Shown here: positions 1-64,000 of the stretch, one piece after another
Numbering within the stretch: the stretch's first letter is position 1
How the letters are laid out: each line of letters opens with the position of its first letter
DNA from: Marinobacterium lutimaris
GTDB lineage: Bacteria; Pseudomonadota; Gammaproteobacteria; Pseudomonadales; Balneatricaceae
Assembly (NCBI RefSeq): GCF_900108065.1
Contig: NZ_FNVQ01000001.1
Location: 248,001 to 312,000, forward strand
Direction of reading: 5' to 3'
DNA length: 64,000 nt
The notes under the pieces: generated by a model
What the model saw: only the letters and a program-made list of their open reading frames with translations
Database searches by the model: none
What the model was told of the DNA's origin: nothing
Made by a program: the position numbers and the translations under genes

Positions 1-56
1 AGGACACCGACCAGGGCCCACCAGATCAGTTTCAACGTTTCATAATCGAATAGCAT
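1..56 (-). CDS. cydB: Cytochrome bd ubiquinol oxidase subunit II, N-terminal fragment
   Basis: Only the first 18 codons lie in the window. They read MLFDYETLKLIWWALVG, which is the usual start of CydB and its first membrane helix. A purine-rich GGAAGAGG lies just upstream of the ATG, and the gene begins 19 bp after the cydA stop, so the two are one operon. CydB is the integral-membrane partner of CydA in the bd-type quinol oxidase. Nothing can be said of the rest of the gene. Confidence 0.9.
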   Translation of the reverse strand, partial: MLFDYETLKLIWWALVGV

Positions 57-75
57 CTTAGTTACCTCTTCCTAC

Positions 76-1662
76 TCAGGCGTTCACTGACGACTTGGCT
101 GTGCTCGGAGCGGGCAGCTCGTCGTGATAGCGACCGGTATGCAGACTGCTTGGGCCTTTGCGGGCGAAGCGGATCATCAGGTACATCTCGATAATCGCCA
201 GCACCGTGTAGAAGGCGACGAAGGCGATCAAACTGCCGATCAGGTCAGCCTCGGTAAGGCTCGATGTAGCGATAAACGTCGGTAGTACCTCACCAATCGC
301 CCAGGGCTGACGGCCGAACTCGGCCACAACCCAGCCAAACTCAGATGCGATCCAGGGCACTGGCAGGCTGAACAGCGCCAGGCGCAGAAGCCAGGTTTTG
401 TGGAAGGCAGTGCGGCGGGCGGTGAAGTAGAAGCTCAGGGCAAACACCATCAGCATCCAGAAACCGCAGGCCACCATGATGCGGAAGCTCCAGAACATCG
501 GGAACGATGGCGGTACGGAGTTTCTCGCCGCCTGGGCGATCTGCGCTTCGGTGGCATCCGTCACATTCGGTGTGAACTGCTTCAGCAGCAGGCCGTAACC
601 GAGATCGACTTTTACATCGTCGAATTCGGCGCGCAGTTCCGGGGTGTCCTCGCCGCCACGCAGACGCTCGAGCAGTGAGTAAGCGTGCATGCCGTTGCGG
701 ATACGCACCTCATGCTGGGCAACCAGGTCCTTGATGCCGGTGACCTCTTCATCGATGGAACGAGTAGCGATCAGGCCGAGCAGGTAAGGAATACGCACGG
801 CGTAATCGGTTTCCATGGTCTCATCGTTGGGTATGCCGATCAGGGTGAAGTGGGCCGGTGCTTCAGAGGTTTCCCATTCCGCTTCGATGGCGGCCAGCTT
901 GGCTTTCTGAACGTCGCCAACTTCGTAACCGGACTCGTCACCGAGCAGGATCACCGATAGTACGGCGGCCATACCGAAGCCGGACGCTACCGCGAAAGAG
1001 CGGCGGGCAAACGCCAGGTCACGCCCTTTCAGCAGGTAGTAGGCGCTGATACTGAGTACAAACATGGCAGCAGTACAGTAGCCGGCAGAGACGGTGTGCA
1101 CGAATTTAACCTGGGCAACCGGGTTGAAGTAGACATCAGCAAAGCTGGTCATCTCCATACGCATGGTTTCAAAGTTGAATTCGCCGCCCACCGGGTTCTG
1201 CATCCAGCCGTTAGCCACCAGAATCCACATGGCAGAAAGGTTAGAGCCGATCGCCACCAGCCAGGTCACCATCAGGTGTTTCACCTTGGAGAGGCGTTCC
1301 CAGCCGAAGAAGAACAGACCTACGAAGGTGGACTCCAGGAAGAACGCCATCAGGCCTTCAATAGCGAGAGGTGCGCCGAAAATGTCGCCCACATAGTGAG
1401 AGTAGTACGCCCAGTTGGTGCCGAACTCGAACTCCATTGTCAGGCCGGTGGTGACGCCCAGTGCGAAGTTAATACCAAAGAGTTTGCCCCAGAACTGGGT
1501 CATATCCTTGTAAATCTGCTTTCCGGTCATGACATAGACTGACTCCATGATTGCCAGCATGAAGGTCAGGCCGAGTGTCAGTGGCACGAATAGAAAATGG
1601 TACAGCGCCGTGATGGCGAACTGTAGCCGGGAAAGATCAACGACGGATTCGGTGATCATCAC
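76..1662 (-). CDS. cydA: Cytochrome bd ubiquinol oxidase subunit I
   Basis: CydA oxidises quinol and holds the three hemes of the high-affinity bd oxidase in the cytoplasmic membrane. The 528-residue product has the expected ligands, each offset by three from E. coli numbering: His22 and His189 (E. coli 19 and 186) and Met396 (E. coli 393). The Q-loop motif [11 protein letters not shown]...E carries Lys255 and Glu260, matching the quinol-binding pair Lys252/Glu257. The loop is long, as in the E. coli-type subfamily. Translation starts at a doubled ATG behind AGGAGAT. The upstream region carries a sigma-54-type promoter, and the divergent gene is a sigma-54 activator, so regulation by that protein is likely. 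Confidence 0.97.
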
Positions 1663-1708
1663 TATCTCCTGAAGGCTTATAGATGACGCGGTTATTCACA
1701 GGATACAC

Positions 1709-1724
1709 AGCAGCTAGCATGCCA
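1709..1724 (-). promoter_or_regulatory. Sigma-54 (-24/-12) promoter for cydAB
   Basis: Read on the minus strand the site is TGGCATG-CTAG-CTGCT. The GG and GC dinucleotides have the exact sigma-54 spacing, and the site agrees with the consensus TGGCACG-N4-TTGCW except for two bases. The predicted start lies near 1698, leaving a leader of about 36 nt before the cydA ATG at 1662. The divergent gene encodes a GAFTGA-type activator, which raises confidence. Confidence 0.7.
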
Positions 1725-1843
1725 GATGCAACTTAAAAACAGTGTTGCATTTGCGGCACTCTTGGAACTCCCGTGGTTACTGGAAAGTTGGATCTGAAAT
1801 ACTTCTTTATAGATAGCGTAGAACAAAAACAGAAGAGACAAAG

Positions 1844-1881
1844 TGTCACACCTGGCAGATAATGGCTGTCACATATGACAG
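1844..1881. promoter_or_regulatory. Candidate activator-binding sites (TGTCACA repeats)
   Basis: TGTCACA occurs at 1844-1850 and again at 1867-1873. The second copy is part of the inverted repeat CTGTCA-CATA-TGACAG (1866-1881), and the first sits in GTGTCACAC. The cluster lies about 150-185 bp upstream of the predicted cydA start, a normal distance for sigma-54 enhancer sites. It also overlaps the leader of the activator gene, so it could give autoregulation. Function is inferred. Confidence 0.4.
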
Positions 1882-1895
1882 TTAAGAGGCGGCAG

Positions 1896-3251
<1,356 letters not shown>

Positions 3252-3262
3252 AGGATACAGCC

Positions 3263-4144
3263 ATGTTGAAATCCAGAATGCTGCGGGTGTTCGCGCTGGC
3301 GCTGGCGATGCCGGGCGCTGCCAGTGCGGACCTGCCGGAGCTGTTCGGTAATCTGCAGATCCCGTCGACATTACCGTCGATGGTGGAGGATTCGGCTGAT
3401 CTGATTATCCAGGTGCCCAGGCAGGTCGACCCGGCCTCTCCGGTGCCGATACGGATTCGCGTGCTGCAATCGCCGGTGGCTGCCATTACGCTGCTCAGCG
3501 ATGCTGTAGACCCGGTACAGCTGGCCAGTTTTGACCTGCAGCCTGGTATGGATGCGCAGGTGGCCACTCGGTTTATGAGCGCTGAGGTTGCCGGTGTGAT
3601 GGTCGTCGTGCGTACGGCGACAAATCGTATCTTCGCCGGGCGCCGCACCTTCGAGCTGGTACCGAAAACCGCGCCGTTACTGGCTTTGGCACCGGACGCC
3701 CAGGCATCCGGCAGCACCGTTTCTATAAAGAATGCTCCTGCGGTATCTGCAGCAGCTTCTTCTACTGTTTCTTCTGCCGAGCCTGCTGAGGAGTCCTCTG
3801 CAGCATCCTTGGTTGAGAACGCGCCGGATTCACTGGCGCTGCGGCTGGATGCGGTAGTGGTGCGTGATGATTCTGTCCGCGTCACCCTGCGTAGCGCCGA
3901 ACCGCTGGTGCGCCGCATGCAGCATCAGGCGATTCGGGATCCACAAAATCCGGTCACCCGGTTTGAGTTGAAGCACAAGGGACGTGTACTGGTGAGCGCA
4001 GATCTGGACGCCGCCATGTGGAGTGACCCGTTTTTCAGTTTCAGTTTCGTCGGCGGCAAGCCGGGCGACAGCCTGACACTGAGCTGGGCACATGCAGATG
4101 GGGAGCAGGGAGAGCTTCAGACGACCATTCAGCCCGCAGCCTGA
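3263..4144 (+). CDS. SoxY-SoxZ-like fusion protein lacking cysteine
   Basis: The 293-residue product has a signal peptide (cleavage after about Ala22), a SoxY-like immunoglobulin-fold region (about 35-135), an Ala/Ser/Glu-rich linker (about 140-185) and a SoxZ-like C-terminal domain (about 190-290). The last has the SoxZ pattern RFELKHKGRVL, then DPFFSFSFVGGKPGD and LSW. SoxYZ proteins carry sulfur intermediates on a C-terminal cysteine of SoxY (GGCGG motif). No cysteine occurs anywhere in this protein, so covalent sulfur carriage by the known mechanism is excluded. It begins 11 bp after the activator gene and is probably cotranscribed with it. Related quinoprotein-dehydrogenase-associated SoxYZ fusions are known, but no dehydrogenase lies here. 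A binding or scaffold role is possible. Confidence 0.72.
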   Translation: MLKSRMLRVFALALAMPGAASADLPELFGNLQIPSTLPSMVEDSADLIIQVPRQVDPASPVPIRIRVLQSPVAAITLLSDAVDPVQLASFDLQPGMDAQVATRFMSAEVAGVMVVVRTATNRIFAGRRTFELVPKTAPLLALAPDAQASGSTVSIKNAPAVSAAASSTVSSAEPAEESSAASLVENAPDSLALRLDAVVVRDDSVRVTLRSAEPLVRRMQHQAIRDPQNPVTRFELKHKGRVLVSADLDAAMWSDPFFSFSFVGGKPGDSLTLSWAHADGEQGELQTTIQPAA

Positions 4145-4158
4145 CGTGGCGGGCTTTT
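4131..4158 (+). terminator. Rho-independent terminator overlapping the SoxYZ-like stop codon
   Basis: AGCCCGC (4131-4137) pairs with GCGGGCT (4149-4155), followed by TTTT. The hairpin loop contains the stop codon of the SoxYZ-like gene, so the activator/SoxYZ unit appears to end here, before the lipoprotein operon. Confidence 0.7.
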
Positions 4159-4213
4159 AGCGCTGTTGCCTTTTTGATATTAATTACCGACTATTTTTAA
4201 GGAGAAGGCTTTG

Positions 4214-4996
4214 ATGCGTAGCTTAACGCTGATAGGCTGCTGTTTCGCTTTGTTCCTGGCAGGCTGTGTGCCAGGTAATGGGCAGCCGGGTGCGGCAGCG
4301 GGTGGTGATGGTGCAGCGGCAGAGCCGCAGGCAGCTCTCAATGCAAAACCCGACGCAACTCTCGATGCAACACCCGATGCAAGAGCGCAGGCACCCGCTG
4401 AGACGCCCCGAGCCGCAGCTGATGGCTCTGAAGGCGCATCCGCAGGTGGATCTGCCGGATCTCTGGGCAACCAGCTGGATCAGTTGAATGGTCGCCTGAC
4501 CCTGGTGCAGGAGCAGCTGATGCAGCTCAGGGCCCAGGTTCAGCAGCAGGGAGAGCTGAATCAGATGGTGCTGACCCGCCTGCAGCAGATGCCGCAGCAG
4601 TCAGCCAACTCTCAGGATGCCCTCGCCGCTATGGATGCCGAGGGGGCCTCATCGGTTGATGGCAGCCAGGTTGATGCTGCAATTGCACAATTGCTGCAGA
4701 CGGTCAATGAACTTGGTCTTTCCAGCAATAGTGATCTCTATGGCGTGGCTACCACCTATACCTCTAGAGGGGTATGGGTATTGATCCGCTATCGGCGTGA
4801 TACTGGCGAAACCTGGCTTGCCGACCAGGGCCGTTGGGCGGCGCTGGATGAGGAGGGGTACCCCGCGGCTTCCAGTTATGAAGTTAAGCTGCAGCGGGCC
4901 GACCAAGACCTCAAAGGCTACGTGGCAGTAAGGATAGATCGCAATACAGGTGAAAGCTGGTGGTTGAATGACCGGCGTTGGCAGAGATACGAATGA
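4214..4996 (+). CDS. Predicted lipoprotein with C-terminal tandem aromatic repeat
   Basis: The product is about 260 residues with a lipobox LAGC at Cys18, so it is probably a lipid-anchored envelope protein. After the anchor come an Ala/Pro/Asp-rich stretch with short degenerate repeats (about 30-75), a Gln/Leu-rich coiled-coil (about 92-125), and two copies of a Trp-rich motif near the C-terminus: RYRRDTGETWLADQGRW and RIDRNTGESWWLNDRRW. The ATG at 4214 is chosen because GGAGAAGG lies at 4201-4208. The stop overlaps the epmC start (ATGA), so the two are translationally coupled. No family is recognised. Confidence 0.75.
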   Translation: MRSLTLIGCCFALFLAGCVPGNGQPGAAAGGDGAAAEPQAALNAKPDATLDATPDARAQAPAETPRAAADGSEGASAGGSAGSLGNQLDQLNGRLTLVQEQLMQLRAQVQQQGELNQMVLTRLQQMPQQSANSQDALAAMDAEGASSVDGSQVDAAIAQLLQTVNELGLSSNSDLYGVATTYTSRGVWVLIRYRRDTGETWLADQGRWAALDEEGYPAASSYEVKLQRADQDLKGYVAVRIDRNTGESWWLNDRRWQRYE

Positions 4997-5553
4997 GCAC
5001 GCAACACTCCATTGAAGACCTGATCCGCCTGTTTAACGGCCTGTTCCTTGGTAGCTACAACACCGAGCTGGTAGCGGGCGACGATGAGCCGGTTTATCTG
5101 CCCGCAGACGCGGCAAATCCGCATCATCGAATCATCTTCGCTCATGGGTTTTTCGCCAGTGCACTGCATGAAATTGCACACTGGTGTGTTGCAGGTGCGA
5201 AAAGGCGTACACTGGAAGACTTTGGTTACTGGTACAAGCCGGACGGGCGTACTGCGATGGAGCAGGAAGAGTTCGAGCGGGTGGAAGTGCAGCCTCAGGC
5301 CTACGAGTGGATTCTGTCCGAGTCGGCTGGGCATCGCTTTAACTTCAGCGCCGATAATCTATCGGCGGGTCTGGGCGCCAGCAACCAGTTTATGCAAAAC
5401 GTACATGCAAGGGTACTTGATCTGTTGGAGCGCGGTTTGCCTCCCCGGGTTGAGGCTCTATCGTCTGAATTGCGTGCGTTCTACGGAACGCCGCCATTGA
5501 ACGCCGAAAGATTCGCGCTTGAGCGCCATCTTCCGGCAGGAGAGGCTGCATGA
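4993..5553 (+). CDS. epmC: Elongation factor P hydroxylase
   Basis: EpmC (YfcM) hydroxylates the lysylated lysine of elongation factor P, the last step of the EpmA/EpmB/EpmC pathway that helps ribosomes translate polyproline. The 186-residue protein follows E. coli YfcM closely, with YLPAD, RIIFAHGFFASALHEIAHWC, the metal-site motif HEIAH (His59, Glu60, His63) and DFGYWYKPDGR. The start overlaps the stop of the lipoprotein gene as ATGA, and the end overlaps the next gene in the same way. epmA, epmB and efp are not in the window, so the substrate pathway must be encoded elsewhere. Confidence 0.93.
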   Translation: MSTQHSIEDLIRLFNGLFLGSYNTELVAGDDEPVYLPADAANPHHRIIFAHGFFASALHEIAHWCVAGAKRRTLEDFGYWYKPDGRTAMEQEEFERVEVQPQAYEWILSESAGHRFNFSADNLSAGLGASNQFMQNVHARVLDLLERGLPPRVEALSSELRAFYGTPPLNAERFALERHLPAGEAA

Positions 5554-6113
5554 GAAACCTTAAGATCAAGGCGACGCGCTGGCAGGAACAATCCCTGCCT
5601 GCGGATACGAAGCGCGAGACCTTTGCGTCTTCGTCGTTGCCGGACAATCTGGTGGATCACTCCATCTGTCGTTCCGATAGTTTTCTCTACCACCGTCTTG
5701 GCATCCAACAGAACGGAGAACAATCCTGGTATCTCTACGCGCTGTCGTTAACCGGGGAACCTTCGCTTTGGGTTCTGGGGGTTTTTGATACGCCGGGCCA
5801 GGTGGACTTTTTCCTCGCGCTGCACAGTGATAATCCGCTCAAGGTACCGGGCCTGCGTCAGCTTGAGGCGGGTGCTGGCTGGCTGCGGATTAACGACGCC
5901 GGTGAGCTGGCGTATCCACACTACAGCGGCGTGTATCAGGTGGGCCTGAAAACCTACCGGGTAGCAGCAGTGGTCAGCCAGCCGGGCATCTATACCGCCA
6001 GCTATGGTGACCGCGATCACACCGAATATCTGGGCGAAGCCTCTGAAAAAGAGATCTGCCTGCTGCTTTACAGCCATTTCGACAGTCGCCTGCGGGGCTG
6101 CAAGCTCTGCTGA
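5550..6113 (+). CDS. Conserved-looking protein of unknown function, coupled to epmC
   Basis: The product is 187 residues with no signal peptide or membrane segment. No family is recognised. It begins with basic residues, has aromatic-rich central strands (YHRLGIQ, SWYLYALSL, LWVLGVFD) that suggest a beta-rich soluble fold, and ends with a Cys pair in RGCKLC. It overlaps epmC by four bases (ATGA), so its product is made with EpmC. A hairpin terminator at 6156-6176 closes the operon. Any functional link to EF-P modification is inference from coupling alone. Confidence 0.72.
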   Translation: MRNLKIKATRWQEQSLPADTKRETFASSSLPDNLVDHSICRSDSFLYHRLGIQQNGEQSWYLYALSLTGEPSLWVLGVFDTPGQVDFFLALHSDNPLKVPGLRQLEAGAGWLRINDAGELAYPHYSGVYQVGLKTYRVAAVVSQPGIYTASYGDRDHTEYLGEASEKEICLLLYSHFDSRLRGCKLC

Positions 6114-6155
6114 GGTGAGCGCTTATCTGCGTTGAATCCTGATGAGTCTGGGCCT

Positions 6156-6176
6156 GACCGGGCAGGGTGCCCGGTC
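6156..6176 (+). terminator. Hairpin terminator between convergent operons
   Basis: GACCGGGCA (6156-6164) pairs perfectly with TGCCCGGTC (6168-6176) around a three-base loop. The following T run is short (GGGTTTG), so efficiency is uncertain. It lies between the convergent epmC operon and the PCu(A)C gene. Confidence 0.5.
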
Positions 6177-6211
6177 GGGTTTGATGATGAGTTGTCCGCT
6201 AAATCTGTGTC

Positions 6212-6667
6212 TCAGTTTCCGCCTTGGTGCATCTGGTGGCCCATCGGCATGACCGGCTGTACCGGGATCTCCAGCGCCTCGCTGCTGCCATCTGAAAACT
6301 CCAGTGTCAGATCGATCTTGTCTCCCGCGGCCAGGTTTTTCTCCAGGCCAATCAGCATCACATGCAGGCCGCCGGGTTTCAGGGAGACGCTCTCGCCTGC
6401 CGGCAGTTCAATGCCGTCGATACGACGCATCCGCATCACGCCTTCGTCCTGAATATGGGTATGCAGCTCTGCAACGCCGGCCACGCTGGTGGTCGCGCCG
6501 GTCAGAGTCAGCGCGGCATCGCCCTTATTGGTGATCTGCATGAAGGCGGCGCTATTGGGCTGGCCGGGAGGTACTGCGCGGGCGTAGGCGTCGTTAATGC
6601 TGACATCTGCTGCAAAGGCGGGTGTGGCCAGCATGCTCAGGAGCAGCAGGGGGGCAAGGGCTTTCAT
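6212..6667 (-). CDS. Periplasmic copper chaperone, PCu(A)C family
   Basis: PCu(A)C proteins deliver Cu(I) to the CuA or CuB site of cytochrome oxidases in the periplasm. The 151-residue product has a signal peptide ending at about Ala19 and the full copper motif H-X10-M-X21-H-X-M: His69, Met80, His102 and Met104. The C-terminus adds a Met/His-rich tail (MPMGHQMHQ), a likely second copper site. It follows the SCO1 gene by 47 bp on the same strand, so both probably belong to one oxidase-assembly operon. Confidence 0.93.
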   Translation of the reverse strand: MKALAPLLLLSMLATPAFAADVSINDAYARAVPPGQPNSAAFMQITNKGDAALTLTGATTSVAGVAELHTHIQDEGVMRMRRIDGIELPAGESVSLKPGGLHVMLIGLEKNLAAGDKIDLTLEFSDGSSEALEIPVQPVMPMGHQMHQGGN

Positions 6668-6714
6668 CGTTCCAGTCTCCAGTTTTTATCCGCGAAGAGG
6701 GGGGCTTCGCCGGC

Positions 6715-7317
6715 TTATTCGTTGAGCAGACTTTCCAGTCGGTTTTTGACTTCGCCTGGCTGCACGCCATGATTGAGCAGACCGGCGAACTCGCCGTTGC
6801 GGTCGATCAGGTAGAGCCGGGATGAGTGATCGACGGCATAACCCAAGGCGGAATCTTCGAGCTCTACCTTGCGGTAAAAGGCACCGTACTGGCGCACCAC
6901 CTTGTCGATCTCTTCCGGGGTGCCGGTAAGGCCGATCAGGCGGTCGGAGAAAAAACGGGTATAGGTTTTCAGCTTTTCCGGGGTGTCCCGCTCGGGATCA
7001 ACGCTGATGAAGATGCCCTGTACCTGGCTGCGTTCTGTTTCATCAAGCTGGTTTAGCCCCTGGCTGAGTATTGCCAGTGATGTAGGGCAGACATCGGGGC
7101 AGGATGCGTAGCCGATATAGAGTACGGCGACCTGGCCGTGAAAGTCGGAAAGCGATACCGGCCCGTCAGCGGAGGTAAGGGTAAAGTCGCCGCCGATCTT
7201 TTGGCTGCTGATGCGATTGTCTGCAGGCGCCGGTTTGAGCACAAAAGCGGTGATCATTCCCGCCAGCAGGCAGGCGCTGAGGATCAGTAGTATTCGAAGC
7301 GTACGCAGCTGTTTCAT
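6715..7317 (-). CDS. SCO1/SenC-type copper-dependent oxidase assembly protein
   Basis: SCO1 proteins are membrane-anchored thioredoxin-fold copper chaperones or thiol reductases needed to build the CuA centre of cytochrome c oxidase. The 200-residue product has an N-terminal membrane anchor (about 8-27) and the copper ligands CPDVC (Cys73, Cys77) and His164 in AVDHSS. It is one base downstream of the small membrane protein gene and upstream of the PCu(A)C gene. The oxidase it serves is not in the window, since cytochrome bd contains no copper. Confidence 0.94.
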   Translation of the reverse strand: MKQLRTLRILLILSACLLAGMITAFVLKPAPADNRISSQKIGGDFTLTSADGPVSLSDFHGQVAVLYIGYASCPDVCPTSLAILSQGLNQLDETERSQVQGIFISVDPERDTPEKLKTYTRFFSDRLIGLTGTPEEIDKVVRQYGAFYRKVELEDSALGYAVDHSSRLYLIDRNGEFAGLLNHGVQPGEVKNRLESLLNE

Positions 7318-7318
7318 C

Positions 7319-7804
7319 TTATTTGGCCTCGAAATCGAACCAGGTCCTGTAGCTCTTATTTTCCGTTTCTATCAGTATCAGGGCGCGCCATATCATGCTG
7401 CCGGTGGTGCAGACGGCAAGCTGGGTTTCGCCTTGCCAGAGCTCTGCTGCGGCGGGCTGCAGTTCCGTCTGGTTAAGCCCCATATACATATCGCGTCCTT
7501 CCAGCGAAAGGCTGACCCTTGTCGGGTTGATCCCCTGGGTTGTCAGACTGGCTGTCATCGGGCTGGCGGAACTGGGCGGCCTGGGCGTCAGTTCAAACGT
7601 CAGCTCAATCCCATCCTGTCTCAGCGTACACTGCCCCTGTGCAATATCGCAGGTAGGCGGCGTCAGTTCGATCGCTTCTGGCGTTTCGGGTGTCAGCAGC
7701 TTGGGAAGCGCCACAACAAAAAACAGGGCCGCGCAGAGTGTGATTGCCAGCGGCAGTATAAGCCGCAGTCCACCCTTGGCGGGAGATGTTTGCTGTTCGT
7801 CCAT
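7319..7804 (-). CDS. Small membrane-anchored protein in the copper assembly operon
   Basis: The product is about 161 residues from the ATG at 7804, with a short cytoplasmic tail, one membrane helix (about 11-33) and a periplasmic beta-rich domain. That domain has Cys residues in PTCDIAQGQCTL and another at AVCTTGS. An upstream TTG at 7879 is in frame but adds 25 residues of low-complexity sequence before a normal N-terminus, and neither start has a strong ribosome site. The gene ends one base before SCO1, so coupling is likely. No family is assigned. A role in copper delivery or oxidase assembly is inferred from position. Confidence 0.72.
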   Translation of the reverse strand: MDEQQTSPAKGGLRLILPLAITLCAALFFVVALPKLLTPETPEAIELTPPTCDIAQGQCTLRQDGIELTFELTPRPPSSASPMTASLTTQGINPTRVSLSLEGRDMYMGLNQTELQPAAAELWQGETQLAVCTTGSMIWRALILIETENKSYRTWFDFEAK

Positions 7805-7905
7805 GGGTACGCAGTCTAGGTCAGTAAGAGTTGAGGAAGAAGTGGCATATTGTCGCATTGGCGCTGTCACGAAAGCCAATGCGGAGAGGCAGTGGGGGTA
7901 GCGTA

Positions 7906-8172
7906 TCAGCTCAGGTCGAAGCCGAAATCGAGCTGTTCTTCGCCGGTGACGCAGCGGCGGAAGCCCTGTTTGCGCTGTTCACGGTTGATCTGCAGCATCA
8001 TCGCGCGGGCGGCCTGGCGTGAATCCACCAGGGTATGACTCTGGTGGCTGGCAAGGCTGTTACCCCAGCACTGTTCCACAACCCAGTCTCCGACCAGGTC
8101 GCGGTAGATCCGGATGACCCGGTAGTCACTATTTTTCTGCCAGCGAACGATCAAGGAGGGTTGTTTCCGCAA
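7906..8172 (-). CDS. WGR-domain-like small protein
   Basis: The 88-residue product resembles a stand-alone WGR domain: conserved tryptophans in RWQ and DWVVEQCWGN, then a helix with SRQAARAMM and a basic patch REQRKQGFRR. WGR domains bind nucleic acids in PARP and DNA-ligase contexts. The start is a TTG with GGA five bases upstream, and no ATG is available in a suitable place. It is divergent from pdxB with 71 bp between them. The function here is unknown. Confidence 0.65.
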   Translation of the reverse strand: MRKQPSLIVRWQKNSDYRVIRIYRDLVGDWVVEQCWGNSLASHQSHTLVDSRQAARAMMLQINREQRKQGFRRCVTGEEQLDFGFDLS

Positions 8173-8243
8173 TATTTCCAGAGCTCTATAATGGCGCGGA
8201 ATTGAGCCTGAAACCCAGCTGTTTGTAAAGACCGGAGGCCCCT

Positions 8244-9392
8244 GTGAACGGCAGACTGAAGATAGTAGCGGACGAGAATATTCCGGCCCTGGAACCTCTG
8301 TTCGCTGAGCTTGGTGACCTGGTCAGGTTGCCGGGCCGTTCCATGAGTGCCAGTGACCTGGCGGATGCAGACCTGCTGCTGGTGCGCTCGGTGACTGCAG
8401 TGAACGCCGATCTGCTGGCCGGCAGCCCTGTCGGCTTTGTCGGCACCGCCACCATCGGTACCGATCACCTGGATATCGGGTGGCTGGAGAATAAAGGAAT
8501 TCAGTGGTGCAGTGCTCCGGGTTGCAACGCCGACTCGGTGGTCGAGTATGTGCTCAGCGTCCTCTGGCATCTGGCCGATGAGCAGGGCTTTGATCCGCTG
8601 TCGCGCAGCTTCGCCGTGATTGGCGCCGGTAACGTCGGCGGTCGTCTGGTGGAGCGTTTGCGCGCGCTGGGAATCAAAGTGCTGGTCTGTGATCCGCCGC
8701 GGGCGGACAGGGAGGGGCCTGAGGGCTTTGTATCTCTGGACCAGGCGCTGGCTGAAGCGGACTTTATCTCGATGCATACGCCGCTGGTGCGCGATGGCGA
8801 GCATCCGAGCTACCACCTGCTGAATGGCTCCAACCTCGACAAGATCCGCCGGGGCGCCATTCTGCTCAACGCAGGCAGGGGGCCAGTGATCGATAACCTG
8901 GCGCTGGAGGCGTTTATGCAGCGGCGCTCTGATGTCAGCCTGGTGCTGGATGTCTGGGAGCATGAGCCGGCGGTATCGCCTGCACTAGCCCGCCACTGCC
9001 GTATTGCCACACCGCATATCGCGGGCTATTCGCTGGATGGCAAAATCCGCGGCACCTGGATGCTCTACCGCGAAGTCTGTCGCTGGCTGGGGCGTGAAGC
9101 GGTGCTGCCGTTTGAATCGGTATTGCCGATGCCGCAGGTGGAGCGGATCTGTTGCAACGGCTACCTGTCGCCGCTTAAGCCTATCGCCTTGACCTACGAC
9201 CCCTACCGCGATGACAGGGCGCTTCGCGCCACGCTGGTGCTGCCGGAGGCGGAACAGCGCCTGGCGTTCGATCGGCTGCGCAAGGAATATCCGGTAAGAA
9301 GGGAGTTCTCCAGCCTGGAGGTGGAAGGGCTGGAGGATGAAAGCCAGGCCGAATTGCTGAGTGGCCTCGGTTTCAGGCGCCCGATGGCGTAA
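8244..9392 (+). CDS. pdxB: Erythronate-4-phosphate dehydrogenase
   Basis: PdxB oxidises 4-phosphoerythronate to 2-oxo-3-hydroxy-4-phosphobutanoate in the DXP-dependent pathway to pyridoxal phosphate. The 382-residue product has the D-2-hydroxyacid dehydrogenase layout: a catalytic domain start VADENIP, the NAD fold VIGAGNVGGRL, the active-site region NAGRGPVIDN, the Glu loop DVWEHEP, the catalytic His in TPHIAGYS, and the PdxB-specific C-terminal dimerisation domain (about 290-380). It starts with GTG behind CGGAGG (8232-8237). The PLP made here serves alaA and the deaminase at 23440. Confidence 0.96.
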   Translation: MNGRLKIVADENIPALEPLFAELGDLVRLPGRSMSASDLADADLLLVRSVTAVNADLLAGSPVGFVGTATIGTDHLDIGWLENKGIQWCSAPGCNADSVVEYVLSVLWHLADEQGFDPLSRSFAVIGAGNVGGRLVERLRALGIKVLVCDPPRADREGPEGFVSLDQALAEADFISMHTPLVRDGEHPSYHLLNGSNLDKIRRGAILLNAGRGPVIDNLALEAFMQRRSDVSLVLDVWEHEPAVSPALARHCRIATPHIAGYSLDGKIRGTWMLYREVCRWLGREAVLPFESVLPMPQVERICCNGYLSPLKPIALTYDPYRDDRALRATLVLPEAEQRLAFDRLRKEYPVRREFSSLEVEGLEDESQAELLSGLGFRRPMA

Positions 9393-9428
9393 GCTTGGCG
9401 GTTTGGATCAGAAATAGCGCGACATTAT

Positions 9429-10148
9429 ATGGCCAGATATCAACCCGAGCTGGAGGGAACCAGCCTCAAGACCCTTACCGAGCTGCGGCCTCGTATCGGT
9501 GAGCGAGTGCGGTTGGAGATGCGCTCGCCGCGTGGGCGCTATCTGGTGCAGTTGATAGGCTTTCGCGAAAACGGCTCGGTGATTGTTTCGGCGCCACGGG
9601 GCTCGGGTACACCTCTGCTGGTGAGCGAGGGCGCGATGCTGACCGTGCGCCTGATGACTGGCAACTGGGTCTGCGCTTTCGACACCCGTCTGATTCGCAT
9701 CCAGAACCAGCCCTATCCTCAGTGGCATCTGGCCTGGCCGCAGCAGGTTGATGCCCAGCGTGTGCGCCATCATACCCGGGTGCCGGTGAATCTTCGGGTG
9801 TCCGTCGACAGGGATGATGTCGACGCGCTGAACACCGACTTCCCCGTCGCGGCCTGCTGCACCGATATCCATGTTGCTGGCGCCTGTCTTGAAGCGAACC
9901 GAATCCTGGGCTGTAGCGGCGATAAGATTTTTGTGACGGCGCGACTGTCGGTGAGCGGCATAGATCACGTGTTGCTGGCGCCGGCGATCATCCGCAGCGT
10001 CTATGAAGCCGAGGGCGGGCCGTTCAATGTTATCAGCCACGGTGTCGAGTTCGTCGATCTGGAGGAGGAGACTCATCTGATCCTGGCGAGCTTTGTTTAC
10101 CAGCAGTTCCTGGTGGAAACCGGCTACCTGGCTCAGGAGGAGAGTTAA
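9429..10148 (+). CDS. YcgR-like flagellar brake protein with PilZ domain
   Basis: The 239-residue product has an N-terminal YcgR-like beta domain (about 10-105) and a C-terminal PilZ domain (about 108-225). YcgR proteins bind cyclic di-GMP and slow the flagellar motor. The arginine motif is intact in QRVRHHTR (Arg113 and Arg117), but the second motif reads DIHVAG (146-151) where the consensus is D/N-x-S-x-x-G, so serine is replaced by His148. Ligand binding may be altered. Its stop overlaps the start of the NAD-kinase-like gene (TAATG), which suggests coupled translation. Confidence 0.85.
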   Translation: MARYQPELEGTSLKTLTELRPRIGERVRLEMRSPRGRYLVQLIGFRENGSVIVSAPRGSGTPLLVSEGAMLTVRLMTGNWVCAFDTRLIRIQNQPYPQWHLAWPQQVDAQRVRHHTRVPVNLRVSVDRDDVDALNTDFPVAACCTDIHVAGACLEANRILGCSGDKIFVTARLSVSGIDHVLLAPAIIRSVYEAEGGPFNVISHGVEFVDLEEETHLILASFVYQQFLVETGYLAQEES

Positions 10149-11257
10149 TGACATTTACCCTTGGGCTGGTGGTGAACCCGCTGGCAGGGCTCGGCGGCAG
10201 CGTTGGTCTCAAAGGCAGTGACGGTGCCGAGACGGTGGCCAAGGCGCTGGCGCTGGGAGCAGAAGCCAAGGCCCCTGAGCGAGCGATGACCGCTTTGCAG
10301 GAGTTGGTCGGCCTCGATTTTCGCTTGATCACCTGGGCTGGCAGTATGGGGGAAGACTCCGCTCTTGCTGCCGGTTTTAGTCCCGAAGTCATGGGGGTGG
10401 CAGCTCAGCAGCCGTCGACGGCGGCGGATACCGAAGCGGCAGCCGTTACGCTGGCGGAGCAGGGTGCAGATCTGATTCTGTTTGCCGGCGGTGATGGCAC
10501 GGCGCGAAACATCTGTGCAGCTGTGGCCGAGCGTTGCCCTGTGCTGGGGATTCCCGCCGGCGTGAAGATCCACTCTGGTGTCTACGCGATTACGCCGAAG
10601 GCGGCGGGTGAGGTAGCCGCCATGCTGATTCGCGGCGAGCTTGTCACACTGTCCAGCGGCGAGGTACGCGATATCGATGAAGAGGCGTTCCGCGCCGGCA
10701 AGGTTCGGGCGCGTTATTACGGTGAGCTGCTGGTGCCCAGTGAGCATCGCTACCTGCAGCACGTGAAGAATGGTCAGCGTGAAGATGAGTCTCTGGTGCT
10801 GGATGATATTGCCGCCGACTTCGAAGAAAGCATGCAGCCCGGTGTGCGTTACATCATGGGCTCAGGCTCGACCGTGGCGGCGATCATGGAGCATTTGGGG
10901 CTGGATAACACGCTGCTGGGTGTGGATCTGATTCAGGATGGCGAACTGATCGCATCTGACTGTACAGCCAAGCAGTTGCTGGAGCTGACCGAAGGCGTGG
11001 AAACCCGGGTGGTAATCACGCCGATCGGCGGCCAGGGGCATCTGCTGGGGCGTGGCAATCAGCAGTTGAGCCCGGAGCTGATGCGGCGAGTGGGGCGCGA
11101 GGCGCTTTACGTGGTCGCCACCAAGACCAAGATCAAGGCGCTGGATGGGCGGCCTCTGCTCATCGATAGTGGCGATTCAGCCCTTAACGGGGAATTCTCA
11201 GGGCTAATTCCTGTCCATACTGGATATCGCGACGCGATTCTCTACCGTGTTGCGTAA
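10148..11257 (+). CDS. ATP-NAD kinase family protein (AcoX-like)
   Basis: The 369-residue product belongs to the NAD kinase/diacylglycerol kinase superfamily, with the NPLAGLGG loop at 10-17 and the nucleotide motif GGDGT at 114-118. Its long C-terminal part resembles the AcoX-like NAD-kinase group rather than the canonical enzyme, which is encoded separately at 24441. The substrate is uncertain: NAD is plausible, but other phosphate acceptors are possible. Translation starts at ATG behind AGGAGGAG and overlaps the PilZ gene by one base. Confidence 0.82.
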   Translation: MTFTLGLVVNPLAGLGGSVGLKGSDGAETVAKALALGAEAKAPERAMTALQELVGLDFRLITWAGSMGEDSALAAGFSPEVMGVAAQQPSTAADTEAAAVTLAEQGADLILFAGGDGTARNICAAVAERCPVLGIPAGVKIHSGVYAITPKAAGEVAAMLIRGELVTLSSGEVRDIDEEAFRAGKVRARYYGELLVPSEHRYLQHVKNGQREDESLVLDDIAADFEESMQPGVRYIMGSGSTVAAIMEHLGLDNTLLGVDLIQDGELIASDCTAKQLLELTEGVETRVVITPIGGQGHLLGRGNQQLSPELMRRVGREALYVVATKTKIKALDGRPLLIDSGDSALNGEFSGLIPVHTGYRDAILYRVA

Positions 11258-11379
11258 TTGAGAAGCGTTTGTTTCTAGAAATGGCACGACTTTAGTCTAT
11301 CTAAAATGTTAAAGTGTCGTTCTATTGATACGTTTTATGCGTGTTTGCGAATATACGAAGCTCAAGCGGGGAGAAATAG

Positions 11380-11751
11380 TTGTCTGTTGTCCTGAAGCAG
11401 AAGCGAGAGATCAAAGTCTATGTCCGGATGCATGACGGCAGTCGGCAGCTGGGTAATGTCTTTTTGGGCCCCGATGAGCGCCTGCAGGACATACTGAACG
11501 ACGATCGGATGTTTCTACCGTTGCAGGTGGACGACCAGAGCTCCCTGGTGATGCTATCCAAAAGGTATATTCAGCAGATCGAGGAAGTGCGCCCTGAGAC
11601 GGTTAAGCGTCGCAACGACGAGGTGTACAACCATGCCGGTCAGCGACGTCCGGAGCCAAAGCCTGAAGCGGTGAAGGAAGAGGTCAGAGCGCCAAGGGCA
11701 CTTAACCTGGAGCTGGATGACTTTAAGCCTGTGGTTCCCAAGAAAAGCTGA
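11380..11751 (+). CDS. Small conserved-type protein of unknown function
   Basis: The 123-residue soluble protein has an N-terminal beta-rich part (VYVRMHDGSRQLGNVFL) and a basic/Glu/Pro-rich tail (about 75-110) that is likely disordered. Translation starts at TTG behind GGGGAGA. The pattern of a short SM-like beta domain that sets a display such as MHDGS...GNVFLG...LQDILND is familiar in marine gammaproteobacterial proteins without known function, but I do not recognise the family. A strong terminator follows. Confidence 0.68.
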   Translation: MSVVLKQKREIKVYVRMHDGSRQLGNVFLGPDERLQDILNDDRMFLPLQVDDQSSLVMLSKRYIQQIEEVRPETVKRRNDEVYNHAGQRRPEPKPEAVKEEVRAPRALNLELDDFKPVVPKKS

Positions 11752-11771
11752 TCGAGACACTGGAATAAAAG

Positions 11772-11798
11772 AAGGCCCGGCGATTGCCGGGCCTTTTT
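11772..11798. terminator. Bidirectional rho-independent terminator
   Basis: AAGGCCCGGC (11772-11781) pairs perfectly with GCCGGGCCTT (11786-11795) around GATT, with five T residues on the plus strand and a T-rich run on the minus strand. It serves both the 11380 gene and the convergent htpX. Confidence 0.92.
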
Positions 11799-11829
11799 GT
11801 TGTTGCGTGCTGAGCGCGCAGCTTAAGTC

Positions 11830-12720
11830 TTAGCCGCGCTGCTTGAGTGCGGCGATGCGGTCATCCAGCGGGGGGTGGCTGGCGATCAGTGCCATGAAGC
11901 CCTGTTTCAGGTTGCCGTTAATACCAAAAGCGTTGAGCTGCTCCGGCAGTTCGTCCGGCGCGCCGTACTCCGCTTTCAGACGCTGCAGCGCGCCGATCAT
12001 GGCGCCGGTGCTGGCAAACTCTGCACCGGCCTCGTCGGCACGAAACTCACGACGACGGCTGAACCAGGCCACGATGACTGATGCCAGAATGCCGAAGATG
12101 ATCTCAAATACGAAGGTGGTGATGTAGAAGCCGATACCGACGCCGCCACCGTTGTCTTCACCGCGGCGCAGGAAGGAATCCACGGCGTAACCGACGATAC
12201 GGGCAAAGAACATGACAAAGGTGTTCACCACGCCCTGAATCAGGGTCAGGGTCACCATATCGCCGTTGGCCACGTGGCCGATCTCGTGGGCAAGTACTGC
12301 ACGTACCTCTTCCGGGCGGAAGCGCTGCAGCAGGCCGGAGCTGACCGCAACCAGGGCGTTGTTCTTGTTCCAGCCGGTGGCGAAGGCGTTCGCCTGCTGT
12401 GCCGGGAAAATACCAACTTCGGGCATGCCTACACCGGCTTTTTCTGCCAGCTCGGCCACGGTTTCAAGCAGCCAGCGTTCGTCAGCGTTGCGCGGCTCTT
12501 TGATCAGCTGGGTGCGTGTACCCATCTTCGCCATGGTTTTCGAGAGAAACAGGGATATGAATGATCCCGCGAAGCCGAATACGGCACAGAATACGAGCAG
12601 AGATCCATAGTCCAGGCCGCTGCCTGCCAGGTAGGAGTTCACTCCCAAAAGGTTGAGTGTGACGCTGGCAACCAGCAGGACCGCCATGTTGGTGGCCAGA
12701 AACAGTAAGATTCTCATCAT
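11830..12720 (-). CDS. htpX: Membrane protease HtpX
   Basis: HtpX is an M48-family zinc metalloprotease of the inner membrane that degrades misfolded membrane proteins together with FtsH. The 296-residue product begins [11 protein letters not shown] as in other HtpX proteins, with two N-terminal membrane helices, the zinc motif HEIGH (His145, Glu146, His149), two further hydrophobic segments, and the third ligand region [11 protein letters not shown]. In-frame sequence upstream of the ATG at 12720 is not HtpX-like and was excluded. It is divergent from the methyltransferase at 12860. Confidence 0.96.
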
Positions 12721-12810
12721 GTTGTGTTGGGTTCCCATAAATGACTGTGTTTTGACACAGGAAATTGTCCTGACTCTTTGATAAGGGCGGTCGAGCAAAG
12801 TTTCAATATA

Positions 12811-12839
12811 GGGGTGGCATTTATATAATGCGCCCCTTT
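12811..12839 (+). promoter_or_regulatory. Sigma-70-type promoter for the methyltransferase gene
   Basis: TTTCAA (12811-12816) and TATAAT (12834-12839) are separated by 17 bp. The predicted start is near 12846, giving a leader of about 14 nt before the GTG at 12860. Confidence 0.6.
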
Positions 12840-12859
12840 TTTATCGCCGGAGAATCTGC

Positions 12860-13762
12860 GTGCAGCGTGCTGTTGAATCTGTCATCGAGCAACTGGAGCT
12901 TGCCAGCGGGCAGGTGCGTCGCCTGTTTCATGGGCGTGGCGGCGGTGCGCCCGGTCTTGAATGGCTGGTGGTGGATTATCTGCCGCCGGTGGCGGTGATC
13001 CGTGCCTATACCGATGAGCTGCCGGAGCCGGTTGATAGCCTGGTCGGGGCCCTGGTGGGAGCCGGTGTTGAAGCCGTTGTGCTGCAGTTGAGAGGGCGTG
13101 GCAGGTCCGCGCAAAGCGAGGTGCTCAGCGGCGAGGTTGCAGACAAGCTGGTGGTTGAAGAGGCCGGTCTCAAGTACCAGGTGAGGCCGCTGCAGAATCA
13201 GAATTCTGGCCTGTTTCTCGATATGCGTCCGGGGCGCGACTGGGTGCGCGAGCATGCACAGAACCGCAGGGTGCTGAATCTTTTCTCTTATACCTGTAGC
13301 TTCTCGGTGGCCGCCATGGCCGGAGGCGCCGAGTCGGTGCTCAATATCGATATGAGTTCAGGGGCGCTGGCGACCGGTAGGATCAATCATCAATTGAACT
13401 CTTTACCGACTAAAACAGTCGGATTTATGGCCGTTGATCTGCTACGCTCCTGGGGGCGCGTGCGCAGGCATGGGCCCTTTGATCTGGTGGTGATCGATCC
13501 ACCGAGTTTTCAGCCTGGCAGCTTTGTTGCTGAGCGGGATTATCGCAAAGTGCTGCGCCGCCTGGATGAGTTTGTGGCGGGCGGAGGCCAGGTACTGGCC
13601 TGTCACAACGATCCGGCGCACAGCGAACAGTTTCTTCGCGAGTTGATGGAGCAGGAAGCCCCAGGCTTCAGTTTCCGTCAACGCCTGGCCCAGGCGGAGG
13701 ATTTTCCGGAGATGGATGCGGAAAACGGGCTGAAGGTGTTGCTTTACCAAAAGGATATGTAA
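12860..13762 (+). CDS. Class I SAM-dependent methyltransferase, RlmI/RlmK-like
   Basis: The 300-residue product looks like the catalytic half of the RlmI/RlmK group of RNA cytosine or guanine methyltransferases. Motif I is VLNLFSYTCSFSVAAMAGGA, followed by NIDMSSGAL, and the catalytic loop is VVIDPPSF. The N-terminal part (about 1-115) is a short beta domain without a clear PUA signature. The substrate is not known, with rRNA the most likely guess. It starts at GTG behind CGGAGAA and ends immediately before the exonuclease-like gene. Confidence 0.82.
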   Translation: MQRAVESVIEQLELASGQVRRLFHGRGGGAPGLEWLVVDYLPPVAVIRAYTDELPEPVDSLVGALVGAGVEAVVLQLRGRGRSAQSEVLSGEVADKLVVEEAGLKYQVRPLQNQNSGLFLDMRPGRDWVREHAQNRRVLNLFSYTCSFSVAAMAGGAESVLNIDMSSGALATGRINHQLNSLPTKTVGFMAVDLLRSWGRVRRHGPFDLVVIDPPSFQPGSFVAERDYRKVLRRLDEFVAGGGQVLACHNDPAHSEQFLRELMEQEAPGFSFRQRLAQAEDFPEMDAENGLKVLLYQKDM

Positions 13763-14239
13763 GTGGAATTGATCTGTATTGATATTGAGGCAAGCGGCCT
13801 TGGTCCGGATTCTTACCCGATCGAGGTGGCCTGGAAATGCGACATCAGCGGTAACAAGGATGAATTTTTAATCGATCCGGCATCGGTAGAAGGCTGGGAT
13901 TACTGGGATGAGTTTGCTGAGGAGTTGCACGGAATAGGGCATCACCAGCTCGGCAGTGAAGGGATTTCGGCAGCGCAGGCTTGCGAACGCCTGAATGCGG
14001 AGTTGGCAGGAAAGACCCTGACCTGCGACGCCTATGACTTCGACCTGTTCTGGCTGACGCGTCTGTTTGAGTCGCAGCAGCAGCCGATGCTGTTCAGTAT
14101 TCAGGGAATTGAGCGTTTGCTGACTCCTCAGCAGTGCGAGGCGTATCGTCTGAATACGAGGTTTCGTCGCCATCGGGCATTAAGAGATGTGGAAGATGAG
14201 CTTGGCGCGATTCGCCAGCTACTAAAAGAGGTCGCCTGA
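13763..14239 (+). CDS. DEDDh exonuclease-like protein
   Basis: The 158-residue product has the DEDDh exonuclease motifs: DIEASGLG with Asp7 and Glu9, an Exo II-like CDAYDFD around 88-94, and HRALRD with His137 and Asp142. It is small, comparable with RNase T-like or 3'-5' exonuclease single-domain proteins, and its substrate is unknown. It starts with GTG directly after the methyltransferase stop, so coupled translation is likely and an RNA-related role is plausible. Confidence 0.78.
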   Translation: MELICIDIEASGLGPDSYPIEVAWKCDISGNKDEFLIDPASVEGWDYWDEFAEELHGIGHHQLGSEGISAAQACERLNAELAGKTLTCDAYDFDLFWLTRLFESQQQPMLFSIQGIERLLTPQQCEAYRLNTRFRRHRALRDVEDELGAIRQLLKEVA

Positions 14240-14258
14240 AGGCGGCCTCTTTGGTTTT
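14225..14258. terminator. Bidirectional terminator between convergent genes
   Basis: AAAGAGGTCGCC (14225-14236) pairs with GGCGGCCTCTTT (14241-14252) with one G-T pair and a TGAA loop, followed by TTGGTTTT. It overlaps the end of the exonuclease gene and also lies just past the stop of the convergent gene. Confidence 0.85.
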
Positions 14259-14284
14259 CAGGCCTGAAAGGTTTCCAGATCAGG

Positions 14285-14650
14285 TCAGAGGTTGGCGACC
14301 TGGCTTTCAATGACGCCGCGGATCTCTTCATAGGGTTCCACGTTTTCCGGGAAGAAGAAGAGTTTGTAGTACTGACGCTCCACCACCTGATCCTGGCCTT
14401 TTGCCCGGTCGTTGTGAGAAGCGTAGAGGTAGGTCATCTGCACGTGTACGACGCGGGTGTTGACCGGCAGTTCGAACTCGTGACCTTCCAGGTCGTACCG
14501 GACCTTGCGCTCCTTGATGGTGTAAAAGGAGGCCTCGGCGATATGGTCCGCATTCAGCAGAAAGTTTGAGGTGACTGGCACGAGACGGCGCTTTTCCAGG
14601 CCGTTGTGCTCCATATATATGCCCAGGTTCTTCTTGATCTTTATAAACAT
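14285..14650 (-). CDS. Small protein of unknown function
   Basis: The 121-residue soluble protein has a basic N-terminus and a beta-rich core (FYTIKERKVRYDL, TRVVHVQMTYLYASH, QYYKLFFFPENVEP). No signal peptide or membrane helix is seen. The ATG has AGGAG six bases upstream. The family is not recognised. It is an isolated gene between a bidirectional terminator and the convergent-side end of alaA. Confidence 0.7.
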   Translation of the reverse strand: MFIKIKKNLGIYMEHNGLEKRRLVPVTSNFLLNADHIAEASFYTIKERKVRYDLEGHEFELPVNTRVVHVQMTYLYASHNDRAKGQDQVVERQYYKLFFFPENVEPYEEIRGVIESQVANL

Positions 14651-14811
14651 CCCATGCTCCTGTCGTGCCTGTAAATGCCGTATATGAACTTTCTAATATT
14701 TAGCATATGTCAGAACAATGACACGGAAGTTTCAGTCTGGCCACTGAAACTTCCATGGAATGGGATGCTCGGGCTGGCTGCCCGGGTTTGCTGTTCAGCT
14801 TACTGTTCGGC

Positions 14812-16026
14812 TTACTGTTCGTAGGTGCGCAGGAAGTTACCGATACGCTCGATGGAGTCGGTGAGCAGGTCTTTGCCGGGCAGGAACACCAGTCTGAAGT
14901 GCTGGGTGTCGGGCATATTGAAGCCGCTGCCCTGCACGATCAGCACCTTCTGCTGCATCAGCAGATCCAGCGCGAACTTCTCGTCGTTGTGGATAGGGTA
15001 GCGCTGCGGGTCCAGTTTCGGGAACAGGTACATCGCGCCCTTGGGCTTAACACAGGATACGCCGGGGATGGCGTTAAGCATTTCCCAGGCGAGATCGCGC
15101 TGATCGCGCAGGCGGCCGCCCGGTACCAGCAGCTCGTTGATGCTCTGGTAACCGCCGAGGGCGGTCTGGATGGCGTGCTGCGCCGGAACGTTGGCGCAAA
15201 GGCGCATGTTGGCCAGCATGTCCAAACCCTCGATATAGTCGCGGGCGGTGTGTTTGGGGCCGCTGACGATCAGCCAGCCGGAGCGGAAGCCCGCTGCGCG
15301 ATAGGTCTTCGACAGGCCGTTGAAGGTCAGGCAGAGCACATCATCCGCCATCGAAGCGAGCGAGGTGTGCTCGGCTTCATCGTAAAGAATCTTGTCGTAG
15401 ATCTCGTCGGCGAACAGGATCAGCTTGTGCTCACGGGCCAGCTCGATGATCTGTTCCAGCAGCTCCGGCGGATAAAGCGCGCCGGTCGGGTTGTTCGGGT
15501 TGATAACGACGATGCCGCGGGTACGGTCGGTGATCTTGCTGCGCATATCCTCGATATCGGGATACCAGTCCGCCTGCTCGTCGCAGTGATAGTGCACGGC
15601 GTTGCCGCCTGCCAGGCTCACGGCGGCCGTCCAGAGCGGGTAATCCGGCGCCGGGATCAGTACTTCGTCATTGTCGTTAAGCAGCCCCTGCATCGACATG
15701 ACGATCAACTCGGATACGCCGTTGCCGATATAGATGTCATCGATAGAGACGTTGGCGATACTCTTGCGCTGGCACTCCTGCATTACCGCCTTGCGGGCAG
15801 AGAAGAGGCCCTTGGAGTCGCAGTAGCCCTGGGCGCTGGGCAGGTTGAGAATCACATCCTGGACGATCTCTTCCGGCGCGTCGAAGCCCCAGGGCGCGGG
15901 GTTGCCGATGTTCAGCTTTAAAATCCGGTGACCTTCATCTTCCAGGCGCTTGGCTTCCTGCAGTACCGGACCACGAATGTCGTAGCAGACATTGATGAGC
16001 TTGTTCGATTTTCGGATTGCTGGCAT
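14812..16026 (-). CDS. alaA: Alanine/glutamate-pyruvate aminotransferase
   Basis: AlaA makes alanine from pyruvate and glutamate with pyridoxal phosphate. The 404-residue product is closely similar to E. coli AlaA across its length: SNKLINVCYDIRGP at the start, LKLNIGNPAPWGFDAP, IYIGNGVSEL, PDYPLWTAAVSL, the Asp/Tyr cofactor region FADEIYDKILYD, and the Schiff-base Lys240 in LSKTYR. The ATG at 16026 is chosen over an upstream in-frame ATG because the additional residues are not aminotransferase-like. Two short palindromes lie upstream of the divergent tag gene. Confidence 0.95.
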   Translation of the reverse strand: MPAIRKSNKLINVCYDIRGPVLQEAKRLEDEGHRILKLNIGNPAPWGFDAPEEIVQDVILNLPSAQGYCDSKGLFSARKAVMQECQRKSIANVSIDDIYIGNGVSELIVMSMQGLLNDNDEVLIPAPDYPLWTAAVSLAGGNAVHYHCDEQADWYPDIEDMRSKITDRTRGIVVINPNNPTGALYPPELLEQIIELAREHKLILFADEIYDKILYDEAEHTSLASMADDVLCLTFNGLSKTYRAAGFRSGWLIVSGPKHTARDYIEGLDMLANMRLCANVPAQHAIQTALGGYQSINELLVPGGRLRDQRDLAWEMLNAIPGVSCVKPKGAMYLFPKLDPQRYPIHNDEKFALDLLMQQKVLIVQGSGFNMPDTQHFRLVFLPGKDLLTDSIERIGNFLRTYEQ

Positions 16027-16172
16027 CGTTTGTATCGATCCTGAAACGGGCGGTTTGGGCGGCACGGCGCCGCTGTGTTTCGTCCCCCGAAGTGGGGCTG
16101 AGAAAAGGCGCTAATAATACGCCCTGGCGTGAGGCTTCACAATTGAGTCTGGGCCAGCTGAGCGGGCGCAAT

Positions 16173-16212
16173 CGATTAATCGGGCGCATCTTCTCGGCTC
16201 GATTAATCGAGC
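16173..16212. promoter_or_regulatory. Paired CGATTAATCG palindromes in the alaA-tag intergenic region
   Basis: CGATTAATCG occurs at 16173-16182 and inside the perfect 16-bp palindrome GCTCGATTAATCGAGC at 16197-16212. The centres are 27 bp apart, close to 2.5 helical turns. The pair lies 24 bp upstream of the tag ATG and about 150 bp from alaA. A dimeric repressor or activator site is likely, but no regulator gene is adjacent. Confidence 0.45.
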
Positions 16213-16236
16213 TTAGATTGGAAATAAGGGAATTTA

Positions 16237-16914
16237 ATGAAAGGTTTTTCTGAACTCTGTATCCAGGCACAGAATCTTCATCCGGAGATGTCGCTTGAGG
16301 CGATGTTCGGCCCGGGCCCGCGCTCGGAGCAGGCATTGATCGATACGCCTGATGATCGGCTTTTTTCCGATATGACGCGCAGAATCTTTCGCGCAGGTCT
16401 CAAACATTCGCTGGTAGACAGTAAATGGCCAGCGTTCGAGACCGCCTTTTTCGGCTTCGATCCCTACAAAGTGAGTCTGCTCAGTGATGAGCAGATCGAA
16501 AAGATGATGCAGAACGAGACGTTGATCCGTCACCTGGGCAAACTCAAGGCGACCAGGGCCAATGCGCTGCTGGTGTCGGAAATCTCGGAACAGAAGGGCG
16601 GTTTCGGCCGCTTTCTCGCTGACTGGCCTGTTACCGACATCGTCGCACTATGGACGTTGCTGAAGAAGGAAGGCACCCAGTTGGGCGGCAACTCCGGTGC
16701 CTCTTTCCTGCGTATGGTGGGCAAGGATACCTTTATGCTGACCGATGATGTGGTGACAGCGTTAAAGGCGCAGGGCGTGATCGACAAGAAGCCCACGGCA
16801 CAGCGGGACTTGAAGCTAGTGCAGGAGGCGTTTAACAGCTGGCATGCGGAATCGGGTAAGCCGATGTGCCAGATCAGCCGGCTGCTGGCACATTCAATCG
16901 GTCGTCATGACTAA
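16237..16914 (+). CDS. tag: DNA-3-methyladenine glycosylase I-like protein
   Basis: The 225-residue product has the Tag-type core: WPAFETAFFGFDPYKVSLLSDEQIE, MMQNETLIRHLGKLKATRANA, and FLRMVGKDTFMLTDDVVTALKAQGVI. Tag excises 3-methyladenine from alkylated DNA. It is longer than E. coli Tag (187) and belongs to the longer subgroup. The N-terminal zinc-site residues of E. coli Tag are not evident. It has AAGGGA before the ATG and two palindromes upstream. The end is 14 bp from the convergent syd gene. Confidence 0.8.
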   Translation: MKGFSELCIQAQNLHPEMSLEAMFGPGPRSEQALIDTPDDRLFSDMTRRIFRAGLKHSLVDSKWPAFETAFFGFDPYKVSLLSDEQIEKMMQNETLIRHLGKLKATRANALLVSEISEQKGGFGRFLADWPVTDIVALWTLLKKEGTQLGGNSGASFLRMVGKDTFMLTDDVVTALKAQGVIDKKPTAQRDLKLVQEAFNSWHAESGKPMCQISRLLAHSIGRHD

Positions 16915-16928
16915 GCGTTGATCCACGC

Positions 16929-17486
16929 TTACTCAACGATCGGCGTCAGTTGCTCCAGAAACGCCTGCAGGCTGCTGGCGAGCTGGCGCAGCGGTTTCTT
17001 GCCCGGTCGTTCCAGCCAGATGCTGCCATCCTCGTTGTTGAGCGTCATGAATTCGTCGCCATCGGTACAGGCGAAAAACAGTGACAGCGGCTGGCGCTGT
17101 TTCTGTTTCGCCATAATGTGGCCAAGCAGGTTGGCGCGCAGACGCTCCATATCCTCCTCATTCCAGCAGAACAGCAGGGTCAGCTCGCCTTCGGGATGGC
17201 TGGCCTGCAGATGGTCTGACCAGCAACGGGTATACCAGGTGACGATATCCGGGTGGATCTCAAGTTCCAGGGCCTCGCTCAGGCGGGTAAACATATCGCT
17301 GGTCGGGTCTTGGAGAACCGGTTTCCAGCGCACCGAACTGCCTTCGACAGGATCTTCGGTGAGAATACAGGGGGAAGGCCATTCCGGGTCGTAGGTGCAG
17401 CTCGGTTCCTGGCCGTATTTGTCCAGCTGGGCGGTAAGCGTTGCGTCGAAGAAGCGGTCCAGGGTATCTGTCAGGGATAAGGCCAT
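16929..17486 (-). CDS. syd: SecY-interacting protein Syd
   Basis: Syd is a small peripheral membrane protein that interacts with SecY and may proofread the translocon. The 185-residue product matches E. coli Syd in length (181) and motif order: EWPSPCILT, a VRWKPV strand, ALELEIHPDIVTWYTRCWSDHL, LLFCWNEEDMERLRANLLGHIM, and an LASSLQAFLEQLTP tail. A longer frame reaches back to 17816 but the added residues are low-complexity and overlap the end of the next gene, so the ATG at 17486 is used. Confidence 0.9.
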   Translation of the reverse strand: MALSLTDTLDRFFDATLTAQLDKYGQEPSCTYDPEWPSPCILTEDPVEGSSVRWKPVLQDPTSDMFTRLSEALELEIHPDIVTWYTRCWSDHLQASHPEGELTLLFCWNEEDMERLRANLLGHIMAKQKQRQPLSLFFACTDGDEFMTLNNEDGSIWLERPGKKPLRQLASSLQAFLEQLTPIVE

Positions 17487-17613
17487 CTTTGCTCTACATC
17501 TTCTCAGGTGAAACAGTGGCCACCATACCAGTTTCGCCCGCTTCAGACAGGTGCTTTCAATTTTTTGATGGGGAAGCGCCCCGCCCCGAAGGGCAGGACG
17601 TGAGGCGCTGTGT

Positions 17614-18825
17614 TTACTCGAGCGCGTTGTCGTGGACGTATTCGAGCACCTGGACGGCGTCGTTGGCCATATTGGTGAACACATCGATACCGCCTGCTTC
17701 GTTGTCGAAGATGGAGGAGCTATCGACGGTACCGAAGTCGTCTTGAAGAACCTCGTAGATATCGACGGTGATTGGCACGTAGATAGTGTCACCATCAGCG
17801 TTGGTTTGCTCATCAAGCACGACCACGGATACGCCGCTATAGGTCTCCTCGGCGCTGTAGTCGTTGATGCTGCCGTCGGTCACGTATGTTTGCAGTGCGC
17901 TGAGCACGTCGTCACCGAGGAAGCCGGTGATGCCTATCACTTCGTCGATGGTCAGATCACCGGTTTTATCCGAGGCGGCAGACAGAGCTGAGGCGGCCAG
18001 CTCCAGCACGGCATCCTGAGGTACGACGAAGCTGTAAGTAGTCTCCCGGCCATCGGAACTGGCGGTGGCGGTCAGTGTGACCACAGAGACGCCGTCATCA
18101 TTCACGCTGACGGGGGCGGTGAGGAGTGCCTCATACAGCGCCAGGTTTTCCAGCGGAGAGTCGATGGTGACGCCATCGACGACCAGGCGGCCGGACTCAT
18201 CCAGAGTGACATCCTCGCCCAGCACCAGGCCGTCGAGCTTGCTCAGCGCCTCGGTGAGGGAGTGTTCGATGACGGTGGTGGGGGAGCGGGCCACGTTAAG
18301 GCGGCCAAATTCGACCTCCTGCAGCGTGACTCCCTCAGGGAGCACCGTACCTTCCGGCAGTTCGCCGTCGATCAGCTCCACTTGAGAACCGTCGGACAGA
18401 ATAGCCACGGTGACACTTTCGTCATCATTGGGGTGATACAGGGTGCCGTCATCATTACGCAGCACGATGACGATGTCGCCGTAGTCATCGCCCTTCATGC
18501 TGTCGTTACCTGCGTTACCACCACCGGGTTTGCCCTCATTGCCGGGTTGTCCGGCCCAACTTGGGCGGTCGCTGTCTTCTTCCTCTTCGGCCAGGAGGTC
18601 GATAATGTCCTGGCGTCCCTGGCGCAGCCCCTTCAGGCTGCTGCCGGCTTTGTGACCGGATTCCATCTGGCCGTGGCTCTGGCCGCTCATGCCCTGGCCT
18701 CCGCCTTCGTGGCCGCCTCCTTCGTGGGATGCGGCGAAACTGGGGGCGGCACCGAGGGCTAGTGCCAGGGAGAGGGTGGCAGCTGAGATTGCTGTGGCAA
18801 GACGTTTTTTAGCTATTGTTTTCAT
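17614..18825 (-). CDS. Secreted acidic protein with His/Gly-rich N-terminus
   Basis: The 403-residue product has a signal peptide (cleavage after about Ala31), then a His/Gly/Gln/Met-rich stretch (about 33-60), a Gly/Asp-rich linker (about 85-115) and a long acidic, Val/Thr-rich region that is probably beta-sandwich or solenoid. The His/Gly stretch may bind metal and the many Asp residues may bind calcium, but no such motif is complete. No family is recognised. It lies 41 bp after the outer-membrane barrel gene and is probably exported by or displayed with it. Confidence 0.75.
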   Translation of the reverse strand: MKTIAKKRLATAISAATLSLALALGAAPSFAASHEGGGHEGGGQGMSGQSHGQMESGHKAGSSLKGLRQGRQDIIDLLAEEEEDSDRPSWAGQPGNEGKPGGGNAGNDSMKGDDYGDIVIVLRNDDGTLYHPNDDESVTVAILSDGSQVELIDGELPEGTVLPEGVTLQEVEFGRLNVARSPTTVIEHSLTEALSKLDGLVLGEDVTLDESGRLVVDGVTIDSPLENLALYEALLTAPVSVNDDGVSVVTLTATASSDGRETTYSFVVPQDAVLELAASALSAASDKTGDLTIDEVIGITGFLGDDVLSALQTYVTDGSINDYSAEETYSGVSVVVLDEQTNADGDTIYVPITVDIYEVLQDDFGTVDSSSIFDNEAGGIDVFTNMANDAVQVLEYVHDNALE

Positions 18826-18866
18826 TGTCTTAGTCCTTGTTTTAAGTCTCGGATCCAGGTGGCTGG

Positions 18867-21443
18867 TTAGAAGTAGTAAACCAGGCCGGTGCGGAAGCGG
18901 GAGCGTGAGTTATCGAACTTCATACTGTCTGAATTGCTGTGTTCTGTAGTGAATTCGTAGTCGTCGTACTGGGTCTCGCTGTAATCGATGCGCAGCGCCG
19001 TTTTTCTACCAACAGGAATTTCGGCGCCCAAGCCCAGGCGGGTGCCCCAGACCTCGTCGTCACGGTTGATGCGGTTGTTGTCGTTCCCGCCCTTGATCCA
19101 GTCGGTGTTGAAGCGAGCCCGTTCCTTGCCGACGCTGGCGAACAGCAGCGTACCTTGCTTGAGGCGGTATCCGAGCCGCAGGTTCGCAGCCGTGCTGGAG
19201 TTCATCTCTACGCCAAAGTCCCGTCCCGTCGGGTCGCGGTCATGCTCCCAGCCGGCGCGAAGCAGGTCGGCATCCACTTCCAGTGCCAGTTGCCAGGGAG
19301 AGTCAAAGGTCCAGGCGTAGCCGATAACCGGTGCGAGAGCGCCGTGGCCGATGTCGCCAAAGTCGCCACCAAACGCGGAGGGCGATGTGCTGCTGCTTTC
19401 AGTGTGAAGGCCGGTGGCGCGTGAAGTGAGGCTCGAACTGCCCAGTGTCAGCCCGGCGTATACGCCGCTCTGCTGGCTTGTATCCACGGCTTTCGGCGCC
19501 GTCTCGTTCATGCGCCAGCCAAGACCGAGGGTGAACGCGGTGGCGCGGGGATCGTAATCCGCGTACTCCGGCTCACCGGTGTGTCCGCTATAGCTGATGC
19601 TGTAGTCCCGGCTGTCTGTTACACCGTAATCCAGTCGCAGGAAGGTGTGTGGGCCGGTGGGGATCTCAGTGCCGAGGCCGTATCTCAGCCCCCAGCGGGA
19701 GTCGGAATCATCGTAAGCCTCTTGCGGATACTCATTCACTCGGTTGTAGGTATCGAAGCGGCTGTAGGCGCCACCGACTCTTGCATAGATCAGATTGTTG
19801 CCCGGCAGGCTGTGACCAAAGCGCAGGTCGAGAACGGTACGGTCTTTAGTGTCGAGGCTGAGCGTCTGGGCATCGTCTCTAGTCTTGCTGTGGGCCAGGT
19901 CGGCGTCACTGACCAGATAACTGCCCTCAAGGCCGAGATACCAGGCATCGATATAGTAGCCGTAACCAAGGAACGCGCCGCCGGCCAGTCCGGAGTCAGC
20001 GTAGTCTGCCTTGTCTGTGCCTTGGTGGCCGCGCTCGCCGGATACCTTGGCACCGGCGGTTTCTGATCCGCCAAGAACACCGGCGTAAAGACCTGAGCTG
20101 GAGAGAGCTTCAGTGGTATAGAACACCGGAGTGGCGTAGGGATCGACCAGGCTGGTGCCGTCAGAGCCCAGGCGCATGCCGAGGGTCAGCATCAGCGTCT
20201 GGCTGTCATAATCGGCGAAGGACTGCACATTGGCGTCATTGACCGATGCGCCTGAGCTGTCGCCGAGGCGGGCTAATGATGAATTATGCTGGTCCAGGGT
20301 GTAACTGGCCCCGAGATAGACGGTCTTGGTCAGGTAGTGCCTGTAGCCGAGGGATGCGGCCAGCAGCTTGTCGGTTCTGTCCAGCTCCTGGTAGTCCTCG
20401 TGCGCGAGGTACAGTCCGGCGCTCAGCTCATCGCGGGGTGTGATGCTTGTCGCAATCTGCCCGCTCAGTCCTGTCACCAGGTAACCTGATGCGCCTGCCA
20501 GAGTGGTTTCTTCCAGCGAGCGTGAAAGGCTGAGGTTGAGCCGGGTGGCAGGCGTGATCTGCCAGTTCAGTCTGCCGCCAAAATCGACCTTGCTGATGTT
20601 GTTGAAACGAGGGTCATCGTAGCTCTGGTACAGCTGGCCGATAAAACCCTCAGTTGATAGTGTCGGCGTGATACGGGCCGACAGGCCCAGGTTGATGCGA
20701 TAACCCTCGGAGTCGCGGTCAAAGCCGTAGTCATCGACAGAGTCGCTGTAGTTGCGCTGGTCTGCTCGAATCTGTGCGAAGGGGTAAATAGCCTGGCGGG
20801 GCTTGAAGTTAAGCCGGAGCCCCAGTGTTGACTGCAGTCTGTCGCGGTCGCTGTTGTTGATGCTGAGGCCGCTAACCGTATCGTTGTCGTCGAATCGATA
20901 GGATTCCATGGACCCTGCCAGGCGCCAGCCAAGATCGCTGCCGGTGTGGCTGAACAGGCCGTAAGCGTCGGTTACATCATATTCGGTCGGTGAAGTTGCC
21001 GCGGCGGGAAGGTCGGGGCTCGAACGATCTTCATGCACGCGGTTGTGGCCAACCCCCAGGCTACCCAACGTATTTGGGGAAAAACTGCGCTGCAGTCCGG
21101 CGTTAAACCAGTAATCGTCGTAGTTTTCGTCGTTGTAACTGTCGTAGCGGCCGCTTTCGAAACCGGCGTTGGCGTTCCATCTCAGCTCATCGCTACCGGC
21201 TGTCACACCGGCGTTGGCGGAGAGCCCAAGCAACTGGTCGTCGCTGGTCTGATCGTGTTCCGCATAGAGGTTGTCTACGTGGCGGTAGAAGGTTTCCAGC
21301 TCGCCGGTCCAGACGGGAGTCTTGGAAGAGGGCGAGTCATTTCCGCTATCGGTGGGTTCGGCTGCAATGGATGGATTGGTTTCTGCCAGCCCCAGCAAAA
21401 GCAGGGAGAGCAGGGGTAAGCGGGTGTGAAAGCCAAGCATCAT
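18867..21443 (-). CDS. Large outer-membrane protein, apparent triple beta-barrel fusion
   Basis: The 858-residue product has a signal peptide (about 1-28). Residues about 45-430 form a large barrel of the BBP2/putative porin type, with alternating strands and short acidic turns (such as RYDSYNDENYDDYWFNAGL). Two further OMP_b-brl-like units follow at about 450-660 and 665-858, each starting SGLYAGV or SGVYAGL and containing LGLEGSYL or LALEVDADL, LRFGHSL or LRLGYRL and LRLDYG or LRIDYS. It ends YYF, a normal barrel-insertion signal. Three barrels in one chain are unusual. The substrate is unknown, and the 17614 product is the obvious candidate partner. A doubled ATG starts it. Confidence 0.78.
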   Translation of the reverse strand: MMLGFHTRLPLLSLLLLGLAETNPSIAAEPTDSGNDSPSSKTPVWTGELETFYRHVDNLYAEHDQTSDDQLLGLSANAGVTAGSDELRWNANAGFESGRYDSYNDENYDDYWFNAGLQRSFSPNTLGSLGVGHNRVHEDRSSPDLPAAATSPTEYDVTDAYGLFSHTGSDLGWRLAGSMESYRFDDNDTVSGLSINNSDRDRLQSTLGLRLNFKPRQAIYPFAQIRADQRNYSDSVDDYGFDRDSEGYRINLGLSARITPTLSTEGFIGQLYQSYDDPRFNNISKVDFGGRLNWQITPATRLNLSLSRSLEETTLAGASGYLVTGLSGQIATSITPRDELSAGLYLAHEDYQELDRTDKLLAASLGYRHYLTKTVYLGASYTLDQHNSSLARLGDSSGASVNDANVQSFADYDSQTLMLTLGMRLGSDGTSLVDPYATPVFYTTEALSSSGLYAGVLGGSETAGAKVSGERGHQGTDKADYADSGLAGGAFLGYGYYIDAWYLGLEGSYLVSDADLAHSKTRDDAQTLSLDTKDRTVLDLRFGHSLPGNNLIYARVGGAYSRFDTYNRVNEYPQEAYDDSDSRWGLRYGLGTEIPTGPHTFLRLDYGVTDSRDYSISYSGHTGEPEYADYDPRATAFTLGLGWRMNETAPKAVDTSQQSGVYAGLTLGSSSLTSRATGLHTESSSTSPSAFGGDFGDIGHGALAPVIGYAWTFDSPWQLALEVDADLLRAGWEHDRDPTGRDFGVEMNSSTAANLRLGYRLKQGTLLFASVGKERARFNTDWIKGGNDNNRINRDDEVWGTRLGLGAEIPVGRKTALRIDYSETQYDDYEFTTEHSNSDSMKFDNSRSRFRTGLVYYF

Positions 21444-21567
21444 TAATCGTCTTTAGTTCGGTTAATAGCGATGGCCGGTCCATGGCTCTACGTTTTCTGT
21501 ATAGCCAATAAAACACATGCTTGGTGTGGGTTTTATATATTTATTTATTCTAAATTAACTAGATGCT

Positions 21568-21596
21568 GATGCATTTTTATACTCATTTAATGCATC
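21568..21596. repeat. Inverted repeat GATGCATT-N13-AATGCATC
   Basis: Two perfect 8-bp arms flank a 13-bp AT-rich spacer, about 125 bp upstream of the barrel gene start. Spacing and symmetry suit an operator. No regulator gene is adjacent, and the repeat could also be a chance feature of an AT-rich stretch. Confidence 0.35.
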
Positions 21597-21761
21597 TATT
21601 TGTTTCGGTTACGAATATTCTGCGTTCGATTCGAGGTGGTGAAACCTGATCCCTGTCAGGTTTGTGTGAAATCTATACAGCCAGTATCAGCTGCTTGTTG
21701 ATCAACGTTTACACAGCTTCAGGCTTTGAGCGGTGTATGAAAAAATATTTGCGATAACCGT

Positions 21762-21789
21762 TTGACAATACAGGGAAAGCCATTAAAAT
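21762..21789 (+). promoter_or_regulatory. Promoter of the tRNA array
   Basis: TTGACA (21762-21767) and TAAAAT (21784-21789) are separated by 16 bp. The bases after the -10 element are GC-rich (TTCGCACTCCG), as in stable-RNA promoters under stringent control. The first tRNA begins 73 bp downstream. Confidence 0.75.
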
Positions 21790-21862
21790 TCGCACTCCGT
21801 TCTGAGGGGTAACCCACAGCAACGAAGCGGCACTGCCGCAGAGACTCTAAGTCTCAGATAGT

Positions 21863-21939
21863 GGAGTGGTAGTTCAGTTGGTTAGAATACCTGCCTGTCA
21901 CGCAGGGGGTCGCGGGTTCGAGTCCCGTCCATTCCGCCA
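21863..21939 (+). tRNA. tRNA-Asp (GTC), copy 1
   Basis: A 77-nt cloverleaf with encoded CCA. The acceptor arms GGAGTGG and CCATTCC pair, and the anticodon GTC sits in CCTGCCT-GTC-ACGCAGG. It is nearly identical to E. coli tRNA-Asp and is the first gene of the array. Confidence 0.97.
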
Positions 21940-21990
21940 CTTCTTCCCGAAATCCTTGGGAAGTCGTAGAAGTTGTAAAGGTCACGTTTT

Positions 21991-22066
21991 GGGCGAATAG
22001 CTCAGTTGGGAGAGCATCTGCCTTACAAGCAGAGGGTCGGGGGTTCGAACCCCTCTTCGCCCACCA
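21991..22066 (+). tRNA. tRNA-Val (TAC), copy 1
   Basis: A 76-nt cloverleaf with CCA. The acceptor arms GGGCGAA and TTCGCCC pair, and the anticodon TAC sits in TCTGCCT-TAC-AAGCAGA. The spacer before it is unlike the two later ones in part. Confidence 0.97.
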
Positions 22067-22072
22067 AGACGC

Positions 22073-22149
22073 GGAGTGGTAGTTCAGTTGGTTAGAATAC
22101 CTGCCTGTCACGCAGGGGGTCGCGGGTTCGAGTCCCGTCCATTCCGCCA
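22073..22149 (+). tRNA. tRNA-Asp (GTC), copy 2
   Basis: Identical in sequence to copy 1. It starts only 6 bp after the preceding tRNA-Val, so it must be processed from a common transcript. Confidence 0.97.
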
Positions 22150-22197
22150 CTTCCTTCCAAAGAGCTCGGAAGGTCGTAAAGTAAGAGCCAGCGTTTT

Positions 22198-22273
22198 GGG
22201 CGAATAGCTCAGTTGGGAGAGCATCTGCCTTACAAGCAGAGGGTCGGGGGTTCGAACCCCTCTTCGCCCACCA
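22198..22273 (+). tRNA. tRNA-Val (TAC), copy 2
   Basis: Identical to the first tRNA-Val. The 48-bp spacer before it is repeated before copy 3. Confidence 0.97.
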
Positions 22274-22279
22274 AGACGC

Positions 22280-22356
22280 GGAGTGGTAGTTCAGTTGGTT
22301 AGAATACCTGCCTGTCACGCAGGGGGTCGCGGGTTCGAGTCCCGTCCATTCCGCCA
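22280..22356 (+). tRNA. tRNA-Asp (GTC), copy 3
   Basis: Identical to copies 1 and 2, and 6 bp after a tRNA-Val. Confidence 0.97.
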
Positions 22357-22404
22357 CTTCCTTCCAAAGAGCTCGGAAGGTCGTAAAGTAAGAGCCAGCG
22401 TTTT

Positions 22405-22480
22405 GGGCGAATAGCTCAGTTGGGAGAGCATCTGCCTTACAAGCAGAGGGTCGGGGGTTCGAACCCCTCTTCGCCCACCA
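22405..22480 (+). tRNA. tRNA-Val (TAC), copy 3
   Basis: Identical to the other tRNA-Val genes and preceded by the same spacer as copy 2. Confidence 0.97.
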
Positions 22481-22486
22481 AGACGC

Positions 22487-22563
22487 GGAGCGGTAGTTCA
22501 GTTGGTTAGAATACCTGCCTGTCACGCAGGGGGTCGCGGGTTCGAGTCCCGTCCGTTCCGCCA
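22487..22563 (+). tRNA. tRNA-Asp (GTC), copy 4 with a compensated acceptor pair
   Basis: Differs from the other three by a T-to-C change in the 5' acceptor strand (GGAGCGG) and the matching A-to-G change in the 3' strand (CCGTTCC), so the stem stays paired. This form matches the E. coli acceptor. It ends the tandem array. Confidence 0.97.
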
Positions 22564-22570
22564 CTTCAAA

Positions 22571-22599
22571 AGTTGAAAGGTTAGAAAGCCTGCCTGTCA
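22571..22599 (+). pseudogene. Decayed tRNA-Asp fragment
   Basis: The run AGTTGAAAGGTTAGAAAGCC followed by TGCCTGTCA matches the D-arm to anticodon part of tRNA-Asp (AGTT..GGTTAGAATACC then TGCCTGTCA) with a few changes. The acceptor and T arms are absent. It sits 7 bp after the last tRNA, where a fifth Asp gene would be expected. Confidence 0.55.
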
Positions 22600-22921
22600 G
22601 CTCATATGGAATGCCCGAGTCGCGCTCTTTATAAGTGCAACCGCCCATTTCAGCACTTTTTCGATTAATACCTTCCTTTTTTTCTCTGAAGCATCTCGCT
22701 TCGACGCTTTTACTCATCTTTTGTCGCCGCAGCCTCAGGGTTCGGGTTTTACTTCGCGCGTACGATCTTTGCCGCAGCTCTCTGGTGGGCTTCGGAGTTA
22801 TTGTGATTTCGTACGCTGGCGTTGGGTTTATCTATTGATCTGATCAGTGCGCTTTGTATCGGCTGGGTCCGCCGGGACCTGTGTTGTTTTCGTCTCGGCG
22901 GAGTCTTGGAGGGGCGAAGGC
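22600..22921. other. Non-coding stretch after the tRNA array
   Basis: About 320 bp with no convincing gene on either strand. A hairpin with TCCGCCGGGAC (22868-22878) and GTCTCGGCGGA (22892-22902) lies just past the doxX stop, but no T run follows on either strand, so it is only a possible terminator. Confidence 0.5.
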
Positions 22922-23344
22922 TTAGCGCCAGGCAGGGTTGCTGACTACGGAGTAGCGACCGCAGCCCAGGAACATGATCGCCAGGGCGGCGAAAAAGAAC
23001 ACCATCATATGTTCGATGCCCCAGGCGCCTACCGGTGTCACGGTGAAGGTCTTGGCGACGCCGGTCAGCATCCAGGCGAATACCATGGTTCCGAGCATGA
23101 AAAGTGCGGAGATACGGGTGAGGATGCCGAGTATCAGCAGCACAGGTGCTACAACCTCGCCCATATAGACGCCGTAAGAGATCCAGGTGGGCAGGCCGTT
23201 GGCTGACAGGATGCCGGCGATTCCGCCCAGGCCATGGGTGATTTTGTGCCAGCCGTGCATCAGCATCATGGCGGCAAAAGATGCTCGCAGGACGAATTTT
23301 CCCAGATCGGGGCAGTCGAGCAGCCGGTTGATGGTGGATAGCAT
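22922..23344 (-). CDS. DoxX family membrane protein
   Basis: The 140-residue product has four predicted membrane helices and the DoxX pattern: FVLRASFAAMMLMHGWHKI near the start, a central helix VAPVLLILGILTRISAL, and HMMVFFFAALAIMFLG. DoxX-family proteins are linked to quinone-dependent redox or sulfur metabolism but have mixed roles. AAAGGAC lies six bases before the ATG. It is divergent from the PLP-enzyme gene at 23440. Confidence 0.88.
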   Translation of the reverse strand: MLSTINRLLDCPDLGKFVLRASFAAMMLMHGWHKITHGLGGIAGILSANGLPTWISYGVYMGEVVAPVLLILGILTRISALFMLGTMVFAWMLTGVAKTFTVTPVGAWGIEHMMVFFFAALAIMFLGCGRYSVVSNPAWR

Positions 23345-23439
23345 AAAAAAGTCCTTTTATTTGAGGGGTTAAGCTATGACATTATCGCTTTTGGATGACG
23401 GAATCTATCGTCTGCTGTTGAGCTTTGTCAGGTGGTGTT

Positions 23440-24387
23440 ATGAATAGCAGGGCGTTGCCTGTTACCGAGCTGGAATCGCCGTTTTACCGCCGTGCGGGTA
23501 TTCGTGCCGCGGTGCTGCGGCTTGATCAGACGCACCCGCAGATCAGTGGCAACAAGTGGTTTAAGTTGTTACCACTGATTCGTCGGCTTGAGGCTGGTGC
23601 AAGACCTAGGTTGTTCAGTTTTGGCGGTGTCTGGTCGAACCATCTTCATGCGCTGGCATTTGTCGGCAAACGCTTCGGCGTGGAAACGCTTGCGTTTGTG
23701 CGTGGCCATCCTGAGCAGACGGAAACGGCGATGTTGCGCGATGCGCGCAGTTGGGGGATGAAAATCCACTTTCTCGGGCGCGAAGACTATGCCCGCCGCA
23801 GCGATGCCGAATTCCTTGATGAGCTGGCTAAGGCTTATCCTGGCTGGGAGTGTCTGCCAGAAGGTGGCAGTAGTGCCGACGCCGTGGTGGGCTGTTCCGA
23901 GATCTGGTCATTGCTCGAAGAGGGTGAGTGGAGTCGGCCGGATCTACTCGCCTGTGCTTTGGGTACGGGTGGTACGCTGGCAGGTCTGATCGCTGGCAAG
24001 CCTGCGGCAACAACGGTTCTTGGAGTGCCCGTGCTTAAGTTGGGCTCTGAGGCTGAAAGATCGGTATGCTCTCTGCTGGAGGCGGCGGGTTATGCGGATC
24101 CTGGTGGCTGGATGCTGGATACAGATGGCTCCTGTGGTGGCTATGCGCGATTGCCGGCGTCGCTGGCGCACTTTATCTGCGCCTTCGAACAGCGCTACCC
24201 TGTGCCTCTTGAACCGGTTTACACCGCCAAGTTGTTCCAGGCCGTAAATCGACGGATTCAAAGCGGCAGCGTGGCGCCGGGAAGTCGTGTTCTGTTCGTC
24301 CATACCGGCGGCCTTCAAGGGCGGCGAGGTATGCAGACGAGAATAGATCGTGCGCTCTCTGCCTTTCAGGGGCCTCAGCCCTTATAA
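23440..24387 (+). CDS. PLP-dependent ACC deaminase / D-cysteine desulfhydrase family enzyme
   Basis: The 315-residue product is a fold-type II PLP enzyme of the 1-aminocyclopropane-1-carboxylate deaminase/D-cysteine desulfhydrase family. The cofactor lysine is Lys39 in SGNKWFKL, followed by FSFGGVWSNHLHALAF, the phosphate loop GTGGTLAG, and a C-terminal FVHTGGLQG. True ACC deaminase needs particular residues that cannot be judged here, so D-cysteine or a related substrate is at least as likely. The ATG at 23440 follows a purine-rich AGGTGG, while a TTG five codons earlier is weaker. Confidence 0.85.
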   Translation: MNSRALPVTELESPFYRRAGIRAAVLRLDQTHPQISGNKWFKLLPLIRRLEAGARPRLFSFGGVWSNHLHALAFVGKRFGVETLAFVRGHPEQTETAMLRDARSWGMKIHFLGREDYARRSDAEFLDELAKAYPGWECLPEGGSSADAVVGCSEIWSLLEEGEWSRPDLLACALGTGGTLAGLIAGKPAATTVLGVPVLKLGSEAERSVCSLLEAAGYADPGGWMLDTDGSCGGYARLPASLAHFICAFEQRYPVPLEPVYTAKLFQAVNRRIQSGSVAPGSRVLFVHTGGLQGRRGMQTRIDRALSAFQGPQPL

Positions 24388-24440
24388 TGCAGCGAGTCCC
24401 CGATGGGATGCCACCGGATCGCAACACTAAGGGCAGTGCA

Positions 24441-25322
24441 ATGGAGAGTTTTCGAAATATCGGTCTGATCGGTCGCCTGGGCAGCAAGAAGGTGATCGAT
24501 ACGCTCAAGGCGTTGATCCGGTATCTGGAAGATCAGGGGGTGAATATCATCCTCGATGAAAAAATTGCCGAGGTGATGCCGGGTCACGGCCGCCAGGTCG
24601 CCAAACAGTCCCGCATGGGTGAAAGCTGCGACCTGGTGATTGTCGTCGGTGGCGATGGCAGCCTGCTTGGTGCAGCACGTTCCCTGGCGCAAAGCCATGT
24701 GCCGGTGCTTGGCGTTAACCGCGGTAACCTGGGCTTTCTAACCGATATCACTCCCGCTGAGATAGAAGAGAAGGTGGGAGAGGTGCTCGCCGGACGCTAT
24801 GCCGTCGATACGCGCTTCCTGCTTGATGTGACGGTCAAGCGTGATGGTGAGCCGATCGCTGAATCCACCGCGCTGAATGATTGCGTGCTGCACCCGGGCA
24901 AGGCGACCCGGATGATCGAGTTTGAGCTCTACATCGAGGGCCAGTTCGTATACACCCAGAGATCGGATGGTCTGATCGTTTCCACGCCGACCGGCTCTAC
25001 TGCCTATGCACTCTCTGGCGGCGGACCGATTATGCACCCGCGGCTGGATGCGCTGGTGCTGGTGCCGATGTTTCCCCATACCTTGTCCAGCCGCCCGATC
25101 GTTGTCGATGGCAGCAGTGAGCTCAAGCTGGTAATCAGCGAGCGCAACGAAACCTATCCTTCGATCTCCTGCGATGGTCAGATGAATATTGCGTTGGCGC
25201 CGGGTGACACGGTGACCATCCACAAAAAACCGCACAAACTTAAGCTGCTGCACCCGCTGGATTATGACTTCTACCGCACCTGTCGGGAGAAGCTGGGCTG
25301 GGGCACCAAGCTGGGCGAATAG
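24441..25322 (+). CDS. nadK: NAD kinase
   Basis: NadK phosphorylates NAD to NADP. The 293-residue product matches E. coli NadK in length and motifs: GGDGS at 70-74, GVNRGNLGFLTD, TALNDCVLHPGK, SDGLIVSTPTGSTAYALSGGGPI and FPHTLSSRP. The ATG at 24441 is used, since the 18 extra codons upstream are not NadK-like and AAGGG lies a few bases before it. It is followed 7 bp later by the phosphoesterase gene, an arrangement that suggests an operon with glpG. The AcoX-like paralogue at 10148 does not replace it. Confidence 0.96.
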   Translation: MESFRNIGLIGRLGSKKVIDTLKALIRYLEDQGVNIILDEKIAEVMPGHGRQVAKQSRMGESCDLVIVVGGDGSLLGAARSLAQSHVPVLGVNRGNLGFLTDITPAEIEEKVGEVLAGRYAVDTRFLLDVTVKRDGEPIAESTALNDCVLHPGKATRMIEFELYIEGQFVYTQRSDGLIVSTPTGSTAYALSGGGPIMHPRLDALVLVPMFPHTLSSRPIVVDGSSELKLVISERNETYPSISCDGQMNIALAPGDTVTIHKKPHKLKLLHPLDYDFYRTCREKLGWGTKLGE

Positions 25323-25329
25323 GTGACTT

Positions 25330-26313
25330 GTGACAGAAGACTTTCAGGGCGTTGACCTGATCGGCGATGTCCACGGCTGTGCGATCAGCCTCTGCCTGCT
25401 GCTTGATCGCATGGGCTACCGCCGCATCGATGGGGTTTACCGACACCCGACACGCAAGGCGCTGTTCATCGGCGATATTGTCGATCGGGGGCCGCATGTC
25501 CGTGAGGCGCTGCATATTGTGCGCGCCATGGTCGATGGCGGCCAGGCCGGTATTATCATGGGTAACCATGAGTACAACCTTCTTTGTTACCTCACACCAT
25601 CCCCCGACGGCAGGGGTTTCCTGCGGGAACACAACCCGCGTCATCAGCGCATTCTGCAACAGACGCTCGACCAGTTCGCCGAGTACCCCGAAGAGCTAAA
25701 CGATTACCTGCAGTGGTTTATGCAGATGCCCCTGTTTATCGAGACGGACAGGTTTCGGGCGGTGCACGCCTGCTGGTCGCAAACACTGATTGATCGTTTT
25801 CGTGCGGAGCATCCGGACGGCCGTATCGATCATGAGTTTCTGCTGCGTTCCTCGGTTTCCGGTAGCTTCGAATGGGATGTGATGGATCGTCTGTTGCGCG
25901 GTACTCATCTGCGGTTGCCGAACGATGAGGTGATTGTCAGTCGCGATGGCTTCAAGCGTAAATTCTTCCGCACCAAATTCTGGGCTGAAACCCCTCAGCG
26001 CCTTGGCGATGTGGTGTTTCAGCCCGATCCTTTGCCTGAGCATGTGGCGCGGCGTGAGATTCAGCCGTCCCAGCGTGAAGATCTGCTCTATTACAGCCCC
26101 GATGAGAAGCTGTTGTTTATGGGGCACTACTGGTGTGAAGGGGTGCCTGAGCCGATCACCGATAACATCGTCTGTCTCGATTACAGCGCCGTGAAATACG
26201 GCAAGCTTGTAGCCTATCGGTTGGATGATGAAACCAGTTTCCGGCGCGATAAATTTGTTTGGGTGGATGTGGCCAGAGAAGTGGGTCGCATGGATGCGGA
26301 GTTGGGTGGATGA
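25330..26313 (+). CDS. PPP-family metallophosphoesterase
   Basis: The 327-residue product has the calcineurin-like motifs GDVHG (12-16), GDIVDRG (48-54) and GNHE (78-81), then His in AVHAC and a distal GHYW, giving the two-metal site. Related proteins are Ap4A hydrolase, PrpA-like protein phosphatase and polynucleotide-kinase-phosphatase-like enzymes. It is longer than ApaH and its substrate is unknown. The GTG start lies 7 bp after nadK, and its stop overlaps the glpG start (ATGA). Confidence 0.85.
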   Translation: MTEDFQGVDLIGDVHGCAISLCLLLDRMGYRRIDGVYRHPTRKALFIGDIVDRGPHVREALHIVRAMVDGGQAGIIMGNHEYNLLCYLTPSPDGRGFLREHNPRHQRILQQTLDQFAEYPEELNDYLQWFMQMPLFIETDRFRAVHACWSQTLIDRFRAEHPDGRIDHEFLLRSSVSGSFEWDVMDRLLRGTHLRLPNDEVIVSRDGFKRKFFRTKFWAETPQRLGDVVFQPDPLPEHVARREIQPSQREDLLYYSPDEKLLFMGHYWCEGVPEPITDNIVCLDYSAVKYGKLVAYRLDDETSFRRDKFVWVDVAREVGRMDAELGG

Positions 26314-27161
26314 TCCCTGTTTTCAGTGCGCCGCTAAGTGAAGACCTGGCGCCTTTTACCGCACTGCTTTGGGAATATGAGATTCCTCACCGGGTGATAG
26401 AGGAGGAGGGCAAGCAGGTGCTGCTGGTTTCTCCCTCTATAGATCCGGGTAAGGTGCGGTCGCTTTATCAGTATTGGAAGGATGGCGGTGACCTTAATGC
26501 CATAGAGATCCGGCGTCCGGTTCGGCGCCAGAGCCGTTTTGGTGTTCAGGCGGTGAACCCTTCGCGGATACCGGTGACGCTTGCGCTGATCGCTCTTAGC
26601 GTTTTGGCTACCTTGCTGATCAGCTTTGGTGTCAATGACAGCTGGATGTCATGGCTGACTTTTACCAACTATCTCACCGATGATCAGAGCATCGGGTCGG
26701 TGCTGACCATGCTCTCTTCGGGGCAGTGGTGGCGTCTGGTTACGCCGATTTTTCTGCATTTCAGCGTGCTGCATATTCTGTTCAACCTGCTGTGGGTCTG
26801 GGTAGTAGGGCAGCGGGTCGAAGTGATGCAGGGCGGTAAGGCGCTGCTGGCACTGGTGCTGGTTACCGGTGTGGCATCAAACCTCGCGCAGTACCTGATC
26901 TCTGGTCCGCTGTTTGGCGGTATGTCCGGTGTGGTGTTTGGTCTGCTGGCCTACACCTGGATCTGGGATCGGCTGGAAAAACGCCGCCGCTTCGGATTTC
27001 CGCCGGCACTGATGGGGTTGATGGTGCTGTGGCTCGCATTGGGATACACCGGCGTACTCGAAGGTGCGGGTATGGGGGCTATCGCAAATACCGCGCATCT
27101 GGTTGGCATGCTCGCAGGCCTGGCCTGGTATCCAATCGGACGCCTGTTCGGGCCGCGTTGA
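26310..27161 (+). CDS. glpG: Rhomboid intramembrane serine protease
   Basis: GlpG cleaves transmembrane substrates within the membrane. The 283-residue product has an N-terminal cytosolic domain (about 1-80) and six to seven helices with the rhomboid motifs: His150, His155 and Asn159 in LHFSVLHILFN, Ser206 in GMSGVVFG, and His263 in ANTAHLVGMLAG. The ATG at 26310 overlaps the phosphoesterase stop. In-frame sequence before it belongs to the phosphoesterase region and was excluded. Confidence 0.94.
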   Translation: MIPVFSAPLSEDLAPFTALLWEYEIPHRVIEEEGKQVLLVSPSIDPGKVRSLYQYWKDGGDLNAIEIRRPVRRQSRFGVQAVNPSRIPVTLALIALSVLATLLISFGVNDSWMSWLTFTNYLTDDQSIGSVLTMLSSGQWWRLVTPIFLHFSVLHILFNLLWVWVVGQRVEVMQGGKALLALVLVTGVASNLAQYLISGPLFGGMSGVVFGLLAYTWIWDRLEKRRRFGFPPALMGLMVLWLALGYTGVLEGAGMGAIANTAHLVGMLAGLAWYPIGRLFGPR

Positions 27162-27211
27162 GTGGCGCTGTGTTAGTATGAGCAAGAGTAGAAACAGCGG
27201 GAGTTTTACCG

Positions 27212-27481
27212 ATGAATTTTGAAAAAATGATCGAGGCGATGACGCCTGAGGTCTACCAGTCACTAAAGCGAGCGGTTGAACTGGGCAAGTGGCCCAATGG
27301 CGAGCGCCTCACTCAGGAGCAGCGTGAAACCAGCCTGCGTGCGGTAATCGCCTATGAACATGCGCGCAATATGCCGGAGGCAGATCGGGTTGGCTTTATC
27401 GATCGCACCAAGGCTGATGGCAGCAAGCATGGCAGCGATCCTTTTGCTGCGGATACAATCAAGATTCTGACTGAGCACTGA
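27212..27481 (+). CDS. DUF1315 family protein (YeaC-like)
   Basis: The 89-residue protein matches the YeaC family: FEKMIEAMTPEVYQSLKRAVELGKWPNGERLTQEQRE, then the short helical tail. The role is unknown. The gene lies 5 bp before a DUF2797 gene, a pairing seen in related genomes and probably functional. AGTTTTACCG precedes the start with no strong ribosome site. Confidence 0.9.
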   Translation: MNFEKMIEAMTPEVYQSLKRAVELGKWPNGERLTQEQRETSLRAVIAYEHARNMPEADRVGFIDRTKADGSKHGSDPFAADTIKILTEH

Positions 27482-27486
27482 GCCGA

Positions 27487-28320
27487 ATGGAGTTACTGGG
27501 TAAGGGCGCTCTGCGCAAGATGGAAGTCGCACTGGAATCGCCGGTGCAATACCGCTTAAGGCTGGATGACGCTGAGCAGACCATCGATATGAATGCGTTG
27601 CTCGGACAGCCGATCACGCTCAGGTACGAAGGTGCGATCAACTGCCTTCATTGTGGCCGCAAGACCAAGAAGAGTTTCAACCAGGGTTTCTGTTATCCCT
27701 GTTTTACCCGGCTGCCGCAGTGTGACAGCTGTATCGTCAAGCCGGAAAAGTGCCATTTTCACGAAGGTACCTGCCGCGATCCTGCCTGGGGTGAGCGCAA
27801 CTGCTTCGCGCCACACATCGTCTACCTGGCAAACTCCTCCGGCCTCAAGGTGGGTATCACCCGTCGCCAGCAGATCCCGACCCGCTGGATCGACCAGGGT
27901 GCGGTGATGGCGCTGCCGATTCTTGAAGTGGACAACCGTCTTCATTCCGGTCTGCTGGAACAGGTTTTTGCCGCCCATGTAAACGATAAGACCAACTGGC
28001 GTGCCATGCTCAAGGGCGAGGTGCCGGAGCTGGATCTGAAAGCCGAACGTGACCGCTTGCTGGAGCTCTGTGCCGAGCCAATTTCGGTGCTGCGGCAGGA
28101 GCATGGTGCGGATGCTATCCGAGAGCTGCCGGAGCAGGCTCAGGTCGATATCGAGTTTCCGGTATTGCAACATCCGACCAAGGTGAGCACCTTTAATTTC
28201 GACAAACAGCCAGAGGTGGCGGGCACGCTGCTCGGCATCAAGGGGCAATATCTGATACTGGATACCGGCGTGATCAATATCCGCAAGTTCGGTGCCTATC
28301 AGGTCAGCATTTTCGCGTGA
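27487..28320 (+). CDS. DUF2797 zinc-binding protein
   Basis: The 277-residue product has a Cys-rich N-terminal region with CLHCGRKTKKSFNQGFCYPC, then QCDSCIVKPEKCHFHEGTC and CF, consistent with one or two zinc sites, and a central strand VYLANSSGLKVGITR that resembles the GIY-YIG nuclease core. The C-terminal part (about 190-277) is beta-rich. Whether it cuts nucleic acid is unknown. The start is 5 bp after the DUF1315 gene. pepN begins 14 bp after its stop. Confidence 0.86.
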   Translation: MELLGKGALRKMEVALESPVQYRLRLDDAEQTIDMNALLGQPITLRYEGAINCLHCGRKTKKSFNQGFCYPCFTRLPQCDSCIVKPEKCHFHEGTCRDPAWGERNCFAPHIVYLANSSGLKVGITRRQQIPTRWIDQGAVMALPILEVDNRLHSGLLEQVFAAHVNDKTNWRAMLKGEVPELDLKAERDRLLELCAEPISVLRQEHGADAIRELPEQAQVDIEFPVLQHPTKVSTFNFDKQPEVAGTLLGIKGQYLILDTGVINIRKFGAYQVSIFA

Positions 28321-28334
28321 ACTCAGGAGTGACA

Positions 28335-30968
28335 ATGTCTCAGCAGGGGTCTCAACAGTCTCAACAGCAACCAGAGCCGATCTACCTCAAGGATTACAAG
28401 GCTCCGGCATACCTGATCGATCACACCGACCTGCGTTTCGAGCTCTATGAAGAGGAAACGCTGGTCCGTGCCACTCTCAAGGTACGGCGCAATCCTGCGC
28501 GTTCCGGCAAGTCACCGCTGGAGCTGCATGGTCATGAATCACTTGAACTCTGCCGTCTTTCTATCGACGGCGAGGTATTGTCAGAGCGGGATTTCAGCCG
28601 CGATGACGAGCTGCTGCATATCGCCGATGTGCCGGATGAGTTTGTACTGGAGTGTCTGACCCGAATCCATCCGCAGCTCAACACCGCGCTGGAAGGGCTC
28701 TATAAGTCTGATGGCATGTTCTGCACCCAGTGCGAGGCGGAAGGTTTCCGTCGCATCACCTTCTACCCTGACCGTCCCGATGTGATGTCTGTGTTCCGCA
28801 CCACGGTGGAAGCGGATCGCAAGCTTTACCCGGTACTGCTCTCCAACGGTAACCCGGTAGAAAGCGGCTCGGCCGATGATGGCCGCCACTTTGTCACCTG
28901 GGATGATCCCTTCCCCAAGCCCGCTTACCTCTTTGCGCTGGTTGCCGGTGATCTGGCGGTGCTCGAAGACAGCTACATCACGGCATCAGGGCGCAAGGTT
29001 AAGCTGCAGATCTATGGCGAGAACAAGGATCTCGACAAGCTTGACCACGCCATGCTGTCGCTTAAGAACGCCATGCGCTGGGATGAAGAGGTGTATGGCC
29101 GCGAATACGATCTGGATATCTACATGATCGTGGCAGTGGACTTCTTCAACATGGGCGCCATGGAGAACAAGGGGCTCAACATCTTCAACACCAGTTGCGT
29201 GCTGGCGAGCCCGCGTACCACTACCGATGCCGCGTTCCAGCGCGTCGAAGGGGTGGTTGCGCACGAGTATTTCCATAACTGGTCCGGTAACCGTGTCACC
29301 TGTCGTGACTGGTTCCAGCTCAGTCTCAAGGAGGGCTTTACCGTCTTCCGCGATTCCGAGTTTTCCGCTGATATGAATTCGCGCACCGTGAAGCGTATTG
29401 AAGACGTCTCCATGCTGCGCACGGCACAGTTTGCGGAAGACGCCGGCCCCATGGCGCACCCGGTGCGTCCTGAATCCTTTATCGAAATCTCCAACTTTTA
29501 CACCCTGACCATTTATGAAAAGGGTGCGGAAGTGGTTCGCATGCTACACACCCTGCTGGGCGCGGAAACCTTCCGCAAGGGCTCCGACCTTTACTTTGAA
29601 CGTCATGACGGTCAGGCGGTGACCACCGATGATTTCGTCCAGGCGATGGCCGATGCTTCTGGTCGCGATTTTACCCAGTTCAAACGCTGGTACAGCCAGG
29701 CGGGCACGCCGCGGGTTGAAGTCAGCGATAGCTGGGATGCCGCCAAGGGCGTTTACAGCCTGACATTGCGTCAGAGCTGCCCGGCAACGCCGGGACAGAC
29801 TGAAAAACTGCCGTTCCATATGCCGGTGGCATACGGTCTGGTGGCTCAGAACGGCGTTGAGCTGGAAGCCGGCGTGCTGGAACTGACCGACAGCGAGCAG
29901 ACTTTTACCTTTGACGATCTGCCGGAGAAACCGGTGCCGTCACTGCTGCGCGGTTTCTCCGCGCCGGTGAAACTGAGCTATCCGTACAGCGACGAGCAAC
30001 TGCTGCTCCTGCTCAAACACGACGGCGATGGTTTTAATCGCTGGGATGCCGGTCAGCGTATCGCCGTGAATCTGATGCAGCAGCTGATCGAAGATCATCT
30101 GGCCGGAAAGGCGCTGAGCCTGCCGGATGCGATGGTCGATAGCTGGCGTGCCGTGCTTAACGATGAATCCCTGGATCCGGCCATGGTTGCCCATCTGCTG
30201 CGTCTGCCGAGCGAGGCTTACCTGGCAGAGCTTGCGGAGGTGATCCAGGTTGACGCGATCCACGCCGTGCGGGAGTTCCTGCGCAAGGCGCTGGCTGTGG
30301 CTCTGCAGCCCGAGTGGCTGGAGGCTTACAAGCGCTGCACATCGGATGAGCCTTACAGCCCGGATGCGGAATCCTGCGCCCGTCGTGCGCTGAAGAATCT
30401 CGCCCTCGGCTATCTGCTGGCCACCGATGAAGATGCACTGCTTGCCCTTGCGGAGGAGCAGTTCGTCGATGCCGATAATATGACCGATCAGCAGGCGGCG
30501 CTGAGCCTGGTGGTTCATTCCGGCTTCCGCGAAGCGGGTCAGCGTTTACTGGATGATTTCCATACCCGTTGGCACCATGAAGCGCTGGTAATGAACCAGT
30601 GGTTTGCGGTTCAGGCCAGCGATCCCTGGTCCGGTGCGCTGGAGCGGGTAAAAACGCTGCAGGAGCATCCGCTGTTTGATGCAAAGAACCCGAACAAGCT
30701 GCGCTCGCTGGTGGCGGCGTTCTGTGCTCAGAATCCGGTCAGCTTCCATGCCCAGGATGGCAGCGGCTATCGTTACCTTGGGGACTGGATCATCAAGCTG
30801 AATAAGAAGAACCCGCAGATTGCGGCGCGTCTGCTGACACCGCTGACCCGCTGGAAGCGTTATCCGCAGGCTGCCCAGCAGCTGATGACAGCCGAACTGG
30901 AGCGTATTCTGGCGCAGCCAGAGCTGTCCAAGGACGTCTACGAAGTGGTCAGCAAGAGCCTGGCGTGA
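28335..30968 (+). CDS. pepN: Aminopeptidase N
   Basis: PepN is a cytosolic zinc aminopeptidase that removes N-terminal residues during peptide turnover. The 877-residue product has the M1-family motifs GAMEN (274-278) and HEYFH (310-314), followed by GNRVTCRDWFQLSLKEGFTVF with the third zinc ligand Glu. The substrate-binding N-terminal domain is intact, and the C-terminal helical domain is complete. The ATG at 28335 has AGGAG at 28325-28329; an in-frame GTG six codons earlier is less likely. Confidence 0.97.
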   Translation: MSQQGSQQSQQQPEPIYLKDYKAPAYLIDHTDLRFELYEEETLVRATLKVRRNPARSGKSPLELHGHESLELCRLSIDGEVLSERDFSRDDELLHIADVPDEFVLECLTRIHPQLNTALEGLYKSDGMFCTQCEAEGFRRITFYPDRPDVMSVFRTTVEADRKLYPVLLSNGNPVESGSADDGRHFVTWDDPFPKPAYLFALVAGDLAVLEDSYITASGRKVKLQIYGENKDLDKLDHAMLSLKNAMRWDEEVYGREYDLDIYMIVAVDFFNMGAMENKGLNIFNTSCVLASPRTTTDAAFQRVEGVVAHEYFHNWSGNRVTCRDWFQLSLKEGFTVFRDSEFSADMNSRTVKRIEDVSMLRTAQFAEDAGPMAHPVRPESFIEISNFYTLTIYEKGAEVVRMLHTLLGAETFRKGSDLYFERHDGQAVTTDDFVQAMADASGRDFTQFKRWYSQAGTPRVEVSDSWDAAKGVYSLTLRQSCPATPGQTEKLPFHMPVAYGLVAQNGVELEAGVLELTDSEQTFTFDDLPEKPVPSLLRGFSAPVKLSYPYSDEQLLLLLKHDGDGFNRWDAGQRIAVNLMQQLIEDHLAGKALSLPDAMVDSWRAVLNDESLDPAMVAHLLRLPSEAYLAELAEVIQVDAIHAVREFLRKALAVALQPEWLEAYKRCTSDEPYSPDAESCARRALKNLALGYLLATDEDALLALAEEQFVDADNMTDQQAALSLVVHSGFREAGQRLLDDFHTRWHHEALVMNQWFAVQASDPWSGALERVKTLQEHPLFDAKNPNKLRSLVAAFCAQNPVSFHAQDGSGYRYLGDWIIKLNKKNPQIAARLLTPLTRWKRYPQAAQQLMTAELERILAQPELSKDVYEVVSKSLA

Positions 30969-31063
30969 GCCCGGCTTCTGTATAAACGTCGCGGGAGAGG
31001 TTGACGCTGCCCCTCGCGATGGCTTTGAATCTATGGAATAAAACACAACCGGGATAATAGAGA

Positions 31064-31450
31064 ATGGATAGAACCCTTGGCGTATCCGACAAGTTCGAAC
31101 TGCAGCAGAACTATCGCCGCTTTCTGAAGTATCAGGAGCAGTTTACCCTCGCCAATGATGCTCTGAAGGATGCACGGGCAAGCCGGGTCTGGATTGCGGG
31201 GCTGATCATGCTGCTGTTCGCACTGGCCTCCGATTTCTTCCTGGGCGCTTCCGCCGCACTTTTTGGCCTGTACTTCTACCGCATAGCGCTGGCCTGGTAC
31301 CAGAGCTCCCAGGCGGAAGAGGGCCGTGAGCAGATGGAGCGCTGGTTCGCAGGCAAAGGGCTGAAGTTTCAGGGACGGATTCTCTACTTCCGTGAAGACG
31401 ATATGCTCGAGAATCCGATCGACCCGTTCGACGACGCGCTGTATCAGTAA
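31064..31450 (+). CDS. Small two-helix membrane protein of unknown function
   Basis: The 128-residue protein has two predicted membrane helices in tandem (about 41-78), an N-terminal cytosolic arm rich in Gln and Leu (about 8-38) and a C-terminal acidic tail (about 95-128) containing DPFDDAL. No family is recognised. It is 16 bp before the AlbA_2-like gene and may be cotranscribed with it. Confidence 0.68.
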   Translation: MDRTLGVSDKFELQQNYRRFLKYQEQFTLANDALKDARASRVWIAGLIMLLFALASDFFLGASAALFGLYFYRIALAWYQSSQAEEGREQMERWFAGKGLKFQGRILYFREDDMLENPIDPFDDALYQ

Positions 31451-31466
31451 GCCGGCAGCCTGAACC

Positions 31467-32294
31467 GTGAAGCGTGAGTATCGACGCCTGAGTCGGCGCA
31501 CCCAGCAGCTGCTAGAGGCGCCGGAAGGGATCAATATCGATTTCAAGCGCGAGGTTCAGGCGGTGCGCAGTGCCGATCTGGTAGCGTTCGCCAACTCTCC
31601 CCAGGGTGGTACGCTGCTGATCGGTATAGACGAATACACCAGCCCCGATGGCGTTCAGCGGGGTCGGGTGGTCGGTTGCGATGTGGATGACCGGGCGCGT
31701 CTGCTGCTGGTCAACAAAGCCACCGAATGCATTCCCAATATTGATCTTCGGATCTACACAGAAAACCTCTCCCAGGCTCGACCGGTACTGCGTGTCGAGA
31801 TCCCCAGTGGCAATCTCAAGCCTTACTGTACCCACGGTGGTGAGTACCGTATTCGAACCGATGGTCGTAACCGCGCGCTGTTACCGGAAGAGCTGCTGGC
31901 GATCTACATGGATCGCGAGGGTGAGCAGTTCCTGTCCCGTTTTCGTGATGCGGTATTTCAGCTCGAGCATCAGGTCGAGAACGTTAACTACTCGCTCAGC
32001 AGCGGCATGTTGTCGGTCAGCCAGCATCTCGAGGATCTGGATGACCAGCTGCGCCATACACTGCATCGGATCGAACAGCTCACTGACAGTAACAAGAAAC
32101 GCTCGCGTAACCTCTTGCAGGCGCTGCGGGAAAGTCAGCGCAGCATTCTGCAACTGGAGCAGGTGGTGGTGCCAAAACGCGGCGCCGTCAGCAGCAGCCT
32201 GCTGGAAGACATAGAACATAAACTCGGCATGTTGCTCGATCTGGTCGATAGCGATGCCGAAATTTCCGATAACTCGGAGGGATTCCGTGACTGA
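31467..32294 (+). CDS. AlbA_2/Schlafen-like DNA-binding protein with a coiled-coil tail
   Basis: The 275-residue product has an N-terminal AlbA_2 (Schlafen AAA_4) domain (about 15-145): FKREVQAVRSADLVAFANSPQGGTLLIGIDE, CTHGGEYRIRTDGRNRAL and the short helical ending. The second half (about 150-260) is a coiled coil with repeated Gln/Leu/Glu heptads. AlbA_2 domains occur in transcription regulators and in ATP-binding proteins, so the role is open. The GTG start is not backed by a strong ribosome site. Its end overlaps the HAD gene by 8 bp. Confidence 0.75.
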   Translation: MKREYRRLSRRTQQLLEAPEGINIDFKREVQAVRSADLVAFANSPQGGTLLIGIDEYTSPDGVQRGRVVGCDVDDRARLLLVNKATECIPNIDLRIYTENLSQARPVLRVEIPSGNLKPYCTHGGEYRIRTDGRNRALLPEELLAIYMDREGEQFLSRFRDAVFQLEHQVENVNYSLSSGMLSVSQHLEDLDDQLRHTLHRIEQLTDSNKKRSRNLLQALRESQRSILQLEQVVVPKRGAVSSSLLEDIEHKLGMLLDLVDSDAEISDNSEGFRD

Positions 32295-32880
32295 TCTGCT
32301 GGAGCGCCGTTTTTGGGTTTTTGACCTGGATGGCACCTTGACCCGGCCGGTGCATGATTTTGCCCATATTCGCCGTGAACTCGGTCTGGCGCCGGATGCG
32401 GATATTCTCTCGACCCTGGGGGCTTTACCGTCTCCGGAGAAAGAGTACCAGTTCGAGCGTCTGGACGAGCTTGAACTCTTTTATGCTGCCAAGACCGAGC
32501 CTGCGACCAGTGTGGTTGAGCTGCTGGATCTTCTGGCCGCTCGGGGTTGCCACATGGGTATTTTGACGCGTAACTCCCAGCCGGTGGCGATACGCTCGCT
32601 ACGCGCCATCAATGCGCTGGAGTTTTTCAACCCGGAGGATGTGCTGGGTCGTGATGAAGCACGTCCGAAACCCGATCCCGAGGGGATTCAGACGTTGCTC
32701 CATCGTTGGCAGGCAACACCCGATCAAGCGGTGATGGTGGGGGATTTTCGCTACGATCTGGAGGCCGGACGCACCTGCGGTACCGCCACCGTGCATGTTG
32801 ATCACGGTGTGCATGCTGGCTGGCCGGAGTTAACCGATCTGCGTGTGACCTGCCTGTCTCAATTGGTTGAAAAACTCTAA
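32287..32880 (+). CDS. HAD-superfamily phosphatase
   Basis: The 197-residue product has the HAD motifs DLDGTL (13-18), an ILTRNS motif II near residue 97, a DEARPKPDPEG motif III and GDFRYDLEAG for the acidic motif IV. It resembles phosphoglycolate phosphatase and related small-molecule HAD enzymes, but the substrate is unknown. The GTG at 32287 has GGAGG six bases before it and overlaps the AlbA_2 gene by 8 bp. An upstream in-frame start would add residues that fit no HAD domain. Confidence 0.85.
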   Translation: MTDLLERRFWVFDLDGTLTRPVHDFAHIRRELGLAPDADILSTLGALPSPEKEYQFERLDELELFYAAKTEPATSVVELLDLLAARGCHMGILTRNSQPVAIRSLRAINALEFFNPEDVLGRDEARPKPDPEGIQTLLHRWQATPDQAVMVGDFRYDLEAGRTCGTATVHVDHGVHAGWPELTDLRVTCLSQLVEKL

Positions 32881-33033
32881 TTCCAGGGGAAGCCGTTTAG
32901 TTGATTTAAGCCAGTGGCATGTTCTGAGAGTTGTCTATAGTGGTAGGTGAGGGTCGCTGGTAGAGCTTCGCCTGAAATGGATGGTACGGATATCTCCCAG
33001 CCGTCTTCTCACTACTCACTCGGAGGGTTCACT

Positions 33034-33588
33034 ATGGCTATCATTGCGGAACTGCATCAGGAACACGTCAATCTGAAGCGTCTGCTCGACATGCTTGAGC
33101 GCAAGATAGAGAAGTTTCGAGAAGGTTCTCACCCTAATTTTCAACTGATGTCCGATGTGGTCAGCTACGTAGGTGGCTACGCGGATATCCATCATCACCC
33201 TCGCGAAGACCGAATGTTCGAGTACTTTCGGGGTCGCGATGCCGAGCTGGACAAGCTGATGTCGGATTGTGAAGCCGAACATGCCGAGCTCAAGCATCTT
33301 TCATCCCAGATTAAGGACTCTATTGAAGGGGTGCTGCACGATGCTGCAGTGGTGCCGCTGGATCAGATGGTGGATCATCTGGAACAGTTTGTGAAACTGG
33401 AAAATGAGCATCTGGATACGGAAGAGGGGAAAATATTCCCCGCCCTGGAAAAGCTTGGCTCCGATGATGACTGGAGCAAGCTGGATGCCTCCCTGCCTTC
33501 ACCCACCGACCCGCTGTTTGGGCTTAAACAGTCTGAAGAGTACCGCGATCTTTACGAGGCCCTTTACAGCGACAGGGACGAGGAGTGA
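33034..33588 (+). CDS. Hemerythrin-domain protein
   Basis: The 184-residue four-helix protein has the hemerythrin di-iron ligands in order: His8 and His11 in ELHQEH, the pair in ADIHHHPRED with following Glu, His in EAEHAELKHL, and ENEHLDTEEGKIFP. Such proteins bind O2 or NO or act in iron and oxygen handling. GGAGGG precedes the ATG at 33034. The C-terminal extension (about 155-184) contains LFGLKQSEEYRDLYEAL, as in longer bacterial members. Confidence 0.88.
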   Translation: MAIIAELHQEHVNLKRLLDMLERKIEKFREGSHPNFQLMSDVVSYVGGYADIHHHPREDRMFEYFRGRDAELDKLMSDCEAEHAELKHLSSQIKDSIEGVLHDAAVVPLDQMVDHLEQFVKLENEHLDTEEGKIFPALEKLGSDDDWSKLDASLPSPTDPLFGLKQSEEYRDLYEALYSDRDEE

Positions 33589-33624
33589 TCCAGCCCTGCT
33601 ATCTGTGAAGCCGTTTCCTGTTCC

Positions 33625-34239
33625 TCAGGCCTTCTCGCGTTCGGCGAGATAACGTTCCACCGTATCCACGATCGCCTGGGTCTGGGGATCGATCTCCACA
33701 TTGACGCGAGCACCTTCGGTGACTGAGCCGAAGGTGGTCATACGCAGGGTTTCCGGGATCAGGTAAACACAGAAACGGTCGGTTTCCACGCGGGCCAGTG
33801 TCAGGCTACATCCGTTAAGTCCCACAAAGCCTTTGGCCAGCAGGTAGGGTGCAAGCTTGGTCGGGCGTTCAAACCAGATGACACAGTTGTCTTCGCTCTG
33901 TTCTATCGACAACACCTCAAGCGTGGCAAATACGTGGCCGGACATGGTATGACCACCAATCTCGTCGCCGACGCGCGCGGCACGTTCAAAGTTGACCTCA
34001 TCACCTAAAGCCAATCTGCCCAGGTTGGTGGTATCCAGCGTTGCAGCGATCAGGTCAAAGCTGATCTTTGCGCCCTCGAAACTGGTTACTGTCAGGCAGG
34101 TTCCGTTCACGGCGATGCTGGCGCCGGTCTGCAGGCGCTCGCAATGCTCGATCGGCAGGGAGAGTGTCAGCCGCATGAAATCATCCTTTCTTTGCAGATC
34201 AATAACCTGCGCCTTGCCCTGAACGATGCCGGTGAACAT
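33625..34239 (-). CDS. ribE: Riboflavin synthase alpha subunit
   Basis: RibE dismutates two 6,7-dimethyl-8-ribityllumazine molecules to riboflavin. The 204-residue product has the double lumazine-binding repeat: MFTGIVQGKAQ at the start, NGTCLTVT, FERAARVGDEIGGHTMSGHV, and a second repeat with GLNGCSLTLARV. Length matches the family. It sits alone here: no ribB/ribH operon and no FMN riboswitch were found upstream, so the regulatory unit is elsewhere. It is convergent with the hemerythrin gene. Confidence 0.96.
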   Translation of the reverse strand: MFTGIVQGKAQVIDLQRKDDFMRLTLSLPIEHCERLQTGASIAVNGTCLTVTSFEGAKISFDLIAATLDTTNLGRLALGDEVNFERAARVGDEIGGHTMSGHVFATLEVLSIEQSEDNCVIWFERPTKLAPYLLAKGFVGLNGCSLTLARVETDRFCVYLIPETLRMTTFGSVTEGARVNVEIDPQTQAIVDTVERYLAEREKA

Positions 34240-34388
34240 GCTGTGCTAATCTCCTAGTAAGCAGGGTGTTGAAAAGCGCTTTTGAGGCAGCCGAGGCAAC
34301 GCAGATAGCTTTTCAGCATCCTGTGGGTGAACCAAGTGGGATGGACTGCCCGTAGCAATATACCGGAAACCCACAGGGGAGAATAATC

Positions 34389-35273
34389 ATGAGAGTCCTG
34401 ATCACCGGCGGTACCGGCTTTATTGGGCGTCGTCTTGTGGCGGCACTGCTGGCGCGAGGTGATGACGTAGTGGTGTTGAGTCGCAGGCCCGAATCGGCCG
34501 AACTGGACGCCCGGGTTGGCCTGTACTCTGAGCTGGATCAGATACGTGGCCCCGTGGATGCGGTGGTTAATCTGGCCGGCGCGCCCATCGCCGACAAGCG
34601 CTGGAGTGATAAGCGCAAGGCGCTGTTGCGTGAGAGCCGCCTTAAAACTACAGAGCAGCTGGTCAGTTGGATGGCAGGGCTTGAGGCTCGGCCCGAGGTA
34701 CTGGTGAGTGGGTCGGCCATAGGTTTTTATGGCAGTCAGGGCGATCTGGAGCTCGGTGAGGAGGCCGCTCCAAAGGTCGACTTTGCCCATCAGCTCTGCG
34801 CCGATTGGGAGGCGCAAGCGCTCAAGGCAAAAGAGCAGGGTGTGCGGGTCTGTTTGATCCGCACTGGCGTGGTGTTAGGCAAAGGCGGCGCGCTGAATAA
34901 GATGCTGCCACCGTTTCGCTTTGGCCTCGGCGGCCCCATCGGCAGTGGTCGGCAGTGGATGTCATGGATTCATATCGATGATGAGGTGGCCGCAATTCTC
35001 CACTTGATCGATCACGAAACCCTGGAGGGTCCGTTCAACCTGACCGCACCCAGGCCCGAGACTAACGAAAGCTTCAGTAAAACCCTGGCCTCGGTGCTGG
35101 GGCGCCCCTGTATTTTCAGGGTGCCGACGCCGGTGATGCAGCTGATGATGGGTGAGGCGGCGGATCTGGTGGTGAAGGGGCAGAGAGTGGTGCCTACCAA
35201 GTTAATGCAAAGCGGGTACAGCTTTCGCTACACCGATCTTGAACCGGCGCTTACTCAGGTTTTGAAGGCTTAG
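34389..35273 (+). CDS. yfcH: NAD(P)-dependent epimerase/dehydratase family protein (TIGR01777, YfcH)
   Basis: The 294-residue product is an extended short-chain dehydrogenase of the YfcH group. It has GGTGFIG at 7-13, VVNLAGAPI, SGSAIGFYGSQGD, GLGGPIGSGRQWMSWIHIDDEV, and the C-terminal DUF1731 tail KLMQSGYSFRYTDLEPAL. The substrate is unknown. It overlaps the convergent potassium channel gene by 23 bp, so only one of the two can be read without interference at that end. Confidence 0.9.
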   Translation: MRVLITGGTGFIGRRLVAALLARGDDVVVLSRRPESAELDARVGLYSELDQIRGPVDAVVNLAGAPIADKRWSDKRKALLRESRLKTTEQLVSWMAGLEARPEVLVSGSAIGFYGSQGDLELGEEAAPKVDFAHQLCADWEAQALKAKEQGVRVCLIRTGVVLGKGGALNKMLPPFRFGLGGPIGSGRQWMSWIHIDDEVAAILHLIDHETLEGPFNLTAPRPETNESFSKTLASVLGRPCIFRVPTPVMQLMMGEAADLVVKGQRVVPTKLMQSGYSFRYTDLEPALTQVLKA

Positions 35274-36132
35274 GGGGCGGCTCATTTTTTGGTGCCCGCT
35301 CCCGCGCCTCCAGTGCTTCAAGGCGCTCAAGGGTGGTGACGGCGCGAGCCAGATGGTGCTCGATACGATCGAGACGGGCCTCAAGCTGGTTGATCCGCTT
35401 GATGTTCTGATCTTCCTTCTCGACCATCTCCTGCTCGTCGCGCTCGATGAAAAACACCGAGAAACTGGCAGTCAGCATCGAAAACAGACCCAGCCCCAGC
35501 AGGATCAGCACCATGCCGAACAGGCGACCTTCGGTGGTGGAGGGAACCAGGTCGCCATATCCCACCGTAGTCATGGTCACCCATGCCCACCAGATGCCGT
35601 CGAGCGGGCCGTTAAAGGCTGGATCGATGCCTGAGATAAGGAATCCGGACATCACCAGAAACAGAAAGGCGATGCCCATGGTTTTGCCGAGTTGGTGACG
35701 CGACAGTATCAATCTCAGGTCCTGGGAGACTTTAAACAGAATGCTGACCATGATCAGCAGTCTCAGGCCCCTGAGCATGCCCGTGTAGAAAAACTGAGCG
35801 CCGAGAAGCACCGGGATACCGGTCAGTATAATCAGCAGGTTGAGCCAGTTGCGGCGAAGATAGCGGCGGCGATCATCAACCAGAGAGAGCATCACCGCCA
35901 TTTCGGCCGTGAAGCAGAGCCAGGTAAACCAGTCTGTCAGCATCGTCAGCTGTGGCGAACCCATACCCTTGGCCTTCAAATACCAGTCCAGCACTATCCA
36001 GAACACCAGTGCCAGCATGGGCCACTCCATGCGCTTGCCCCAGCGTTGGGCGCGGGCGTTTTCGTGACTGCCGACGCCGCCAAGCCCTATCCAGTGCATC
36101 AGTCGGTTGTGTTGGCGGTAGCGGTCGCTCAT
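35251..36132 (-). CDS. Two-pore-type or voltage-like potassium channel subunit
   Basis: The 293-residue product has predicted helices at about 37-52, 63-85, 97-113, 121-133, 150-170 and 200-222, with the selectivity filter TVGYGD at 189-194, so it is a six-helix K+ channel subunit. A coiled-coil follows (about 238-275). No RCK/TrkA-N domain is seen. The filter and pore helix (GIWWAWVTMTTVGYGD) are normal. Its end overlaps yfcH by 23 bp. Confidence 0.88.
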   Translation of the reverse strand: MSDRYRQHNRLMHWIGLGGVGSHENARAQRWGKRMEWPMLALVFWIVLDWYLKAKGMGSPQLTMLTDWFTWLCFTAEMAVMLSLVDDRRRYLRRNWLNLLIILTGIPVLLGAQFFYTGMLRGLRLLIMVSILFKVSQDLRLILSRHQLGKTMGIAFLFLVMSGFLISGIDPAFNGPLDGIWWAWVTMTTVGYGDLVPSTTEGRLFGMVLILLGLGLFSMLTASFSVFFIERDEQEMVEKEDQNIKRINQLEARLDRIEHHLARAVTTLERLEALEARERAPKNEPPPKPSKPE

Positions 36133-36156
36133 GGTGCTAGAGTCCGGTTTTTGATA

Positions 36157-37815
36157 TCAGGATGCCTGCAGAAAAGTGGGTTCGCTGGCGCTGTTGGTGA
36201 CTGCTTCCTGCTGGTGCTGGCGCCTCCGCCGCAGGGTATCGATCGCCTGCATCAGCAGGTCGCCCTGCCAGAAACTGGCGTCATCGTGGAGCTGTTGTTC
36301 AAGGTCGAGAATCAGGTAGTCGAGCGTCTGGTTGCGTGCGGCATCACCGATATCTTCCAGGCAGTCGATATGGCGCTCGGGCCAGAAGTTCTGTGCCCAC
36401 TCGGTGAGGCGTGCCTTGGCTAAAGCGGCGTTATTCTGCTGGCAGGCGATAGCCAGGGCCTGGAAAGTGTTGCGTTCTGCACGGTCGTTGGCAAGCAGGA
36501 GCTTACGCTGGCGGCGGATCTCCTCCTCTTTCTCCTCGGCGCTGTTATCGGCCTGGTATTTCTTAAGCTTTGACCAGGTGTAAAGCCAGCCCAGCGAGCT
36601 GACGATGCTGAGCAGGGTCAATAGCCCGATCAGGAGGTAAAGGCGAGGCCCGCTTAATGGGTTTGCGTCGAGCGATCCCACACCGGCAGCGGCAGAGTCT
36701 ACCAGCGGCGGTGCTTCAACGTGGAAGCGGCGTGCGGGCAGGGCGGCGTGTCGCGCACGGTCCAGGCTGACATCCCACCAGTGCAGATCAATAGGGGGTA
36801 AACTGAAGTCACCGCTACCCAGCGGCTCGATGCTGACCGTCTCCCGTCGTGTGCTTACCAGACCAAACTGCGAAGCGGATTCGCTCAGACTCACATTCTG
36901 AATCTCAATGTAAGAGTCGTCGCTTTCGGTGGATACCAGCTGCGGCAGGCTGCTGGCGGGCAGGCCTGTCACGGTGAGGGTCAGTTCACGGGTAAAGCGT
37001 CCGCCGGGGCGCAGGTTCTGGGGTGGGCTCCAGCTCTCTTCCAGGCTGAGGCTTTGTGCCGGCAGCCAGGATCCCTGGGTGCTGCGATGGGCTGGCTCCA
37101 GCACTTCTACTTCCAGCGTTTCCCCCTGCAGCTCGGTCAGGTTCTGATCCGCGGTGCGTGGCAGCTGCAGCCGGGGCCCGTCGATTACCAACGGGCCGGT
37201 TTCCACCGGGAAGATCGCGTACTGCTGCTCGGTAATCTGATAGTTGGCGCCGCGGAATTCGCCGCTATAGTGCTGACGTTCACCAAGCTCGTGCACCTCG
37301 CTGTTTCCCGCTGAGGGGGCAATAAGGCGCGCGTTCTGTGGTAGCGGGTCGCGGTGGTAGATACGGGCGGTATAGAGCAGCTGGCCCTTCAGATAAACGT
37401 CGCGGCTGTCCAGGCTGCTATCGAAAAAGGTGGCGGCGCCGGGTTGGCCTGCCATGGCGGGGCTGACCTCTGCGACCTGAATGGCGATAGGTTGAGTCAG
37501 CTGCTCTGCCAGGGTTAGCGCCGGGACCTGCAGCGTGCCTGAGCTGCGTGGTCGCAGCGTGATCTGCCAGCGGGTGCGGACATCGCGACCGGCACTGCTG
37601 TGGCTGGAGATCAACGTGCGTTTACTGCCTAAAATACGGAAATCGCGGTGCAGCGGTGAGAAGTCGGGGCGGCTTTCGACCTGGTCATCCACTTCGAGAG
37701 TCAGTGTCAGGTTGTCCAGCGCAGTGATCTCGGTCCGGTCCAGCGTCGCTTCAGCCTCCGCAAATGCGGTTGTCGCGGTTCCCAGCAGTAACAGCGCAGC
37801 TAGCAATCGTTGCAT
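36157..37815 (-). CDS. batD: BatD/oxygen-tolerance-type membrane protein
   Basis: BatD proteins are membrane-anchored beta-rich proteins that work with BatA/B/C and a MoxR ATPase in aerotolerance operons. The 552-residue product has a signal peptide, repeated beta-sandwich domains with TARIYHRDPLPQNARL and GRFTRELTLTVTG, and a membrane helix at about 392-415 followed by a cytosolic helical tail. The expected batA-batB-moxR partners are not next to it: the only MoxR/DUF58/transglutaminase group in the window is 15 kb away at 52904. The annotation as BatD is by architecture. Confidence 0.8.
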   Translation of the reverse strand: MQRLLAALLLLGTATTAFAEAEATLDRTEITALDNLTLTLEVDDQVESRPDFSPLHRDFRILGSKRTLISSHSSAGRDVRTRWQITLRPRSSGTLQVPALTLAEQLTQPIAIQVAEVSPAMAGQPGAATFFDSSLDSRDVYLKGQLLYTARIYHRDPLPQNARLIAPSAGNSEVHELGERQHYSGEFRGANYQITEQQYAIFPVETGPLVIDGPRLQLPRTADQNLTELQGETLEVEVLEPAHRSTQGSWLPAQSLSLEESWSPPQNLRPGGRFTRELTLTVTGLPASSLPQLVSTESDDSYIEIQNVSLSESASQFGLVSTRRETVSIEPLGSGDFSLPPIDLHWWDVSLDRARHAALPARRFHVEAPPLVDSAAAGVGSLDANPLSGPRLYLLIGLLTLLSIVSSLGWLYTWSKLKKYQADNSAEEKEEEIRRQRKLLLANDRAERNTFQALAIACQQNNAALAKARLTEWAQNFWPERHIDCLEDIGDAARNQTLDYLILDLEQQLHDDASFWQGDLLMQAIDTLRRRRQHQQEAVTNSASEPTFLQAS

Positions 37816-37921
37816 TAATTAATCCGGACAGGTTTGGACTCGTCACCTCTAATTCATTATCAGTTAAGGTAAAATGCATGGCAACTGTATGAAAGAGCAG
37901 ACGTGATATTAGTGTCTGTCA

Positions 37922-38158
37922 GTGAGCAAAAAAACGCCAATGAATGAACTTATTGTGGATCTAAACATAAGTGACAGGGAGTTTGAGCGGCTTTATCGCG
38001 GTGAAGTCCGCGATGTGGTCGTGCGGGCGCGTGACGGCCGCAGGGTACGTTTTCCTGCAACTTCGTTGAAGCGTTTCGTCACCCGTGAAGGGATTCGTGG
38101 CAGTTTCCGCATTCGTTATTCGCCAGAAGGGCGTCTGCAGGATATTTCCCGCCTTTAA
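37922..38158 (+). CDS. DUF2835 family protein
   Basis: The 78-residue product has the DUF2835 pattern: LIVDLNISDREFERLYRGEVRDVVVRARDGRRVRFPATSLKRFVTREGIRGSFRIRYS. Small basic proteins of this family have no assigned role. The GTG at 37922 and the ATG at 37940 are both possible, with weak ribosome sites for each. It stands alone, upstream of pyrD. Confidence 0.85.
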   Translation: MSKKTPMNELIVDLNISDREFERLYRGEVRDVVVRARDGRRVRFPATSLKRFVTREGIRGSFRIRYSPEGRLQDISRL

Positions 38159-38201
38159 ACGACCTCGTTGAGCCGCTAATTACGCCGTCTTTTCTCTGCG
38201 A

Positions 38202-38238
38202 GAGTTGAGGTGTCAACTCGGCAGCAGATCGTTATAAT
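38202..38238 (+). promoter_or_regulatory. pyrD promoter region with an inverted repeat
   Basis: A perfect -10 TATAAT lies at 38233-38238. The inverted repeat GAGTTGA-GGTG-TCAACTC (38202-38219) covers the place of the -35 element, which is otherwise poor. The predicted start is near 38245, about 27 bp before the pyrD ATG. The repeat could be an operator or a leader hairpin. Confidence 0.5.
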
Positions 38239-38271
38239 GTCCAATCATTTTTTTGTGCCTGATGAGGAACC

Positions 38272-39306
38272 ATGCTCTACGATCTGGCTCGCGCACTGAT
38301 GTTTAAACTTGATGCCGAAAAAGCCCATGACCTGGCGCTTGGCAGCCTGTCGATGAGTTCTTCCCTCGGGCTTGATCGTATGTTCAGGTCTCCGGAAAGC
38401 TCCACGCCGGTAGAGGTGATGGGTATCAGGTTCCCCAACCCGGTTGGTCTGGCCGCGGGGCTCGACAAAAACGGCTCTGCCGTTGACGGTCTGGCAGCGC
38501 TGGGTTTCGGCTTTATCGAGGTGGGTACGGTCACGCCGAGAGCGCAGTCGGGCAACCCCAAGCCGCGCCTTTTTCGCCTGCCGGAGCATCGCGCGATTAT
38601 CAACCGCATGGGCTTCAACAATGATGGCGTTGATCAGCTGCTTGCCAACCTGGAAGGCAGCCGGTACAAGGGCGTGCTGGGCATCAACATCGGCAAGAAC
38701 AAGGATACACCCAACAACAAGGCTAACGACGACTACCTGTTGTGCCTGCGCAAGGTGTACGACCGTGCCAGCTATATCACGGTGAATGTTTCCTCACCCA
38801 ATACGCCGGGGCTGCGTACCCTGCAGTTCGGTGAGTCGCTGAACAGCCTGCTTGATGCATTGAAAACCGAACAGGCGCGTCTGGCCCGGGTACACGGTCG
38901 CTATGTACCTATCGCGGTAAAGATCGCGCCGGATATGAGCGAAGAAGAGTTCGGTCTGGTGGCGGGTTCGCTGAAAACTTACGAGATGGATGCGGTTATC
39001 GCCACTAACACCACGCTGTCGCGCGAGGGGGTCGAGGACTCCCCGCTGGCGGATGAAGCGGGTGGCTTGAGCGGTGAGCCGGTGCGTCAGTTCTCCAACC
39101 AGGCGATTCGTACCCTGTCCAAAGAGCTGGGCGGCGCGCTGCCGATTATCGGTGTCGGTGGTATTTGCGAAGGGTTTGATGCGGCGGAGAAGATTGAAGC
39201 CGGTGCGAGCCTGGTGCAGATCTATACCGGTTTTATCTACCGTGGCCCGGCATTGGTTCGAGATGCTGTTCGGGAGATCGCGATGCTGAACAGCGCCAGG
39301 CGCTGA
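38272..39306 (+). CDS. pyrD: Dihydroorotate dehydrogenase, class 2 (quinone)
   Basis: PyrD oxidises dihydroorotate to orotate in pyrimidine synthesis and passes electrons to quinone at the membrane. The 344-residue product has the class 2 layout: an N-terminal quinone-binding helix ([23 protein letters not shown]), [44 protein letters not shown], the catalytic serine region [11 protein letters not shown], and GVGGI near the C-terminus. The length is typical. It is followed by rmf on the opposite strand and then rlmKL, an order conserved in pseudomonads and relatives. Confidence 0.96.
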
Positions 39307-39381
39307 TCAGCATCGGTGCCGGAACGCTAGGGTGGGGTTTAGCGGACCGGCGATCGTAAAGAATAGTCAGTTGTTAATCGG

Positions 39382-39588
39382 TTAATGAAGTGATGGATTT
39401 GCCTGTATTGCAGAAACGCCGGACATTCCGCTCCAGTGTGCCTCGCGTCCTTCACGCCAGCCGCTCATCCAGTGGCTTCTAAGTTCCGTTGCCTGAACCG
39501 GACATTCGCTCTGGGACTTGCCACAAAGACCGGCCTGAAAACCGCGGTTGAACAGAGTTGAGGTACGATCCCGTTTCTGTTTTTTCAT
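39382..39588 (-). CDS. rmf: Ribosome modulation factor
   Basis: Rmf drives 70S ribosomes into inactive 100S dimers in stationary phase. The 68-residue product starts MKKQKRDRTSTLFNRGFQAG, has CGKSQSECPVQ and ends the core with RSHWMSGWREGREAHW, matching E. coli Rmf, which is 55 residues. The extra C-terminal residues (SGMSGVSAIQANPSLH) are an extension. GAGG lies upstream of the ATG. Its long upstream region (39589-39894) may carry growth-phase control. Confidence 0.9.
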   Translation of the reverse strand: MKKQKRDRTSTLFNRGFQAGLCGKSQSECPVQATELRSHWMSGWREGREAHWSGMSGVSAIQANPSLH

Positions 39589-39894
39589 ATTGCGCCTCGC
39601 ATTGTTCTATTCTTCGAAGTGGCGCGACGGGGAATACCGCCGCGCTTGACGCTTGAGACAACTAACCGCTGTCGTCTCGAACTCATTCATATCTCGAACG
39701 TCGTATTCAGGTGTAATTTAAAATACCTATTTGTAATAAATTTCTGATAGCGGAACTTATGACGCAGGTGCAAAATAACTGTAAATTCAAAAGCTTGTAA
39801 CCTGTCTGAAATTAAGTTCCGTGCCGTGAAAATATTTCACCTGGCCAAAAAACTGAACCTGAGCTGAATTACCCACGCTGGAGCCCTGTCTGAG
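39589..39894. other. Divergent regulatory region of rmf and rlmKL
   Basis: About 306 bp, AT-rich in the middle, with no plausible gene. It contains an inverted repeat GTGAAA-ATA-TTTCAC at 39826-39840, 55 bp before rlmKL, and a GC-rich pairing region near 39615-39640 that would be the rmf leader. No clear promoter was located. Confidence 0.5.
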
Positions 39895-42018
39895 ATGAGA
39901 TTTTTCGTTACCTGCCCCAAGGGAATAGAGCAACTTCTGGAGCAGGAACTGTCTGCCTTGGGCGCCGAAAGCGTCAAGCAAACGGTTGCTGGTGTATACG
40001 CCGAAGGCGAACTTGAGATGGCTTACCGCATCTGTCTCTGGTCACGCCTGGCAAACCGCGTCCTGCTGCAGCTCTGCGAGGCAGAGGTAGAGACCGCTGA
40101 CCAGCTTTATGCCCTGGTGCAAACGGTGGATTGGCTGGAGCACCTGCGCCCCTCGGGTACCTTCTGTGTGGATTTCAGTGGTAAGAGCAACGCGATCAAT
40201 AACACTCATTTTGGCGCGCTCAAGGTCAAGGATGCGGTGGTCGACCAGGTGCGTGCTGCCACCGGCAAGCGTCCCTCGGTAGAGCGCACCGGGCCGGATC
40301 TGCGGGTGAACGTACACCTGGCTAAAGGCAAGGCCAGTGTCGCGCTGGATCTGTCCGGTGATAGCCTGCATCGCCGCGGTTACCGTCAGCAGGCGGGTGA
40401 AGCGCCGATGAAGGAGAACCTGGCGGCAGCGGTGTTGATCCGTGCCGGCTGGCCGGAGATGGGCGAGGGCACGCTTGTGCTCGATCCCATGTGTGGTTCC
40501 GGTACCTTGTTGGTCGAAGCGCTGTTGATGGCTACCGATACTGCGCCTGGCCTGCTGCGCAAGCAGTTTGGCTTCAGTTACTGGCCCGGTCATCAGTCGT
40601 CGCTCTGGCAGCAGCTCGTCGCAGAGGCCGAACAGCGTCGTGCCGCCGGTCTTGAGCGCTGCTCTGTCCGGGCGTTTGGTTTTGACGCCGATGACAAGGT
40701 GCTCAACAAGGCAAAGCATAATGCCCGCCAGGCGGGTGTGGATCGCTTTATCAGCTTCCGTCAGCAGGAACTCGCGGGTCTTAAGCAGCCTCAGGGAATC
40801 GAGCCGGGTCTGGTGATTACCAACCCGCCTTACGGTGAGCGTCTCGGTGAAGAGTCTGAGCTGATGTTCCTCTACCGCCTGTTCGGTCAATTGCTGCGGG
40901 CCCACTTTGTTAACTGGCGCGTCGGGGTCTTCACCGGTAACCCAGAGCTGTGCAAAGTGATGAAACTGCGCGCGGACAAGCAGTACCGCATGTTTAACGG
41001 TGCTATCCCGAGCCAGCTGCTGATGTTTCAGGTGCATCAGCGTGAAGAGTCTGCCGAGACTGAAACCCACAAGCTGTCGGATCAGGCGCAGATGTTCGAA
41101 AACCGCCTGCGCAAAAACCTCAAGCAGATGGGGCGCTGGCGCAAGAAAGAGGGGATCACCTGTTTTCGCGCCTACGACGCCGATATTCCCGAATATTCGG
41201 TGGCGGTGGACTGCTACGATTCCATGGTGATGGTGCAGGAATACGCGCCACCCGCCAGCGTCGATAAGGTGAAGGCGTTTGAGCGGCTGCAGGATGTGAT
41301 GAAGGTGGTGCAGCAGGTATTTGAGCTGACCCCGGATCAGGTGGTGCTGAAGCAGCGTAAGCGTCAGTCGGGTACGGATCAGTACAACCGTCACGACGAG
41401 ATCGGTCACTTCTTCACGGTTGAGGAGCATGGCTGCAAGCTGCGTGTAAACCTGCATGACTACCTGGATTCCGGGCTGTTCCTTGATCATCGCCCGGTGC
41501 GGCGCATGATTCAGCAGCAGGCCCAGGGCAAGGATATGCTGAACCTGTTCTGTTACACGGCCTCGGCCAGTGTTCACGCCCTGGTGGGCGGTGCCAAGAG
41601 CACCACCAGCGTGGATATGTCGTCGACCTACGTGGAGTGGGCGCGGCAGAACCTGGCGCTCAATGGTGCAGACCCTGCCAAGCATGTTCTGATTCAGGAG
41701 GACTGCTTCAAGTGGCTGTCGCGTCCGCGTAAGGAACGTTTCGACCTGATCTTCATGGATCCGCCCACCTTCTCCAACTCCAAGCGGATGCAGGATGTGC
41801 TGGACGTGCAGCGCGATCATGTGCGCCTGATCAAGGATGCCATGGAGCTGCTGCGTCCCGGTGGCCTGCTGATCTTCTCCAACAACTACCGCCGCTTCAG
41901 TCTTGATTATGAAGCGCTGGAGGCGTTTGCGATCCGCGATACCACACCGGCGACGCTGGATCCCGATTTCAAGCGTAATTCACGTATCCACTGCGTGTTT
42001 GAAATTCGCCACGGCTAG
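39895..42018 (+). CDS. rlmL: 23S rRNA methyltransferase RlmKL
   Basis: RlmKL is a fused enzyme that methylates G2445 (N-terminal RlmL half) and G2069 (C-terminal RlmK half) of 23S rRNA. The 707-residue product has a THUMP domain (about 45-155), an N6-MTase-like fold with LDPMCGSGTLLVEAL and NPPYGERL (near residue 310), and a C-terminal fold with the motif LNLFCYTASASVHALVGGA and the catalytic loop MDPPTFSNS. Both active sites are intact. A strong terminator follows, so it is monocistronic. Confidence 0.96.
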   Translation: MRFFVTCPKGIEQLLEQELSALGAESVKQTVAGVYAEGELEMAYRICLWSRLANRVLLQLCEAEVETADQLYALVQTVDWLEHLRPSGTFCVDFSGKSNAINNTHFGALKVKDAVVDQVRAATGKRPSVERTGPDLRVNVHLAKGKASVALDLSGDSLHRRGYRQQAGEAPMKENLAAAVLIRAGWPEMGEGTLVLDPMCGSGTLLVEALLMATDTAPGLLRKQFGFSYWPGHQSSLWQQLVAEAEQRRAAGLERCSVRAFGFDADDKVLNKAKHNARQAGVDRFISFRQQELAGLKQPQGIEPGLVITNPPYGERLGEESELMFLYRLFGQLLRAHFVNWRVGVFTGNPELCKVMKLRADKQYRMFNGAIPSQLLMFQVHQREESAETETHKLSDQAQMFENRLRKNLKQMGRWRKKEGITCFRAYDADIPEYSVAVDCYDSMVMVQEYAPPASVDKVKAFERLQDVMKVVQQVFELTPDQVVLKQRKRQSGTDQYNRHDEIGHFFTVEEHGCKLRVNLHDYLDSGLFLDHRPVRRMIQQQAQGKDMLNLFCYTASASVHALVGGAKSTTSVDMSSTYVEWARQNLALNGADPAKHVLIQEDCFKWLSRPRKERFDLIFMDPPTFSNSKRMQDVLDVQRDHVRLIKDAMELLRPGGLLIFSNNYRRFSLDYEALEAFAIRDTTPATLDPDFKRNSRIHCVFEIRHG

Positions 42019-42035
42019 GCAAAAGCGAGACGTTT

Positions 42036-42073
42036 AAAAAGGCTTGTCTGCAGATGCAGATAAGCCTTTTTTT
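42036..42073 (+). terminator. Rho-independent terminator of rlmKL
   Basis: AAAAAGGCTTGTCTGC (42036-42051) pairs with GCAGATAAGCCTTTTT (42056-42071) with one G-T pair and an AGAT loop, followed by further T residues. Confidence 0.93.
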
Positions 42074-42178
42074 GGCTTTGAGCTGCGGAATGGTGAGTAG
42101 GACAAAGTCACTTATTCTTCATGGATAAATCATCGTATTCATCTAATATGAGCGTAATTCGTTCTGGAGATGGATGCC

Positions 42179-43993
42179 ATGCGACTCTCAAATACCGCCC
42201 GTTACTCCGCTTTTGTTGCTCTCGCTTCAGTCATTACCCCCGTTTGGTCAGCCTCCGAAGCTGATGCTCCTCAAAATCCTCTTAAAGAAGCCTATTTCGG
42301 TGAAACCCATGTCCATACAGGGGTTTCCATGGATGCTTTCATTGCCGGTAACCGCCTTACGCCCGATGATGCCTATCGCTTTGCCAAGGGTGAGGAGATC
42401 ATGGTTAACGGCAGCCTGCACAAGATAAAGCGCCCGCTGGATTTTGCTGCAGTCACCGATCATTCCGAGTTCCTCGGTGAGGCGTACAGCCTTATGAATG
42501 AGGGAGTGGCGGGGTATGACGATGACGTCGCTGTAGCTTTTCGTGAGGCCCCAGATCTGGAAACGGCACTGGGTCTTTACAACAAATACGTGTTGGCGCC
42601 TTTGGCGGGAGGGGGCGATCCGCATCCAGAATTTTTCCAGGGTATCGAGGCGATCAAGTCGACCTGGAAACAGAACTACGAAGCGACGCAGAAGCATTAC
42701 GAACCCGGCAAGTTCACCACCATTCATGCCTATGAGTGGACCTCAGCCCCGGGTGGGTCGAACCAGCACCGCAACATCCTGTTCCGCGATACCAATCTGC
42801 CCGATATGCCGTTTTCATCCAGTGATGGTTCGGATCCCGAACAGCTCTGGGCCTGGATGCAGACCCATCGTGACGATGGCAAAAAGGTGTTCGCAATACC
42901 GCACAACTCAAACGAGTCCAAGGGGCTGCTGTTTGCTGAAGCCAGCTTGACCGGCGTGCCGATCGGTAAGGAATACGCGGAAACCCGCGCCAGCATGGAA
43001 CCTCTGATCGAGATGATGCAGGTGAAGGGTAACTCCGAGGTCGTGCCTAACTTCTGGCCCAATGACGAGTTTGCCGATTTTGAGAATGCGGTTTCGATTC
43101 AGAAATTCAGCGGCCGTGGTTTCGTCAAGGAGAACTTCGTTCGTTACGGCCTGGGACGAGGCATCAAATATAATGCCGAGATCGGCGTGAACCCGTTCAA
43201 ATACGGCTTCGTTGGCGGTACAGATAACCATAACGGTACGCCGAGCAATGTCGAAGAGGATAACTACAAGGTAGGTAGCCACGGCTATGCCGACCAGACT
43301 GCGGCGGTGCGTGCCACCTCCATGCTGGAAGGTGAAATGCTGATCGCCGACGCCAACCCCGGGGCACTGACCGGTGTCTGGGCGACCTCTAACACCCGTG
43401 GTGCGATCTGGGATGCCATGCTCGCCAAGGAAACCTTCGCCACCAGCGGCCCGCGTATGAAGGTCCGCGCCTTCGCCGGTCAGGGATTTGCCGGCAGCTA
43501 CGACAGCTATGAAACCCTGGTGATCGATGGCTACGCCAAGGGCGTGCCGATGGGCAGTGATTACACCGGAGAAGAAGCACCGCAGATTCTGGTGTGGGCG
43601 CTTAAAGACCCGATCGGCCCGAACCTGGACCGCATTCAGATCATCAAGGGATGGTATGAAAACGGTGAGATGAAAGACAAAGTCTATAACGCCGTGGCTT
43701 CGGGTGATCGACTCAAGGCGGATGGCAGCGTTGAACCTATTGATGCGCCGATCAACCTGTCAACCGGTGAGTTCAACACTGAAAAAGGTGATCCCGAACT
43801 GATGGGCGTCTGGACCGATCCGGATTTCGATCCCGCACAGCAGGCCTATTACTACGTTCGTGTTCTGCAGCTGCCCACCGCACGCTGGACTCTCTACGAT
43901 GAGCTGCGTGAAGGTGTGAAATATCCCGACGAGGTTAAGCGGGAGATCGTTGAGCGTGCCTGGGGCTCGCCCATCTGGCATGAGGTCAACTGA
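42179..43993 (+). CDS. Exported DUF3604 (PHP-type metal-dependent) protein
   Basis: The 604-residue product has a signal peptide (cleavage after about Ala25) and the DUF3604 core: YFGETHVHTGVSMDA, PLDFAAVTDHSEFLGE, FTTIHAYEWTSAPGGSNQHRN, and GGTDNHNGTPSNVEEDN, all with conserved His and Asp that would bind metal as in PHP-type phosphoesterases. The substrate is unknown. The ATG at 42179 is preferred: GGAG at 42165-42168 is too close to the in-frame ATG at 42170. It is followed 4 bp later by a PpiC-type isomerase gene and then a HupE gene, so the three probably act together. Confidence 0.88.
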   Translation: MRLSNTARYSAFVALASVITPVWSASEADAPQNPLKEAYFGETHVHTGVSMDAFIAGNRLTPDDAYRFAKGEEIMVNGSLHKIKRPLDFAAVTDHSEFLGEAYSLMNEGVAGYDDDVAVAFREAPDLETALGLYNKYVLAPLAGGGDPHPEFFQGIEAIKSTWKQNYEATQKHYEPGKFTTIHAYEWTSAPGGSNQHRNILFRDTNLPDMPFSSSDGSDPEQLWAWMQTHRDDGKKVFAIPHNSNESKGLLFAEASLTGVPIGKEYAETRASMEPLIEMMQVKGNSEVVPNFWPNDEFADFENAVSIQKFSGRGFVKENFVRYGLGRGIKYNAEIGVNPFKYGFVGGTDNHNGTPSNVEEDNYKVGSHGYADQTAAVRATSMLEGEMLIADANPGALTGVWATSNTRGAIWDAMLAKETFATSGPRMKVRAFAGQGFAGSYDSYETLVIDGYAKGVPMGSDYTGEEAPQILVWALKDPIGPNLDRIQIIKGWYENGEMKDKVYNAVASGDRLKADGSVEPIDAPINLSTGEFNTEKGDPELMGVWTDPDFDPAQQAYYYVRVLQLPTARWTLYDELREGVKYPDEVKREIVERAWGSPIWHEVN

Positions 43994-43997
43994 AGTT

Positions 43998-44873
43998 ATG
44001 ACAGGAAACGCATGGAAAGCGATCGTCAGGGAACCGCTGCTTCACTTTCTGCTAGTAGGTGGTTTGGTCTTCGGTGCTTACTCCTGGGTAACGCCAGAGG
44101 CGCAGGTTGAGACTGATAGCGAGGTGATCCTGATCGATCAGGCTGAGCTCGATCACCTTAAGACGCTCTGGAAAGCCCAATGGCGCAGAGACCCGAACAC
44201 AGAAGATGTGGCGGCGATTATCGATCGTTATCTGCGGCAGGAAGTTTTCTACCGGGAAGCGCTGCGGATGAACCTTGATCACAACGATCAGATCGTGAAG
44301 AAGCGCCTGGCACAGAAGATGGAAGCGGTGGCGAACGATCTTTCTACGCTGATGCAGCCGCCCACCGATGAACGTCTGCGCGCCTACTTCCATGAGCGCG
44401 AAGCCTTTTTCACCCTGCCGCAGGCATACGCGTTCAAGCAGCTGCTGTTCGCGCCTCATACCTCTGAGGAGCAGCTCAAGCAGACACTCGCCAGCCTGCG
44501 TGCGAATGCCGAGGTGGCGGCCAGTCTGAACTCTTCTTCGCTACCTTTTGAATGGGAGCTCGATTCTGAGACGGCGATCGAGAATGCCTTTGGCGGTGGT
44601 TTCAGCAAGGCTCTGGCAAGTCTGCCAGCCGGGGAGTGGGCCGGCCCTGTTCGTTCTGGACTTGGTTGGCACCTGGTCTACCTGGAGCAGAATCAGCCTG
44701 AGCATCTGCCGTCCTTCGAGTCGGTGCGGGATTTCGTTGCACGGCAATACGAGTATTACGCCGTATTGGAAGCGCAGGAGCAGGTGTTTGATGAGCTGAT
44801 CGGGAAATACGAAGTGCGTATCAGTGCTGAGGATGTTCCGGACGCTATTCTGAATGAGTTTCCGCAATCATGA
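43998..44873 (+). CDS. Membrane-anchored PpiC-type peptidyl-prolyl isomerase
   Basis: The 291-residue product has a single N-terminal membrane helix (about 16-34), a helical SurA-like region (about 45-125) and a parvulin-like part (about 130-245) with QAYAFKQLLFAP and GWHLVYLEQ. Such proteins assist folding of exported proteins, and the position after DUF3604 suggests that protein as client. The ATG at 43998 is 4 bp after the DUF3604 stop; a longer in-frame extension overlaps it. The end overlaps the HupE gene (ATGA). Confidence 0.82.
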   Translation: MTGNAWKAIVREPLLHFLLVGGLVFGAYSWVTPEAQVETDSEVILIDQAELDHLKTLWKAQWRRDPNTEDVAAIIDRYLRQEVFYREALRMNLDHNDQIVKKRLAQKMEAVANDLSTLMQPPTDERLRAYFHEREAFFTLPQAYAFKQLLFAPHTSEEQLKQTLASLRANAEVAASLNSSSLPFEWELDSETAIENAFGGGFSKALASLPAGEWAGPVRSGLGWHLVYLEQNQPEHLPSFESVRDFVARQYEYYAVLEAQEQVFDELIGKYEVRISAEDVPDAILNEFPQS

Positions 44874-45865
44874 TGAGGCTCGGATATCTGTTCGCATTCA
44901 TTGCCTGTTGCATCGCGCTGGTATCGCCCGCTGGAGCACATGAAATCAGGCCTGCTTTCTTGCAGATTAACGAGATATCAACCGGCCTCTATGATGTGCT
45001 CTGGAAGGTGCCGGTTAAGGGGAGTATGGCGCTCAATATTCAGCCGGAGTTTGATCCGGCATATACCCTGAAACGTGCAGGGGAAGAAGCGTTGCTCGAT
45101 GGTTTCGCCGTTTACCGCTATCGCCTGGCCGGTGATCAGGGGTTGCCGGGTTCCGTGGTCAGGGTTCCCAGTCTGAGAAATACCACGGTTGATGTGTTGG
45201 TGAATATCGCCCTGGAAGATGGGGTGCACTACAGCTTCGTGATGAACCCGAAAGATCCGCAGGTACAGGTGCCGCAGACGCCATCGAGCCTACAGGTTGC
45301 GAAAACCTACATTACACTCGGCGTCGAGCATATCCTGGGTGGTATTGACCACCTGATGTTTGTGGCCGCGCTGATGCTGATCGTACGGGGTTGGCCGATG
45401 CTGCTGAAAACCATCACCGCTTTTACCCTGGCGCATTCAATTACGCTGGTGTTGGCCACGCTCGGCCTGGTATCTCTGCCGCCACCACCTGTTGAAACGA
45501 TGATAGCGTTCAGCATTTTGCTGGTCGCAGTGGAAGCGGTGCGGCTGCGCCGAGGGCAGACGAGCCTTGCTACCCGCTGGCCCTGGGTGGTCGCCTTCGC
45601 TTTTGGTCTACTGCACGGTTTTGGCTTTGCCGGTGCATTGGGCGATATCGGTCTTCCGCAGACCGATATCCCGCTGGCGTTGCTGTTCTTCAACCTGGGC
45701 GTGGAGTCCGGTCAGATTATGTTTATTGCTGCGGTAATGGCGCTGGTCTGGCTGCTGCACAAAAGCGTTACTTTGCCCGAGCGCGCGCCGGTTGCCGCCG
45801 CTTACGCCATAGGTTGTCTGGCTAGCTTCTGGGTGTTTGAGCGCCTCGGGACCCTATTCGTCTGA
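44870..45865 (+). CDS. HupE/UreJ-family membrane protein
   Basis: The 331-residue product has a signal peptide (ends near SPAGA), a soluble beta-rich N-terminal domain (about 24-135) and a C-terminal HupE/UreJ_2 membrane domain with GVEHILGGIDHLMFVAALML, FTLAHSITLVLATLG and FGLLHGFGFAGALGDIGLP. The last two contain the conserved His residues of the family, which is thought to import nickel or other metals. A role in metal supply for the DUF3604 protein is plausible. The doubled ATG at 44870 overlaps the PpiC stop. Confidence 0.85.
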   Translation: MMRLGYLFAFIACCIALVSPAGAHEIRPAFLQINEISTGLYDVLWKVPVKGSMALNIQPEFDPAYTLKRAGEEALLDGFAVYRYRLAGDQGLPGSVVRVPSLRNTTVDVLVNIALEDGVHYSFVMNPKDPQVQVPQTPSSLQVAKTYITLGVEHILGGIDHLMFVAALMLIVRGWPMLLKTITAFTLAHSITLVLATLGLVSLPPPPVETMIAFSILLVAVEAVRLRRGQTSLATRWPWVVAFAFGLLHGFGFAGALGDIGLPQTDIPLALLFFNLGVESGQIMFIAAVMALVWLLHKSVTLPERAPVAAAYAIGCLASFWVFERLGTLFV

Positions 45866-46200
45866 TTCTGTTTGTCTGATTCATCACTTCACTTCTGATC
45901 TTTTCCGGCTATGCGCCCAATTCTGATATCAACAGCTAGTTTATGGTGCGGGCGCAGTGGTCTGGATTATCTGGCGTGCACTAATATGTGGCTCAAATAT
46001 TGCTTATATTGGTGCGCACTTATCCAGTTTGCATTAAAACAGTGCTGTTCCTTGTCTTTCCGGAAGCCTTGCTGCTTGTGGGCGAAGTGTGGAATTCGAT
46101 ACTGAAACGATGCCCTATTCATCATTCAATTAATGCTCTATTAAAGTGCTAAAAATATAAAATGCCCCGTAATTGTGCGAAATATTAGGCAGGAGAGACT
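45866..46200. other. Region upstream of the ammonium transporter gene
   Basis: About 335 bp with no plausible gene. It contains a GTGCGCAC palindrome at 46012-46019 and AT-rich sequence before the start, with TATAAA at 46156-46161 and no fitting -35 element. No glnK gene precedes amt here. Confidence 0.5.
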
Positions 46201-47409
46201 GTGGATACGATCAACAGCGCGGTAGAAGCGCTCACTCAGGGCGCTAACACCCTCTTTATTCTTATGGGCGCGATCATGGTGTTTGCCATGCATGCGGGTT
46301 TTGCGTTTCTTGAAGTAGGCACGGTGCGGCGCAAGAACCAGGTCAATGCGCTGGTCAAGATCATGACCGACTTCGGCTTTTCGGCGTTGGCCTATTTCTT
46401 TGTTGGCTACTGGGTCGCCTACGGTGTGACCTTCTTTACCGATGCGGCAACGCTGGCCCAGGGCAGCGGCTATGATCTGGTTAAGTTCTTCTTTCTGATG
46501 ACCTTTGCGGCGGCGATACCGGCTATCGTCTCAGGTGGTATAGCAGAGCGAGCCCGCTTCTGGCCGTTGCTGACCTGTTCTGCACTGTCGGTGGGTCTGG
46601 TATATCCGTTTTATGAGGGGATGATCTGGAACGGCAACTACGGTTTTCAGGCCTGGCTCGAGGCCAGCTTTGGCGCGCCGTTCCATGATTTTGCAGGCTC
46701 AGTCGTGGTTCATGCGGTAGGTGGCTGGATCGCGCTGGTGGCGGTATTGCTGCTCGGTATTCGCCGTGGCCGTTATCGTGGTGACCGGCTGGTGGCCTTT
46801 CCGCCGTCCAATATCCCGTTTCTTGCGCTGGGTGCCTGGATACTCTGTATCGGCTGGTTCGGCTTTAACGTCATGTCGGCACAGACGCTGGACAGTATCT
46901 CCGGCCTGGTAGCAGTTAACAGCCTGATGGCGATGGTCGGCGGTATTGTGGTTGCCACTATCCTGGGCAAGAACGACCCTGGTTTTATTCATAACGGGCC
47001 GTTGGCCGGTCTGGTGGCGATCTGTGCCGGTTCCGACCTGGTGCATCCGATCGGTGCGCTGGTGATTGGTGGTGTCGCCGGAGGTCTCTTCGTCTGGGTC
47101 TTCACTCTGCTGCAGAACCGCTGGAAGATCGATGATGTTTTGGGTGTCTGGCCGCTACACGGTCTCTGCGGTATCTGGGGCGGCGTTGCTGCAGGTATTT
47201 TCGGTAGCGAATCCCTGGGTGGACTGGGTGGCGTGTCCCTCATATCGCAGCTGATGGGCAGCCTGGCGGGTATCGCCGTCGCCGTGATCGGTGCTTCGAT
47301 TATTTACGGCCTGGTGAAATCTGTGGTCGGACTGAGGCTCAGTGAGGAAGAGGAGTTCGACGGTGCTGATCTGAGTATCCATCGCATCGAAGCCACTTCT
47401 GAAGATTGA
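46201..47409 (+). CDS. amt: Ammonium transporter
   Basis: Amt/AmtB proteins conduct ammonium across the inner membrane. The 402-residue product has eleven predicted helices and the twin-histidine pore pair His171 (VVVHAVGG) and His320 (WPLHGLCG), with the conserved Asp163 and Phe in HDFAG. There is no signal peptide. The GTG start is preceded by AGGAGAG. The usual glnK partner is not adjacent. It ends at a strong bidirectional terminator. Confidence 0.95.
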   Translation: MDTINSAVEALTQGANTLFILMGAIMVFAMHAGFAFLEVGTVRRKNQVNALVKIMTDFGFSALAYFFVGYWVAYGVTFFTDAATLAQGSGYDLVKFFFLMTFAAAIPAIVSGGIAERARFWPLLTCSALSVGLVYPFYEGMIWNGNYGFQAWLEASFGAPFHDFAGSVVVHAVGGWIALVAVLLLGIRRGRYRGDRLVAFPPSNIPFLALGAWILCIGWFGFNVMSAQTLDSISGLVAVNSLMAMVGGIVVATILGKNDPGFIHNGPLAGLVAICAGSDLVHPIGALVIGGVAGGLFVWVFTLLQNRWKIDDVLGVWPLHGLCGIWGGVAAGIFGSESLGGLGGVSLISQLMGSLAGIAVAVIGASIIYGLVKSVVGLRLSEEEEFDGADLSIHRIEATSED

Positions 47410-47426
47410 TCAAGCCGATGGCAAAC

Positions 47427-47458
47427 AAAAGCCCGCTCCTGTTGGATGCGGGCTTTTT
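47427..47458. terminator. Bidirectional terminator between amt and the sulfatase gene
   Basis: AAAAGCCCGC (47427-47436) pairs with GCGGGCTTTT (47448-47457) around an 11-base loop, with A and T runs on both sides. Confidence 0.9.
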
Positions 47459-47480
47459 AGTGGCTGGTGTTTGAAGGATC

Positions 47481-49019
47481 TTAGCGGGTGGCGGCGGCGG
47501 CCTTGGCTGCTTCGATCGCTTTGTTCACATCCAGTGATGCCGCTTCCTGGCGCGGCGGGAACTCGGCGAAGGTCGCTACGTGCTCATTCAGCAGCGCGAT
47601 AATCGGCTGCAGCACCCAGCTTTTACGCATTACCTGCTGGAAGCCGATATCGCCGTCATACTGCTCGTAGGGGTCTTTACGCAGGTTGAACAGCTTCGGC
47701 ATGGTGTGGCTGACCATATCTTCATAGTACTTGCCACCCGGCTTGCTGGAGAAGTGCAGCTTCCAGGGGCCTACGCGTACCGCAGAAAGGGTGGTTTCGT
47801 AGTAGTAAAAGAAAGAGTTGCGTGCGGATTTATCGGTCTTGCCTTCCCAGTAATCCAGGTTGTTGTAACCGTCGATCAGCACCTTGTGGCTCTCTTTCAG
47901 CTCCTCAGAGATATTGGGGCGACCCGCCGCTGCGGCGATGGTCGGCAATACATCCTCGTGTGAAGAGATGCCGTTCAGCTCCAGGCCCGCGGGGATGTGC
48001 GCTGGCCAGCGAACCAGGAAGGGCACGCGGACGCCGCCTTCCCAGGTGGTCATCTTCTCACCGCGGAACTGGGTGACGCCGGCATGCGGCCAGCTGCTGC
48101 TTTCGGGGCCGTTGTCAGTGGTGTAAATGACGATGGTGTTGTCGGCGATACCGAGATCGTCCAGCTTGTCGAGCAGCTGTCCGACATGGCCGTCATGCTC
48201 CATCAGGCCGCTACCGAAGAGATCATCAGCGGAGCTGATTGGGGTCGCCAGGTTACGGCTTTCCTCTTTCAGGTGGGTATAAACGTGCATACGGCTGGGT
48301 GCGTGCCAGATAAAGAACGGTTTGTCGGCCTTGACCGCGCGCTCCATGAAGTCCAGTGAGCGAGCCAGAACTTCTTCATCGAAGGTTTTCATACGCTCGG
48401 TAGTGAGCGGACCGGTATCCTTCACGGTCTGGCCGCCATCTGCGGTGGCGAATGACTCGATAACGCCGCGGGGACCGAATTTTTTCACGAACTCTGGATT
48501 GGTCGGGTAGTCCGCCTGTTCCGGTTCTTCCGACACGTTCAGGTGGTAGAGGTTACCGAAGAACTCATCAAAACCATGCACGGTTGGCAGATGCTGATCC
48601 AGGTCGCCAAGATGGTTTTTACCGAACTGCGCGGTCATGTAGCCCTCTTCCTTGAGAACTTCCGCCAGGGTGGGGTCTTCCTTCTGGATACCCAGCGGGT
48701 TACCCGGCTGACCAACGGTGGTCAGGCCCGTGCGGATCGGCATCTGGCCCATGAGGAAGGCGGCGCGACCGGCGGTACAGCTGGGCTGTGCGTAGTGGTC
48801 GGTAAACAAAGCGCCTTCATCGGCGATGCGGTCGATGTTTGGGGTCGGGTACTGCATGCCGTGGCTGTAGGCGGCGATGCTGGTTTGGGCAACGTCATCA
48901 ACCATGATCGCGAGTACGTTCGGCTTATCGGCAGCCTGCGCGAAGGCGGAGGCCCCTAGCAGGGTAAACGCGAGAGCGCTGGCGAGGCGGCCGTTGCGAC
49001 GCGAGGTAGGGGTTTTCAT
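47481..49019 (-). CDS. Periplasmic sulfatase (formylglycine type)
   Basis: The 512-residue product has a signal peptide (cleavage after about Ala30) and a sulfatase active site SCTAGR, with Cys81 as the residue to be oxidised to formylglycine (C-x-A-x-R). Metal ligands are IMVDDVAQ at the start, KNHLGD near residue 135 and YTTDNGPE near residue 315. Sulfatases release sulfate from sulfated esters such as algal polysaccharides. The formylglycine-generating enzyme is not in the window. It lies opposite amt and has an inverted repeat upstream at 49120-49136. Confidence 0.9.
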   Translation of the reverse strand: MKTPTSRRNGRLASALAFTLLGASAFAQAADKPNVLAIMVDDVAQTSIAAYSHGMQYPTPNIDRIADEGALFTDHYAQPSCTAGRAAFLMGQMPIRTGLTTVGQPGNPLGIQKEDPTLAEVLKEEGYMTAQFGKNHLGDLDQHLPTVHGFDEFFGNLYHLNVSEEPEQADYPTNPEFVKKFGPRGVIESFATADGGQTVKDTGPLTTERMKTFDEEVLARSLDFMERAVKADKPFFIWHAPSRMHVYTHLKEESRNLATPISSADDLFGSGLMEHDGHVGQLLDKLDDLGIADNTIVIYTTDNGPESSSWPHAGVTQFRGEKMTTWEGGVRVPFLVRWPAHIPAGLELNGISSHEDVLPTIAAAAGRPNISEELKESHKVLIDGYNNLDYWEGKTDKSARNSFFYYYETTLSAVRVGPWKLHFSSKPGGKYYEDMVSHTMPKLFNLRKDPYEQYDGDIGFQQVMRKSWVLQPIIALLNEHVATFAEFPPRQEAASLDVNKAIEAAKAAAATR

Positions 49020-49487
49020 GAAATGCTCTCCTTTCTGGCATTCAATCTGTGCTTTAACGCACCATTAATTTATTGAAATAAATACGGTTTCCATGTTTTT
49101 TCTGTCTGGTACGTCAGTACCCATATTGCCTATGGGGGAAATCAAAGGCTAGTGCTATTTATGGCTGGTCGATCCCGCTTCTGTTCCGGAGCAGCATCGG
49201 GAGGAGTTCCGTAAAGGAAACCCGCTTCTCCGAAAGCCCGCTGGTTAGCATTGACTCCTGTTCACCACTACAGCTGCTTAGTGGCTGGTAGGGATATCCG
49301 GCTGGACATGGGAAATCATTGATTTCGAAAGCCCTTTGAAAAATAGTCCAGGTTTATGACAGTCGCTAGCGGTAGTGGGCTGTTAATTTGGCGGTGGGAG
49401 ATGTCTATAGAAGGTCTAAAGTCGGCGCGCAGTGGTTTCGTGCAAGGAAAGCAACGTGGCGGTTCTGCTTGCAGGGCAGGGATGGCG
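49020..49487. other. Upstream region of the sulfatase gene
   Basis: About 470 bp without a gene. It includes the inverted repeat at 49120-49136. The rest is unremarkable, and no small RNA or terminator was identified. Confidence 0.5.
49120..49136. promoter_or_regulatory. Inverted repeat CCCATA-TTGCC-TATGGG upstream of the sulfatase gene
   Basis: Perfect 6-bp arms around a 5-bp spacer, about 100 bp before the sulfatase start. The geometry suits an operator site for a dimeric regulator. No regulator gene is nearby. Confidence 0.4.
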
Positions 49488-50150
49488 TCAGTCTAGAGGG
49501 GTTAGTCTATAAACCTTGTTGAGTGCGTCGGTATCACCTTGCGAGAGGTTTTTTTCTTGACCTGGATAGGCTGCTTCGAAGTGTTGCAGGTTGATCCGGT
49601 ATCGCGTTGCGCACAGCAGGCTTAATTCCGTGTCGATGCCTTGAAAATGTTGATCCGATTCGTTCTGCTGTCGGTCCTCGGTTGTAAGCAGCAGTGCGGG
49701 CGAGTGTTTACCGGTTAGATGTTGAAGGTGTTCTATGTACGCGCCTCTTAACCCTGCTGGCAAGGCGGTCAGTGCGGCCCGGTCGTAGATTGCATCGATT
49801 CGACCCAGTTGTTCTGGTTGTAGCTGAAATAGGTCGCCGCAGTAGATCGATAACCTCCCATGTTTCCACAGTGTCAGCTGGCCGTCGCGCTTTCGCGAGG
49901 GTTTGATGTGGTTCTCTTTAAAGAAGGTTTTGACCGCTAGAGGGCTTAGCTCGACGCCGATCACTTCATGTCCCTGTTGCGAGAGCCAGATCATATCGAG
50001 ACTTTTGCCGCATAACGGAACCAGAATGCGGCTGCGTCGCGGCAGCTTGAGCTCTGTCCAGAAGCGTATAAGCAGGCTGTTCACCTTACGCTGATGAAAT
50101 GCAGTGTCGCGGTCACGCCAGAGTGAAAGCCAGAGATCATTATCGTTCAT
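49488..50150 (-). CDS. tpm: Thiopurine S-methyltransferase
   Basis: The 220-residue product has the bacterial TPMT pattern: a starting DLWLSLWRDRDTAFHQ, LVPLCGKSLDM for SAM binding, VIGVELSPLAV, YDRAALTALPAG and a C-terminal YRL. Bacterial TPMTs methylate thiopurines, selenium and tellurium compounds. The ATG at 50150 is chosen over one four codons upstream because it fits the family start. No ribosome site is strong. Confidence 0.9.
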   Translation of the reverse strand: MNDNDLWLSLWRDRDTAFHQRKVNSLLIRFWTELKLPRRSRILVPLCGKSLDMIWLSQQGHEVIGVELSPLAVKTFFKENHIKPSRKRDGQLTLWKHGRLSIYCGDLFQLQPEQLGRIDAIYDRAALTALPAGLRGAYIEHLQHLTGKHSPALLLTTEDRQQNESDQHFQGIDTELSLLCATRYRINLQHFEAAYPGQEKNLSQGDTDALNKVYRLTPLD

Positions 50151-50386
50151 GGTCAGCTGCACCAGTCAGGGGCGGAGCCGCTGGAGCCATGCTCATGCCA
50201 GGAGATTGAAAGGGAGGTCGGCTTTGTTGGGGGTGGAGCGCACGGGAGGTTGTGCGATAAGGAGGCCAAGCTAAACCCTTGAGTCTTGAGACTAGCACGC
50301 TCATCCTGAGTACCCTAGTAAAAAATAGGGTTTTGGGGGCGGGCGACGAGTACGGCCTTGTTGTCAGGGGCGGCTGGGCTGGCCAT

Positions 50387-50418
50387 AAAAAAGCCCGCAA
50401 CAGGATGCGGGCTTTTTT
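50387..50418 (-). terminator. Terminator of slyD
   Basis: AAAAAAGCCCGCA (50387-50399) pairs with TGCGGGCTTTTTT (50406-50418) around a 6-base loop. It lies just after the slyD stop on the minus strand. Confidence 0.92.
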
Positions 50419-50436
50419 AGGTAAATGCGGAGGAGC

Positions 50437-50919
50437 TTAGTGCTCGTGACCGCCTTCGCCGTGTACGTGACCGTGGGAGAGTTCTTCCTCGGTAGCTTCA
50501 CGTACTTCAACAACTTCTACGTCGAAGCTCAGGGTCTGGCCCGCCAGCGGGTGGTTGCCATCCAGAGTGACGTTGTCGCCTTCAACCTTAACAACGGTTA
50601 CCGGCTGCTGACCCCAGGGAGTCTGAGCCATGAACTGCATGCCCGGCTCAACCACGTCGATGCCTTCGAAGTTGGAGCGGTCCACTTCCTGAACCAGCTC
50701 TTCGCGCACTTCGCCGTAGCCTTCTTCCGGCTCAACGGTAACGCTCAGCTTGTCGCCTACGGCTTTGCCGACCAGGGCGTTTTCCAGGCCCGGAATGATG
50801 TTGCTGGCGCCGTGCAGGTAAGCCAGCGGCTGCTGACCTTCGGAGCTGTCCAGTTTTTCGCCGGCGGCGTTGGTCAGCGTGTAATGGATGGATACAACGG
50901 CGTTCGCTGCAATCTGCAT
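50437..50919 (-). CDS. slyD: FKBP-type peptidyl-prolyl isomerase SlyD
   Basis: SlyD is a cytosolic FKBP/insert-in-flap isomerase and chaperone that also binds nickel. The 160-residue product has the FKBP core YTLTNAAGEKLDSSEG, PLAYLHG, IIPGLENALVG and an insert-in-flap domain (about 70-125), then a His-rich tail HGHVHGEGGHEH that would bind metal. The tail is shorter than in E. coli. It is a single gene with its own terminator. Confidence 0.95.
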   Translation of the reverse strand: MQIAANAVVSIHYTLTNAAGEKLDSSEGQQPLAYLHGASNIIPGLENALVGKAVGDKLSVTVEPEEGYGEVREELVQEVDRSNFEGIDVVEPGMQFMAQTPWGQQPVTVVKVEGDNVTLDGNHPLAGQTLSFDVEVVEVREATEEELSHGHVHGEGGHEH

Positions 50920-51225
50920 CTATGTTCTCCTGTCGTTCAGAGGTGCGTTACCGCACAGACAACCTTCTGCAGCGATGCCTCGCCGCCAGCGTGAACTTGC
51001 TCGCTGGCCGGGACATTGAACGTGCGGATGACTGAGGGTTATGCAGTGCTCCCGGGATGGGGGTTAATCGAACCGCACATGCTAACGGACAGATCCCGGA
51101 TAACGCAACCGTATAGCGTCTGAAATCGCCGTACCGCCGACTGCAATTTGATTGAAACCGCCAACGAGACAAAATGTCGTATTAATGTATGTTATGAGAA
51201 TGCTGTTATCTGAGGAGGTTAGGAC
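50920..51225. other. Divergent upstream region of slyD and the glutathione peroxidase gene
   Basis: About 306 bp without a gene. It contains a hairpin GCCAGCG-N10-CGCTGGC (50985-51008) without a T run, and no clear promoter elements for either gene. Confidence 0.45.
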
Positions 51226-51792
51226 ATGTTGAAACGATGGAGGTGGCTGTCGCTGCTGCTTGGTATCGCTGTTGCTGGCTCAGGTGTGGCGAGGGGGGAT
51301 GCCGAGGGGCTGCTGAATTTTGATCTGCGCAAACTGGCGGACGACAGTGAGGTTAATCTTGGCGAGGAATATTCCGGTCAGGTGTTGCTCGTGGTCAATA
51401 CCGCAAGTCGTTGCGCCTTTACCAAACAGTACGATGGGCTCGAAGCGCTGTATGCTGAGTACAAGGATCAGGGCTTCGCGGTGCTCGGCTTTCCATCGAA
51501 CGATTTCGGTGGCCAGGAGCCTGGCACCGAAGATCAGATTCAGGACTTCTGCCGTACAACCTACGGTGTCGAATTTCCCATGTTTGCCAAAAGCCGGGTG
51601 AAAGGCGCTGATGCAGATCCGTTCTGGCAGAATCTGGTGGCGGTCAGCGGCACCTCACCGAAATGGAATTTTTATAAATATCTCATTGGCCGTGATGGCC
51701 AGATGATCGATACCTATTCCAGCATGACCTCTCCGGATAGCGACCGCTTGCGGGCCGATATCGAAAAGGCACTGGCTGACAACAAGAAATAA
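51226..51792 (+). CDS. Exported glutathione peroxidase family protein
   Basis: The 188-residue product has a signal peptide (about 1-24) and the peroxidase fold: VNTASRCAFTKQYDGLEALY with Cys63 as the peroxidatic residue (not selenocysteine), FPSNDFGGQEPG and WNFYKYLIGRDG. It probably reduces peroxides in the periplasm with thioredoxin-like donors. A GAGGAGG lies 8-10 bp before the ATG. It is followed by the flavoprotein gene 52 bp later. Confidence 0.9.
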   Translation: MLKRWRWLSLLLGIAVAGSGVARGDAEGLLNFDLRKLADDSEVNLGEEYSGQVLLVVNTASRCAFTKQYDGLEALYAEYKDQGFAVLGFPSNDFGGQEPGTEDQIQDFCRTTYGVEFPMFAKSRVKGADADPFWQNLVAVSGTSPKWNFYKYLIGRDGQMIDTYSSMTSPDSDRLRADIEKALADNKK

Positions 51793-51844
51793 ATAAAAGA
51801 ACCTGAAGTTGATTTGCGGGTTCAGAGTGAAACAGGGAGTGCAA

Positions 51845-52819
51845 ATGACAGTAGAGAGAGTAGCGATCATTGGCAGTGGTATTGCCGGAATGAGGCTCGG
51901 GGAGCTTCTAAGCAATGCCGGTATTGACGTTGTCGTGTTTGAAAAAAGCCGGGGCACGGGGGGGCGCCTTGCGTCCACCCGTTTGGGGCAGGGCAGTGCC
52001 GATCTGGGAACGGCGTTGATCGAACCGGGCAGTGCGGCATTTGAGTCCTGGCTGCAGGCTCAGGGTGCGCGAGAGTGGGCACCGGTTAAAACCGATTTTT
52101 CATTGAATCCGCAAGAAGGTCATCGTGGCTGGGTGGGCTATCCGCGTTCCAGTTCGCTGACCCGCAACCTGACTGGAGCTGTCGAGTTGCGTACCGAAGT
52201 GCGCGTGGGTGTTGTCTGGCCGGATCGGGAGGGTGTTCTGCTGCGTGACAGCGAGGGTGAGCCGCTCGGCTACTTCGATGCAGTGGTGGTGACCACCCCG
52301 GCACCTCAGGCAGCGCCGCTGCTGGATGCCGTGCAGCGGTTCAGACAGCGTGCGGAAAAGGTGGAGATGCATCCGGTATGGAGCCTGCTGCTGTCCTTGC
52401 CTTCACGCCCCCAACGCCTTGGCGAGTGTGATTGGCTGGAGGGTGCGCATCCGATACTTCAACGCGTGGTTCGCGACAGCAGCAAGCCTGGCCGCGAAGG
52501 TGAAAACTGGGTGATTCAGGCTTCTCAGGAGTGGAGCCAGTTACATCGTGACGAGGAGCCGTCCTGGGTAGCCGAGCAGCTCACCGCGGCCTTGTCAGAG
52601 CTCTGTGACGAGCGTGTCCATCCCGCTTTCAGTCGCGTTCACCGCTGGGCTTATGCCCGGGCGGCCGTCGCTGCTGGCCAGGAACTGTCACTCTGGGATG
52701 AACATCTCGGGATCGGTGCCTGCGGTGACTGGCTGAGTGGTGGTGATGTGGAAGGAGCCTGGCGCAGCGCCAACGAGCTGGCAGCCAGGATTCTGGAGTG
52801 TTCATCGAAGGTTGCTTGA
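51845..52819 (+). CDS. FAD-dependent amine-oxidase-like flavoprotein
   Basis: The 324-residue product has the Rossmann dinucleotide motif VAIIGSGIAGMRLGELL and the following FEKSRGTGGRL, and a C-terminal GACGDWLSGGDVEGAWRSANELA that closes the FAD site, in the manner of renalase-like amine oxidases. The substrate is unknown. GGGAG precedes the ATG at 51845. A longer in-frame start at 51809 has no ribosome site. Confidence 0.85.
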   Translation: MTVERVAIIGSGIAGMRLGELLSNAGIDVVVFEKSRGTGGRLASTRLGQGSADLGTALIEPGSAAFESWLQAQGAREWAPVKTDFSLNPQEGHRGWVGYPRSSSLTRNLTGAVELRTEVRVGVVWPDREGVLLRDSEGEPLGYFDAVVVTTPAPQAAPLLDAVQRFRQRAEKVEMHPVWSLLLSLPSRPQRLGECDWLEGAHPILQRVVRDSSKPGREGENWVIQASQEWSQLHRDEEPSWVAEQLTAALSELCDERVHPAFSRVHRWAYARAAVAAGQELSLWDEHLGIGACGDWLSGGDVEGAWRSANELAARILECSSKVA

Positions 52820-52903
52820 GTGGCTGCTTTGAGACAAAGTTGATGCCTGTTCGCGCAGGCGACCGGCTTAATTAAACGTGGAACGGAATTAAAGGGAGGT
52901 TGA

Positions 52904-53836
52904 TTGGCCGATTCTTTGTTAAGGGGTGTTGAAGAGGCATCCCGCTCGCTGGAAAAGGTACTACTGGGCAAACAGCAGCAGATTCGGCTGGCGCTGACCT
53001 GTCTTCTCTCGCAAGGACATCTGTTGATCGAAGACCTGCCTGGCATGGGTAAAACCACGCTGGCGCATGGTCTTGCGAGAGTGCTGGGTCTGGAAGATCA
53101 GCGCGTGCAGTTCACCTCCGATATGCTGCCCGCCGATATTATCGGTGTTTCCGTATTTGAGCCGTCCAGCGGTGAGTTTCGTTTTCATGCCGGGCCGGTC
53201 TTCTGTCAGCTGCTGCTGGCAGACGAGATCAACCGGACCACACCGAAAACCCAAAGCGCCTTGCTGGAGGCGATGGAAGAGGGGCAGGTAACTGCTGATG
53301 GTCACAGCTACCGGTTGCCCAAGCCTTTCTTTGTCATAGCGACACAGAATCCGGTGACGCAGTTTGGCACCTTCCCGCTGCCAGAATCCCAGCTTGATCG
53401 TTTTCTGATGCGAATTTCTCTGGGGTATCCTGCGCCAGAGGTTGAGCGGCAACTGCTGCTCGGGGGAGATACCCGGTCGATGCTGGACAGTCTGCCGCGC
53501 AGCCTGACGCCCAATGATCTGCTCGATATTCAGCAGCATTGCAGCCAGGTGCATGCGTCGAGCAGCGTGATCGATTATCTGCAGCGGCTGATTCAGTTTA
53601 CCCGTGATTCCGAGCTGTTCAGCTATGGGGTCTCGCCGCGTGGCGGACTCGCACTGTTGCGCAGTGCCAGGACCTGGGCCTGGCTGGATGGCCGTACCCA
53701 CCTGGTCCCGGAGGATATTCAGCAGGTGCTGGAGCCGGTGATAGGGCATCGCATCCGCCCCGCTGAGGAGATCGGCAGTCACGCCGGTAAACGTCTGGTT
53801 AACGAACTGCTGGCGCAGGTCGATGTTCTGGGCTGA
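52904..53836 (+). CDS. MoxR-type AAA+ ATPase
   Basis: The 310-residue product has the MoxR layout: Walker A LPGMGKTT near 45-52, Walker B LLLADEINRT, sensor 1 VIATQNPV and a C-terminal lid with GVSPRGGLALLRSARTWA. MoxR ATPases act as chaperones for complexes that include DUF58 and VWA proteins. The TTG start has GGGAGG seven bases before it. The DUF58 gene overlaps its end by 14 bp, so the two are coupled. Confidence 0.9.
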   Translation: MADSLLRGVEEASRSLEKVLLGKQQQIRLALTCLLSQGHLLIEDLPGMGKTTLAHGLARVLGLEDQRVQFTSDMLPADIIGVSVFEPSSGEFRFHAGPVFCQLLLADEINRTTPKTQSALLEAMEEGQVTADGHSYRLPKPFFVIATQNPVTQFGTFPLPESQLDRFLMRISLGYPAPEVERQLLLGGDTRSMLDSLPRSLTPNDLLDIQQHCSQVHASSSVIDYLQRLIQFTRDSELFSYGVSPRGGLALLRSARTWAWLDGRTHLVPEDIQQVLEPVIGHRIRPAEEIGSHAGKRLVNELLAQVDVLG

Positions 53837-54806
53837 TCGTAAACCTGGTTTCTCTCTTGCCCAGCGTCTGCGTAACTGGAGCGTGCGACGCTTTCCGCGG
53901 AACCGCACCGTTAAGCTGACGCAGAAGCGTATCTACATCCTGCCCACCGGGGCAGGGTTGGGATTCTGCGTGCTGTTGCTGCTGTTGCTTCTGCTGGCGA
54001 TCAACTACGAGAACAACCTGGCCTATGCGTTGACCTTTCTGCTGGCCGGAATCTTTGTGGTCTCGATTATTCATACCTTCGGCAATCTTGCCGGGCTGCA
54101 GGTGAGCGCGCAGGCGGGGCGACCCTGCTTTCGCGGTGATAAGGCCGGCTTTTCACTGCAGCTGACGGCAGCGCCCAAGCGCGATCATGAGCAGTTGAGC
54201 CTGTGCTGGGAGGGTGGGGTCGCGCAGACGCTCGATCTGACCGAAGAGCGCATGCTTCAGGTGGAGTTGGCTTGTGATGCCGCGGAGCGAGGCTGGCTCG
54301 ATCCTGGTCCGCTGTTGGTGGAAACCCGATTTCCATTAGGACTTTTTCGCGCCTGGACCTGGATTGATACGGGTCTGAAGGCGCTGGTGTATCCGCGTCC
54401 TGTCAGTTGTGCAGCGCCACCAGCGGGGGGTGGTGAGGGCGGCGCGGAAGTCACCGGTATCAAGTCGCGGGGGCCTGAGGACTTTCAGGGGCTGGCACGC
54501 TTCGAAAAGGGCGGCTCGCTGAACCAGGTGGCCTGGAAGGTCTATGCCCGCGGCCAGGGACTGCATCTGAAGCAGTATGCCGGCACGGTCAGTGAAGAGA
54601 TCTGGCTGGACTGGGAAAGCTGGCACAACGGCACGGTTGAGGAAAAACTGTCCGGTATCTGTTTCTGGGCGCTGGAGTTTCATCAGCGTGAGCAGCCTTA
54701 TGGCCTGCGTCTGCCCGGCCTGATTCTGGCGCCGGCAAGCGGAGAGGCGCAGCGTCAACGTGTACTCAAGGCGTTGGCGCTATACGGGCGTGAGCAGCAG
54801 GAATAA
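53823..54806 (+). CDS. DUF58 domain protein
   Basis: The 327-residue product has two adjacent membrane helices (about 46-82), then the DUF58 region with the conserved GIKSRGPEDFQGLARFEKGGSLNQVAWKVYARGQGLHLKQY. DUF58 proteins accompany MoxR ATPases. The start overlaps moxR by 14 bp and the tgpA gene begins 18 bp after its stop. A von Willebrand protein, the usual third partner, is absent. Confidence 0.9.
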   Translation: MFWADRKPGFSLAQRLRNWSVRRFPRNRTVKLTQKRIYILPTGAGLGFCVLLLLLLLLAINYENNLAYALTFLLAGIFVVSIIHTFGNLAGLQVSAQAGRPCFRGDKAGFSLQLTAAPKRDHEQLSLCWEGGVAQTLDLTEERMLQVELACDAAERGWLDPGPLLVETRFPLGLFRAWTWIDTGLKALVYPRPVSCAAPPAGGGEGGAEVTGIKSRGPEDFQGLARFEKGGSLNQVAWKVYARGQGLHLKQYAGTVSEEIWLDWESWHNGTVEEKLSGICFWALEFHQREQPYGLRLPGLILAPASGEAQRQRVLKALALYGREQQE

Positions 54807-54824
54807 GACGGAAATGAAGCAGAG

Positions 54825-56804
54825 ATGAAACAGCTCAGTCGTGCCGCCGTTCTGTGGCAACTGGCGGCCTTTTTTGCCACCCTGGCGCCACACCTTTCGT
54901 GGCTGCCATTCTGGCTTATCGCGCTGGCGATCATCACGCCTGGGATTCGTCTGATGATTTACAGCGGGCGTTGGCCGCTGCCGCACTGGAGTGTGAAGCT
55001 GGTGCTGGTGCTTGCGGTCATCGGCGGACTGCTGCTCACATTCACCCGTGAAACCGGCATGGCTGCCACGGTGTCGCTGTTGATTGCTGGTCTCGCGCTC
55101 AAGATGATCGAGATCTACCATCGCCGCGATGCGCTGGTGTTGCTCTATGTGTCCCTGTTTGTCTCTGGAACTGCATTTCTGTTCCATCAGTCGATCCTGA
55201 TGGCGCTGTATGCGTTGTTCAACCTGGTGTTGATCATCGCTGCGCTTAACAGTATCTACCAGGATCCGTTGCGCAACGACTGGCTGCGGCCGCTGAAGCG
55301 CTCCTTACGTCTGCTGGGGTTCGCGCTGCCGTTGATGCTGGTGCTGTTTATCGTATTTCCGCGTATCGGTCCGCTCTGGTCGGTGCCCATGAACCAGAAT
55401 GCGGCCCGATCGGGGCTTTCTGACCAGATGGCGCCCGGCGATATTTCACGCCTGACCCGCTCCAATGATCTGGCGTTTCGTGCCACCTTCGATGGTGCGG
55501 TGCCGCCGCCACAGCAGCGCTATTGGCGCTCCATGGTCTATGGCAACTACGATGGCCGGACCTGGAGCCGGGTGTCGCGTGGCGACCAGTTCAGGCTCGC
55601 GGATGTGGAGCTGATCAGCGATGCCACTCCCCTGGCCTATGAAGTGGTTTTCGAAGCTTCTAACAACCCCTGGTTGGTGGCGCTGGATCAACCGAGCGCT
55701 GCGCCTGCTGGCAGTTTCCTGACAAAAGGTAATGCGCCGTTAAGGTATCGGCCGGTGGATAGGCGGATCAGTTATCAGAGTAGCGCTTTGCTCGACTATC
55801 GGTTGCAGCCCGACCTTACCGATTTTGATCGCGAGATTTATCTGCAGCTCCCGGAAGGAAGCGATCCCCGCAGTCGTGAACTGGCCGAGCGCTGGCGGCA
55901 GGAGAGCGGCACGGATGATGCCGCTATTGTGCGCCGCGCCTTCGAGCTGTTTAACGCGGAGTTCACCTACACCCTGACACCACCGCAGCTTTCGGGCGAT
56001 CGTGTGGATGCCTTTCTGTTTGATTCCCGGCAGGGGTTCTGTGGCCATTTCGCGGGCGCTCTGACATTCCTGCTGCGCTCTGCCGGAATACCGGCGCGTG
56101 TTGTCGCCGGCTATCAGGGTGGCGAATGGAATGAGCGCGAGGCCTACCTGACCGTACGGCAGTACGATGCTCACGCGTGGGTGGAGTATTGGCAGCAGGA
56201 TGAGGGTTGGATTCGGGTAGACCCAACCGCAGCGGTGGCTCCGGAACGGGTCAGTCAGCAGGCCGATCAGCTGTTTGCCGATGACCCGGCGTTTCTTGCG
56301 GATACGCCGATGGCCCGGTTGCAGTTTGGCAATGCCTGGATGCTCGATATCAGGCGTCAGATCGATGCGCTTAACTTCAGCTGGAACCGTTGGGTGCTTA
56401 ACTACCAGGGTCAACAGATGCAGTTGCTCAAGGATTTGCTGGGCGAGGTGAATCTGACACGGCTGGCGCTGCTGTTTATTGTGCCATTTGTGCTGGTGAT
56501 GGCGCTGGTGGCGTGGATTCAGCTTGGCGGTCGGCGTCGACCCAGGGATCCTCTGGAGCGTGCTTTGGAGCGTCTGCTCGATGGTTTTGCCAAACGCGGT
56601 TACCGGCGTGAGAGTCGCGAATCTATCCAGGCGTTCAGTAAGCGTATGGCGAGCGATTTTCCGTCGATGGCGGGCGAGCTGCGTGCTCTGGCGAACTGTG
56701 ACGAGGCGGTCCGTTATGCCGCGCGGCCAGATGGCAGGAAAGCGTTGCTTGCAGCGATCAAGGCCTGTTACCGTGCGCTGAAAACCATCAAGGCCCCTGC
56801 ATAA
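54825..56804 (+). CDS. tgpA: TgpA-like membrane transglutaminase
   Basis: TgpA is a membrane protein with a periplasmic transglutaminase-like domain, essential in Pseudomonas aeruginosa. The 659-residue product has about six N-terminal membrane helices, a DUF3488 region, the catalytic triad Cys406 (GFCGHFAG), His450 (YDAHAWVEYW) and Asp466 (RVDPTAA), and a final membrane helix (about 545-565) before a cytosolic DUF4129-like tail. The substrate in the periplasm is unknown. It is the third gene of the moxR unit and is followed one base later by the metallopeptidase gene. Confidence 0.92.
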   Translation: MKQLSRAAVLWQLAAFFATLAPHLSWLPFWLIALAIITPGIRLMIYSGRWPLPHWSVKLVLVLAVIGGLLLTFTRETGMAATVSLLIAGLALKMIEIYHRRDALVLLYVSLFVSGTAFLFHQSILMALYALFNLVLIIAALNSIYQDPLRNDWLRPLKRSLRLLGFALPLMLVLFIVFPRIGPLWSVPMNQNAARSGLSDQMAPGDISRLTRSNDLAFRATFDGAVPPPQQRYWRSMVYGNYDGRTWSRVSRGDQFRLADVELISDATPLAYEVVFEASNNPWLVALDQPSAAPAGSFLTKGNAPLRYRPVDRRISYQSSALLDYRLQPDLTDFDREIYLQLPEGSDPRSRELAERWRQESGTDDAAIVRRAFELFNAEFTYTLTPPQLSGDRVDAFLFDSRQGFCGHFAGALTFLLRSAGIPARVVAGYQGGEWNEREAYLTVRQYDAHAWVEYWQQDEGWIRVDPTAAVAPERVSQQADQLFADDPAFLADTPMARLQFGNAWMLDIRRQIDALNFSWNRWVLNYQGQQMQLLKDLLGEVNLTRLALLFIVPFVLVMALVAWIQLGGRRRPRDPLERALERLLDGFAKRGYRRESRESIQAFSKRMASDFPSMAGELRALANCDEAVRYAARPDGRKALLAAIKACYRALKTIKAPA

Positions 56805-56805
56805 C

Positions 56806-57510
56806 GTGAACAGCGAAACTGAACTGCCTTTTGACTATCACATTGTCCGCAGCCGCAAGCGGCGTACCGCCTCGTTGATGATCGATAAGGGCCGGGTCGA
56901 GGTGCGGGTGCCGGCATTGGCGGATGAGTGCTGGATCGACAACTGGGTGCGCAGCAAGGTGGACTGGGTTCTGCCGCGTCTGCAGCGTCAGACCCGCGCG
57001 TTGGAGCAGCGGGCGATAGAGATCAGCCAGGGCGGTCGCTTCTTCGTCAATGGCAGGGAGCTGGCACTTAGCTGGCGCCGAGCGAGTCGCTCGGGCGTGG
57101 TCATGGCAGATCAGGAGATCCAGGTTAGCATTTCCGCCCGAGTGCGCCGGCCGGAATCCGAGGTTGTGCATGAGCAGCTTCAGCAGTGGATGGCGCAGCA
57201 GGCGGAAGCGATTCTTGTGCCCCTGTGTCTGCAGCTGGGCAGGGAGATGCGCCTTGTGCCCTCCACCGTGCGGATCAAGAATTACCGGCGTAAATGGGGG
57301 CAATGTGACAGTCGTGGTGTGATTACGCTGAACTGGCGAATCCTGCACCTGGACCCCGCATTGCAGAGATACATCCTGGTGCATGAGCTGTGTCATCTAA
57401 AAGAGATGAATCACAGTAGTGCGTTCTGGCGTCTGGTATCGTTGCACTGCCCGGAATATGCAACGCTCAGGCGCCAGCTGACGGAAACCTACCCCTATTT
57501 GATATGGTGA
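56806..57510 (+). CDS. YgjP-like zinc metallopeptidase (DUF45)
   Basis: The 234-residue product has the DUF45/YgjP pattern: SRKRRTASLMIDKGRVEVRVP, then NYRRKWGQCDSRG, and the zinc site HELCH (His193, Glu194, His197) in LVHELCHLKEMNHSSAFW. It would be a cytosolic M48-type peptidase of unknown substrate. GTG at 56806 follows the tgpA stop by one base. Confidence 0.88.
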   Translation: MNSETELPFDYHIVRSRKRRTASLMIDKGRVEVRVPALADECWIDNWVRSKVDWVLPRLQRQTRALEQRAIEISQGGRFFVNGRELALSWRRASRSGVVMADQEIQVSISARVRRPESEVVHEQLQQWMAQQAEAILVPLCLQLGREMRLVPSTVRIKNYRRKWGQCDSRGVITLNWRILHLDPALQRYILVHELCHLKEMNHSSAFWRLVSLHCPEYATLRRQLTETYPYLIW

Positions 57511-57629
57511 CTACGACTTTTGGCGTGTTGTGAGGCTCGCGTTAAGTACGCAGTATGCTTATGGCTACAGATTTATAAAAAGTAATTCGTAAACAACACA
57601 CTATAAAAATAAAAGGATTACGCTGGGTG

Positions 57630-59435
57630 ATGGGGCTCTATACGGCGATAGAACGCAGGTTCTTCAACTCACTGACCAGAAAGATTGTTGGCAACGTGGT
57701 GTTTCTGCTGCTGCCTCATCTCGCCATGGTATTGCTGGGTATCCATTATGTGGGCGAGTTGCGCTTGCAGCTGGGTTCCCTGGGGCTCGAGGGCGGGACG
57801 CTGGGCTCATTAGAGACCCTCCTTGATAACTTTTCTCTGTACGCACTGGTGACGGTGGCCTTTGCCCTGATGGCGGGTGTCGGCACTATCTTCTTTATGC
57901 GTCATCTTTTCCTCAGGCCGATCAGTGCAATCACCAAGGTGCTTCACGGTATCAAGGATCGTGGCGGTGATATCTCGGCAACGCTGCCTGCTTATACCTA
58001 CGACGAAATCTCTGAGATGGCGCAGGCTTACAACGACTTCTCTGACAATCTTAAGCGTATTATCGCCGAGACCCGCCGCCGTTCCGTGAATGTGTCGGTC
58101 AGCGCGACCCGCTTGCAGAAGGTGATTCTGCAGGCGCATGATTCCGCCGAAACTCAGGAAGCTCAGGCGCAGCAGGTGTTCCAGTCTTCCAGTGAGGCGA
58201 CCCAGGCAATAGATGAAATTGCTGCCACCACACTCAATATCAATGAGCAGAACAGCACCAACATGGAAGAGGTGCGCAGCTCCAATGAAGAGTTGCAGCG
58301 CGTATCGAAGCAGGTGGGTGATACCCGGGAGCTGGTCACCCGGTTTCAGGACACGGTGGAGCAGCTACAGGAAAATTCGCAGAACATCACTCATATCCTC
58401 GGCATGGTACAGGAGTTTTCGGAGCAGACCAATCTGCTGGCGCTGAACGCGTCCATCGAAGCAGCGCGGGCTGGCGATGCCGGTCGAGGTTTCTCGGTGG
58501 TGGCGGATGAGGTGCGTAACCTGTCGCAGAAGGTGAGCCAGGCGACCACAGAGATTGAGAGCAATATCGGCCAGATGGCGCGGCTGGTAGGGGATACCCG
58601 CAAGAGTGCGGGCGATATCCTCCAGGGTATCGAAGAGACCGAGGCGTTTATCGGCGACACCAGTACCCAGTTCCAGAAGCTGGTGAAAGACTTTGATGTC
58701 GTCAATGGCCAACTCGCCGGAATCAGCAGCGCTATAGATGAGTTGTCCTATACCAACAGGGAATCCCACGGTCATGTGGCGCGAATCACCGAGCTCTCTT
58801 CTGCGATTAAGGCAGAGATGGCGGAGTCACGGGATTACTCGCGCCAGCTGGAGCTTTCCACCGAGGAAACCCAGGAGCTGTTGTCGCGCTTTATCATCGG
58901 CTTTGGCGGCTTTGAAAACATGCTGTTGACCGGTGCGCAGTGGGCGAAGCGCACCGAAGAGGCGCTGCAGGCGTTACAGGGGAAAGGGCTCGATCTGTTT
59001 GATCGCAACTACCGCCGCCTGAACGACGGCCAGAAACCGGAAAAATTCGAAACTCGATACAGTGCGGCCTACGAGCCGGTGATGCGTGCGCTGTTCGATA
59101 GCTTTATTGAAGAGCGTCCTGAATTTATCTACGCCATCGCGGTGGATACCAAGGGTTATGCGGCCGCTCATCACGCCAAGGTGTCCCATCCGATGACCGG
59201 CGATTTCGCGGTAGATAATCTGAAAAGCCGTCATATGCGGATCTTTGCCGGTAACCGTGCCGAGAAGCGCCGCGCCAGTCATACCTCGCCTTTCCTGTTG
59301 CAGACGTTTGTTCGCGATACCGGCGAGGTGCTCAATGATCTTTCGATCCCGCTTTACCTTAATGGCAAGCATTGGGGCGCGTTGATTATGGGCTTTAACC
59401 CTGAATGTCTACTTGATGAGGGGAGGAAGGAGTAA
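57630..59435 (+). CDS. Methyl-accepting chemotaxis protein with a C-terminal sensor domain
   Basis: The 601-residue product has two membrane helices (about 20-40 and 70-92) with a short periplasmic loop, a HAMP segment (about 93-150) and the chemoreceptor signalling hairpin [24 protein letters not shown] followed by [12 protein letters not shown]. After that comes an unusual C-terminal cytosolic domain (about 420-600) with [36 protein letters not shown] and HWGALIMGF, which resembles a Cache/PAS-like sensor. Its position after the signalling domain is the reverse of the standard. The ATG at 57630 is chosen over the adjacent GTG. Confidence 0.88.
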
Positions 59436-59456
59436 GGCGGCGCTGTGACTGGGAGT

Positions 59457-59487
59457 CCTGCCGATAGATGGTTACCGGCAGGGTTTT
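59457..59487 (+). terminator. Terminator of the chemoreceptor gene
   Basis: CCTGCCG (59457-59463) pairs with CGGCAGG (59476-59482) around a 12-base loop, followed by GTTTTA. The stem is short but the position after the stop is right. Confidence 0.6.
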
Positions 59488-59506
59488 ACGGCTGGCAGGA
59501 TGAGGC

Positions 59507-60304
59507 TCAGAGGTCGCGGTCCGCAACCAGCTGCTGAATCAACTGCTTCATCATGTCATAGGAGAGCGGTTTGGAGCATAGCGCCGAGACGCCGGCGTTT
59601 TGTATTGCGGCGAGGCGGCTTTCATTCTGTTCCGAGGTGATCATCATCACCGGCACCGTTGGCTGAGAGCTGTAGTTGCGGATGTGCTCCACCAGTTCAA
59701 GACCATCGATATTGGGCATGTTGTAATCCGAGATAATCAGGTCGAACATGCGCTCTTCCAGGAACTGCAGTGCTTCGGCACCATCCTTGGCTTCGACGAC
59801 ATTCTCGATGCCTGCGGATTTCAGAATCTGATGTACAAATTTGCGCGACATGCCGCTGTCATCAACGACCAGAACGCTCATATCCTCGAAAAACTCATCT
59901 TCCTCTTCGCGCAGCTTGTCGCCGATGTAGTGCATGGTGCTTTGCAGCGCTCGCATCAGGTCGTTACGGCTGAACGGCTTTGGCAGAATTGCGATGGCAC
60001 CAGCCTGGCGGATCGGCTCCAGGTAACGGTAGTGGGTTTCAGATGAAACCAGCAGAAAGGTGATCTCTGAAAGCTCCGGCTGCTGGCGCATCCGGGTGAC
60101 CAGTTCAGTGCCGGTAATATCCGGCAGGTGCATGGAAGACATCACGATATCTGGCTTCATGATGCTCATGCGGGTGAGCGCGGGGGCTGCTGAGTCGAAC
60201 GTCTCGATCTGCTCTATACCCAGTTGGCGCAGGGCATCAACGATGATGTGGCGTTGCACCCTGGAGGGCTCGATCACCTGAACCAGAAGCTCGTCTAATC
60301 TCAT
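59507..60304 (-). CDS. Two-receiver response regulator with a degenerate first receiver
   Basis: The 265-residue protein consists of two receiver domains and has no output domain. In the second (about 142-265) all key residues are present: Asp148 and Asp149 in VVDDS, Asp193 in ISDYNMP, MITSE and a Lys in CSKP. In the first (about 5-120) the acidic pair is VIEPS with Glu12 only, and the phosphorylated Asp is replaced by Ser57 in MSSMHLP. So only the second receiver can be phosphorylated normally. It is convergent with the chemoreceptor gene and could be part of a chemotaxis-like relay. Confidence 0.9.
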   Translation of the reverse strand: MRLDELLVQVIEPSRVQRHIIVDALRQLGIEQIETFDSAAPALTRMSIMKPDIVMSSMHLPDITGTELVTRMRQQPELSEITFLLVSSETHYRYLEPIRQAGAIAILPKPFSRNDLMRALQSTMHYIGDKLREEEDEFFEDMSVLVVDDSGMSRKFVHQILKSAGIENVVEAKDGAEALQFLEERMFDLIISDYNMPNIDGLELVEHIRNYSSQPTVPVMMITSEQNESRLAAIQNAGVSALCSKPLSYDMMKQLIQQLVADRDL

Positions 60305-60664
60305 AACAACCTGTTCCGCAAACTGGTTTATGATGTGGGAAATTTGTAGCTATTCTAGCACGCTTTGATCTGCGTTCGAGCCCCTTGGCTTGGGGCTTGG
60401 CCTTGGATGCTAGGCCAAAGAGGTTCTGAAGGGCAAATTACTTGCCTGAATATTTTCCTTCAATAGGGTTAACCTGAACGTTGTTAAGGAAACTGTTCAG
60501 CTTCGGTTCATGTCCGTTTTGCTTTACTGGCAGTCCGTATCGATAGTCGCTGTACCGGAGCAGGGCTGTCAGCAGGCGGTCAGGAGCTTACAGGCGTTAA
60601 TTTTTAGTACGCCGGGTTGATGGATAAACAGCCCATACAAATTTTTTCTTCATATTTTCACTTC

Positions 60665-60690
60665 AAGGGTCGCTATCAGCGACCCTTTTT
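60665..60690 (+). terminator. Orphan plus-strand terminator
   Basis: AAGGGTCGCT (60665-60674) pairs perfectly with AGCGACCCTT (60678-60687) around ATC, followed by TTTTTCTTTT. It is strong and specific to the plus strand. The nearest plus-strand gene upstream ends at 59435 with its own terminator. Confidence 0.88.
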
Positions 60691-60743
60691 CTTTTCTACT
60701 GCGCTCGAGCGCTACATCCTTCGTCCACCGCGGTAAGACGGCA

Positions 60744-60766
60744 AAGGGAGCCTTTGTCGCTCCCTT
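60744..60766 (-). terminator. Terminator of ptsP
   Basis: AAGGGAGC (60744-60751) pairs with GCTCCCTT (60759-60766) around a 7-base loop. Read on the minus strand it lies after the ptsP stop, with a short T run. Confidence 0.65.
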
Positions 60767-60793
60767 GGCGTATTAGTCCTGGGATGATTGATC

Positions 60794-63085
60794 TCAGGCC
60801 GCGCTTGAATCCTCAGGGGGCTGGCGGCCATCCTTCGACCATCCCAATTTGACCAGTACGGGCTCAAACAGTGCGCGAATCTGGCTTTCGTCCGTGCAGT
60901 CGCGAGCTTTTTCCAGCAATGGCATCAGGTCGGCGCGGCGCACGGAACGGATCAGCAGCTTGATCTTTGGAATGTTGTAGGCGCTCAGGCTAAGCGTGTC
61001 GTAGCCGATCGCGATCAGCATCAGAACGGCCACCGGGTCGGAAGCCATCTCACCGCAAAGCGAGACAGGCAGTCCGAGGCTTTTGCAGGTGGTCAGGATC
61101 TGCTCCAGTGCCACCAGCATGGCCGGATGCATATTGTCGAACAGGTTGGATACACGCGGGTTGTTGCGATCCACCGCCAGCAGATATTGGGTCAGGTCGT
61201 TGGAGCCCACCGAGACAAAATCGATATGCTGTGCCAGTTTGGGTAGCAGCAGCATCGCCGAGGGCACCTCGATCATCATGCCTACCTGGGGACGCGGTAT
61301 CTCGATGCCATCGCGCTTCAGCGCCTCTGAGGCTTTATCAAGAATTTCGCGTACGGCGATAATCTCATCCACGCGGCTGATCATTGGCACCAGTAGCTTC
61401 AGGTTGCCGCATTCGGCATGGGCGCGCAGCATGGCGCGGATCTGGGTGACCAGAAGCTGGGTGTTATCCAGAGTAAAGCGGATACCTCGCCAGCCCAGGT
61501 AGGGGTTGCTTTCGTTGATCTCGAAATAGGGCAGTTGTTTGTCGCCGCCGATATCCAGAGTACGCATCGATACCGGTAGCGGGGAGTACGCCTTGAGTAC
61601 GTTGACGTAGATGCGGTACTGCTCCTGCTCGGTAGGGAAGCTGTCATGAACCATAAACGGAATTTCTGAGCGGTACAGGCCGACGCCTTCGGCGCCGCGC
61701 TCAAGACCGGGGGTGGCGTCCGCCAGAAGACCGGTATTGGTATGCAGTTGGATGCGCACATTATCCAGGGTTTCCGCCGGCATGTTGCGCAGTCGCTCCA
61801 GGTCGCGCATCACGCGATTTTCCTGGTCGATCATCCGCTTGTATTCGGTCAGCAGCGCCTGAGGCGGATTGATGATGCACTCGGCGCGGTTGCCGTCGAT
61901 AATCACCTTGGCGCCACGGTTCTGCTCCAGCTCGACACCCTCTACACCCATCACGGCCGGGATGCCCAGGGCGTTGGCGACGATGGCGGTATGGGACAGT
62001 GTCGATCCGGAGGTGCACACCAGGCCCTGGATGCGCTCCTGCGGGAAGGCGGCCAGGTCGGCGATGCTAATTAGTTCGCCGCCCAGTATCAGAGGCTCGT
62101 CCGGCGCTTCAAGTACCTGCTGGTCCCGCTCCAGTAACTGGTTCAGGATACGCTGGCCGATATTGTAGATATCCTCGCTGCGCGCCTTCATGTACGGGTC
62201 GTCGGACTGCTCGAACAGGGAGGCCATCCCTTCGATGGTCTGTTTCAGTGCCCATTCAGCCGAAGCGCCTTCGGTGATCAGTTGCTTGACGCCGTCGCTC
62301 AGCTCCGGGCTCTGCAGCATCAGCTGATAAACATGAAACAGGGCGCTAACGTCGGACGGAAGGTGCTTGCCCAGACGTCCGGAACCTGACTCCAGCTCTT
62401 CCTTTACCGAACTCAGGGCATCCATGAAATCGCTTTTCTGCTGCGCCGGATTGCTCGTCATTGACGGCTTGATATCTGCCAGCGACAGCTGGGGATGAAC
62501 CAGCCAGAGGCGGCCGCAGCCAACGCCGGATGCGCCTTTGACGCCGCGGTAACGGCGAAACGGAGAAATATCCTGAACGTCCGACATCCATTCGCCGTCG
62601 CGGTGCAGCTGGTAAAGGGTGCTGCCAAGCTGCGAGGCGACCGTGATCAGGAAGGCTTCATCCTCTTCGCTGAACGGCTCGCGCTGATGACCCTGAATAA
62701 CCAGTACCCCAACCAGTTTGCGCAGGTGCAGAAGCGGCACGCCGAGAAAACGGTGGTAGGGCATCTCATGAGTTTCGGGAATGTAGACGAAGCGGTCATC
62801 TGCCGGCGCATCGGCCAGGTTGACGGCGCTGAGCGTGCCGGCGATGTTGCCAACCAGCCCCTCGTTCACCGCCAGCTGCACATGGCCGACTGCCGCCGGA
62901 GACAGCCCCTGGGTGGCCGCAAGAATCAGCGAGTCACGCTCTGGAGTGCACAGATAGATGCTGCAGACCTCCACATTGAGCAGCTCGCTGAGGCGCTGCA
63001 CGATGGTGGACATCATAGCCGTGGGGTCTTGGGTACGCGCGATCTGCTCGACCAGCGAAGTTAGCGTACTGAGGGGGTGATGCAT
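60794..63085 (-). CDS. ptsP: Phosphoenolpyruvate-protein phosphotransferase PtsP (EI-Ntr)
   Basis: PtsP is enzyme I of the nitrogen-related phosphotransferase system, which passes phosphate from PEP to NPr and EIIA-Ntr and adjusts nitrogen and potassium metabolism. The 763-residue product has an N-terminal GAF domain (about 1-165), the EI N-terminal domain, the phosphorylated His365 in GSTLSHTAIVA, and a PEP-binding barrel with ERGAEGVGLYRSEI, LGWRGIRFTLD, GMMIEVPSA and SVGSNDLTQY. All signatures are intact. ptsN and ptsO are not in the window, and the gene upstream is a CBS-domain gene on the opposite strand, not the rppH gene often found there. Confidence 0.96.
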   Translation of the reverse strand: MHHPLSTLTSLVEQIARTQDPTAMMSTIVQRLSELLNVEVCSIYLCTPERDSLILAATQGLSPAAVGHVQLAVNEGLVGNIAGTLSAVNLADAPADDRFVYIPETHEMPYHRFLGVPLLHLRKLVGVLVIQGHQREPFSEEDEAFLITVASQLGSTLYQLHRDGEWMSDVQDISPFRRYRGVKGASGVGCGRLWLVHPQLSLADIKPSMTSNPAQQKSDFMDALSSVKEELESGSGRLGKHLPSDVSALFHVYQLMLQSPELSDGVKQLITEGASAEWALKQTIEGMASLFEQSDDPYMKARSEDIYNIGQRILNQLLERDQQVLEAPDEPLILGGELISIADLAAFPQERIQGLVCTSGSTLSHTAIVANALGIPAVMGVEGVELEQNRGAKVIIDGNRAECIINPPQALLTEYKRMIDQENRVMRDLERLRNMPAETLDNVRIQLHTNTGLLADATPGLERGAEGVGLYRSEIPFMVHDSFPTEQEQYRIYVNVLKAYSPLPVSMRTLDIGGDKQLPYFEINESNPYLGWRGIRFTLDNTQLLVTQIRAMLRAHAECGNLKLLVPMISRVDEIIAVREILDKASEALKRDGIEIPRPQVGMMIEVPSAMLLLPKLAQHIDFVSVGSNDLTQYLLAVDRNNPRVSNLFDNMHPAMLVALEQILTTCKSLGLPVSLCGEMASDPVAVLMLIAIGYDTLSLSAYNIPKIKLLIRSVRRADLMPLLEKARDCTDESQIRALFEPVLVKLGWSKDGRQPPEDSSAA

Positions 63086-63288
63086 GGCTGTGTCGGCTCC
63101 AGACGCAGGTTTCCAATGCTATGAATAATACAGTATTTTGATGGTGGTTGGCGGCACTTAATAAAGATCAAGGTTGTTGCCGTTTTCGTCAGGAGCGGGC
63201 CCGATAGCTATATCTCGGGTGCATCGAACTGCTACAATCGCCTTCGCCGCTTGCCCCCTTTTCCCCGTGGAGTGACCTCGCTGTATCC

Positions 63289-64000
63289 ATGAACACCGAA
63301 GTAAAATTCAGCCATGAAAGAGCCGTTTCCAGGATCTGCCAGACAGACGTGGTTTGCTGCTCCCCAGAGGAATCCCTCGACAGTGCACTGAAATCGATGT
63401 CCCGTCGGGGCATAGGTTCAGTACTCATCTGTGAGGGTCGCAAGCCTCTCGGTATTCTGACGCGCCGTCAGGCGATGAGCTGCTGTGTTCGCGGTATCGA
63501 TGCAGAAAAGGTGGCTCTCGATGAGGTGATGTCTTCGCACCTGCTGCTGGTTCGAGGCGACGACAGCATAGATGAAGTGGGTGTCGAAATGATGACACGC
63601 CGGCTTCAGCATGCCGTGGTCACCAATGAAACCGGAGCTCTGGTTGGAATCGTCAGCGAAAGCGATATCGTCAACAGCCAGGGGATAGAGCACGATCTGT
63701 TTCTGCGCAGCGTGGTCGATATTGCGCCGGCCCGTTCTCTGTTTCTGGATGATCAGCTTTACATGCGCGATGCAATTCAGCGTATCCGCAATGAAGACAA
63801 GAGCGCCGCCGTAGTGCGCTCCGCTGGCCGTCAATACATCATCACGGAAACCGACATCATCGGTTTGCTCGCCTCGGGTACCGATCTGGATTGTCCCCTC
63901 TCCGAGTTTACTCTATCGGAGCTTGTCACCATTGATGAGTCGATCAGTCTCTACATTGCGCGCAAAATTTTCCGGCGTCATGGTTTTCGACACCTGGGGC
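63289..64000 (+). CDS. CBS-domain protein, N-terminal part (runs off the window)
   Basis: The frame is open to the end of the window, giving at least 237 residues with four CBS motifs in tandem (about 12-69, 76-140, 148-205 and 210 on). Typical motif pieces are MSRRGIGSVLI, GILTRRQAM, MMTRRLQHAVVTNETG and GIVSESDIV. CBS pairs bind adenine nucleotides and regulate the attached domain. What is attached here cannot be seen; N-terminal CBS arrays are often joined to GGDEF/EAL or similar output domains. No strong ribosome site precedes the ATG at 63289. Confidence 0.82.
   Translation, partial: MNTEVKFSHERAVSRICQTDVVCCSPEESLDSALKSMSRRGIGSVLICEGRKPLGILTRRQAMSCCVRGIDAEKVALDEVMSSHLLLVRGDDSIDEVGVEMMTRRLQHAVVTNETGALVGIVSESDIVNSQGIEHDLFLRSVVDIAPARSLFLDDQLYMRDAIQRIRNEDKSAAVVRSAGRQYIITETDIIGLLASGTDLDCPLSEFTLSELVTIDESISLYIARKIFRRHGFRHLG

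Follow-up and report, generated by a model that had tools for sequence, protein, structure and literature searches.

Results

A cydAB operon and a divergent activator gene

The window (the whole stretch of Marinobacterium lutimaris DNA that was analysed, 64,000 nucleotides) opens with a cytochrome bd oxidase operon on the minus strand, from which an activator gene and two further genes diverge on the plus strand. The features discussed below are these:

1 to 56, minus strand: start of cydB, truncated at the window edge; the ATG at 56 opens MLFDYE
79 to 1659, minus strand: cydA, cytochrome bd oxidase subunit I, long type (Pfam Cyt_bd_oxida_I, E 8.1e-173)
1709 to 1724, minus strand: predicted sigma-54 -24/-12 promoter of cydAB, TGGCATGCTAGCTGCT (consensus match and comparison)
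1835 to 1863, plus strand: predicted sigma-70-like promoter of the activator gene (GAGACA, 17, GATAAT), weak alone
1844 to 1857, no strand assigned: putative proximal activator site, TGTCACACCTGGCA, centre at about -152 from the predicted start
1867 to 1880, no strand assigned: putative distal activator site, TGTCACATATGACA, centre at about -175 from the predicted start
1896 to 3251, plus strand: probable FisR-type sigma-54 activator with PAS domain, AAA+ domain with GAFTGA, and Fis-type helix-turn-helix (Pfam, alignment)
3263 to 4144, plus strand: SoxY/SoxZ-like fused protein without cysteine (Pfam SoxZ 4e-10, SoxY 1.8e-8)
4211 to 4996, plus strand: lipoprotein-like gene (N-terminus read by eye), conserved in the genus and present in loci L093-L097

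The cydA product has 527 amino acids from the ATG at 1659 (stop codon at 76-78) and scores 916 bits against the NCBIfam model PRK15097, under its cut-off of 968. The MLFDYE opening of cydB is also that of the CydB protein (cluster 5) of locus L013. The SoxY/SoxZ-like gene begins 11 bp past the activator gene, and the NCBIfam sox models score its product under cut-off. That protein has no cysteine at all, and in the related proteins of L093-L097 there is either no cysteine or a single one close to the N-terminus; SoxY works through a carrier cysteine, which is therefore absent here. The product of the 4211-4996 gene had no match in Pfam or NCBIfam, and at 6212-7317 on the minus strand translations read from the list of open reading frames resemble a copper chaperone and a SCO-type protein. 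Elsewhere the genome encodes rpoN, a persulfide dioxygenase (a 68% match spanning residues 7-292 of 293) and a second bd oxidase, of the short type. Neither of the two types of SQR that were tried gave a match in the genome, an empty result that is no proof of absence.

The activator is best read as a FisR-type protein

The sequence-only reading had taken the divergent gene to encode a GAFTGA activator, and its product does carry a Sigma54_activat domain (E 9.1e-65), with GAFTGA at residue 211, as well as a C-terminal Fis-type helix-turn-helix (HTH_8, E 7.9e-6). That reading missed the FisR-like identity of the protein, and hence its probable signal. The gene probably starts at 1896 and not at 1875: AGAGG stands ahead of the later start, the same-genus proteins of L093-L097 align from about there, and the earlier one would place part of the distal repeat within the gene. 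A search of the genome with the activator gave 21 matches; the best after the activator itself is 52% identical and spans only residues 131-396.

We collected relatives from three sources: a scan of genome contigs (the best 80 of at least 591), 79 family genomes, of which 41 had a match at E 1e-110, and 293 genomes from the order, of which 54 had one; the family and order sets overlap. After 21 of 131 loci had been dropped, as the match began past query residue 60, 110 were usable; six of these were not full length and were left out of the cysteine count and the tree, leaving 104 proteins. GAFTGA is exact in 86 of the 104. Three cysteines of the PAS domain are near-invariant among the 104 full-length proteins, the window's included (C54 is present in 104, C65 in 103 and C72 in 104), and S58, H59, P64, G69, E70 and P73 near them are invariant across 35 aligned sequences. 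The three are spaced as are Cys53, Cys64 and Cys71 of Cupriavidus pinatubonensis FisR, the last of which we take to be its third cysteine; the C54-C65 and Cys53-Cys64 spacings are the same. According to the accessible parts of the two reports, a tetrasulfide links Cys53 and Cys64 in the C. pinatubonensis protein (PMC9495516) and three conserved cysteines are described for FisR (PMC9774590). A relative from Cupriavidus metallidurans (51%) has the identical cysteine set, and its gene diverges from those of a persulfide dioxygenase (71% when compared with the L029 dioxygenase) and of an SQR (58% when compared with the L016 SQR). The usual divergent partner of such a protein would be a pdo/sqr operon, and in the window it is cydAB. 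Since this mismatch concerns the target and not the protein, we keep the name FisR-type for the protein and regard the circuit as a variant; on these alignments, FisR-type is the best reading of the activator.

Predicted promoter and activator sites in the window

The claim of a -24/-12 site upstream of cydA, in the correct orientation and with the correct spacing, held at 1709-1724 on the minus strand. TGGCATGCTAGCTGCT has GG at -24, GC at -12 and ten bases between them, and it faces cydA. With GC placed at -13/-12, the transcript is predicted to start at about 1698, 39 nt ahead of the ATG at 1659. The pattern TGGCAYGNNNNNTGCW has one exact match in the 64 kb, which is this site, and against shuffles of its own spacer the site has p of about 0.003; with up to one mismatch the sigma-54 pattern is found six times in the window against 7.3 expected, a chance frequency. 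The site is thus weak alone and becomes strong only when relatives are compared. An FNR/ANR box (consensus TTGAT-N4-ATCAA) was absent from the window's cydA spacer at up to one mismatch. A 25-bp inverted repeat, ATGCAA-N13-TTGCAT (1726-1750), adjoins the -24 element on its upstream side; it is exact in two of 69 spacers, those of the window (L001) and L093, and partly present in L096 and L097.

Further upstream, the TGTCACA repeats that had been placed about 150-185 bp from cydA are real, but are better seen as halves of two inverted repeats. The proximal one, TGTCACACCTGGCA, has one mismatch to TGTCA-N4-TGACA and none to TGYCA-N4-TGRCA; the distal one, TGTCACATATGACA, is perfect and lies 23 bp away. 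Here too single matches mean little: with up to two mismatches TGTCA-N4-TGACA occurs 24 times in the window against 22.5 expected, which is chance, and the single motif occurs at 21 places in the whole 5.57-Mb genome against 17 for a reversed control pattern, which is near chance. Among the matches listed, the window pair is the only case in the genome of two motif places less than 1 kb apart. Both putative sites are interleaved with the activator gene's own predicted promoter (one sigma-70-like match found against 0.4 expected from shuffling), which makes autorepression plausible.

Conservation across divergent loci

We scanned 69 loci with a gene divergent from the activator, the window's included; the divergent gene is cydA in 40, the dioxygenase gene in 15 and the gene for an SQR-like flavoprotein (cluster C4) in 14. 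A site was called good when it matched the consensus at 9 or more of its 12 letters and had both GG and GC, and the counts retain near-duplicates (for example L013/L109, L103/L104, L039/L134 and L123/L124). L037 lies beyond the 900-bp limit of this set and is counted in the cydA-centred comparison below (score 6), and L096 was scored a miss with a misplaced cydA start, its homology-based start giving 9. Of the 69 loci, 61 have a good site aimed at the divergent gene and 8 have one aimed the other way; in the cydA group the figures are 36 of 40 and 5 of 40. In a de novo dyad search TGTCA-N4-TGACA came out as the top 5-mer dyad (17 of 64 loci, 0.05 expected). A perfect TGYCA-N4-TGRCA is present in 42 of 69 loci against 0.06 in shuffles, and at least two near-perfect repeats in 44 of 69 against 0.05 (at most 1 in either set of shuffles). 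By group, the perfect repeat occurs in 29 of 40 cydA loci, 8 of 15 persulfide dioxygenase loci and 5 of 14 flavoprotein loci. Two other patterns were set aside: GATCA-N13-TGATC (9 loci in the dyad search) sits at the cydA end, where the coding sequence begins (10 loci), and an IHF-type pattern taken from the general consensus was uninformative, matching 11 of 69 spacers.

In six aligned spacers of the same genus, two of them nearly identical, the promoter and both repeats (at most one mismatch each) are conserved amid divergence. The comparison of related intergenic regions proposed in the sequence-only reading thus found the site conserved beside the gene pair in the genus and in many loci beyond it, not universally. 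The repeat has no near-match in the betaproteobacterial spacers L020, L025, L029, L033 and L041, and FisR may have a different DNA site there. The best site has a score of 8, under the threshold, both in C. metallidurans (L169, dioxygenase divergent), with one near-perfect repeat, and in Pseudoalteromonas piscicida (L170, cydA divergent), with none. The divergent FisR-cydAB pair of L170 is carried on a 1.3 Mb plasmid record, a large secondary replicon.

Repeats and promoter share a helical phase

Enhancer looping requires a helically phased distance between activator site and promoter. Taking one repeat per locus, the proximal, with repeats and promoters each chosen by score, we found that repeat-promoter distances cluster near 108, 120, 129, 140, 151 and 162, so that the upstream sites keep to one face of the helix. 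At 10.5 bp the phasing has R 0.71 in 46 loci and 0.76 in 16 loci of less than 65% mutual FisR identity; none among 20,000 jittered sets matched the observed phasing. In 30 of 46 spacings the distance from one repeat to the next is 21-23 bp. The phasing ties the repeats to the sigma-54 site, and, as it persists after thinning, shared ancestry is not readily the explanation.

cydA genes with and without FisR

For a comparison centred on cydA, 400-bp upstream regions were used, 68 of 71 being kept after the removal of three near-duplicates. The long-type cydA genes divergent from FisR, a set that takes in other families and betaproteobacteria, have a site of at least 9 in 20 of 24 cases and at least two repeats in 14 of 24 (four score under 9 and ten have no paired repeats). 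In the window's family, the long-type cydA genes that have no FisR close by carry neither a good site (0 of 11) nor paired repeats (0 of 11); one of them, L150, has FisR elsewhere in its genome. Fisher tests give 3e-6 for the site and 9e-4 for the repeats, relatedness being uncorrected. Four of an original 15 long-type controls were kept apart, as their FisR relative is either 7.5 kb away or placed beside cydA in convergent orientation: L143, L146, L147 and L151, with sigma-54 scores of 9, 10, 10 and 9, L151 also having two near-perfect repeats.

Short-type cydA genes divergent from FisR have the site in 13 of 14 cases and paired repeats in 13 of 14, and 5 of 14 also have a sigma-54 site facing the wrong way. 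Where FisR is missing from the locus, 7 of 9 short-type genes (six from one genus) still have a sigma-54-like site, and none of the 9 has paired repeats. By this measure a sigma-54-like site close to a bd gene is no exclusive mark of FisR. The six, L158-L163, have a CIO-like cydA preceded by both a strong sigma-54-like site and an FNR-like box, without paired repeats and with no activator match within the 1.5 kb examined; their cydA is possibly under another sigma-54 activator.

Sulfur genes around relatives

Gene clusters near the relatives were named with Pfam and NCBIfam on representatives. They include CydA, CydB, an MBL-fold persulfide dioxygenase, an SQR with a sulfur-transferase domain and the SQR-like flavoprotein (the last three named after the best NCBIfam models, all under their cut-offs), together with SoxX, SoxY, SoxZ and SoxC. 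cydA is in the locus of 46 of the 104 sampled proteins and is the divergent neighbour of 39, a few near-duplicates included; 25 of the 39 are of the long type and 14 of the short type. The divergent run is cydA, cydB, dioxygenase and SQR in L024, cydA, cydB and SQR in L033, and cydA, one unassigned gene, dioxygenase and SQR in L034. A second sulfur-oxidation association is seen where sox genes follow FisR in the same direction: soxX, soxY or soxZ in L013, L106, L107, L109 and L120, and soxC in L117-L119 and L121. No named sulfur or bd gene was found in the stretch examined for 19 of the 104, or 20 counting L100, whose sox label is doubtful because cluster C10 contains, beside five SoxZ members, a protein of 251-258 amino acids that looks unrelated (L098, L100, L108); the family- and order-survey loci span just 1.5 kb on either side, so that missing neighbours there are weak evidence.

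On a quick tree of the 104 proteins the long-type divergent label requires 9 changes, at least 8 of them on starred branches, and the short-type label 4 and 4. On this tree the FisR-cydA pairing has been gained or lost several times; gain and loss are indistinguishable and several long branches are uncertain.

Discussion

A model for sulfide-responsive control of cydAB

The proposal that sigma-54 controls cydA through the divergent activator is borne out, as far as comparison goes, by a conserved site and conserved repeats. Taken as a whole, the explanation that we consider probable runs from reactive sulfur through FisR and a sigma-54 promoter to a sulfide-resistant bd oxidase. Comparison of relatives supports the site architecture, its conservation, its helical phasing and its linkage to FisR; FisR binding, looping, the signal, autorepression and the physiology are what we infer. 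FisR dimers would bind the two TGYCA-N4-TGRCA repeats (1844-1857 and 1867-1880) and form an ATPase ring, which would loop onto sigma-54 RNA polymerase at 1709-1724 and set off cydAB transcription from about 1698. The trigger, the least certain step of the mechanism, is most likely persulfide or polysulfide derived from sulfide and sensed by C54, C65 and C72 of the PAS domain. Sulfide poisons haem-copper oxidases, and cells meeting it would induce the resistant bd oxidase. FisR probably also restrains its own synthesis, as the repeats span the activator's predicted promoter.

The signal is where an alternative survives best, as an unlikely reading that deserves weighing: sigma-54 and the activator would still drive cydAB, with the PAS domain sensing redox state, oxygen, nitric oxide or a metal; an Fe-S or metal site in it might, for instance, do the sensing. 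The invariant S58, H59, P64, G69, E70 and P73 beside the cysteines could form a metal site, and bd oxidases are resistant to nitric oxide and cyanide too. Against this, sulfur-oxidation genes (for persulfide dioxygenase, SQR, SoxX/Y/Z and SoxC) recur near the relatives, and the cysteine spacing is identical to that of FisR, a protein reported, in the text accessible to us, to respond to sulfane sulfur. It is far less probable that the activator governs only itself and the sox-like genes downstream, with cydA a bystander served by another promoter. The overlap of the repeats with the activator's predicted promoter and the conservation of the downstream genes in the genus would fit such an arrangement, but the sigma-54 site faces cydA, has been retained across the genus in a spacer much of which has diverged, and is absent where long-type cydA has no FisR nearby. 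Moreover, in ten loci of the family where FisR has no cydA beside it (L105, L107, L110, L113, L115, L117-L121) there is no site scoring at least 10 upstream of FisR, and paired repeats 20-25 bp apart occur there in L117 only. That the -24/-12 match and the repeats are chance we regard as a negligible prospect: one- or two-mismatch matches to either pattern are at chance level in the 64 kb alone, and conservation, orientation, pairing and helical phasing across relatives contradict it.

Returning to the reactive-sulfur model, we lean towards the view that the FisR-bd circuit was gained repeatedly in Proteobacteria, a persulfide-sensing sigma-54 activator having acquired control of bd oxidases of both the long type (CydAB) and the short, CIO-like type. 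Sulfide-resistant respiration would thus have been placed in the sulfide-detoxification regulon and not under oxygen control. The locus offers a candidate regulator joining sulfide to a bd oxidase, with a predicted DNA site, promoter, transcript start and signal. If the model is true, sigma-54 control extends to a terminal oxidase, and the TGYCA-N4-TGRCA motif can be used to find further FisR targets. The circuit would be a sulfide sensor switching on an oxidase of a type that tolerates sulfide in other organisms, and its predicted wiring recurs in many related bacteria.

Comparison with known systems

With NorR, the activator of nitric oxide reductase, the window's protein shares the sigma-54 AAA+ core. 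NorR has a GAF domain at its N-terminus, unlike this protein, which has a PAS domain with cysteines. We rejected a NorR identity, as the full-length NorR model is matched in the core alone (266 bits against a cut-off of 476).

Cytochrome bd of E. coli is controlled by FNR and ArcA. Its bd-I and bd-II enzymes are insensitive to sulfide and bo3 is inhibited, according to the accessible part of PMC8657789. As is predicted for the window's operon, it is under environmental control, which in the case of the sulfide-responsive YgaV is linked to sulfide; no FisR-type sigma-54 activator is named for it in the accessible part of PMC11858517. Sulfide is stated to induce cydAB in E. coli and Mycobacterium tuberculosis too (PMC7315123, as accessible). 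As far as its accessible text goes, an E. coli sigma-54 map has two sites near cyd genes and makes no claim of cydA control, and in a Campylobacter paper cydAB merely adjoins a non-coding RNA. The literature that we could consult, in part as incomplete texts and with few subscription journals covered, yielded neither FisR or sigma-54 control of cydAB or cioAB nor a dedicated regulator joining sulfide to bd oxidase induction.

The closest precedents are two. In Acinetobacter baumannii sulfide induces cydAB, and FisR, reported to be without the conserved sensing cysteines, controls a pdo-sqr operon (Walsh et al. 2020, PMC7315123, accessible text). That operon is divergent and has a predicted sigma-54 promoter, as here; unlike in the window, cydAB (A1S_1433-1434) lies apart from fisR (A1S_1707), and the text accessible makes no claim that it depends on FisR (PMC7315123). 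C. pinatubonensis FisR shares with our activator the sigma-54 activator architecture, the matching cysteine spacing and a sigma-54-dependent target operon, predicted in our case (PMC9495516, PMC9774590); its published targets, as far as those accessible texts go, are sulfide-oxidising genes, whereas the divergent operon here is cydAB. FisR and sulfide-induced cydAB were thus each known before; what would be new is cydAB as a FisR target, which gives a known regulator a new regulatory logic and is not a new kind of system.
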